From the IMG/VR virus record IMGVR_UViG_3300022698_000267, positions 1 to 37,574 of that record: 37,574 bases of DNA. One strand, given 5' to 3'. The position numbers and the translations under genes were made by a program. The notes under the pieces are model-generated. The model was given only the letters and a program-made list of their open reading frames with translations, was not told where the DNA came from and ran no database searches. The number at the start of each line of letters is the position of its first letter. Positions within the stretch are counted from its first letter, which is position 1. Origin of the DNA: a virus. Below, piece after piece: positions 1 through 37,574 of the stretch.

Positions 1-3000
1 AGTAAGTTCCAGCAGTAGCAGTTCAAGTAGTTCTTCAAGCAGTAGTGAATCATCAAGCTCAAGCAGTAGTGAATCATCAAGCTCAAGCAGTAGTGAATCA
101 TCAAGCTCATCTAGTAGACCAACATTAGGAAATAATGATTTTTCTAACGATGATAATTGTGTAGCTTTATGGTCCTTCGAAGAAGGTGCGTTAACAACTG
201 ATTCCATCGGGACAAATACGCTCACAGACAATAACACTGTCGGCACAAGCACTGGTGATTATAAGGAGGGTGCTGCCTGTGCGGATCTAGAGCACGACAA
301 CGATGAAAATTTATCCATTACTGATTCAAATTTAGATGCTGGATTTCCGATCAAAAATGGTGCAACTACTCCGGCTTTTTCGTTAGCATTTTGGTTTAAA
401 CTTGAAAGTGCTTCGACTTACTGCGGATTAGTTTCTAAATATGCTGTTGATAAGACGACATTTTGGCTGGATCATTCTTCTTCCGGAGGAGGATTACGGT
501 TTTACATAGGGTATAACGGTGGGAGTAGCACTGAGCAGGTTTATAAAACAGATACGGATGGTATTTCGTCATTATCGAACGGGGTATGGTATCATGTAGG
601 GTTAACTTTCAACGATTCAGATAAGTCGTGGAAACTTGTACTATGGGATGATACAGCGGGTAGCAAAATCATTAATGCGAGTGGCACTTCCACGAACAAT
701 ATCAATATAGAAGATGGTCCTCTTGAAATTGGTGGAGCGTCGCCAAATACATTCGATGGCCTTATTGACGAAGTAGTCGTCTTCAAAGACATCCTGACAA
801 CGGATGAGATTGATGCAATTCGCACTGGAACATATTCAGTGGTTAATCCTGCTGATTGGGCTAATAATTTAGAACTTACCATAGATTCTTCTAAAGTTGA
901 TGAAGATCTAGTTGATTTCCCGGTTACGATTCAGCTTAATTCATCCTGTGGTATTACTTCTGCAGACACAACAGCGGTTTTTGACGAACTTGCTTCTGAT
1001 GCTAATAGAAAGAAAATAGCTGTTACAGATTCATCATATCGTCAACTATTCGTGGAGATAGAAAAGTGGGATGATGCTAATGAAACTGCCGTTCTTCATG
1101 TAAAAGTGCCAACGATATCAAGCTCCGCAGACACTACTCTTTATCTGTTCTATGATTCTACTCAGGATGACAACACCTCCTATGTTGGCGACACCACCGA
1201 TGCTGTAACGCATAATGTTTGGGATTCCAATTTTGTCGGCGTCTGGCATATGGCTCAAGATCCGAACGGGGATGCTTCTGGTGCTATAAAGGATTCCACT
1301 TCAAATGCCAATGATGGAACTCCTGATGGAAGCATGACCACCGCTGACTTGGTTGCTGGTAAGGCTGGTGATGCAATAGAGTTTGATGGGACTGATGACC
1401 AAATAAATGTCACAGCAGACGCTAGTCTTACAAATATGTCTGAATTGACTGTTTCGTTGGTAGCGTATATTACTTCAAAAGGGGACTTCGACGGATTCAT
1501 TTCTAAAATGGATGCGTCAATAAATAATACAGATAGACAATATCTGATTTTACTCAACAATGATGCTGATCAAAAGTTATATTCTCCTATTTTCGCTGAC
1601 GATGGCAGGACATCCCCCGATCCGGTTTCTGATGCGGCTTTCCCTGTTGATACATGGAAACATGTAGTTGTAACCTATAACGGGACAACCGCTATCCTAT
1701 ACATTGACGGAGTAGCCCAAACCACTACCGGAGCCACAACAGGTGGTATATTAGACATTTCTAACCCTTTGTTTATCGGAGCGCAAAACCCCACCACCAG
1801 TACGCCTCAAAGAATAAATGGTATAATTGATGAGGTCTGCATATCCTCCACCGCCCGTTCAGCGGCATGGATCAAAGCTACATACAACAGTCTATGGGAT
1901 TCTTTATTAGAGTATTCTGTTGAAGCAGTAAGTTCCAGCAGTAGTAGTTCAATAAGTAGTTCTTCAAGTAGTAGTGAATCATCAAGTTCAAACAGTTCAA
2001 GCAGCAGTAGCTCAAGCAAATCGAGTAGTAGCTCAAGCAGCAGTAAATCATCAAGTTCATCTAGTAAATCTAGTAGTAGCTCATCATCAATCAGTTCAAG
2101 CTCGAGCAAATCATCATCTTCAAGTAGTAGTAAATCATCATCTTCAAGTAGTTCAAGTAGTTCAAGCAGTTCAAGTAGTTCAAGCAGCAGTAGATCATCA
2201 TCTTCAAGTAGTTCAAGTAGTAGTAAATCATCATCTTCAAGCAGTTCTTTTAATATTGAAATTCTAGATTCTTGGACAAATGTTGAACATGAATTAATAC
2301 AAGTAGAATTCGAAGATATTATATACAGTAGTTCATCATCAAGTTCAAGTAGTTTATCAAGTTCAAGTAGTTCAAGTAGTAGCTCTTCTTCAAGCTCAAG
2401 TAGTGAATCATCAAGCTCAAGTATCTCTTCTTCAAGCTCAAGTAGTGAATCATCAAGCTCAAGTAGTGAATCATCAAGTTCAAGTAGTTTCAATCCAGAA
2501 AAGTATGAAGTTCTAGATTCTTCCTGGAGAATTTTTATAGAAGATTTGTTAGATACTTCATGGACAACTGGTTATTTCTCTAATACTTTAGAATCCAAAT
2601 GGAAAATTCAGACTGAAAAAGAGATTGATATAAATTATCGAATCCTTACAGAAAAACAATTCATAACAAGTTATTCGATTTTTACAGAAAAATATCTACA
2701 AACTTCTTATATACTTCATGTCAAATATCTGGAAGCTACAACATCCTGGAAAATTGAAGCAGAACAAGTAATTCGAATAAGCAGCAAAATTCTTACTTTT
2801 AAAGAGCTGCAAACTGCCTGGAGGAAAGCTATTACTTCCAGGAGATTCACTTTCAAGAATTATATTTCTGGAAAGTTAAATAGAAGATTTGGATTAGAAT
2901 ATCATATAACAGATAAAGATTATATAAGCAGGAGATTTACCTCTATTTATGGATTTTCTGAAGAGGGAATTAGAGGTGTATCAGAAAGAATATCTGGAAC

Positions 3001-4111
3001 CTTCAATCCATGGCAAATAGTACATACTGATGTTAATATTCACCCACATTTATATAACACCTATGAATCTGAAACAAATACAACATATGAAAGATACTAC
3101 ATCCTTACAGCCGAAGTAAAGTCTCTAGTATCTAGAGAGTTAATCTATACTGAAGTAAACAACACGTATGAATTCTATTCTGTTGAGGGTGAAGGAAGAA
3201 GAGCATTTTTACATTCCTCTGAGGAACATACCGACGAAAGAAGTGTAACACTAGAAATAACATACGAAGAATCTGGAGAAAGATACACAGTTTCAAGTCA
3301 ACAAGTAATGTTAGTCGATGAGAGGATTAATGTTTTCTGGTCCATTTACGACACATTCAGATATGCTTATGCTAAATCTTGGTATGTAGACGAAAAATTT
3401 GTAATCACACATGCAAGAGATAAATTTAGACAAGCTGATCAAAGATTTTGTATAGCACAAACAGAAGAGAATGTCTTCTCAGGAATCATTCAGCAATTTG
3501 TTGAATCATGTGCAACACAATTCTCTTTCACAGTAAGTCCAAAAACTACGGATTTTGAAATTGGCACTATTGATCCACAATACAGAGACATTTTTACTGA
3601 TGAAATTGTGACTCCAGATTTAATCACTTTTAATATTCTTGACCTAGAAGACAAGTTTTCGGATTTAGATTTCTTCTTCATCGATGCAACAGATAATAAA
3701 AATGTTTCAGTTAATATGGGTACTAATTCAATGTATCTCGCCACCACTTACCAAATAACTGGAACAGATTCAAAATACATTGATGGCTTTTTTGCATGTC
3801 CTCAAGAAGGTTTAGTACATTTTATGATTTGGTTAGAAATAAGCAATTATCGAAAATCTGAATACGGAACTCCACAAGAATTTTTAGATTACCTACGAAG
3901 TAAAGGTTATATAAAAATTACAACCATGGGTGAGGACCTACAAACGATACCACAAATATACGATTGGACTTATCCAAGACTTTCTTTAGTTCCAATTAGA
4001 ATGGAATTTCACAAGGATTTGATAAAAGAGTGTGGTGTAAGATTACGAGTAAGATGGGGCTATCCGATAATAACGCAAAGGATTTATGACTCTTTGATCT
4101 TGATAAAGTAA
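1..4111 (+). CDS. Partial giant tail fibre/adhesin: LamG, DUF2341, LamG, poly-Ser linkers, repeats
   Basis: The reading frame is open from base 2 to the TAA at 4109-4111, so the 5' end lies outside the window; 1369 residues are visible. The GTG at 839 falls between two domains and is not a start. Domains in order: a Ser/Glu linker (2-118); a LamG/concanavalin-like domain (about 158-826) ending in a typical FDGLIDEVVVFKD strand; a DUF2341-type domain (about 839-1220, motif NPADWANN); a second LamG domain (about 1225-1890, VWHMAQD through GIIDEVCISS); a 106-residue poly-Ser linker (1931-2248); a 26-residue insert; a 54-residue poly-Ser linker (2327-2488); about twelve-residue W/Y-x-I-x-TEK repeats (about 2511-2960); and a C-terminal beta-rich region. 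LamG and DUF2341 are carbohydrate- or surface-binding families common in phage fibres. A role as tail-tip or side-fibre adhesin is inferred. The LamG/DUF2341 part looks clearly less AT-rich than the C-terminal part. Confidence 0.8.
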   Translation, partial: VSSSSSSSSSSSSSSESSSSSSSESSSSSSSESSSSSSRPTLGNNDFSNDDNCVALWSFEEGALTTDSIGTNTLTDNNTVGTSTGDYKEGAACADLEHDNDENLSITDSNLDAGFPIKNGATTPAFSLAFWFKLESASTYCGLVSKYAVDKTTFWLDHSSSGGGLRFYIGYNGGSSTEQVYKTDTDGISSLSNGVWYHVGLTFNDSDKSWKLVLWDDTAGSKIINASGTSTNNINIEDGPLEIGGASPNTFDGLIDEVVVFKDILTTDEIDAIRTGTYSVVNPADWANNLELTIDSSKVDEDLVDFPVTIQLNSSCGITSADTTAVFDELASDANRKKIAVTDSSYRQLFVEIEKWDDANETAVLHVKVPTISSSADTTLYLFYDSTQDDNTSYVGDTTDAVTHNVWDSNFVGVWHMAQDPNGDASGAIKDSTSNANDGTPDGSMTTADLVAGKAGDAIEFDGTDDQINVTADASLTNMSELTVSLVAYITSKGDFDGFISKMDASINNTDRQYLILLNNDADQKLYSPIFADDGRTSPDPVSDAAFPVDTWKHVVVTYNGTTAILYIDGVAQTTTGATTGGILDISNPLFIGAQNPTTSTPQRINGIIDEVCISSTARSAAWIKATYNSLWDSLLEYSVEAVSSSSSSSISSSSSSSESSSSNSSSSSSSSKSSSSSSSSKSSSSSSKSSSSSSSISSSSSKSSSSSSSKSSSSSSSSSSSSSSSSSSSRSSSSSSSSSSKSSSSSSSFNIEILDSWTNVEHELIQVEFEDIIYSSSSSSSSSLSSSSSSSSSSSSSSSSESSSSSISSSSSSSESSSSSSESSSSSSFNPEKYEVLDSSWRIFIEDLLDTSWTTGYFSNTLESKWKIQTEKEIDINYRILTEKQFITSYSIFTEKYLQTSYILHVKYLEATTSWKIEAEQVIRISSKILTFKELQTAWRKAITSRRFTFKNYISGKLNRRFGLEYHITDKDYISRRFTSIYGFSEEGIRGVSERISGTFNPWQIVHTDVNIHPHLYNTYESETNTTYERYYILTAEVKSLVSRELIYTEVNNTYEFYSVEGEGRRAFLHSSEEHTDERSVTLEITYEESGERYTVSSQQVMLVDERINVFWSIYDTFRYAYAKSWYVDEKFVITHARDKFRQADQRFCIAQTEENVFSGIIQQFVESCATQFSFTVSPKTTDFEIGTIDPQYRDIFTDEIVTPDLITFNILDLEDKFSDLDFFFIDATDNKNVSVNMGTNSMYLATTYQITGTDSKYIDGFFACPQEGLVHFMIWLEISNYRKSEYGTPQEFLDYLRSKGYIKITTMGEDLQTIPQIYDWTYPRLSLVPIRMEFHKDLIKECGVRLRVRWGYPIITQRIYDSLILIK
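38..109 (+). repeat. Three tandem 24-bp repeats encoding SSSESSSS
   Basis: Three identical consecutive copies of a 24-base unit (38-61, 62-85, 86-109), each coding Ser-Ser-Ser-Glu-Ser-Ser-Ser-Ser, lie inside the N-terminal visible linker of the fibre gene. The unit length is a multiple of three, so gain or loss of a copy would keep the frame. Related but diverged units recur at about 1958-2000 and 2380-2488. Confidence 0.9.
1931..2248 (+). repeat. Poly-serine linker 1, 106 codons
   Basis: Almost pure Ser run with isolated Ile, Glu, Asn, Lys and Arg residues, written with mixed AGT/AGC and TCA/TCT codons. Its beginning (GTAAGTTCCAGCAGTAG) matches the first bases of the window, so the linker-plus-domain module appears to have been duplicated. 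It separates the second LamG domain from a short 26-residue insert. Confidence 0.9.
2327..2488 (+). repeat. Poly-serine linker 2, 54 codons
   Basis: Second Ser run (with Leu, Glu and Ile interruptions) between the 26-residue insert and the repeat region. It contains several near-identical AGTAGTGAATCATCAAG units, the same word as in the 24-bp repeats at 38-109. Confidence 0.9.
2511..2960 (+). repeat. About ten degenerate 12-residue protein repeats (W/Y-x-I-x-TEK pattern)
   Basis: The protein here can be stacked in steps of about 12 residues: KWKIQTEKEIDI, NYRILTEKQFIT, SYSIFTEKYLQT, SYILHVKYLEAT, TSWKIEAEQVIRI, SSKILTFKELQT, AWRKAITSRRFT. An aromatic residue sits near the start, an alternating hydrophobic strand follows, and TEK lies in the middle. 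The short segment between the two poly-Ser linkers has the same flavour (LDSWTNVEHELI). The alternating pattern suggests stacked beta strands, as in a fibre shaft. The repeats are seen directly; the fold is inferred. Confidence 0.75.
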
Positions 4112-4159
4112 AAGGGTCCTAAAACATAATTAAAATACAGATGGAAGGAAACCATAGCT

Positions 4160-4915
4160 GTGTATTTAAAAGAAGAAATTGTATTGCTAAATAAACCTAT
4201 TGTATACCTCAGATACTGCATGGTACATGGAACAACTGTGGAAGCTTATCTTTATGACAATGTCAGAAAGGAGAATGTCTACAAGCTGGATAGGATTTAT
4301 TCGTTGCATAATTCAATACTACAAAATCAATTTTCTATAGATGAAGATAAATCTATGATGTACGTTTCTATGGGAATGGATGGTTTGTATCTTCGAATTC
4401 TATACTACACAGAAGGGAAGGACAACACTTACTATGTTGGGGGTAATCTGGATAGATTTCTTACCAGAATGTTACAATGGTCGGAAACCAGAATAGTAGA
4501 TGGTTTATTTATACATTGGCCAGCAAATGAAGAGGGACAACCAATAAAACAAATAAAGGGTGGATCTTTCATATATGAAGGGGAATTATACGTCTATCCG
4601 GGTGGTGTTTTCGATATTAGACAGCAAGCACCTCCAACTGTTAAAGAAACTTTTAGATCCTATTTTCTATTCGTTAATGGTGAATGGTTGTCTAGTTATG
4701 TGTATAGACAAAATAAAATGTTGAATAAAATTGGGATTATTCATTCTACCTGTACTGATCCTGATGTTTGGGTTACATTAAAAGACGTTAATGCGAAGTA
4801 TGAAAATATGTATACGTCAGCACCATTAGGAATTGCTTATATTCACATATACTTAATGAGCTCGATGGATTATGAAATTTGGGTTGAATATCCTAGAGAT
4901 GCAAGGGTGATATAA
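4160..4915 (+). CDS. Unknown virion-region protein (251 aa), possible neck/tail component
   Basis: GTG start at 4160 is preceded by a purine-rich GGAAGGA at about 4143-4149. The stop overlaps the ATG of the next gene by one base (TAATG), which suggests translational coupling. The protein is rich in Tyr and beta-strand-like segments (for example SFIYEGELYVYPGGVFDI) with no signal peptide, membrane segment or catalytic motif that I recognise. Its place just upstream of the probable tail tube and chaperone genes suggests a neck, connector or tail completion role. That is inference from order only. Confidence 0.65.
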   Translation: MYLKEEIVLLNKPIVYLRYCMVHGTTVEAYLYDNVRKENVYKLDRIYSLHNSILQNQFSIDEDKSMMYVSMGMDGLYLRILYYTEGKDNTYYVGGNLDRFLTRMLQWSETRIVDGLFIHWPANEEGQPIKQIKGGSFIYEGELYVYPGGVFDIRQQAPPTVKETFRSYFLFVNGEWLSSYVYRQNKMLNKIGIIHSTCTDPDVWVTLKDVNAKYENMYTSAPLGIAYIHIYLMSSMDYEIWVEYPRDARVI

Positions 4916-5451
4916 TGAGTTGTGTCTACAATTACAATAAAATCTTTCAGGAATACGGTTCAGAGATTCGAAATATTATTTTGAATGACACATCCAAACC
5001 CTTTTTAGTTTATGAAACAAAACCTGATGTTCCAGATGCACCATTTTATGGAATGTTGATATGGAACACACAACAGTACTACAGTACCATATATGAAGCA
5101 GATAGCACTGAGAATTCAACGACTTATCTGAATGACATAGGATTTTTCGTTGTTCCAGAATTTGGAGATGTTAAAATCATTCCAAGTGTAGAATACAGAC
5201 AAACAATAACAATGGCATTTGACACGAATACTGATCCAGATTTTGATCCGTATGGATCTAAAATAATCGAATTTATAGATTGGTATATAAATAGGCATTT
5301 GGAATTGGTGGAAAATTTAAATTTTACTCTCAGTAATAATACCAGATTGTTTTGTATGTTATCTAATATATCAAAACCAATATATGGTAGAGGGAGTTCA
5401 TTATTAGTAAGGAGGTCGGTTTTAATAACGTTGCGATATTGTCGATGTTAA
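4915..5451 (+). CDS. Unknown tail/neck protein (178 aa), tail-terminator candidate
   Basis: ATG at 4915 overlaps the preceding stop by one base. The protein has a helical start (YNKIFQEYGSEIRNIIL), a mid-region of strands, and a final basic strand (SLLVRRSVLITLRY). Small proteins of this size, ending in a strand and encoded just before the tail tube gene, are often tail terminator or head-tail joining proteins. I do not recognise a specific family, so this assignment is positional inference. Confidence 0.6.
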   Translation: MSCVYNYNKIFQEYGSEIRNIILNDTSKPFLVYETKPDVPDAPFYGMLIWNTQQYYSTIYEADSTENSTTYLNDIGFFVVPEFGDVKIIPSVEYRQTITMAFDTNTDPDFDPYGSKIIEFIDWYINRHLELVENLNFTLSNNTRLFCMLSNISKPIYGRGSSLLVRRSVLITLRYCRC

Positions 5452-5502
5452 TCGAACATTGATAAAACCTTAGATAGAATTTTTAAATAGGAGGTACTTA
5501 TT

Positions 5503-6210
5503 ATGGGCGCATGTCCAGTTGTTGATTATGGAATTCCAGAAACTGGTGCTACAGAATATTCAGTTAGTAGTGGAAGGGAGTTATTCCAGTGTGGCAATTC
5601 CTGTGTTAAGTTGTTTATTGTAAACCTTACGGTTGAAACCACAACAGTTACTATTTCTTGTGGATCTATTGACCAAGCTGTTCAAGGCGATATTTGCTTG
5701 CGAAGTGCCAATGTTGGTCTTCAAGATCAGGCAATTGTTAATTGGGTAGCAAAAGATGATGTTGATACGAACACAGAAGTGGGTTATGTTATCAATCGAG
5801 CAAAACCTTGTGGAGGTGGTGAAAGCACAATCTATACACATACTGATGGTCAAATGTCAATTAGAGTAACTGCCAATATTGACAGTATTATAAGCGAGAG
5901 AGATAATCTGGAATCGCTAGCTTCTGGCAAACTAGCAGAAGTTTGTACTGGACAGGTTGCTACGATGATTGGTGTGGTAGATTTCATCTTTTCAGATACC
6001 AGCACAGATGCAAGTCCTACAGATTGGCAGGGTGGTGGTCTTACCTTTCAAGCTTTTGGAACAGATGAGGGTGCAGGTGGAACTAGAACCGCACGTGCCA
6101 ATTTCAATTGGCAAAATGGACAGGCAGAATGTAGAGATGGGTCTTTGGAGTACGATGAAACTGCAACACCACAGGATGTTGGTGCTTTGATTGATGCAAT
6201 GATTGCTTAA
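5503..6210 (+). CDS. Probable tail tube (major tail) protein, 235 aa
   Basis: ATG at 5503 has a strong Shine-Dalgarno AGGAGGT at 5489-5495, spaced 7 bases, as expected for an abundant product. The sequence is beta-rich, with Thr/Val/Ile strands (FIVNLTVETTTVTISCG). It has eight scattered cysteines (PCGGG, CGNSC and others), unusual for a tube protein. It lies 20 bases upstream of a two-frame tail assembly chaperone; the classic order is tube protein, chaperone, tape measure. The identity rests on that order and the strong translation signal rather than on a recognised domain. Another abundant structural protein is the main alternative. Confidence 0.55.
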   Translation: MGACPVVDYGIPETGATEYSVSSGRELFQCGNSCVKLFIVNLTVETTTVTISCGSIDQAVQGDICLRSANVGLQDQAIVNWVAKDDVDTNTEVGYVINRAKPCGGGESTIYTHTDGQMSIRVTANIDSIISERDNLESLASGKLAEVCTGQVATMIGVVDFIFSDTSTDASPTDWQGGGLTFQAFGTDEGAGGTRTARANFNWQNGQAECRDGSLEYDETATPQDVGALIDAMIA

Positions 6211-6230
6211 TTCAGAAAGGAAAAGTCGAA

Positions 6231-6770
6231 ATGTCAGTACAAAAACTTACGATTGAACAGGTCCCAAAAGATGTTCTAGGTGATTTAGAAGCATTGATCA
6301 CCGATTCAAAGAAAGAGTACGTTGCTATTGGCTCTTCTTACTATGCAATGACACCAATGCCAGCTATCCAATTAATGGAAATTCTAGGAAGGTTCATGGA
6401 AGCTTTAGAAGGGGTTAGACGGAAAGTTATTGAAAACATACTTTCCGAGCTAACCCCTGATCAACAAAAGGAATTTAATTCTGCTAACGTATTTGTAACA
6501 ATGCGAGATATGTTAAAGGATACAGATTCTTTAGAATTAATAAAAGAGTTGATGTCCAAGGTCCTTACTGGTGTAGAACCAAAAGATTTAGATTCTATTA
6601 CTACTAATCAATTGGCTAAAGTGATAGATGTTGTGGTAAAAATAAATATCAATACATTGCCACAATCATTCCGGGAAGCTTTACTTCCTGGTTCTACTAT
6701 GACAGATGAAGAGGGTATAAAGTCTCCTGAGGAAAAAGAGGAGGCTACTGATCCAACAAAAAACCCCTAG
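6231..6770 (+). CDS. Tail assembly chaperone, short form (gpG-like), 179 aa
   Basis: ATG at 6231 follows an AAAGGAAAAG ribosome binding site. The protein is almost wholly helical and acidic, with no signal peptide, and ends in a charged tail (EEKEEATDPTKNP). These traits fit phage tape-measure chaperones such as lambda gpG. The decisive evidence is at the 3' end: zero-frame codons ACA AAA AAC CCC TAG contain the canonical slippery heptamer A AAA AAC (6758-6764) immediately before the stop, and the -1 frame is then open for 449 codons. Sequence similarity to a named family was not established. The chaperone role is inferred from the frameshift architecture and the position after the probable tube gene. 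Confidence 0.7.
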   Translation: MSVQKLTIEQVPKDVLGDLEALITDSKKEYVAIGSSYYAMTPMPAIQLMEILGRFMEALEGVRRKVIENILSELTPDQQKEFNSANVFVTMRDMLKDTDSLELIKELMSKVLTGVEPKDLDSITTNQLAKVIDVVVKININTLPQSFREALLPGSTMTDEEGIKSPEEKEEATDPTKNP

Positions 6771-8113
6771 ATGCCCGACTATACCTACCGTTTTTACAAG
6801 TAGTTTGTAATGCGGTAAATTCAATAGTTTCGTATGGTATTAGTCGTGGCATAATTAATGTTAATGATCTTCTTTACGACAATTCTTTTACTAGATGTAC
6901 GCTAAGTGGAAACCTTTGTACAGCTAGTTGTCCAAAAATAGTGCAGTTTTGTAAACATAAAAAACTGGAGAACAGGTTTCTGACCATAGGACAAGTTTAT
7001 CTATTGAGTAGAAACGTACAAACCAGAAATATACAAGATAAAGATTTCCTAGTTAATGTTATCACAGGAAATTCAATAATCGACGATGGCAATCGTGAAG
7101 TTTTGATTTATGACCCTATGGAAACACTAGAAGAAGATTGGATGCATTTATTTCCAGAACCAGATATTGAGCAAATTAGATTTTCTTCCACAAGTAAACC
7201 AGCCGAAAAAGAAAGTTCTACGAAAAAAGAGGAAAATCCCATTCTACTTTACAGATCTAATATGAAAGATTTAATGGAAAGATTAAAAGGAGAATCTAGA
7301 ATAAAAGAGGTCCAAGATTTAAAGAAGTTACTTCAATCAGAGCAGGTTGACAAAGGATTCATTCGAAATTTATTAGCAAAAATGGAAAGAAAAGAGATTT
7401 CACATAATTACATCTCTTTAATTGAATATGGAAAGATGTTAGAATCTTACATTAACCTTGAATCTGATTTTGAAACGAAAGATATTGAAATCATCCTCAC
7501 TTATTTAATGCTAGCCTATCAACCAATGGATAGATTGGATTTTCCACATATAGATGTAAATAAAGGAAAGATAAACAAGTTGATATTAAAAACAAAGGGT
7601 TTGAAAGATGAGCATCCAAATAAATGGACTAAAGATAGGTATGATAATATTAGGAAACAAGTAGATCCATATAAGAAGTTGCTCTACTTTGATAATAGAA
7701 TGTTCATTTGGTTTACATATATTAAAAATTCTAACATAGAAAATGTTGGGAAAGAAAGTATATTAACCAAATATCTTTTAGACATTATTTTAGTTAAAAT
7801 TTATCAGTTATATGGAACCAGATTTATGGTACTTCCTTACAAAGAAAATGAAGAGTTTTACAATAGATTCAAGAAGTTTTTTAGTATAGTTTTTAAGATC
7901 ATATCTTCAAATCCAAATATTTTTAATGTTGGATCTAAACCTAATTTAGATTTTTTTCTTCCAGAACAATTAGATAATCAATACAGAATCAAAGAAAAAG
8001 TAAGTATGAAGAAAGATATTGAGTCTAAATTAGAAAAAGCTATTCCAAAGAAGCGTGAGGTCTTTCAATACATGTTACAGAAAGGATTTTTAGAAGAGTT
8101 CCCGGTTATATAA
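6231..8113 (+). CDS. Tail assembly chaperone, -1 frameshifted long form (gpGT-like), about 627 aa
   Basis: Slippage at 6758-6764 would join 178 residues of the short form to a 449-residue extension read from CCC at 6764 to the TAA at 8111-8113. The first ~58 codons of the extension have no ATG, GTG or TTG. The first GTG (6941) has no Shine-Dalgarno, so the extension has no credible start of its own. The extension begins PLDARLYLPFLQVV, then carries a Cys cluster (CTLSGNLC, CTASC, then FCKH) and a long Lys/Glu-rich helical part. The extension is much longer than the usual T domain of about 100-150 residues, so it may carry an extra tape-measure-binding or enzymatic role. No catalytic motif is recognised. 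The alternative is a separate gene starting at 6941. Confidence 0.7.
6758..6850 (+). promoter_or_regulatory. Programmed -1 ribosomal frameshift signal: A AAA AAC plus 8-nt spacer plus stem-loop
   Basis: The heptamer AAAAAAC (6758-6764) is in the correct phase (AAA AAC are zero-frame codons). After an 8-base spacer that contains the TAG, bases 6773-6785 (GCCCGACTATACC) can pair with 6836-6850 (GGTATTAGTCGTGGC), giving 13 base pairs with single bulged T's at 6841 and 6847. A second hairpin sits inside the loop: TACCG 6786-6790 with CGGTA 6813-6817, and TTACAA 6794-6799 with TTGTAA 6805-6810. Pairings were checked base by hand; energy was not computed. Confidence 0.8.
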
Positions 8114-8116
8114 AAA

Positions 8117-8141
8117 GGGGACCAGCATTTCTACTGTCCCC
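8117..8141. terminator. Bidirectional intrinsic terminator between convergent operons
   Basis: GGGGAC (8117-8122) and GTCCCC (8136-8141) form a 6-bp GC-rich stem, with AAAAA on the left side and TTCT on the right. Read on the minus strand the hairpin is followed by five T's, so it is a better terminator for the leftward capsid operon. On the plus strand it follows the chaperone stop by three bases. Confidence 0.7.
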
Positions 8142-8164
8142 TTCTAATCTTTGAATTAAATCAA

Positions 8165-8377
8165 TTAGGCTGGTATTGCCAAACTTGCTGATTTAATTTC
8201 ATTCTCGTCTTCTTCCACCGTCAAAGTCAAAGACTGTGTGCCGGCAAGAACGTTGTTATATTGTGTTTCCGTTAACAGGATCGGTTCCAGTTTCATAATT
8301 TCGCTTTGTGAAATATCATCACAAACCAGAACAAGCAATCCTTTTACGGGGGCATTTTGCGTTGTGGGATTTGCCAT
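8165..8377 (-). CDS. Small protein (70 aa) after the capsid gene, capsid decoration candidate
   Basis: ATG with an excellent AAGGAGGG Shine-Dalgarno about 9 bases upstream. The sequence has short hydrophobic strands (GLLVLVCDDI, SLTLTVEED) and no signal peptide or membrane helix. It is the last gene of the leftward operon, directly downstream of the major capsid gene and just before the terminator. It shares the less AT-rich composition of the capsid and scaffold genes, which suggests high expression. Small proteins in this position are often head decoration or minor head proteins; no family is recognised. Confidence 0.65.
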   Translation of the reverse strand: MANPTTQNAPVKGLLVLVCDDISQSEIMKLEPILLTETQYNNVLAGTQSLTLTVEEDENEIKSASLAIPA

Positions 8378-8404
8378 ATTAAAATTCCCTCCTTGTGTTG
8401 TTTT

Positions 8405-8430
8405 TAAGTCGCCAAATTAATGGCGACTTA
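8405..8430 (-). promoter_or_regulatory. Perfect 10-bp hairpin in the capsid/70-aa intergenic leader
   Basis: TAAGTCGCCA (8405-8414) and TGGCGACTTA (8421-8430) are exact inverted repeats around AATTAA. On the minus strand the hairpin lies between the capsid stop and the Shine-Dalgarno of the 70-aa gene and is followed by A's, not T's. It is therefore not a standard terminator in the transcribed direction. It may stabilise or process the abundant capsid mRNA, or tune expression of the small gene. Confidence 0.6.
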
Positions 8431-8465
8431 TTAACCTTTAGTAGATTATAGGGCCAAGTGATAAA

Positions 8466-9569
8466 TTATGGGGTCACGACAGTGACTTTACCATAAAGTT
8501 TTGACATGACCATTTGCTTCGCGTAGAAAGAACCGACTGAACGAATCCATGACCAGTTCTCCACGTTATAGAAGCTGTCCATGATGATCATTGGAATATA
8601 CGGTGCATAAATGTACCCTGATTCCATTTCACTGGGACCTTTGTACCCGACCAGGATGTCATCGGTATTCAAGTTTGGCATGATATGAATATCGAATTCA
8701 TCATTCAACGTACCGGAAACGATCAACCTTTTGGAAATTTGTGGCTGATGATTTGTTCCGTCGGTGTAAGATACATATTCACCTGTTCTTCTGAAGTATG
8801 CACCTGTTCTGGGTGAACATACCACGAAATTGGGATAACGTCTTGTGAGGTTATAAATCTCAGTGGCAACTTCAATGATCTGGAAGTACAATTCTTTTTC
8901 TTTCCGATCTTTAATTTGTGGGGAGTCTGAGCTTCCTGGTTTGGTCCATGTTGCCGTACCTCCACTTGCACCATTGTAAAGATCGTTAAGGACTTCAAAA
9001 TTCACTTCCTCTACGATTTTCGCTGCCAGGGCTTTGGTGATCTGTGTTTCCAGATTGAGACCAAGTTTGTCACTGGAATCTTGGGCTTCAAATGTCCATT
9101 TACCAGCTAACTTTCTCTGGATTGCTTTAACACCAATCTCCCTCACGATGAAGTCGATTCCCTGTGTGATGCTTTCACCTTCCGCGGGCCCGAGTGAATA
9201 CTCGGTGGTGGGATGATCAACCACTGAATCCCCTGCTGCAATCTGGTCCGCTGTACTGGTGAACATTGGGTCATCCGTATGAGCGTTGGTATAGACATAA
9301 TCCAACATCTGTAGAATGGCCACTCTATCCGGAATTGGTTGTACACCAACAATTTTGCTAATGATGGAATCCCTGGCCAATTTCTTGATGGCCGGCAGAA
9401 ACACGGTAGCAATTCTGTCAATGTTCTTTGTTGAAGTCTGCTCTTCAATTCTTGTCAGCTCTTTACATTCGTTGTCCAGCAGAGCGTTGTAGATATCAAG
9501 CATATCTTCCGGAATCCCGGCAATATCTTGCCTTGCAATATCAACATATTTTTGAACTGTTTCGTTCAT
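8466..9569 (-). CDS. Major capsid protein, T4 gp23-like, 367 aa
   Basis: ATG with AAGGAGGA Shine-Dalgarno (minus strand, 9584-9578). The protein has the usual layout: a helical N-terminal arm, then the HK97-type shell fold. The C-terminal part has the gp23-family signature of a Tyr/Pro-rich YIYAPYIPM segment followed by the region that packs the last strand (YAKQM.MSKLYGK). Length is normal once an N-terminal arm is allowed for. A candidate cleavage site for the gp21-like protease (I/L-x-E) is IEE at residues 41-43. It lies directly downstream of the protease-scaffold gene, the standard order. The coding sequence is less AT-rich than its neighbours, fitting codon selection in the most abundant virion protein. 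Confidence 0.85.
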   Translation of the reverse strand: MNETVQKYVDIARQDIAGIPEDMLDIYNALLDNECKELTRIEEQTSTKNIDRIATVFLPAIKKLARDSIISKIVGVQPIPDRVAILQMLDYVYTNAHTDDPMFTSTADQIAAGDSVVDHPTTEYSLGPAEGESITQGIDFIVREIGVKAIQRKLAGKWTFEAQDSSDKLGLNLETQITKALAAKIVEEVNFEVLNDLYNGASGGTATWTKPGSSDSPQIKDRKEKELYFQIIEVATEIYNLTRRYPNFVVCSPRTGAYFRRTGEYVSYTDGTNHQPQISKRLIVSGTLNDEFDIHIMPNLNTDDILVGYKGPSEMESGYIYAPYIPMIIMDSFYNVENWSWIRSVGSFYAKQMVMSKLYGKVTVVTP

Positions 9570-9612
9570 AGCAACTATCCTCCTTATTTATAATGAATCT
9601 CTTACAAAGGTT

Positions 9613-11472
9613 TTATATCATTCCCATAACTTTCTGGAACCGGGCATTAGCATCAGTATCCGGCGCCACATCTTCTACCACGGATCTGCCTTTTCCCTTA
9701 ACAGATTCGGTTACTTTCTCGGTTTTCTTTTCCAATTCGGCAACAACTGCTTCTACTTCTTCTGGACTGGAAGCCTCTTTAAGGGCTGCTTTAATTTCAT
9801 CTTTTTCCAATCCAGCTTCCATAAGCTTTTCAGTGGCTTTCGTCTTCAGACCTTCTAACTGAAGTGTGTTCAGTTCCATGTAAGTCTGTTGGTAATCGCC
9901 TGTAAGTTTGTTAATGGTTTTTACAATATCCTCTGGTTTCGAAACTTCTATCCCTTCGAAATTATCTTGAAGGATTGTTTGAATTTCTTCGAATAGCATG
10001 GCGTCTATCTCCTCCTCTGTTCCAGAAGGTTTCCCTTCTGATTTTTTCTCTTTCACAGGACTCATTCTTTGGTCCTTTGTTTTTTCTTTGACCGCTTCCA
10101 CGTCTTTTCCTGCTTCATCTTCTACTGGAGCAGAATCCTTCTCCGAATTCTCTTTACCATCAGCGGGTGACAAGTTTTCATCTGTCTTCCCACTAAGCAT
10201 ATCTGACAATTTTGAGAAGCAGGAACCCATGACCTTATCTAACCCCTTAACGTCTTGCATTTCCGATTGTACAAAGGCTAAGGCAAGGTTTTGGATCATG
10301 CTAAGAGAGGTAGTATGATCACCACTTTCCAGAAGTTTATTAAGTTCATCAACAAACTTCTCTTTGAAATCTTCCAGTGATGTAATATCGAAAGCTTGTG
10401 CAAAAGCACTGACTTCATCCGAACCTTCTTCTTTACCAATCAATTTGGTAACAAAGTCTTCATCTTGAAGTGCTTCAAGAATCTCTTCTTTCTTTTCATC
10501 AGTGCCTTTGTCATCCTCTTCTGCTGTTTCATCAGCACTTCTTGTGATGGAATCGATAATGGAATCGATGACTTTCATTTGAAGCCCAGCTGCATCCACT
10601 TTAATATTTTCTTGAATTGTTTCCAAGTCAATAAAATCATTGATTACAGCGTATTGAATAAGTGGCTCAACAATACTTGAGGTTTCATGTTGTTCGATCT
10701 CCATCCCTTCGATAACCTCAATGACTTTATCTCGCAGTGAGGAGGGAATTTCTGCAAGACCAGCAGCTTGAAGGGCTGTATACTTGTCTTTCAAAAATCG
10801 AAGCACAGATGCCCTTTCCTCTTTGGTTTGTGAATCTGTGATAAGTGATTGAATGAAATCTGTTGTTTGTGTCAATCCATTCACATTCAAAACCAGATCA
10901 ATATCAAAATCCTCTTCTTGAGAGGCAAATGGCTGGTATATTGGATGATTAAGACTTTCGTGATTTTCCATTCCTCGAACAAGGGCAAATACCTGTTTTG
11001 CAACGTCTTCGTTTTCAGACAGGTATACCAGTTTTTTGATTTTTTCCTTGTTCACGGAGGCCCACTCGGATTTTGTAACTCTTTCTTCCGGTGATACAAC
11101 CCGAAGTCTTGGTTTTTCATCTTTGCTGAAAATCATCCCAGCAATCCTCACAACCATTTCACCTTTCTTGGCTTTTTCCAAGACCTTTTCCAGATCCTCT
11201 TCGATAGATTTGATTTCTGTTTCCTTCGCCTCTATCAGTTTATTGAGTTCTTCCACTTTTGCTTCCTTGATCGAAGTCTCAGATGCAATTTGAGAAAAAC
11301 CAGTCATAAGGGTTTCTTTCTCTTCCACCTCCTTCGTCAATCCATCCATTTTGGCTTGTAGAGATTCAACCTCTTGATTCAATTTTTCTTTATCTAGGTT
11401 GAGCCTCTCAACCTCATTTGATATCTTGTCCTTTTCCAGAACAAGTTTATCGTAAGTTTCATCTGTCTTCAT
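9613..11472 (-). CDS. Nested in-frame scaffold protein from an internal start, 619 aa
   Basis: An in-frame ATG (minus strand 11472-11470, codon 240 of the fusion) is preceded by AGGGAGGATGAAATT, a Shine-Dalgarno as good as those of the flanking genes with ideal spacing. It lies exactly where the protease domain ends and the coiled-coil scaffold begins (MKTDETYDKLVLEK). Independent production of scaffold from within a protease gene is established for lambda C/Nu3. Here it would supply many scaffold copies per protease. This is inferred from the translation signal and domain boundary. Confidence 0.65.
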   Translation of the reverse strand: MKTDETYDKLVLEKDKISNEVERLNLDKEKLNQEVESLQAKMDGLTKEVEEKETLMTGFSQIASETSIKEAKVEELNKLIEAKETEIKSIEEDLEKVLEKAKKGEMVVRIAGMIFSKDEKPRLRVVSPEERVTKSEWASVNKEKIKKLVYLSENEDVAKQVFALVRGMENHESLNHPIYQPFASQEEDFDIDLVLNVNGLTQTTDFIQSLITDSQTKEERASVLRFLKDKYTALQAAGLAEIPSSLRDKVIEVIEGMEIEQHETSSIVEPLIQYAVINDFIDLETIQENIKVDAAGLQMKVIDSIIDSITRSADETAEEDDKGTDEKKEEILEALQDEDFVTKLIGKEEGSDEVSAFAQAFDITSLEDFKEKFVDELNKLLESGDHTTSLSMIQNLALAFVQSEMQDVKGLDKVMGSCFSKLSDMLSGKTDENLSPADGKENSEKDSAPVEDEAGKDVEAVKEKTKDQRMSPVKEKKSEGKPSGTEEEIDAMLFEEIQTILQDNFEGIEVSKPEDIVKTINKLTGDYQQTYMELNTLQLEGLKTKATEKLMEAGLEKDEIKAALKEASSPEEVEAVVAELEKKTEKVTESVKGKGRSVVEDVAPDTDANARFQKVMGMI

Positions 11473-12189
11473 AATTTCATCCTCCCTAAAACTGGTTTTT
11501 AATGTTTTATCGAACATTAATTCTTTTATGTCAGAAATCGAATTTTTACCTGTTTGCTCGACAACCCTAGTTGCAAAACTTTCTATTAGAGAATCGAAAA
11601 ACACTCGTTCACCCTCTAATTTACTTCCTTTGGCATCAGGAATAAAAACTTCCTGATGCTGTGATTTTTCTACTATGTTATCACTTGCAGCATGTGTTGT
11701 AACGTAGGATGGGTACACAACAAAGTCCACACCTTGCAATTTCAAATCAATTCTTTTATTAACGGACACTGTCGTGTTATTAACAATTGCTGTGTCTGGA
11801 CGTTTTTTTGCACCTCCTCTTATAGAAAGACCAATTTTATATTTATTATCAAGTAGCCAGGAAATGAAACAACCCCATACAGTAGGAAATAATGTAAAAT
11901 CTGCTTTTACAATTCCATCTGAGAAATAGATATCATCCATATACCCTGCAATTAAACCAACCCATTCTTCTTCTTCGTTTTTTGGGTGTTTAGCGAATGA
12001 ATATCTATAGGTAGGATCTTGTTCCGTCAACTTGTTGTAAAAATCTATTGCCTTTGTTAATTCTTCTGTAGAATATACATTCCTGTTAACTCCAGGTCTG
12101 TCAGGATAGATTACTGGAACTCCTTCCAATTTACGGGGTTTTACGTCCGCTAGTAAAAACCTATCCATTCCTTGTGTTGCTGTTTCCAT
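9613..12189 (-). CDS. Prohead protease (T4 gp21-like, U9/S80) fused to scaffold core protein, 858 aa
   Basis: ATG with GTAGGAGG upstream. Residues about 1-205 match the gp21-like prohead protease pattern: catalytic His in SFAKHPKNEE, the Gly-Leu-Ile-Ala-Gly strand, catalytic Ser in IGLSIRGGAKK (family motif SSRG), and GVDFVVYPSYVTTHA, equivalent to the family's VDxVxxPS. Residues about 240-858 are a Glu/Lys-rich, largely coiled-coil region (KDKISNEVERLNLDKEKL), as in phage scaffold proteins, ending in FQKVMGMI. Such proteins assemble inside the prohead, and the protease then cuts scaffold and capsid. Base composition changes near residue 240, at an internal start described separately. Confidence 0.85.
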   Translation of the reverse strand: METATQGMDRFLLADVKPRKLEGVPVIYPDRPGVNRNVYSTEELTKAIDFYNKLTEQDPTYRYSFAKHPKNEEEEWVGLIAGYMDDIYFSDGIVKADFTLFPTVWGCFISWLLDNKYKIGLSIRGGAKKRPDTAIVNNTTVSVNKRIDLKLQGVDFVVYPSYVTTHAASDNIVEKSQHQEVFIPDAKGSKLEGERVFFDSLIESFATRVVEQTGKNSISDIKELMFDKTLKTSFREDEIMKTDETYDKLVLEKDKISNEVERLNLDKEKLNQEVESLQAKMDGLTKEVEEKETLMTGFSQIASETSIKEAKVEELNKLIEAKETEIKSIEEDLEKVLEKAKKGEMVVRIAGMIFSKDEKPRLRVVSPEERVTKSEWASVNKEKIKKLVYLSENEDVAKQVFALVRGMENHESLNHPIYQPFASQEEDFDIDLVLNVNGLTQTTDFIQSLITDSQTKEERASVLRFLKDKYTALQAAGLAEIPSSLRDKVIEVIEGMEIEQHETSSIVEPLIQYAVINDFIDLETIQENIKVDAAGLQMKVIDSIIDSITRSADETAEEDDKGTDEKKEEILEALQDEDFVTKLIGKEEGSDEVSAFAQAFDITSLEDFKEKFVDELNKLLESGDHTTSLSMIQNLALAFVQSEMQDVKGLDKVMGSCFSKLSDMLSGKTDENLSPADGKENSEKDSAPVEDEAGKDVEAVKEKTKDQRMSPVKEKKSEGKPSGTEEEIDAMLFEEIQTILQDNFEGIEVSKPEDIVKTINKLTGDYQQTYMELNTLQLEGLKTKATEKLMEAGLEKDEIKAALKEASSPEEVEAVVAELEKKTEKVTESVKGKGRSVVEDVAPDTDANARFQKVMGMI

Positions 12190-12233
12190 ATATAATGATC
12201 CTCCTACATCAAGGTTTTATGGAAGGTACGTTT

Positions 12234-15200
12234 TTATCCATACAAACTCGCTGAAGGTGTATTAATTGTGACATGAGTTGCCGCTGGTCCTCCCGATTGT
12301 TGTTGCATCGAATTTCTCATTACTGGTTCTGGATTCTGCATTGCTGGTTGTTTCTGTTCTATTTGTTGTACTGCCGGAGGTTGTCTTTGTATTCCTGATA
12401 AAGTGTCGAAGCTGCTCATTTCCTTATTCATTTTTTGAAGATCATCACTTTGATTTCTTTCTATAACAGTTCCTAAACTCTTATCACTTGCAGATTGTCT
12501 TAGATTAAAAGCAGCTACTTCTTGTAGTGTTTTTGATCCTTCTGGTGTAGGTGTTCCTAAATCAGTTTCTAATTTCTTTCTAGGACCTCCACTAATGGAA
12601 TTTATTGCTTGTGAAACGCTATCTCCTATTTTATCTGCTTCTGAACCACCAGAAAAAGAACCATAACTAAATCTTCCACCCATCTGTTCAACTAGTTTTT
12701 GAGCTGTATCAACAGATTTTTCTGCTTGTTCACGTGTTCTTTCTGGACCACCCATAGACATATTGATTGCAATACGTCTTTCTTTATCCTTTCTAGCAGC
12801 AAGATCTTCTTCTGCCCCAACAAGGTCATAGGCATCATAATCTCTAGGACCAGCTAATAATGCTGGGTCTATTTTTTTAGAACCTTCATCTGGTGGAGCA
12901 CCTCCAGATTGCCATTTTTTATTCCACTCCCGAAGTCTTGCTGCCCTTGCTTCTTCAGGAGTCATTCTAGGTCCTGTTCCACCAGCCTCCTTTGTAGCAG
13001 CATCCTGTGCAGCAGCCTTTTCTTTCTCATATTGTTCTTCTTGTAATTTAATTCCCCAAGGACTTAGTGCTAATCCTCTAGCAGAACTTCCAGCTGGTGC
13101 CATCCAGCTTCCTGGCAAACTCCCTGGTATGTTGCTTCCTGGACTATTAACATTTCCTCCTCCTGCATTTTGTTGTAAAGCCATAAGTGTCGGTGAGAAT
13201 TGGGTTGGATCAACAGTATACTTTCCAACTTCAGTTCCTCCAGTTCCAGCTCCAGGAACTGTTATGCCACCAGAACCTTTTGGACTGGTTTTAAGAGACT
13301 TATAACTAATACCACCAGAACTATCATAAATTTTGGCTTGTTGTTCAAATGACCTTCCGGTTTGACTAGCCATTTCCTGTATTTTGGCTCTTTCTACTTC
13401 TGTATACTTTCCAGGTCCTTCAGTTCCTCCGGCTCCGATATTTCCAAAAAACTGCTGTGCTGCAACGTTGTCTGTGACTTGTTTTGTTTTTTGAATTTCT
13501 TGTTCAACAGCGTCTTTCGTTATTCTGGCAGAACCTGATGCTGTTGCACCTGCTTCAGTTGATATTCCGGCTGTTGCTCCTTTTGCTTTTGCAATTCTTT
13601 TTGCAGATGCTTCTGCTTCTTCTTGAGTAACTGTAAAAGAATTTCCAAAAAGATCTCCTATTTTGTGTCCAGCTTTAAGTCCTCCTGTTCCCCAATCTAG
13701 TAAAGCTTGACTCTCTGCCATATCTCTGTCTGTTAGTGCTAAAGCTTTCATCGGATTAGCACCTTCAGCACGATGTTTTGCAAATTGTCTAGCTCTTGTT
13801 TCAGCTCTAAACATCTCTGGAGACATTTCATTGCCACGATATGTTTTTCCAGTAGAAGGATCTGTGGATGTTATATATTTTGCATTAAAGTCCCTTAACC
13901 TAGAAATTCGTTCCTGATCAGTTTCTTTTGTTTTGCCATCTGCAGTTGCTCCTCCTCCATATTTTGATTGCAATTGCTTCATCGTTTCTTGGGCTCTTGC
14001 ACCTAATGGGCCCAAAGCTTGTTGAATTGAATCTTTACCATACCCTTCTGCTTCCAGATCCGCACCTAATCTTTCAAGAGTCCTGCTTCCAGAGGAAAGA
14101 AGACCCATAGATTTTTCTGCAACAGTACCTCTTGGTACTGTTCCAGATCCAGTAGACTCTGCTGCTCTTCTACCTTGACTTTGTCTTCTTTCTTCATATG
14201 ACTCTCTAGCAGATCTTTTTAGACGTTCCCATTGAGTTGATTCTTGACCAGTTCCGGGAGTCGTTCCAGGACGGACGGGTGATTTGGAACTACCCAAAAT
14301 ATCTTTAAGTGGTCCTGGAACTTCATCTCCAGTAGGACTTGTTCCAGGAATTTCTGCAGCTCCTGCTTCAGTTCCTCCAAATAACCAATCTGCAGCTTGT
14401 AGCATCAATCCAAGCATTGGATTAATAGTACGAACTCCATGTTTTGCAGCACCCAAACCTAATTGACGCAAACCTTTTTTCTGTGCAGCAGCTTTTGCTT
14501 TAGAGCTCGAAGGAGATTCCCCTGGAGGGTAATTGATATCATCATGTCCAAGTTCTGTGTCGAACAAGATATCACTCCACCGTTTATTATTTACTGGTTC
14601 AGGCCAACCGAAATCCTGAACAGTTCTATTCATTCTATATTGACCTGTTTTTTTATCTTTAATAGGTGTTTCTAAAGGTTTGTAACCTATAACTTTATCG
14701 TCCTTATCTCTCACTGGTTGTAAACCTTGTAGTGCATACATTTCATCTATACTTAATTGTGCAGACCTATCTTTACCAGGACCTTCTCCAGCTTTTCGAA
14801 CAACGGCAGAGTCAGGTTTACTTCCATCCAGAGGAACATAAGCTAATGGATTATCGTTTTTATCGTAGGTTTCTCTTCTACCAGTTGCTGTGTTGTCCAA
14901 TGTGGTAGTAACTATACCTTTGGAAATCATGTTCAAAGCTTCAGCTGCTATAATTGCTGAACTTGCTACACTGTCTAATCCTATTGACGCAGTTTTACTA
15001 GCATCTGCCTCTTGATTTTTAGCTTGTTCTAAAGACTGACCTTGACCTTCTTTCGTTTTACCAGCCATGTCATCAAGAAGTTTTTTAGCTAATCCTGTAT
15101 TACCACTAGATGTGGCCTTTTCTAGTTCTACTATTTGTTTTTCAAACTCATCTGTGCTCATATTTCTTTTCATACTAGGTCTAATGAGTCTACCAATATC

Positions 15201-18200
15201 ATCCATACTACGACCACTCATTAGAAGGGAACTCATCATATCTGGAAAGTTCTTGGTCATAGTGCCAACATCAGCTGCTCCGGTACGTAATAATCTGGCA
15301 TATAAGCCGCCTTTTTTCTTTTCACTAGCTGTCCACTCTTCAGCAGTTATGGCTCCACTAGCTACACCTAAAGTTATAGCGCTCCTAGATCTAGTAAATT
15401 GATCACCAAACATTTGATTTACAGTACCAACCACTTTTGCAACGTTTTGTTCGTATTCAGTTCTGGTGGCTATAGTAGCATCTGGAATTGGTTCTGCTTT
15501 TATTGGATATAAAGCTCTATCTAAGGCTTTTCCATATATTGGTGCCTGGATAGCTTTAAAAACATCAACATCTGCTCTTCTATAATCGGCACCTTGTTGT
15601 GCTCGTTTTCGTAATTCACCTTCTGAAAAAAGATTCTGAAGAGCTTTATATGAATCAGGTTTCATTTTAATATCTGTGAATTGACCTATAGCATCTACAA
15701 ATTTACCTATAGCTTGTACGAAAGCATCTGTTGTTCCAGCTTTCATTTCTCCAACTTTACCAGTTTTTTTATCATATTCAAAATATTTTCCTGGTTCAGT
15801 TGCAAGAGAAGCCACCATTTGTCCTAGGTCACTTCTCTGCCATTCTTTTCTAAGATCTGAATCATTCTGTGGCATTAGTAATGACAATTTTGATGCTGAA
15901 ACATCTGATCTTCCACTAAGTTGTTTTCTAATTAAACCTACAGAAGATTCATATGTATCAAGCATTCTTCTAGCAGGTAAAGAGTATGAAGCCTGTGTAT
16001 ACTGTTTTATAGCATCATATTCTTCTGGACTAACCACTTGATTTTTAACTAAACCATAAGTTTCATTTATTCCTTCAACATCCTTTGCTGCTTTCGTTTT
16101 CGTTTCTGTGACTGCTAATTCAAGAGGTCTAATTTTTGTGGATTCCGCTCTTTCTCTAAAGAATTTTAGGGCTTCTGCTTGTCTTTGTTCATCACCTTTT
16201 TGTCCAAGGAATTGTTGTCCCATCAATCCAGAAAGACCTATTCCTGCACCTACCAATGCTCCAACTGGACCTCCTACAGCCATACCCACAGCAGTACCAC
16301 CTAATACTCCCGCTCCTCCAGAAAGTATAGATCCAATATCCCATGCATTTGGAGCTCCCCCACTTCTTTGTACAGATTGGTAACGTTCATAAGCGGAAAG
16401 TCCTAAAGCTGCCACTCCTGCTCCAATCCCAGCTCTTCTAGCCCATTTTCCAGGTGTTCTTAGTCCAAATCTCTCTCTTAGATTTTTTGGTTCTCTTCCT
16501 ACATAAAGTCCAGTTTCATCCAAGTCATAAACTAAACGGTTCATACCTCTTTGTGCAGTTCTGGAGGCCATTTTTCTTGCAATTGCAGAGCTTGAATCTC
16601 TGTAAGCGTCTCTACCCATTCCATAGAGTCCTCTTCCAAGCTGAGGTCCAAACATCATTGCAGCAGTCAGTCCTACAGGCATTGCTAGATCAGAATAATC
16701 TGCTTGTCCAGTTCTCTCTTGTAATCTTCTTAAAGCTCCATATTTTTCGAAACTTCTTTGCATCATTGCAAATCCAGCTATCTTTGGTGTAGCTTCGTAC
16801 CACTTAGCCTGTTGATTAAAAATTTTGCCAATTTGTAACCAAGTTCCGGCTCCACCAATGGTTGAACCAATATCAGATACACCAATATTGCCACCTTTTC
16901 CAGACAGAAAATCTAAACCACCTTGAGCAGTATTTTGTATCACTCCACCAAATAATTGTCCAGGCATTCCTAATGCAGCCTTTCCAGATTGGACCATAAT
17001 AGCTTGTGAAATTGGTTCGAATAGACGCATTCCAATTTTTCCAAGAGAATCCCGCACAGATTTTATAGCCCTAGAACCAGGACCAGTTGCTAGACCATCC
17101 ATTGCATCATTGACAGAATCTTCCAAATCTTTCATGAAAGTCTTTATATATCGAACTACTGCGTCTGATTTGGCTTTTTGTCTTCCTTCTGGAGTTTCCA
17201 CCTCCCCTCTATCAATGGCACTCATTCTTCCCCTAAAAGATGACATTCCTTCTAAAGTTCTGCCACCAAATCTTTCAACAAGTCCAGCTATACCACCAGA
17301 TATTCCAAACCCTTCCATAATTGGGGATAAGGCTGAGTTAAAGGCAGTTGTTAGAAGAGCCAACATTCCTTGGGTTGTTCCATATGAACCTTGAACAAGG
17401 GATTGTACATTGCGACCATAACTTTCTTGAAATTGTTCTTGTCTTCCTGGTTCACCTTTTAACTGGTCTAGATATTGAGCAAGATTTTTACTGGGATCGT
17501 ATTTCACACCAACATCTACTGCTGCCCTTTCTAATGCAGCATTTTGAAACAACTTTACTTGAGCTTCTGGAAGTATTTTTTCTAAATTTGATCCTTCTAT
17601 TCTAGATCCTCCTGGACCTGGAGTCATATTTTGTTGAAGCAGACCTGCATATTCTGATCTAATATTGGTAACCATTGGTTCAATTATAGAACTGGTTAGT
17701 GTGTCTCCAATATTCTTTATCTGTACATCAAATTGTGCTCCTTTTTTCAAAAGGACTTCCTGACCACCCATCATGTTGGATAAACCTAAATTTAAAGTTC
17801 GAATCATATCTGCTCCAGATTCTCCCTTAAATTCTTCATAGGATTTTCCAGCATATCCAGCAATAATTTCTGGGGAAATATTAAATCTTCTTTCCAGTGA
17901 TCTAAATTGTCCTGCTAAAAGCTCTCTGATAGCAAACACTGCACCACTGGTCCCCTGTTCAGGTGCAAGCATTGTTAATAACTGCGTTGCATCAAACATC
18001 TTTTCTTGAAATTCACTATTTGTAGCTTGTGATCTAGTACCAGGGTAAATGGACATGGCTGTTAAAACTTCCATGGCCTCTGGAAATTGGATAGGTTTTG
18101 TTCTAGCAGTTTCTAATGCTTTTCCAACGGCTTGTTGTGCATACATCGATGATCCCAAGAGAGATGTCATTGTATTTACTCTTGAAGTCATATCATTCAT

Positions 18201-19934
18201 AACTGCTGGAGCGGTTTGAGCAAAACCAGTAAATTCTTGTTGGAACGATTGCATACCAGTAAGGCTTCCTAAAGCCTGATGCACTGGTCCCATCGTTTGA
18301 TAGGTGGATTCCATTGGAACTTGTGTAAGTCCTTGGAAGATAGGACTGGAAAACCCAAACATCAATGCCCACTGGAGTTGCATTGCATTCATTTCAACGA
18401 ATTTGCCCATTGTTTGGGTCATTGGTTCAACTGTTCCAGATTTAAATTTTTGTGTAGTACTAAGGCCCCTTTCGCCACCTAGAATACTTTCTCCAGTTTT
18501 AAGAGATTTAATAGTGTCTGTCAGACTTACAGCATCATTCATTCCGGCTTTTCTAAGTGTTCTTCTATCCATTCCAGCCATGATTTCATCCATGGCTTGC
18601 ATAGCTCTTTCAGAACTTGCTATGGCTGCTGTATTGGCAGTGGCGAATCTTGGATCACTTGGATCCATTTCAGCCACTTTTCTTTGTAACATTCTAGATG
18701 AGCTAAATTGTTTTTGTACATCTTCTAATTTCTTAGAAAATGTATCTCCACTAGAAGCTGTAGTTCTGAATTTAGCATTTACTTGATCAAGGGTTTTGAG
18801 CAATTCTGGATTGGATTGAACCCTTTGTATAACACCTGCACCTAAAGCTCCACGATATCTTGACAAATCTTGTACAACAGCACCAGTTGCACCTTTGGTC
18901 GAACTTACCTGAGTAGCAGTTTGTACTTGTCTAATAAGGTCTTGTGCATAACTTCCCATTGCAGTTGGAGAAGATCTATAACCTCCACCAATGCTCCCCG
19001 CGTCTAAAGATATTCCTCTGGAATGGCCCAAAGATTTGTAGGATTCTTGGTAAGCTGCTGAGTATCTTTCAAGTGAAGATTTTGTTAGTCCAGACACATC
19101 GGCCATATGTCTAGCAGTTCGTTGTTCCAAACCAGTTCTAGCATTTGATATTAGGCTCATTCTTTGAGGTTGTGGAATTGAATTGAAGGCACCAGCATTA
19201 ACCATCTGATCCAGTTTACCTCTAGTAAACATTGCTGATGTTACATCATCCAGGACTTTAGCACGTGCACCTAAGAAATCGAAGGACCGTCCTAGACTTC
19301 CCATTAAAGAATTGATTTGATCTGGATTCATTCCTTGTTGTGCTATCCGACCAAATTCATGCGCAGCCTGTCTGTGTGGAGCCCTGCCATATGCTAAAGG
19401 AGCTTTGTTTAGCCCCATCATTGTAGCTTGGATTTCAGATTGTCTTAAAGAAGTGACAACACCAGTACGTTGTTGATAAATACCAGCATTTGTTATTCCA
19501 GAGACTCTTTCTTCTCTGGTTATTTGATTTTTAGTTCCTGCTGAAAAATTCTTGACATTAGCTGCAGCTGCATTTAATTCACTGCTGAATTGTTTAACAT
19601 TACCTGCTGCTCCTCCCAATGCTCTGACGAGTTCAACAATGGCATTTAGATCTGCACTGTTGATACCACCACTACCTCTAGTAGCGGTGTTGTTGTCAAC
19701 TCTTCCAAAAGCTGCAGTACCTGGTGTTGCAGTTGTACCACCTGACGTGGATCCTCTTCCAGTTCCAGATCTAATTCTATCTGTTTGACCTTGTACATAT
19801 TGGAGGATTTGCATAACTCTTTCTCTTGCTGCAGCATCCATTTGTGAAAAAGCAGCATCAAGTATAGAGCCATCAAGTAGATCAGAACCTAAATCAGTAC
19901 CATCTGGTGGTCCTTCATCAAAGGGAGTTGGCAT
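12234..19934 (-). CDS. Tail tape measure protein, 2566 aa
   Basis: ATG with an AGAGGG ribosome binding site. Very long, helix-rich and Ala/Gln/Met-rich in its N-terminal half, with the typical tape-measure core around 18300-17600 (QFRSLERRFNIS.E.. segment, as in TMP domains of many phages). A Gly/Ala-rich hydrophobic stretch encoded at about 16170-16430 (GGTAVGMAVGGPVGALVGA and flanks) is a candidate membrane-inserting segment for DNA injection. The C-terminal ~900 residues are Gly/Ser/Thr/Pro-rich and look disordered, ending in THVTINTPSASLYG. I see no lysozyme or peptidase domain. The protein would set tail length and sit inside the tube with the chaperone. It lies on the strand opposite to the chaperone and tube genes, which is unusual. 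Confidence 0.85.
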   Translation of the reverse strand: MPTPFDEGPPDGTDLGSDLLDGSILDAAFSQMDAAARERVMQILQYVQGQTDRIRSGTGRGSTSGGTTATPGTAAFGRVDNNTATRGSGGINSADLNAIVELVRALGGAAGNVKQFSSELNAAAANVKNFSAGTKNQITREERVSGITNAGIYQQRTGVVTSLRQSEIQATMMGLNKAPLAYGRAPHRQAAHEFGRIAQQGMNPDQINSLMGSLGRSFDFLGARAKVLDDVTSAMFTRGKLDQMVNAGAFNSIPQPQRMSLISNARTGLEQRTARHMADVSGLTKSSLERYSAAYQESYKSLGHSRGISLDAGSIGGGYRSSPTAMGSYAQDLIRQVQTATQVSSTKGATGAVVQDLSRYRGALGAGVIQRVQSNPELLKTLDQVNAKFRTTASSGDTFSKKLEDVQKQFSSSRMLQRKVAEMDPSDPRFATANTAAIASSERAMQAMDEIMAGMDRRTLRKAGMNDAVSLTDTIKSLKTGESILGGERGLSTTQKFKSGTVEPMTQTMGKFVEMNAMQLQWALMFGFSSPIFQGLTQVPMESTYQTMGPVHQALGSLTGMQSFQQEFTGFAQTAPAVMNDMTSRVNTMTSLLGSSMYAQQAVGKALETARTKPIQFPEAMEVLTAMSIYPGTRSQATNSEFQEKMFDATQLLTMLAPEQGTSGAVFAIRELLAGQFRSLERRFNISPEIIAGYAGKSYEEFKGESGADMIRTLNLGLSNMMGGQEVLLKKGAQFDVQIKNIGDTLTSSIIEPMVTNIRSEYAGLLQQNMTPGPGGSRIEGSNLEKILPEAQVKLFQNAALERAAVDVGVKYDPSKNLAQYLDQLKGEPGRQEQFQESYGRNVQSLVQGSYGTTQGMLALLTTAFNSALSPIMEGFGISGGIAGLVERFGGRTLEGMSSFRGRMSAIDRGEVETPEGRQKAKSDAVVRYIKTFMKDLEDSVNDAMDGLATGPGSRAIKSVRDSLGKIGMRLFEPISQAIMVQSGKAALGMPGQLFGGVIQNTAQGGLDFLSGKGGNIGVSDIGSTIGGAGTWLQIGKIFNQQAKWYEATPKIAGFAMMQRSFEKYGALRRLQERTGQADYSDLAMPVGLTAAMMFGPQLGRGLYGMGRDAYRDSSSAIARKMASRTAQRGMNRLVYDLDETGLYVGREPKNLRERFGLRTPGKWARRAGIGAGVAALGLSAYERYQSVQRSGGAPNAWDIGSILSGGAGVLGGTAVGMAVGGPVGALVGAGIGLSGLMGQQFLGQKGDEQRQAEALKFFRERAESTKIRPLELAVTETKTKAAKDVEGINETYGLVKNQVVSPEEYDAIKQYTQASYSLPARRMLDTYESSVGLIRKQLSGRSDVSASKLSLLMPQNDSDLRKEWQRSDLGQMVASLATEPGKYFEYDKKTGKVGEMKAGTTDAFVQAIGKFVDAIGQFTDIKMKPDSYKALQNLFSEGELRKRAQQGADYRRADVDVFKAIQAPIYGKALDRALYPIKAEPIPDATIATRTEYEQNVAKVVGTVNQMFGDQFTRSRSAITLGVASGAITAEEWTASEKKKGGLYARLLRTGAADVGTMTKNFPDMMSSLLMSGRSMDDIGRLIRPSMKRNMSTDEFEKQIVELEKATSSGNTGLAKKLLDDMAGKTKEGQGQSLEQAKNQEADASKTASIGLDSVASSAIIAAEALNMISKGIVTTTLDNTATGRRETYDKNDNPLAYVPLDGSKPDSAVVRKAGEGPGKDRSAQLSIDEMYALQGLQPVRDKDDKVIGYKPLETPIKDKKTGQYRMNRTVQDFGWPEPVNNKRWSDILFDTELGHDDINYPPGESPSSSKAKAAAQKKGLRQLGLGAAKHGVRTINPMLGLMLQAADWLFGGTEAGAAEIPGTSPTGDEVPGPLKDILGSSKSPVRPGTTPGTGQESTQWERLKRSARESYEERRQSQGRRAAESTGSGTVPRGTVAEKSMGLLSSGSRTLERLGADLEAEGYGKDSIQQALGPLGARAQETMKQLQSKYGGGATADGKTKETDQERISRLRDFNAKYITSTDPSTGKTYRGNEMSPEMFRAETRARQFAKHRAEGANPMKALALTDRDMAESQALLDWGTGGLKAGHKIGDLFGNSFTVTQEEAEASAKRIAKAKGATAGISTEAGATASGSARITKDAVEQEIQKTKQVTDNVAAQQFFGNIGAGGTEGPGKYTEVERAKIQEMASQTGRSFEQQAKIYDSSGGISYKSLKTSPKGSGGITVPGAGTGGTEVGKYTVDPTQFSPTLMALQQNAGGGNVNSPGSNIPGSLPGSWMAPAGSSARGLALSPWGIKLQEEQYEKEKAAAQDAATKEAGGTGPRMTPEEARAARLREWNKKWQSGGAPPDEGSKKIDPALLAGPRDYDAYDLVGAEEDLAARKDKERRIAINMSMGGPERTREQAEKSVDTAQKLVEQMGGRFSYGSFSGGSEADKIGDSVSQAINSISGGPRKKLETDLGTPTPEGSKTLQEVAAFNLRQSASDKSLGTVIERNQSDDLQKMNKEMSSFDTLSGIQRQPPAVQQIEQKQPAMQNPEPVMRNSMQQQSGGPAATHVTINTPSASLYG

Positions 19935-19955
19935 TTCTAAACCCTCTATTTAGAA

Positions 19956-20669
19956 TTAAATGATAGCATCAGCAAAGCCCATTTGTATGGCTTGTTCAGT
20001 TGTCAACCAAGATTCATTCTTGAGCAACTTTATCATTTGATTCTTTTCCAAATTTGTGTTTTCTGTTAGAAAACTTATCAACTGTTCTTGAACATCTTCC
20101 AAATGTTTAAAGTAATCTAACAATTCTTCTCTTTTTCCACTGAAACCGGCTCTAAATTGGTGTACAAGAAGATGGCTGTTTTTAGTCAGATATTTTTTCT
20201 TTCCTGCAACCAAGAGTAAAGTCGCCATGGAAGCAATAGTTCCACTACCAATTGTTGTGATTGGAATATAATGTGTTCTCATGAAATCAATAAGATTGAA
20301 ACCACTTGCAATTGATCCACCCATACTATCAATGTAGAGTTTGATTTCCATTTCACTTGTATTGTTGATTCCAAGTTCAATGTACTTTGGAACAATGTCT
20401 CGACTGACTTCTATAATCTTTTGTTTAACTTCTTCCACACTGTCTCTATGAATCTCGCTGTGGAAAAAGATCCTGTTACCATCTGAATAAACACTGGGAC
20501 CAGAAAATAAATCAAAAATGGATCCCCAGATAAATTCTGGAGACTCTTCTAGATTTGGTCTTTGGTCTTCATTTTCACTAACTTTCTCCGAGACTTTTTC
20601 CTGTTTCTGAAAATAAGTATCATCATCCAAAGTATCATTGACAGGAACAAATAATGGCTTGTTTGACAT
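19956..20669 (-). CDS. ClpP-like serine protease (S14 family), 237 aa
   Basis: ATG with GGAGGAG Shine-Dalgarno. After an acidic ~50-residue N-terminal extension the ClpP fold is clear. The oxyanion segment is YIDSMGGSIASGF (112-124), the catalytic Ser147 lies in GTIASMATLLL, and the catalytic His170 lies in LLVHQFRAG. The C-terminal NESWLTTEQAIQMGFADAI resembles the W-L-T-x-E-x-A end of phage ClpP-like proteases, where the third catalytic residue is less conserved than in bacterial ClpP. Phage members often act as head maturation proteases. Here a separate gp21-like protease is fused to the scaffold, so this one may process another virion protein or act with a host unfoldase. It lies between terminase and tape measure, 14 bases after the terminase stop. 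Confidence 0.8.
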   Translation of the reverse strand: MSNKPLFVPVNDTLDDDTYFQKQEKVSEKVSENEDQRPNLEESPEFIWGSIFDLFSGPSVYSDGNRIFFHSEIHRDSVEEVKQKIIEVSRDIVPKYIELGINNTSEMEIKLYIDSMGGSIASGFNLIDFMRTHYIPITTIGSGTIASMATLLLVAGKKKYLTKNSHLLVHQFRAGFSGKREELLDYFKHLEDVQEQLISFLTENTNLEKNQMIKLLKNESWLTTEQAIQMGFADAII

Positions 20670-20683
20670 AGTAAACTCCTCCG

Positions 20684-22756
20684 TTAAAATGCTTCATATT
20701 GATCTAAATCTGTTTCATGAACTATCCTACTCATAAATCCATAGAAGGGCTGATTCTTCATTTTCCTAAGCTTTACCAATTCCTTCTGTGTTATGAGTTT
20801 AAATTCGTCCCTTAACTTTTCCAGATCTATTTCCTCTTTTCTTTTTAAGACTGATTTTTTTGGATGTTCAAGAGACTTCCTGGTTTCTTCCAATATTTTA
20901 TTTGGAATAATTTCTACGTTGCCTTCTTCATAAATTTCTTCATAATGAATTTCTGTTACTTGTTCCTGAACAGAATCATCATTTTCTTGCAACCATTTCT
21001 TGTATTTTGGCAACAGTCTATTAGCAATGATACATAAAGCTAATGAAATTATATGGTCGTCGTCATAACCTGATTGTGCACCCCATCGACCATTGTCTTC
21101 TATGAATGTTTTAAATTCCTCAGCAGTATCTTTAGGAATTGCCAAATCTTTAATCTCACTGACGTAATTAAAAAGGGCATTCAACATAATCTCTCTGGCA
21201 ACCGTTCCCGTATGCCAACCCTTAACGTCTTTCATAAAAACCATTTTGTTTGGATCATATCTATTTATGATTTTGGATGCTGGGTATTCATCATCTTCCA
21301 TCAAATCTGTTAAAACAACATGCCCGTGATTATTCCTTTCAATGTTCAACCAGGCAGTATTGTACAAAAATCCGGTTCTTTTTATCATGTTCTTATAATT
21401 TTTGAGAGATATTGTATTGGAAGAAAATTTTGCAACTACATTTGGTAACATATTTTTGGAACCATCTGCGTATTTTATTACATGAAACGCGCTTAGATGC
21501 CCCCCACGTCCCTCTGCAGAGTCTACCCCAATAATGTATTCACACCCCTTTACTGGTTTCTCGTAAACAATCAAATCCCTCAATTTATCCTTCATTATTT
21601 TGTAAGGTTTATTAGCCTCCAGACAGTTTTTTAAGAGGTTTATAATGGTATTTACATTTATTGTATTTCCAGAAGCAAGGAAGCTTAGATCGAGTTCCTG
21701 TGCTGCAACTCTCTCATCTTTTTCCATCATGATTTTGGCTTTCATATGTTTGTACCAAGCCAAACCATCTGTAAATCCACGTCTTTCAAATTCTGATTGT
21801 GGTAGCTGTGACCAATGAACGGCCATGGGACGAAAAACTTGAACATCTTTTTCCAGATCTTCATCTACTTTTCCAGCTAGATTGATATGAAAAGAAGATG
21901 TTGTATTAACTGCTTCCCACATTTTATGAAATAAATTTCCAACACCTTTTGGGGTTGATATAATAACAATGATTCCGCCAGCAGCAACTGACATTGATAT
22001 GGCCGTCCAAACCGGAGCAGCTTTCTTTCCATACATTGCAAACTCATCTAGAATAATTAAGTTTGGTGAGTAGGATCTACCAGCACCAACTGTTGGTGGG
22101 AAGGCTTGTATGACAGATTTATAACCTCTATGTCCAGCTAAACTTAGACTGATTTCATGTTCATTTGAATTGAGTTTTTTGGATTTTAAAGGTGCAGCCA
22201 ATAATTCATAAGAAGAAATTATATCACCAACGAATTTCTTGGCCTCTGTATCTCTTTGTGAAACTACTAAATCATAAGCAGAAGGGTGAAAATTTATGTG
22301 CCATAAACTCAACTGTTCAAAGATGGTTGACAATCCTGTCTGTCTAGACTTCACAACTATTGTATCTACTCTAGATTTTAAATCTTCTTGTTTAGCGGTA
22401 ATTTTATGATAATTGTGAAATTCTACAGGTACTACTTTAGACATTTCAATATTCTTTTCACAAACCTCCTTCCACCATTTTTCGTAATTAAAAGCATTTT
22501 TGTATTTTTTAATTTCTTCTACACTTTTTTCACTTCTACTATGAAGAAGCGGGATGGAGATTGGAATAGATACATCCAATTGATAGTCGAAAGGTTCCAT
22601 TCGAATTACACCAGCATTTGGATGCCGTATTTTTGCATAATTCAAAAGATAATATTCGTAATCGTTACTACATTTTCTGAACTCATTTATAACAATATCT
22701 CTTTTTTCTTTTTGTTTAAGAGTTCGAAAATCATCAGAATTGAAATCAATGGCCAA
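20684..22756 (-). CDS. Terminase large subunit (ATPase-nuclease), 690 aa
   Basis: The start is TTG, chosen because TGGAGG lies 7 bases upstream. The N-terminal packaging ATPase has an adenine/Q-type motif near PFDYQL (55-60), a P-loop VKSRQTGLST (135-144) and Walker B LIILDEFA (233-240). The P-loop lacks the usual GKS/T lysine and has Lys136 at its left end, a deviant form known in other terminases. The C-terminal RNase H-like nuclease shows IIGVDSAEGRGG, then a Glu in NIERNNHG, then an Asp cluster in GYDDDHIISLAL, the three expected metal-binding positions. About 75 residues separate the Q motif from the P-loop, more than usual. It powers genome packaging through the portal. Confidence 0.9.
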   Translation of the reverse strand: MAIDFNSDDFRTLKQKEKRDIVINEFRKCSNDYEYYLLNYAKIRHPNAGVIRMEPFDYQLDVSIPISIPLLHSRSEKSVEEIKKYKNAFNYEKWWKEVCEKNIEMSKVVPVEFHNYHKITAKQEDLKSRVDTIVVKSRQTGLSTIFEQLSLWHINFHPSAYDLVVSQRDTEAKKFVGDIISSYELLAAPLKSKKLNSNEHEISLSLAGHRGYKSVIQAFPPTVGAGRSYSPNLIILDEFAMYGKKAAPVWTAISMSVAAGGIIVIISTPKGVGNLFHKMWEAVNTTSSFHINLAGKVDEDLEKDVQVFRPMAVHWSQLPQSEFERRGFTDGLAWYKHMKAKIMMEKDERVAAQELDLSFLASGNTINVNTIINLLKNCLEANKPYKIMKDKLRDLIVYEKPVKGCEYIIGVDSAEGRGGHLSAFHVIKYADGSKNMLPNVVAKFSSNTISLKNYKNMIKRTGFLYNTAWLNIERNNHGHVVLTDLMEDDEYPASKIINRYDPNKMVFMKDVKGWHTGTVAREIMLNALFNYVSEIKDLAIPKDTAEEFKTFIEDNGRWGAQSGYDDDHIISLALCIIANRLLPKYKKWLQENDDSVQEQVTEIHYEEIYEEGNVEIIPNKILEETRKSLEHPKKSVLKRKEEIDLEKLRDEFKLITQKELVKLRKMKNQPFYGFMSRIVHETDLDQYEAF

Positions 22757-22874
22757 AACTAGACCTCCATTTTAGAATAAATTATGCTTGTATTGGAATG
22801 TTTTTGAAAAAGCGAACTAAAACCTAAACAAAGTCTGTTCTATTTTTGTGTTTTACATTTCGGAGAATCAAAAT
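22757..22874. promoter_or_regulatory. Divergent terminase/portal intergenic region, probable promoters
   Basis: This 118-base AT-rich gap separates divergently transcribed terminase and portal genes, so outward promoters are expected. On the minus strand, CATAAT with TTCAAA 16 bases upstream is a weak sigma-70-like candidate. I see no convincing box on the plus strand. GGAG (22862-22865) is the portal's ribosome binding site. Confidence 0.4.
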
Positions 22875-24599
22875 ATGGGTTTACTAAACAATTTATTCGG
22901 TAAGGCTGAAGAAAAAGTTGAATTTAATATAGACAGTTTTACAAATAAACTGCAAGAGTCTGGGTACGACTCTGAACAGATAGATGATATCTTGAGTGAG
23001 CTTCAGGATACTATGGAAAGTGTGAAAGAGAAATCACAAGTTTCTTATGATGAATTCTTCGGATTTAGTTCTAACATTGAGAATATATACAACTTTCCAA
23101 AAGATAGATTAAAATCATGTGCTTCTATAGCAGAAATGATTTCACAAAATCCGGAAGTTCGAAACTCAGTTAAACTATATGCTAGCTATATAGCTTACGG
23201 AAATTCTGCTGTTAACGTAGATGACTACAAAGTGGTTGTTGAAAATCTACAAGATGTGGAAGATATTGATGATAACAATGATAACTCCGAAATTTTAAAA
23301 TTCCTAGTGTCTTGGGAAGGACATACCAAAATAAAAAGATTTATCTATCTCATTGGGAAAGATCTTGTATCTTTTGGTGATGCTTTTCTAGAAAAATTAA
23401 AGGATTCTAATGAGAAAATCATTGGTTTTAGTTACATACCTAGTAAAACAATGATTATGAAGTTGGATAATCAAGGAAGAGTTGAGAATTTCTTTCAAGT
23501 TACAGATCCTATGAAAGTAAAGACTCTTGGTTCTTTTGATCAGGCTCAAATATTAAAGCTCGAACAAGAAAATAAAGTTACGAAGTTTGAGGTGGATGAA
23601 ATTGTACATTTTTCAGATGGCTCTATTCCCGGTGAAAATGATGGACCATTAAGCAATTTGATTGTTATATGGAGATTCCTAAAAATATTAGAGGAATCAT
23701 TAGTTATTTACAATGTCACTAGAGCCAGAAGGTTTGTGGTTTACTTCTTAGATGTCACAGGAAAAACTAGAGAAAAAATAAAATCTTCTGTTCGAGGGTT
23801 CACATCCAGATTAAAGTCAGTATTCAAATTGGATACAGAAAGTGGAAGTCTATACTCTGGAAAGTCTACTATTCCAATGTCTGCAGACTTGGTTATTCCA
23901 ATAACAAAGGATTCTAAAACAGATGTAAAAACCATAGCGGCTGATACATCTTCTAAAGGGTTTGGTGATTTAAGTATATTCTCAAACAGGATTGTTGATA
24001 ACTTATTTGTTGGTCATATTTTCTCTGATACGACGGATGCGGAAAAGAGAAGGCAGATAGAAAAGACCTTCTTTAGAATGGTAAGAATCTATCAGAAACA
24101 ATGTTCCTACACACTACAAGATTTATACCAAGAAGTATTGTCTAAAAATAAAGGTAAGAGCAGTAAATACAATGTCGAAGTTTTATTTCCACCAGTGGAT
24201 AATAAAGAAGAGATTGAAGTTGTTGACATGATAGTTCGAAGGATGATGGTTGTAAATCAATTAATGGCAGTCCTTGGAATTGTTCCTCCAACCTCATGGA
24301 TTATCAATTATGTTTTCAATGATCTTTCACAATTGGAAATCAGAGATCTAGTAAAGATGTTGGAAAAAGAACAGGAAGCTGAATCAGAAGAGTACCCAGA
24401 TGTGTTTACTGAAGAATCTAGTAAGAGGGGCGATAAAATGTTTATGTTGTCTATGCTCCAGAATTTGAAAACTGATGATGAAAAGGGTGCGAAAAATGAA
24501 ACAGAAATTCAATTGTTTGAAAGTCGACACAAAGCAATGATAAGATCTATAGAACAGGCTACCAAATACTTGGAATTTCAAAAGGGTTTCAATAAGTAA
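22875..24599 (+). CDS. Portal protein, T4 gp20-like, 574 aa
   Basis: I choose ATG at 22875 (MGLLNNLFGK) because GGAG lies 9 bases upstream. An in-frame GTG at 22848 would add nine residues but has no ribosome binding site. The strongest family signature is WRFLKILEESLVIYNVTRAR followed by RFVVYFLDVTG, equivalent to the gp20 segment that precedes the portal clip. The N-terminal part is acidic (DSEQIDDILSEL) and the C-terminal part is Glu-rich and helical, like the portal crown. The protein forms the dodecameric DNA channel at one head vertex and docks the terminase, whose gene is divergent. Its stop overlaps the next ATG by one base. Confidence 0.85.
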   Translation: MGLLNNLFGKAEEKVEFNIDSFTNKLQESGYDSEQIDDILSELQDTMESVKEKSQVSYDEFFGFSSNIENIYNFPKDRLKSCASIAEMISQNPEVRNSVKLYASYIAYGNSAVNVDDYKVVVENLQDVEDIDDNNDNSEILKFLVSWEGHTKIKRFIYLIGKDLVSFGDAFLEKLKDSNEKIIGFSYIPSKTMIMKLDNQGRVENFFQVTDPMKVKTLGSFDQAQILKLEQENKVTKFEVDEIVHFSDGSIPGENDGPLSNLIVIWRFLKILEESLVIYNVTRARRFVVYFLDVTGKTREKIKSSVRGFTSRLKSVFKLDTESGSLYSGKSTIPMSADLVIPITKDSKTDVKTIAADTSSKGFGDLSIFSNRIVDNLFVGHIFSDTTDAEKRRQIEKTFFRMVRIYQKQCSYTLQDLYQEVLSKNKGKSSKYNVEVLFPPVDNKEEIEVVDMIVRRMMVVNQLMAVLGIVPPTSWIINYVFNDLSQLEIRDLVKMLEKEQEAESEEYPDVFTEESSKRGDKMFMLSMLQNLKTDDEKGAKNETEIQLFESRHKAMIRSIEQATKYLEFQKGFNK

Positions 24600-25339
24600 T
24601 GCCGACAGATAAAACTATAGTGGGTTTAACATCTGGAAATATTAGGAGTTTTTCTTTTTTCCACAATTACTATGAAGAAGATTTAACTAAATGTAAAATC
24701 CTTGTTTTACTGGAGGATAATAAACTTCTTTTCATTGATATGGATGCTGATTCACAAACTGTGTTGACTAGAAAATTTGTTTTATACAAGAATAAACTAC
24801 TGCAGGTTTTGAATGAAGGAAAAGAAGATTGGGAATTAATAAAAAGTGCTAATCTGGTTACACTTAGTGGTTATGGTTTCGATTTTAAAGACTTTCATTG
24901 TCTGTTCATCTATATGTCAATTCCTACATCAGGAAGTACTTTTCTGTTTCAAGTAAATACTGATGATCTTTTTAATACTGTTGAAGTCATTGCATATCCA
25001 AATTTACTACAAGAAGAAGAAACTTTTATAAATGTTTTTCCTGCTAGAAATCTTATATTTACAGATAATAGGACTGTGGATTCCAGAGAAGTGTATATCA
25101 TATACTTAAAAAAGCAAGAAGGAAGGAAACCAACTTTAAAAGGAATTCAGATTGCTGTAACAGATGAGCAAAAGCAAGAATTGGCAAGTAATTCTTCTAG
25201 AACATTTCCAGATACAAAGTATCCAATCGTAGATGAATGGACGGGTTTAAACATTCCCATTATGGTTCTTCCTGGAGATACATTGGATACTTCTGTCAAC
25301 TTTTCAACGGGTTTATCTTTTCTTAGATTTGGTTCTTAA
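24599..25339 (+). CDS. Unknown protein (246 aa) coupled to portal, head-neck candidate
   Basis: ATG overlaps the portal stop (TAATG), so the two are probably translated together. The sequence alternates strands and loops (KILVLLEDNKLLFIDMD, REVYIIYLKKQE) with no signal peptide or transmembrane helix and no motif I recognise. Coupling to the portal suggests a head completion, neck or portal-associated protein. Its last 17 bases overlap the end of a convergent gene on the other strand. Confidence 0.65.
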   Translation: MPTDKTIVGLTSGNIRSFSFFHNYYEEDLTKCKILVLLEDNKLLFIDMDADSQTVLTRKFVLYKNKLLQVLNEGKEDWELIKSANLVTLSGYGFDFKDFHCLFIYMSIPTSGSTFLFQVNTDDLFNTVEVIAYPNLLQEEETFINVFPARNLIFTDNRTVDSREVYIIYLKKQEGRKPTLKGIQIAVTDEQKQELASNSSRTFPDTKYPIVDEWTGLNIPIMVLPGDTLDTSVNFSTGLSFLRFGS

Positions 25340-26075
25340 GATTGGTCATTTCTACTTTCGAATCAGTATTATCAGAATAGTAACCAATAAAATTCCTTTT
25401 CAAATATTTGGAAAATGTCCCTATTACATTTCCCTTTTCTACAAAAGGATCTACAATTAAGTCTTCAGCTATGGAGAACATTCTAATTAATTTGTAGGCA
25501 ATCTGTTCAGACATTTCATTCAATTTGTGTTTATCAATAGACCACCAGACCTGCTGAAACCAAGTATCTCTTTCTGTCTTAGAGTAAGCACACTCCTGCC
25601 TAATCACTTTTTCTTTCTCACTGAATTTTCTTAGTCCACCCTTTCGAAGAATTATAATACTTCCAACTTCTTGTTTAACATAAGCATTTGGTGGTAAAAA
25701 TCCACTTCCCATAAAATTAGTTGTTGGTTGTCCTGGTTTTCTACATATGATTGGAATTAAAGTATTGAAACCAATGTCTTTACATACGATAGTTACTTTA
25801 GAACAGTTTGGATAACATTGAAATACTTTATTAATGGATCTTGTAATATCTGACATAACAATACAACATATACCACCTTCTACCAGAATCCTATAGCTTT
25901 CTTTCCAAGCCTTTTTTAAAAAGGCATGTTGTTTATCGAAATCTACATTCTTATAGAAACGATCCCATTTTTTATACATTGGAAATCTTGGTTTAGTCAC
26001 TACCAGATGAACTGAATTATCATCAATTTCTTTCATTCTAGTTCCAGAGTGATGATAAATTACATTTGTTTTCAT
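25323..26075 (-). CDS. Degenerate DNA N4/N6 methyltransferase-fold protein, 250 aa
   Basis: The framework of beta-class site-specific DNA methylases is preserved along the length: HHSGTRMKEIDDNSVHLVV, WKESYRILVEGGICCIVMSD, NFMGSGFLPPNAYV, IIILRKGGLRKF, WFQQVWW and a C-terminal DPF...RNFIGYYSD. The catalytic S/D-P-P-Y motif reads TKPRFPM, and the SAM-binding DPFxGxGT reads DPFVEKGNV. Both key sites are changed, so methyl transfer is unlikely. It may be a DNA-binding or structural remnant, or a decoy/regulatory subunit. The ATG overlaps the stop of the glycosyltransferase gene by four bases (ATGA). Confidence 0.75.
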   Translation of the reverse strand: MKTNVIYHHSGTRMKEIDDNSVHLVVTKPRFPMYKKWDRFYKNVDFDKQHAFLKKAWKESYRILVEGGICCIVMSDITRSINKVFQCYPNCSKVTIVCKDIGFNTLIPIICRKPGQPTTNFMGSGFLPPNAYVKQEVGSIIILRKGGLRKFSEKEKVIRQECAYSKTERDTWFQQVWWSIDKHKLNEMSEQIAYKLIRMFSIAEDLIVDPFVEKGNVIGTFSKYLKRNFIGYYSDNTDSKVEMTNLKNQI

Positions 26076-27043
26076 TTCAAAAAGTCCTCTAGATATGAAT
26101 TCAAAGTTTCTTTGTAGAAATCGAATGGAAATTTTCTTTTTATGTATTCCTGACCTATTCTTCCAACTTCATAAGAGTATTCTGAATCTTCTGTCAATTT
26201 TGTGATTGCATCCATGAATTCTTCTGTAGTGGAACAAATATGAAATGCTGGAGGGAAGAAACCATCAGATATAAAATCAACTTTTGGTGTTGTTACAACT
26301 GCTATTCCAGCTGCCATAACTTCTAATTGTACAAAGCTGAGAGTTGGAACAAATGATGGATGATATGAAACAGAATAATTTCCAAGATCTTTAATCACAA
26401 TAGATTCTTTAACACAATTTTTTGGAAGACTTGCTAATCTAGTTTCTTGATCCTCTTTATGATCATTCCACCCATATATTTGTAGTCTATCATCCCCAAG
26501 AAATTCATGTACACTTTTTATAGTCTTTCCAACAATAGAATAATTATCATTTAATCTACAACCACTTAAAAGTCTATTTCCAATAATGCAACATTTTCCA
26601 TTTTTAGATTCTTTTGGTTCTACAAAGTAGTCTGGAGTTAAATGTATAGGCAGTACTAGAGTAGACTCTACTTCATTTTTAAACCATTTTAAAACTGAAT
26701 CTCTTCTTGCAAAATCTGTAAAGATAGTATGATAACCCTTGAATTTTTTATTTGCATCTTGTTGAAATCCTAACCAATTCGAATAGGTTCCATGGACATA
26801 CCAAATCTTATTTCTAGTTCTTATTCCACTATTATGTAAGAAATCCCAAGTTTCTATGTTATCAACAATTATAGCATCCCATTCAATATCCTCTGGAATA
26901 TCAGAGTCTATAAATTCAACTTCTCCAGTGTCAACCCAAGAAAAAGTATCTTGACTATGTCGATACAGTTGTAGCTTATCGCCTAAAGCTGCTTTTAACA
27001 TCTTGTCGACACCACGGTGTTGCATAAATTTACATATTTTCAT
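26072..27043 (-). CDS. Glycosyltransferase, GT4-like (GT-B fold), 323 aa
   Basis: The most likely start is ATG at 27043 (MKICKFMQHRG), five bases after the previous stop. A TTG at 27085 would add 14 residues and overlap the upstream gene. The C-terminal half shows the nucleotide-sugar-binding pattern of GT4 enzymes: PTLSFVQLEVMAAGIAVVTT, with the conserved Glu and Gly-Ile-x-Val-Val, then a typical TTEEFMDAITKLTED and YIKRKFPFDFYKE tail. The N-terminal half has Rossmann-like strands (WDAIIVDNI, IWYVHGTYSNW). It would move a sugar from a nucleotide-sugar to an unknown acceptor (virion protein, DNA base or host glycan). It lies in an operon with an MptE/DUF115-like gene. Confidence 0.75.
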   Translation of the reverse strand: MKICKFMQHRGVDKMLKAALGDKLQLYRHSQDTFSWVDTGEVEFIDSDIPEDIEWDAIIVDNIETWDFLHNSGIRTRNKIWYVHGTYSNWLGFQQDANKKFKGYHTIFTDFARRDSVLKWFKNEVESTLVLPIHLTPDYFVEPKESKNGKCCIIGNRLLSGCRLNDNYSIVGKTIKSVHEFLGDDRLQIYGWNDHKEDQETRLASLPKNCVKESIVIKDLGNYSVSYHPSFVPTLSFVQLEVMAAGIAVVTTPKVDFISDGFFPPAFHICSTTEEFMDAITKLTEDSEYSYEVGRIGQEYIKRKFPFDFYKETLNSYLEDFLK

Positions 27044-27048
27044 TTCAT

Positions 27049-27237
27049 TTACCCAGCATGTGCTTGTTGGTAAGTTCCATTCCAATTACAATGGGAACAA
27101 TTTACTTTTCGTTTGTGTAATTTCTCTTGTTTTTTCCTAATCTCATTTTGTTCTTTCACTGTCCAAACCTGTCCATACGATACAGAACATAACACTGTTC
27201 TACATTCGGGACACACGTAAATCGATTGATAGCTCAT
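27049..27237 (-). CDS. Small zinc-ribbon protein, 62 aa
   Basis: Two CxxC pairs, CPEC (about residues 9-12) and CSHC (about 47-50), are separated by a charged helix (KEQNEIRKKQEKLHKRK). This layout is a four-Cys zinc ribbon. The ATG overlaps the stop of the upstream membrane-protein gene by four bases (ATGA). Such small zinc ribbons bind nucleic acid or protein; the partner is not evident. Confidence 0.75.
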   Translation of the reverse strand: MSYQSIYVCPECRTVLCSVSYGQVWTVKEQNEIRKKQEKLHKRKVNCSHCNWNGTYQQAHAG

Positions 27238-27497
27238 ATTGCTAAATTTCTCTCCTCTCCCATGGTTTCATCTGGAGTTCTAACCTTAGCCACTTTAAAA
27301 GCCTCTCGAACGGCCATTATGGTAGATATTACACCTCCGTTCATAGTCGACCATTGTGTGCCAGTTATTTTATCAATAACCAAGAATATTGAGGACAATA
27401 TAAGGACTCCTAGTATGCACCAAACTTTAACTGACAGAAGAGTTTCTATTAACTTTTTCTTCACATCTACCTTAAAATCATCATCTATACATTTCAT
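27234..27497 (-). CDS. Small single-span membrane protein (87 aa), possible holin-like
   Basis: ATG with TGGAGG seven bases upstream. A charged N-terminus (about 24 residues, Lys/Asp-rich) precedes one clear transmembrane helix (VWCILGVLILSSIFLVI, about 25-41), then a Gly-containing amphipathic stretch (NGGVISTIMAVREAF) and a charged tail. The size and layout would suit a holin or a membrane anchor. No lysin gene lies nearby, so the holin reading is weak. Confidence 0.6.
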   Translation of the reverse strand: MKCIDDDFKVDVKKKLIETLLSVKVWCILGVLILSSIFLVIDKITGTQWSTMNGGVISTIMAVREAFKVAKVRTPDETMGEERNLAI

Positions 27498-27525
27498 AAC
27501 CGAACCTCCAGTTTTGAATTGACTC

Positions 27526-28167
27526 CTAGATGATGTTTTTCAAGTCTACATAAGGAATGTGAGCATTTAAGGTTGATACTTTAGAACAAGAGAATATTTC
27601 CCTTCCCTTTCTCATCATTTCATCAATAGTTTCTATAAAGTATTTTCGGAATTTTGCAATTTTTTCAGGGGATATAACTTTCTGTCTTTTATAATCATAA
27701 TCGGTATGAAAATTAAATTTTTCTGGAGATGCATCCTCTTTTCTCAAATCTATTCCAACAAGATAGATTGGATTTAATCCCAGAATGTACATAATTCTTA
27801 GAGCAGTAACTCCAACATTGTTCTTGGTTCCAATAGGGGTTGAGAAACTTTCTGGTAGATTAGCTTTCCCAAGAACAGCATGAATTGAAGAATTTCTTAC
27901 ATTTCCTGCTCCGGTTGTGAAATAAGGACAAACTATCTCAGTAGATTCTGGTAGTTGTAACATCTCACCTTGAAATTTTTCCCATATATAATCGTCTTGA
28001 TAGAAAAGAATTGTTGGATTCAAAAGTTTGTAGGCTTTATTGACACCAACTGTAATTTCATTTTCTAAGGATTTAAAATCGAAACCTTCTTGTGTAACAG
28101 TATTGATTGATGGTCCCCCTCCAATTAAAAATCCTCTTCTTCCCAGGTACTGATTATCTAGTAACAT
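27526..28167 (-). CDS. MptE-like / DUF115-type protein (Maf-related glycosyltransferase fold), 213 aa
   Basis: ATG with AGGAG upstream. The N-terminal GRRGFLIGGGPSI loop, the ITVGVNKAYKLLNPTILFYQD segment and the later LGLNPIYLVGIDL strand together match the DUF115/MptE-like core. That core is also found in Maf motility-associated factors, which attach nonulosonic-type sugars to flagellin Ser/Thr, and in related GT42-like enzymes. Only the core domain is present; the N- and C-terminal extensions of bacterial Maf are missing. Substrate is unknown. It heads a five-gene minus-strand operon with a GT4-like glycosyltransferase, so a sugar-modification role is a reasonable inference. Confidence 0.7.
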   Translation of the reverse strand: MLLDNQYLGRRGFLIGGGPSINTVTQEGFDFKSLENEITVGVNKAYKLLNPTILFYQDDYIWEKFQGEMLQLPESTEIVCPYFTTGAGNVRNSSIHAVLGKANLPESFSTPIGTKNNVGVTALRIMYILGLNPIYLVGIDLRKEDASPEKFNFHTDYDYKRQKVISPEKIAKFRKYFIETIDEMMRKGREIFSCSKVSTLNAHIPYVDLKNII

Positions 28168-28262
28168 TTATAAATCTCCTATTTAAGATTTTCCTTCCTT
28201 TTTACTTTTTAGTATCTGAATTAAAAACCTTTGAAAACGAGAATACTTTGAGGAGTCTACAT
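28168..28262. promoter_or_regulatory. Divergent intergenic region between sugar operon and beta-rich virion gene
   Basis: 95 AT-rich bases between divergent starts; it must hold or pass both leaders. AGGAG at 28251-28255 decides the start of the rightward gene at 28263, and AGGAG on the minus strand serves the leftward gene. I see no clear -35/-10 pair on either strand. Confidence 0.4.
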
Positions 28263-29255
28263 ATGACTACTATGGTCCTTTCCGAAGATATACAAATGTT
28301 TAAAGCGATTGAAAATTCTGATAATGCTACTACTAATGGTGGTTTGATGTCACCAGTTAGATCATTGTCTACAGTAAAAAACAATCTATTTCCAGATATT
28401 ACGGATGCTGAAAGATTAGCAGGAAAAACTAGATACAGAAAAGCTTTTTGCAAGATATCAAATACAAATAATCTTATGATTAATAGTTTTCGAGTTGCTA
28501 TGTCTGCTCCATCTAATTCGGATGATTACGTTGTTATGATGTTGGGAACTCAAAGAGATACACAATCTGAGATTGTTGCTAGTCCAGGAAGACGTTATGC
28601 CGCTGCTGCTTTACGACAATCCACTAATGTTGGAGATACACAAATAGAAGTGACATTAGAAGATTCAGCTTTAGTTGATACATTACAAGATGGTGATTTT
28701 ATTTGGTTAGGAAATTATGAAACAGAAGAATTTCATGATAACATAACAGTTTCTTTTAATGGGACCGATGTTACAATTCAGTTAGAATCTGGAGATCAGG
28801 TTCTGAATATCTATAATAAAAATAATTCCTGCGTTTGTACAGTTTTAGAATACGGAGATTTACAAACTTCTTTCGATTCAATTGTGGTTAATAGTGTCAG
28901 TGGACAATTCAATGGAACTGCATTAACAGTTCTATTAGATGACATTGGAACTTTAGAACAGGATTGGACCTTTACAATGGTAAACACAAATCAGTTTACT
29001 TGTTCTGGTCACACTGTTGGAAATGTAGGAACTGGATATGTAGGAGTAGATTTTACTCCAGTTAATTCAAATTTTTCAAGACCCTATCTTACAATAAAAG
29101 CTGATGGTTGGAATGGAACATGGCAATCTGGTGAAACTTTAAGACTAACAACACATCCAATAGCAGTACCATTGTGGTTTAAAAATGTAATTCCAATTGG
29201 ATGTGAAGTTTACTTAAACACATTTGAATTGTATATGGGTGGTGAGAGCGTTTAG
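28263..29255 (+). CDS. Probable virion structural protein, beta-rich, 330 aa
   Basis: Start chosen at ATG 28263 (MTTMVLSEDIQMFKA) because AGGAG lies seven bases upstream. The frame stays open further upstream into the divergent gene, but that part lacks a ribosome binding site. The N-terminal pattern MFKAIENSDNATTNGG, KNNLFPDITDAERLAG and TRYRKAFCKI looks like a conserved phage structural protein family of unknown function that I recall only by pattern. The remainder is strand-rich with Thr/Val/Asn repeats, as in baseplate or fibre proteins. Its stop overlaps the stop of the convergent LamG gene by four bases. Confidence 0.65.
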   Translation: MTTMVLSEDIQMFKAIENSDNATTNGGLMSPVRSLSTVKNNLFPDITDAERLAGKTRYRKAFCKISNTNNLMINSFRVAMSAPSNSDDYVVMMLGTQRDTQSEIVASPGRRYAAAALRQSTNVGDTQIEVTLEDSALVDTLQDGDFIWLGNYETEEFHDNITVSFNGTDVTIQLESGDQVLNIYNKNNSCVCTVLEYGDLQTSFDSIVVNSVSGQFNGTALTVLLDDIGTLEQDWTFTMVNTNQFTCSGHTVGNVGTGYVGVDFTPVNSNFSRPYLTIKADGWNGTWQSGETLRLTTHPIAVPLWFKNVIPIGCEVYLNTFELYMGGESV

Positions 29256-30808
29256 ATTGTATACAATTGTAGATTATATGGAATATTCTTCATATCTGAT
29301 TGTTCTGGAAAATTTAACCATTTTCTTTCAAGAAATGATCCTGCAACGTCTTGATTGCTAGAGATAATAGAATCTATGTTCGTTTTATTTGGTTCTTGAT
29401 CTTGACTTGTATCAAACCAAAACCAATTAGTTGGAATTCTGGTTGTTAAAATTCCTAAATCTTTTTCTTTTAGTTGAATTGGTTCTTCTACTGCTGCTTT
29501 TCTTGCTCGTACCCAATCTAGCACAATCTTTATGTTATTGGTCTCTATTTTAGTCAAGATTCCAAGTCTAACATTAGAATCTGAAGCAACATCCAACCCT
29601 TTTTTCTCTATTTGTTGAGTATATCTATCATCTGGAATAGATGGTTCATTTTTGTATGAAAAATCACCATCTTTAGGATGTATTGTTGTAATAGATGGAA
29701 TATTAGTAGGTGTTGTCAACAGTCTATTTTTCGCATCTACTACTCGTACCATTCGTAATGTTTGATCATAAGAAAATCTTTCTATAGGAACAGCGATTAT
29801 AGCCCTTGGATAATAATGTTCGGAGAAGAATGCAAATCTTCTTCTTTTTATATATGATTGTGAATCCACTGTCCACGTACCAGCTTCTGTTTTCCAAACA
29901 GAACAGAAATCAAAAACTGGTAGATTAGTATTTCCAAACCCTTGTTTTGCTAATTCAGATATTTCAGACGAGTTTAGGATTCTAGAATATATTCTGAAAG
30001 AATCAAAATCACCTCTAAATTCGTCCTCGTTACCAGCACCAATATAATTAGCGGTCCTATCAACATTTTGTAATGCTCTGGTATACGAATAGTACCAACT
30101 TGTTATATATTCCCCATCTTTATATATCCAACATTGAGGTTTAGTGTCTATGGTTATTAAATAGTGCTTCCATAAGAAAAATTGTTCGTAATATTTACTT
30201 CCATACATATTATAATTGTTGGAATCACGATCTTCTATATATATTCTATCTTGAAAGCTATAGTTTTGTTCTGTCCTCATTCTTATGCGTCCTACGTCAT
30301 TAACCCCATTACTAAATGAGAAATAGGCACGTGTGTCAACAGAACTTCTTACATTATAATACCAGAAAGATATTGTAAGTCCATAAGGGCTGTATAGATT
30401 AATGCTAGGTATTGTCATATACCCACCAGATATAGCTTTCATCACACTACTTTGTATAATTGCTCCAGATGTTAATGTGCCATGTCTATCATTCCCAGAT
30501 GTGTCGTAAACTGTAGATCCATCGTACGAATTCATTGTATATTCTAATAGTAAATCGTCAGATGGAGCTTCTCTATCAGGAATTAAATCGTCATCACCAA
30601 CATTAGATGCAGCTTGTCCATCAAAATAACAATAGAAGAAATTTGGACCTCTATGTACATCTGTTAAAATAAGGACATTCCCTGATGTATTAGGAAATTT
30701 ATGTGGGACCAAAATCTCTTGCTGCTGCTGAGAGATATATTGATTGTCTTGTGACATTCTAACGAAAGCATCTGTTGTTTCGTTTGGGAGAACACTGGAA
30801 GTTGACAT
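29252..30808 (-). CDS. LamG-domain virion protein, 518 aa
   Basis: ATG with AAAGGAG upstream, 17 bases after the giant upstream gene. Residues about 85-290 form a LamG/concanavalin-like domain: YDTSGNDRHGTL entry loop, LTISFWYYNVR strand, WKHYLITID strand, FRGDFDSFRIYSRILNSSEI exit. The N-terminus is Gln-rich (DNQYISQQQQEIL) and the C-terminal ~200 residues have no recognised domain. LamG domains bind glycans or proteins, so a receptor-binding or tail-surface role is likely. It shares this domain type with the fibre genes at both window ends. Confidence 0.75.
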   Translation of the reverse strand: MSTSSVLPNETTDAFVRMSQDNQYISQQQQEILVPHKFPNTSGNVLILTDVHRGPNFFYCYFDGQAASNVGDDDLIPDREAPSDDLLLEYTMNSYDGSTVYDTSGNDRHGTLTSGAIIQSSVMKAISGGYMTIPSINLYSPYGLTISFWYYNVRSSVDTRAYFSFSNGVNDVGRIRMRTEQNYSFQDRIYIEDRDSNNYNMYGSKYYEQFFLWKHYLITIDTKPQCWIYKDGEYITSWYYSYTRALQNVDRTANYIGAGNEDEFRGDFDSFRIYSRILNSSEISELAKQGFGNTNLPVFDFCSVWKTEAGTWTVDSQSYIKRRRFAFFSEHYYPRAIIAVPIERFSYDQTLRMVRVVDAKNRLLTTPTNIPSITTIHPKDGDFSYKNEPSIPDDRYTQQIEKKGLDVASDSNVRLGILTKIETNNIKIVLDWVRARKAAVEEPIQLKEKDLGILTTRIPTNWFWFDTSQDQEPNKTNIDSIISSNQDVAGSFLERKWLNFPEQSDMKNIPYNLQLYTI

Positions 30809-30825
30809 TTTTCAAAACTCCTTTC

Positions 30826-33800
30826 TTATGCTCCAGAAGCACTACTTGAACTACTACTTGAATTTGATGATGAACTAGAAGAACTACTTGAACTTGAAAA
30901 TGAACTAGAAGAACTAATATCAATATCTTCATCAAAACCGATTTCCAAATTTGTTACCAGTTTCATCTCACTCAAGAATTTGTTTACATAATTCCACATT
31001 TTAGAAGTATCGTAAAGATATATCATATCCACCTGATCTTTATTAAAGTACTGGTCGTAAACCCTAACAACAGCTATTGCACAACGATGATCGGGATTTA
31101 TAAAACCTAGTCTTAAATAATCAGTTACATCCGGAGTCACAGTGACTCCGGATGTAATACTATCTGCTAGTTCACCATCGACGTATAAATCTGCTCTGTT
31201 GTTATCATAATCTACAGATATACAAATAAACATGTTCTGTGAACCGTCTATTGCTATACCACGGTCAGCAGCTCTTGGAAGATATGACATTGTTGTAGAT
31301 AAGGTCCCACCTCCATTGAACGAACATGTTAATGAACTAGAAGAACTACTTAAAATCCAATGATTATTTCTTCTAGCCATTTCACAATTAGGCCAATCGT
31401 ACCATTCATCAACACGCCAGAAGAAACTTATTGTTTCCCCACCGGAGTTTCCATTACCTAAATATAAATCTGCCTCCTCAGCAGATGCTAAAGTGATACT
31501 TGTACTATGGCTTGAATATCCAGTTCGAAGACAGGTTCGAAAAAATTGATCGTACTCTCGCCACCCATCATCCAAGTTAGTTGTACGATCTCCTAGAATA
31601 CCATGATTTTTGAGTGTTGTAGATGTGTTAGAATCCATTATCATGTATACCAGACATTTTGGCGGCTGATACATTGTAGTATTTCCTTGTAACTCAGTAT
31701 GGAATTTAATTTCATATTGTAGATCATTAGATAATGCATTTTTCATAGCAATTCCATGTATTTGCGTTCTATCTGTATCATCATACATGATTTCTAATTG
31801 ATTATTATAATTCAGTCTTAATGGAATTGGGTACTGTGCTGCTAAAACTCTTTCGGAACAGTGACTATCAGTAGCATATTCCTCCTCTGTTGCTGAAACT
31901 GATGATTCAGTAAAATCGTAACTTATATCCCATAAACTGGTATCTAAAGTAGTAAAATCATCGTAGAAGTTAAATAGATCTAAAGCAGTGTATGAATTGA
32001 CATAATCTGTTAGCTCTATATCTACAATCTGACCCGCTGTTAGCAGTTCGATTTTAACCCAAATTCCTTTTCCATTGAAATTAGCCATATTAGTTGTAAT
32101 TGATCCATCCTCTGCTTCATATAGAGTAGGAATACGAATTGAATTAACTACTGCTACAATTCCAGAAGAAAAAGTTCCGAAACTATAATCCTCTACATCT
32201 AATTTTAAAGTATAATTTGTTATATCAACATCATTAGGGTTATAAACTTTCAATATAAAGCTGCTTACGTCACCTACAATAGCCGATTTTGTATTAGAGG
32301 TATATTGGGATGGGATATTAACATAACACCAGTCTACATCGCTGTAATGGGACGTATCGTTTAATTCCATTTGCATTGACAAACTATGAATATATGTTAT
32401 AGATGAAATTTTGGTATAGACAAGGAATCCAATAGACAGTTTATAATCTCCGTTATTGTATTGTGACAACAACGAATTAAAACCTGCAAATGTTTTACTT
32501 TCTCCAAATTTTCCAATTATTCTAGAATTAAGATTGTTATCAATTTCATCATTTGTAAGAATTGAGACGATGGGAGTTATTTCTTTTGGAACTCCATATT
32601 GTGGATCAATGCAAAAGAATTTTTCAGATGAATCAGTTTCATCTATAATCTTTAACATTGGTGCTGTATATAATTTCATATCTTTTTTAGTTTCTAAGTA
32701 CAGGATTGAATCAAGTTCCATATACTGTCTAGCTTCAGAACTGGTTCCAAAATAAAAATCGACATAGATTTTAGTAGGACTTGTAAGATAGCTCTCCAGA
32801 CTAGCCGACCAAGATTGGGCATTTGATTCTTCATTTTCTTCCAACCATAATTTAACACCCATACTTTGACCAACTCTATGAATTTTTAAAATAAACCATT
32901 CGTTTGTATGTTGATAAATTCTGTCTGTTGTATCACCCGAAAATTTTACAGAAGTATTAGCATAAGCTCTATGTAATCTGCCTTCTATAGTGGAAACGTT
33001 ACTAACTTTCTCATACCTTAAAATTATTTCAAAACGATGATCATTATCTATATAAAAAGGAGAAATTCTAAAGTAATTTCCATATGTAGCATCAAACTGA
33101 TCACTAAATCTAAATTTATATTGGATATAGTAGTCGTCGATTTCGCTGCCCGGCATTATAGAATCTACGGAAGTGATATCAGTGGAGTATTGAGTAATTT
33201 TAATGGAATCGTTTGAAAAATCTACCGGTGAACCAGAATTGTAATGTATATTCCAATTAAGTTTGGTTGGAGCAACAAAATCTTCAAGTATATAAGAATC
33301 GAATTCTGGTTCATCATATAAAGTTGGATAACTATTATAAATTCCTGTAGTATTTTTATAATTATAGTGACCACCATGTAATGAATACATTCCGAGTCTG
33401 GTAATATCTTCCACTGGAATTTGTGTGTCATCAAAAACTAAATTACATCTTTTTCCATCATCCTTTGCTAGTAATTGACTATCTGCTAAACTTATAGGTT
33501 TTGTAATTGTTGTTTCTGAATCTACAGATTGTATTCCACTACTAAGTTCGTATCTAGAAGCCAAACTCCATAACATAGGATCGTTATCGAGGGATTCTGT
33601 AGCAGTATTTTTAGAGATTTTGTAACTTACACTTACATCCGAATCTTTTGCTCCGTAAAAGGATTGTTCAATTTCCGAAAATCTTGTAGTTACTTTAGTT
33701 ATAACATTTTCAGTCATACTATCTTCTAAAAGAACAATAGTAGATGATGCAACTTCTAGAGGTGTAACTTCTAAACTTGTGTACTTAGAGTTTGCATAAG

Positions 33801-36800
33801 TCTCATCAATATAAGATATTGGAAAATCAAACTTATAACCAGAAGAAAGAATACTTTGTAAATCTGAATTCTTTACAAATTTAAAATAATCAGTGTCTTC
33901 ATTTTCTTTCTTGGTTCTTGGATTTATGAAGACTAAAATTTCCTCTGGATTTTCTTGTGTAAATATGAAGTTTCCAATACTATTAGAATAGCAAGTTCGT
34001 AGTGGAGTTAAATCTGTAGTTGCATATGTACAAACTTTAAATTGTTCTTCTGAATTTAAATCTTCTGATTTGAATAAGTATAGTTGTGGACCAGCATTTT
34101 CAAGAGGTGTAATAGTATTATTAGTAGTGTAAAGGTATGAATCTTCTGTCCCCATTGTAACTTTATGTATTGGGAAACAGAAGTTCTTCCTCTTTTTAAA
34201 GGTAGTGGATGATGAACTCCAATAATCTGGAGGATACACTGCAATTGGTAATTTGGAATATTGATTTGTAATGAATGGATGCAAATCATAAGCGATTATT
34301 GATATTAGATTACATGTATTGTAAATGATGAATTTATCTGAGTATTCGTCAGAATACGATAATCTAGTTGCATAGATATTCATTCCAATCTGTGTGAAAT
34401 CATCTGGAACTATAGAGTCTTCAATTCCTTCAAATCCATTAAGGTTATAACAATTCGTTTTATGTTTGTCCCTATAGAAAACTAGTTTTCTGTAGGTCAT
34501 GTGATCCATACCAGTTATTGAAAAAGATACACCTGTAGTTGCACTATAATCTTCTGCCGGTTCATTACAAAAAATAGTGAAGTAACTGGAAGAGGGTAGT
34601 GTTTTAAACTCCATCGTAAAATTATCTTCATCTGTAGGTATATCGAAATATAGGCCTTTAGTACTTTGTGAAAAATAGAAGGAATTTGAATTAACATTAT
34701 ACTCAGTCACATTATAGGCAGTGGCTAATGTAAGAATATTGGAAGGAACTATGTAAAGAGATAGAAAAGAACTAGCACTTTGACTCATTGGAGTTTCAGA
34801 ACTGACTATTTTTATTGTGCTAGTGCCTGGTTTGACATAAGTAGATTTTTCATACGTTACATATCCACAATTTTCGAATTCTTTAGTATTAGATATAACT
34901 GGTCTATTGGAATCATAACCCAAATCAGAAAATGAATCAGTTTTGTAATACTCTGCATTATTTCCTAAAATTCCATTTGCATCGTATTGTGTTATTGGTC
35001 TAAAATCCTCTTTTACTCTTACTCCAGCATTTATGGAAGGCATTTTTACAAATATTACATTTCCACAATCCACATCAGAAGACAATTCGTGATTTAAATC
35101 ATCCAATATTAAGAAGTCTAAAGATGTGTCATCTTCATCGGTAACGTCTATATTTCTATCCACACAAAATGGCAGATTTATTTTTGTGTAAACATTGGAA
35201 ACATCTTCTAATGTTCTATTGTAAACTTCTACTTCAAAATCCAGAAGTTCAGATTTTTGTTTTGCTATGAAGTAGGCATATAAAGTTATCCCAGTATTTT
35301 CTATTTCAGGATACAAGTTTTTTAAGGATTCTTTATGTGGAAATATTGTCCAATAGTGCTTTCTTTCATTTAATCCTATCTCTGTTGTAATGTCGTCTCC
35401 AAATTGATCTATAGACCATGGAATTATATGCATGCCATCTGTTAAATACAAACTCTCAATATTTACATATCTTCTGGTAGCTCCAGTCCCAATGTACTTA
35501 GGAACATATAGATGTGGATCAGTATATACATCGGAATTTTGAATAACCATATAGACATAGTAATCAGTAAAATCTTTATCCGCTATTTTCATTGTAGTTT
35601 CTGGAAGAAGAAGTGTTATATCTCTTTTGATATCTTCATGAATAAAATGTCTATAAGTTTCTTGATCCTCTTCTGTTACTATAATATCATCTGTTCCTAA
35701 ATGATCTTTCACTACATTTTCGGAATCATAGTCACCTTCTGAGGATGGAACATTAGAAAGTTTTCGTAACTTCCAAGTTTCTAATGAATCTATGATTAGA
35801 GAATATGGATTATCATTAATTGGAAATGAGAAAAATTCGTCGGAAACAAATACTGAAGATCCTTGGAAAGTTAAGGTTAAATCTGCTATATTTTCCGTAC
35901 TTTGAATAGTATTTTCAAATAAGTAAGTGTCTGAACCTATAGTATAACCAGTAGTATTATCAGCATATATCCACTTGGTTGTTACATAATCGTACGAAGA
36001 TTGAGCTGCAGTTTTCATCAAATAGAATTTTGTTCGATGATCAGAATGAGCTGGATCTCTAGAAAATGTAGAAAGGGCCATGAACTCGTCACTATTTAAT
36101 GTTAGAGACCTTCCAGAAATATCAATAACATCGCCAGTTTTTAAAATAGCAGATATATACAATTTATAATAGTCTTCTACTGGATTGGCATATTGTCGCC
36201 ATATATTGTCTATGTCACCAGCTCTATTAAAATCGTGTTTCGTTTCAGATCTTGTGCTATAATCTAAGAAATGAAATCCTGTTTGATCATCCACATAGAT
36301 TGGAACAACATAAATGTCACCTCTTTCATACATGTTATTAAGATAATTGGAATTTCTAATCCGATAATAGTAACTTACTATATCACCTTCATTTCCTTCT
36401 TCTATGTTTCCAACTATTTTTCCAGCTGTATAATTTGCTTCTGTGACCCATATACCATATTGAAATTGTGAAAGTGTATCTACATTTGCAGAATTTACAT
36501 TTTGAACCAAGTCGACCTTTGCAGCATCTGCTTCAGTCGTGATTAAATTTGTAACCTCTTGATTAGTTCCATCATAGTTAATACAAGATGATGATATCCA
36601 ATTCATTATCTCGCCACTATTGTTTGTTATTAACCCAGCGTATGGAACTACATATCCATACATTGTGGATTCTAGTGTCATTTTCATTCCAGACCAGTAG
36701 TTACCATGATCATTTATATTGAATATCACAATTCCAGATCCAGCGGTCAGAGAAGATATATCATATTCGAAAGCCACATAGTAATGAGTTCTATCTTCAG

Positions 36801-37574
36801 TTGATAGTGGTGCTGTATAAGCATATGATGCTTCATTTACTGTACTAGTTGGTGTATATTCCACACCATCTATAAATAAATGTGATGTGATACTTGCTTG
36901 ACTCTGTCTGGTTTTTATAGCTACTTTTAATGTTGGTGAATTTGGCCAATACAAGTATGCTATAAATTGCAGCTGTTTAGAATCTTCAGTTACATTAAAA
37001 GGCATTAGGTTAATATAGGGGTCGAGGATTGCACCGGTAGGAGGAGTAGTAGAGTATATATAGTCTCTTATAAATGCACCCCTATCATTTATACGAACAA
37101 TACTTGTTGTATCTGCAAATCTGGTTAAACTGGATGGGAATTGAAGTTTAATTGGCTTAACTGGAATATCTGTGGGTAAACGCATTGCTTTTATCTTTTT
37201 ATACTGAATGGTAAAATAATCAGAGTCTGAATATCCAAGATCAGCAACATCCTCTTCACCATAAAGATATTTCAATTTAATATGGTTATCGTTCGAAAAT
37301 TTATAGTATGAATCAAAAAATTTATGAGCACCTGGGAATGCTTTAGTTGCATTTGGAGCACAATCAAGGTATCGAATTGCTTTTGCTGCATTCGGTTGAC
37401 CATCTGATGTTATTTTATAGTAAAGTTCTCCGTTTAAACCCGAAAACCCATTATAATCGAAAGCAGTATTATTTTCCCCACTACTTGTTATCGTTACTAA
37501 AGCAGAACTTTCAACCGTTGAGTCATCGGTATCACATCCAGGATACTCAGAAGTTTTCGAAAAGATTCTAGAAT
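30826..37574 (-). CDS. Partial giant tail surface protein with C-terminal LamG-like domain and poly-Ser tail
   Basis: The frame is open from the right edge of the window to the stop at 30826; 2248 residues are visible and the true start lies beyond the window. A TTG at 37275 is an internal Leu codon: the 99 codons upstream are all sense (GFSGLNGELYYKI, FPGAHKFFDSYYKF). The protein is beta-rich, Tyr/Thr/Ser-rich and looks like a chain of immunoglobulin- or jellyroll-like modules. Near the C-terminus a LamG-like domain is encoded at about 31040-31560 (TISFFWRVDEWYDW, FICISVDYDNNRADLYVDGE). The last ~30 residues are nearly pure Ser, ending ASGA. A baseplate-hub, tail-wall or long-fibre role is inferred. 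There is no catalytic motif that I recognise. Confidence 0.75.
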   Translation of the reverse strand, partial: SRIFSKTSEYPGCDTDDSTVESSALVTITSSGENNTAFDYNGFSGLNGELYYKITSDGQPNAAKAIRYLDCAPNATKAFPGAHKFFDSYYKFSNDNHIKLKYLYGEEDVADLGYSDSDYFTIQYKKIKAMRLPTDIPVKPIKLQFPSSLTRFADTTSIVRINDRGAFIRDYIYSTTPPTGAILDPYINLMPFNVTEDSKQLQFIAYLYWPNSPTLKVAIKTRQSQASITSHLFIDGVEYTPTSTVNEASYAYTAPLSTEDRTHYYVAFEYDISSLTAGSGIVIFNINDHGNYWSGMKMTLESTMYGYVVPYAGLITNNSGEIMNWISSSCINYDGTNQEVTNLITTEADAAKVDLVQNVNSANVDTLSQFQYGIWVTEANYTAGKIVGNIEEGNEGDIVSYYYRIRNSNYLNNMYERGDIYVVPIYVDDQTGFHFLDYSTRSETKHDFNRAGDIDNIWRQYANPVEDYYKLYISAILKTGDVIDISGRSLTLNSDEFMALSTFSRDPAHSDHRTKFYLMKTAAQSSYDYVTTKWIYADNTTGYTIGSDTYLFENTIQSTENIADLTLTFQGSSVFVSDEFFSFPINDNPYSLIIDSLETWKLRKLSNVPSSEGDYDSENVVKDHLGTDDIIVTEEDQETYRHFIHEDIKRDITLLLPETTMKIADKDFTDYYVYMVIQNSDVYTDPHLYVPKYIGTGATRRYVNIESLYLTDGMHIIPWSIDQFGDDITTEIGLNERKHYWTIFPHKESLKNLYPEIENTGITLYAYFIAKQKSELLDFEVEVYNRTLEDVSNVYTKINLPFCVDRNIDVTDEDDTSLDFLILDDLNHELSSDVDCGNVIFVKMPSINAGVRVKEDFRPITQYDANGILGNNAEYYKTDSFSDLGYDSNRPVISNTKEFENCGYVTYEKSTYVKPGTSTIKIVSSETPMSQSASSFLSLYIVPSNILTLATAYNVTEYNVNSNSFYFSQSTKGLYFDIPTDEDNFTMEFKTLPSSSYFTIFCNEPAEDYSATTGVSFSITGMDHMTYRKLVFYRDKHKTNCYNLNGFEGIEDSIVPDDFTQIGMNIYATRLSYSDEYSDKFIIYNTCNLISIIAYDLHPFITNQYSKLPIAVYPPDYWSSSSTTFKKRKNFCFPIHKVTMGTEDSYLYTTNNTITPLENAGPQLYLFKSEDLNSEEQFKVCTYATTDLTPLRTCYSNSIGNFIFTQENPEEILVFINPRTKKENEDTDYFKFVKNSDLQSILSSGYKFDFPISYIDETYANSKYTSLEVTPLEVASSTIVLLEDSMTENVITKVTTRFSEIEQSFYGAKDSDVSVSYKISKNTATESLDNDPMLWSLASRYELSSGIQSVDSETTITKPISLADSQLLAKDDGKRCNLVFDDTQIPVEDITRLGMYSLHGGHYNYKNTTGIYNSYPTLYDEPEFDSYILEDFVAPTKLNWNIHYNSGSPVDFSNDSIKITQYSTDITSVDSIMPGSEIDDYYIQYKFRFSDQFDATYGNYFRISPFYIDNDHRFEIILRYEKVSNVSTIEGRLHRAYANTSVKFSGDTTDRIYQHTNEWFILKIHRVGQSMGVKLWLEENEESNAQSWSASLESYLTSPTKIYVDFYFGTSSEARQYMELDSILYLETKKDMKLYTAPMLKIIDETDSSEKFFCIDPQYGVPKEITPIVSILTNDEIDNNLNSRIIGKFGESKTFAGFNSLLSQYNNGDYKLSIGFLVYTKISSITYIHSLSMQMELNDTSHYSDVDWCYVNIPSQYTSNTKSAIVGDVSSFILKVYNPNDVDITNYTLKLDVEDYSFGTFSSGIVAVVNSIRIPTLYEAEDGSITTNMANFNGKGIWVKIELLTAGQIVDIELTDYVNSYTALDLFNFYDDFTTLDTSLWDISYDFTESSVSATEEEYATDSHCSERVLAAQYPIPLRLNYNNQLEIMYDDTDRTQIHGIAMKNALSNDLQYEIKFHTELQGNTTMYQPPKCLVYMIMDSNTSTTLKNHGILGDRTTNLDDGWREYDQFFRTCLRTGYSSHSTSITLASAEEADLYLGNGNSGGETISFFWRVDEWYDWPNCEMARRNNHWILSSSSSSLTCSFNGGGTLSTTMSYLPRAADRGIAIDGSQNMFICISVDYDNNRADLYVDGELADSITSGVTVTPDVTDYLRLGFINPDHRCAIAVVRVYDQYFNKDQVDMIYLYDTSKMWNYVNKFLSEMKLVTNLEIGFDEDIDISSSSSFSSSSSSSSSSSNSSSSSSSASGA
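30829..30915 (-). repeat. C-terminal poly-serine tract of the giant tail protein
   Basis: About 30 codons of almost pure Ser with single Phe and Asn interruptions, directly before ASGA and the stop. It matches the poly-Ser linkers of the left-end fibre gene in composition and mixed codon use, but here it is terminal instead of joining two domains. Confidence 0.85.
31125..31157. repeat. 33-bp perfect palindrome inside the giant tail gene
   Basis: TTACATCCGGAGTCAC (31125-31140) and GTGACTCCGGATGTAA (31142-31157) are exact inverted repeats around a single A at 31141. It is in frame in the coding sequence (SGVTVTPDV) near the C-terminal LamG-like domain. It would form a cruciform or a strong mRNA hairpin. 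Confidence 0.9.

Follow-up and report, generated by a model that had tools for sequence, protein, structure and literature searches.

Predicted -1 frameshifting from a probable tail assembly chaperone into an unusually long extension in a large phage with T4-type head proteins

In the phage described here, a short gene ends a few bases after the heptamer A AAA AAC, and a much longer open frame continues from it in the -1 register. The locus raises the question of whether ribosomes pass from one frame into the other, and of what the joint product would be for. Judging by its sequence, we regard -1 ribosomal frameshifting at this locus as close to certain, and the explanation that best accounts for the whole is probably that it yields two forms of a tail chaperone from one message.

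The DNA analysed, which we call the window (37,574 nucleotides), comprises bases 1-37574 of the 273,563-base IMG/VR record IMGVR_UViG_3300022698_000267, a large uncultured bacterial virus. Its head proteins are of T4 type but very distant, and include relatives of gp17, gp20 and gp23. The major capsid protein is a Gp23 (PF07068, E 9.9e-42), and the same phage encodes a T4-type large terminase and portal and a Clp-like head protease. We found no close phage record, the best capsid match being only 27% identical. Scanning viral contigs directly with the short protein, the extension, the capsid protein and the terminase gave zero relatives, and a scan that used aligned distant capsid proteins found two: G001 (IMGVR_UViG_3300021505_000001, an IMG/VR contig of 155.7 kb) and G002 (a 59-kb fragment without the chaperone region), with capsids 61-63% identical. 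Further scans with two- and three-sequence alignments, and of genome contigs, found no additional cassette-bearing relatives, and the conservation evidence for the cassette comes from one relative, G001.

Several other features of the record are worth describing. We counted 20 tRNA genes in the contig, and the tRNA array includes a well-formed tRNA with anticodon CUA, of the amber suppressor type (contig 127867-127944), as also carried by the Bxz1-like phage ErnieJ. Despite this tRNA, TAG terminates about 24% of the open reading frames, and within genes conserved with G001 or G002 no in-frame TAG occurs in the window's contig. A 188-aa protein without a PHROG match (contig 253786-254352) is 78% identical in G001, the other shared proteins being about 19-63% identical. 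Kelch-type repeats are numerous in a protein of 1824 aa (contig 246630-252104) that is 51% identical in G001; such content is unusual for a phage protein so large. Between the capsid and protease genes lies a giant protein of 2566 aa (window 12234-19934, minus strand), with homologues of 1769 aa in G001 and 2163 aa in G002; such variable length would be compatible with a tape measure or with an inner head protein. A laminin-G-like protein with serine-rich tandem stretches is encoded at window 839-4111. Both contig ends have similar repeats that code for serine, and they overlap by 8 bases, which suggests that the record is near-complete and broken within a repeat.

Table 1. Features of the frameshift locus and its neighbours, in window coordinates.
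Feature	Position	Strand	Details
Conserved neighbour, same operon	4915-5451	+	178 aa; in G001 adjoins the chaperone directly upstream
Conserved upstream neighbour, tail tube candidate by position only	5503-6210	+	235 aa, 47% identical in G001
Short zero-frame product, probable tail assembly chaperone	6231-6770	+	179 aa; TAG 6768-6770
AGGAGG, possible internal Shine-Dalgarno-like stimulator (inference)	6739-6744	+	13 nt upstream of the heptamer
Slippery heptamer A AAA AAC	6758-6764	+	in phase; same phase kept in G001
-1 frame extension	6764-8113	+	449 codons (6764-8110) plus stop
Predicted stimulatory stem-loop	6771-6852	+	outer stem 6771-6785/6836-6852, inner hairpin 6786-6817
Four-cysteine motif, putative metal site	6896-6952	+	C45, C52, C56, C63; conserved in G001

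The slippery heptamer, the -1 frame and the downstream RNA

Counted from the start of the open reading frame at 6231, position 6758 is a third codon position, and the zero frame at the junction reads AAA AAC CCC TAG. The original prediction had described a heptamer in the correct phase followed by a zero-frame TAG, and both are found where it put them; all its coordinates are accurate to 2 base pairs or better. It had also described a -1 frame of 449 codons with no start in its first 58 or so and a product of 627 aa, and here too we agree: the earliest ATG, GTG or TTG in the -1 frame is GTG 6941 (codon 60), and the predicted fusion, with ...ATDPTKNPLDAR... at the junction, has 178 + 449 = 627 aa, more than three times the length of the short product. 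In E. coli, A AAA AAC is not known to rank with the strongest slippery sites. Internal Shine-Dalgarno sequences stimulate frameshifting at some bacterial sites, and the AGGAGG upstream of the heptamer could add such stimulation. AGGAGG is found 7-20 nt upstream of 0.4% of random in-gene points; the equivalent in G001 is GAGG only, 7 nt upstream of the heptamer.

The RNA past the heptamer is predicted to be strongly folded. Folding of 6758-6860, a check proposed together with the prediction, gives -29.4 kcal/mol (z -4.46, with none of 200 shuffles as low), and the 90 nt 3' of the heptamer are more stable than 99.6% of random 90-mers from the contig. The predicted 13-bp stem (6773-6785 with 6836-6850), with two single-T bulges and enclosing a second hairpin, is present, and it is slightly longer than proposed, with 15 predicted basepairs in the outer stem and bulges at U6840 and U6847. 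It begins 6 nt after the heptamer (7 nt in G001). The suggestion that loop bases 6818-6835 form a pseudoknot did not hold up, as their best pairing of 6 bp is matched by 82% of shuffles. Against Rfam, the stem-loop gives only sub-threshold, irrelevant matches. Inside the short chaperone gene there is a separate 17-bp hairpin (window 6410-6458, z -5.45), and no counterpart of it is among the strongest folds of the G001 homologue.

Could this arrangement occur by chance? Regardless of phase, the heptamer is common, with 17 occurrences in the window versus 19 expected. Among 73,437 codons it appears 12 times in phase; 2 of these cases lie within about 4 codons of a stop, versus 0.16 expected. The second stop-proximal heptamer, at the end of contig ORF 41220-41828, was rejected as an instance of the same arrangement, as the overlapping ORF lies in the +1 frame and has its own start. 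The longest wrong-frame run free of stops within genes has 182 codons, and 91 of the 12,602 runs reach 58. The start-less prefix has an atypical codon usage, scoring below 98.7% of in-frame windows and resembling that of non-coding frames, which may be due to constraint from the overlapping stem.

Conservation in G001 and other ways to read the two frames

The short protein is 40% identical in G001 and the extension 29%, and the extension has nearly the same length in both phages, 449 codons in the window and 447 in G001. The G001 short gene ends in ...GAA AAA AAC CAC TAA, where the heptamer (L104 8085-8079, minus strand) and its phase are as in the window, and the stop codon, a TAA 10 nt past the heptamer start, is different. 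The RNA after the G001 heptamer also has a stable predicted fold (MFE -28.3 kcal/mol, z -4.68), in the stablest 0.2% of that contig. With positions counted from the heptamer, the two phages share the outer pairs 14-93, 15-92, 16-91 and 17-90. Pair 14-93 changes on both sides, from U-A to C-G, and pair 15-92 changes from G-C to G-U. Because the bases between largely differ, the predicted RNA structure is conserved rather than the sequence, in a comparison of two sequences with few events.

The alignment of the two extensions begins at residue 1 (PLDAR in the window, PLNAR in G001). For the first 58 residues, all of which precede the window's earliest start codon, the local score is 104, versus 23.0 +/- 4.4 for shuffled sequences, and none of 2000 shuffles reaches it; the 23 residues preceding the first ATG of G001 score 43 versus 16.2 +/- 3.7. 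As similarity begins at the first -1 codons, before any start in the window, the two frames are joined, on sequence evidence. Chance is ruled out because the cassette is conserved in G001. The original prediction had looked to relatives for conservation of the heptamer and stem, and G001 keeps the heptamer, its phase, its nearness to the stop, the position of the stem and the start-less prefix. Conversely, loss of the heptamer, or a start with a ribosome binding site for the downstream frame, is not seen in this sole relative. Slippage itself would be expected to take place in the host, in a minority of ribosomes.

The same comparison bears on explanations that keep the two frames apart or join them by other means. 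We think it very unlikely that the second frame stands alone as a gene, translated from GTG 6941 or by ribosomes that reinitiate past the stop. GTG 6941 opens an ORF of 390 codons, and codon 24 of the G001 extension is an ATG preceded at 6 nt by a weak GGA, but GTG 6941 is without a Shine-Dalgarno sequence (neighbouring genes have AGG to AGGAGG), and ATG 6771, which adjoins the TAG, is in the zero frame and terminates after 10 codons. With similarity to G001 running from residue 1 and three of the four conserved cysteines encoded upstream of GTG 6941, a protein initiated independently would miss the conserved N-terminal part. A shift of frame made by RNA polymerase slipping on the A run, and not by the ribosome, strikes us as similarly improbable. 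Bacterial polymerase slippage usually takes place on runs of about 9 or more, and the runs here, 6 A in the window and 7 in G001, are short for it; such slippage would need neither the exact phase of the heptamer nor a stem 6-7 nt downstream, yet both are conserved. The break does fall within an A run, as it would if the stop were a homopolymer sequencing or assembly error in a single 627-aa gene, and we give this reading almost no credence: the break recurs in an independent contig, G001, with another stop codon and another stem sequence, which excludes an indel error. We also rejected amber readthrough of TAG 6768 by the phage's suppressor tRNA as part of the mechanism: reading would end at TAA 6816, only about 16 codons further on, and G001 has TAA where the window has TAG.

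Accepting a frameshift still leaves the identity of the gene to be decided. Among PHROGs, the short protein best matches phrog_1613 (E 4.7e-5), a tail assembly chaperone family, and it scores 18.0 bits against PF21822 (Phage_TAC_15), where its G001 homologue scores 14.3 bits over the same region, both below the cut-off of 22. The G001 protein has no phrog_1613 match, and searching the genome with phrog_1613 leaves the window's gene unscored at E 0.1. The chaperone gene is the last of its operon, and the next gene is on the opposite strand in the window and in G001. We find no tape measure gene downstream of the cassette in either genome, and none of tape measure, sheath or tube was identified elsewhere in the genome. 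The upstream tail tube candidate matches no family or PDB entry, and no structure with confidence. The modest profile scores, the lack of a tape measure gene downstream and an extension three times the normal length without any match would all fit a real frameshift in some other virion or assembly protein with a large second domain. We consider this unlikely, given that the best PHROG match is nonetheless a tail assembly chaperone, that TAC_15 aligns to the same residues in both homologues, and that a -1 site at the extreme end of a short protein, with a long -1 frame after it, corresponds to the G/GT layout. From these weak profile matches and the layout, the short protein is probably a tail assembly chaperone.

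Comparison with known tail chaperones

Among long-tailed phages, frameshifted tail chaperones are widespread (PMC5009743, PMC12846349, PMC10885494), with 2,397 of them annotated in 3,679 SEA-PHAGES genomes (PMC10885494). The lambda gpG/gpGT mechanism is summarised in PMC5009743, where T4 is named as an exception to chaperone frameshifting. According to Vladimirov 2022, as cited in PMC10885494, some T4-like phages encode the long fused form in a gene of its own, separate from a short gene.

The lambda gpG/gpGT pair has the same two-frame layout as the window, with a short protein and a -1 site at its end. The differences are several. The lambda T frame has 144 codons versus 449 here; in lambda, G and T are flanked by the tail tube gene V and the tape measure gene H, and here no tape measure follows; the lambda heptamer is different, while the window has a strong stem-loop; and we found no sequence similarity to lambda. 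Among contractile-tailed phages, the Bxz1-like ErnieJ, SPO1 (gp10.2/gp11.1) and the Pakpunavirus Adele also make two chaperone forms by frameshift. The short form of ErnieJ has 179 aa, equal to that of the window. The extensions are again shorter, about 124 codons in ErnieJ and about 121 in SPO1 versus 449 here. The SPO1 frameshift is +1, unlike the -1 here, and Adele makes a -1 shift at GTTTTT with an extension of over 200 bp (PMC12846349). In all three phages the tape measure gene comes next, and in the window it is absent from that place.

The comparison with T4 is different, as the window's phage shares T4-type head proteins, but T4-type chaperones use two genes instead of a frameshift. 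T4 gp51 and gp26, which we take to be the separate short and long chaperone genes, also hold cysteine pairs. Neither the short protein nor the extension has a significant match to T4 gp26 or gp51 with hmmsearch and hhalign, and we rejected the extension as a homologue of them on these grounds. Elsewhere in the contig, the last third of a 298-aa protein (183060-183956) weakly resembles T4 gp51 (phmmer E 3e-4), and 13 of its 13 tblastn matches are gp51-type (E 0.02-0.9); profile comparison gives no backing to this protein as gp51-like, and we do not retain it as such. By its sequence, the phage thus appears to combine T4-type head proteins with a chaperone signal of the G/GT type, and not with a T4-type chaperone.

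The long extension and the proposed roles of the two forms

The extension is 3.1-3.7 times as long as those of lambda, ErnieJ and SPO1, a comparison of three annotated records and not a survey, and the predicted excess of about three to four times the usual T-domain length holds against all three. Its conserved cysteines are spaced C-x6-C-x3-C-x6/8-C. It has no credible match in Pfam, PHROG or PDB, and tblastn with both parts of the fusion from both phages against 50,697 phage records gave zero matches. AlphaFold models built from the two sequences were unusable (pLDDT 32 for the extension and 36 for the upstream protein).

In the mechanism that we propose, the majority of ribosomes would terminate at TAG 6768 and produce the 179-aa short protein. 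A minority would stall at the stem-loop as they decode the Lys and Asn codons of A AAA AAC, shift back by one base and add 449 residues, making a rare 627-aa fusion. By analogy with lambda gpG, the short form would coat the tape measure protein, and the long form would recruit the tail tube protein through its extension, as gpGT does. The length of the extension and its cysteine motif suggest that it may do more than the usual T-domain role. A bolder version, in which frameshifting gives a T4-type-head lineage a 449-residue domain, whose conserved cysteine motif is of the metal-binding type, on a minor product with a second job beyond tube recruitment, is a speculative one that we hold only tentatively; such a job might be, with the same reserve, to organise the baseplate or the tape measure's end, or to remain in the virion.

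The mechanism itself is already known in phage tail assembly. What is new here is the length of the extension, its novelty, and the conservation of both its length and its cysteine motif. With this locus, a rare clade of large T4-headed phages gains a frameshift signal that is well supported, and T4-like phages are reported not to frameshift their tail chaperones, in contrast with the phage of the window. The unusually long and conserved added domain lets the role of the long form in tail assembly be tested beyond the lambda model.
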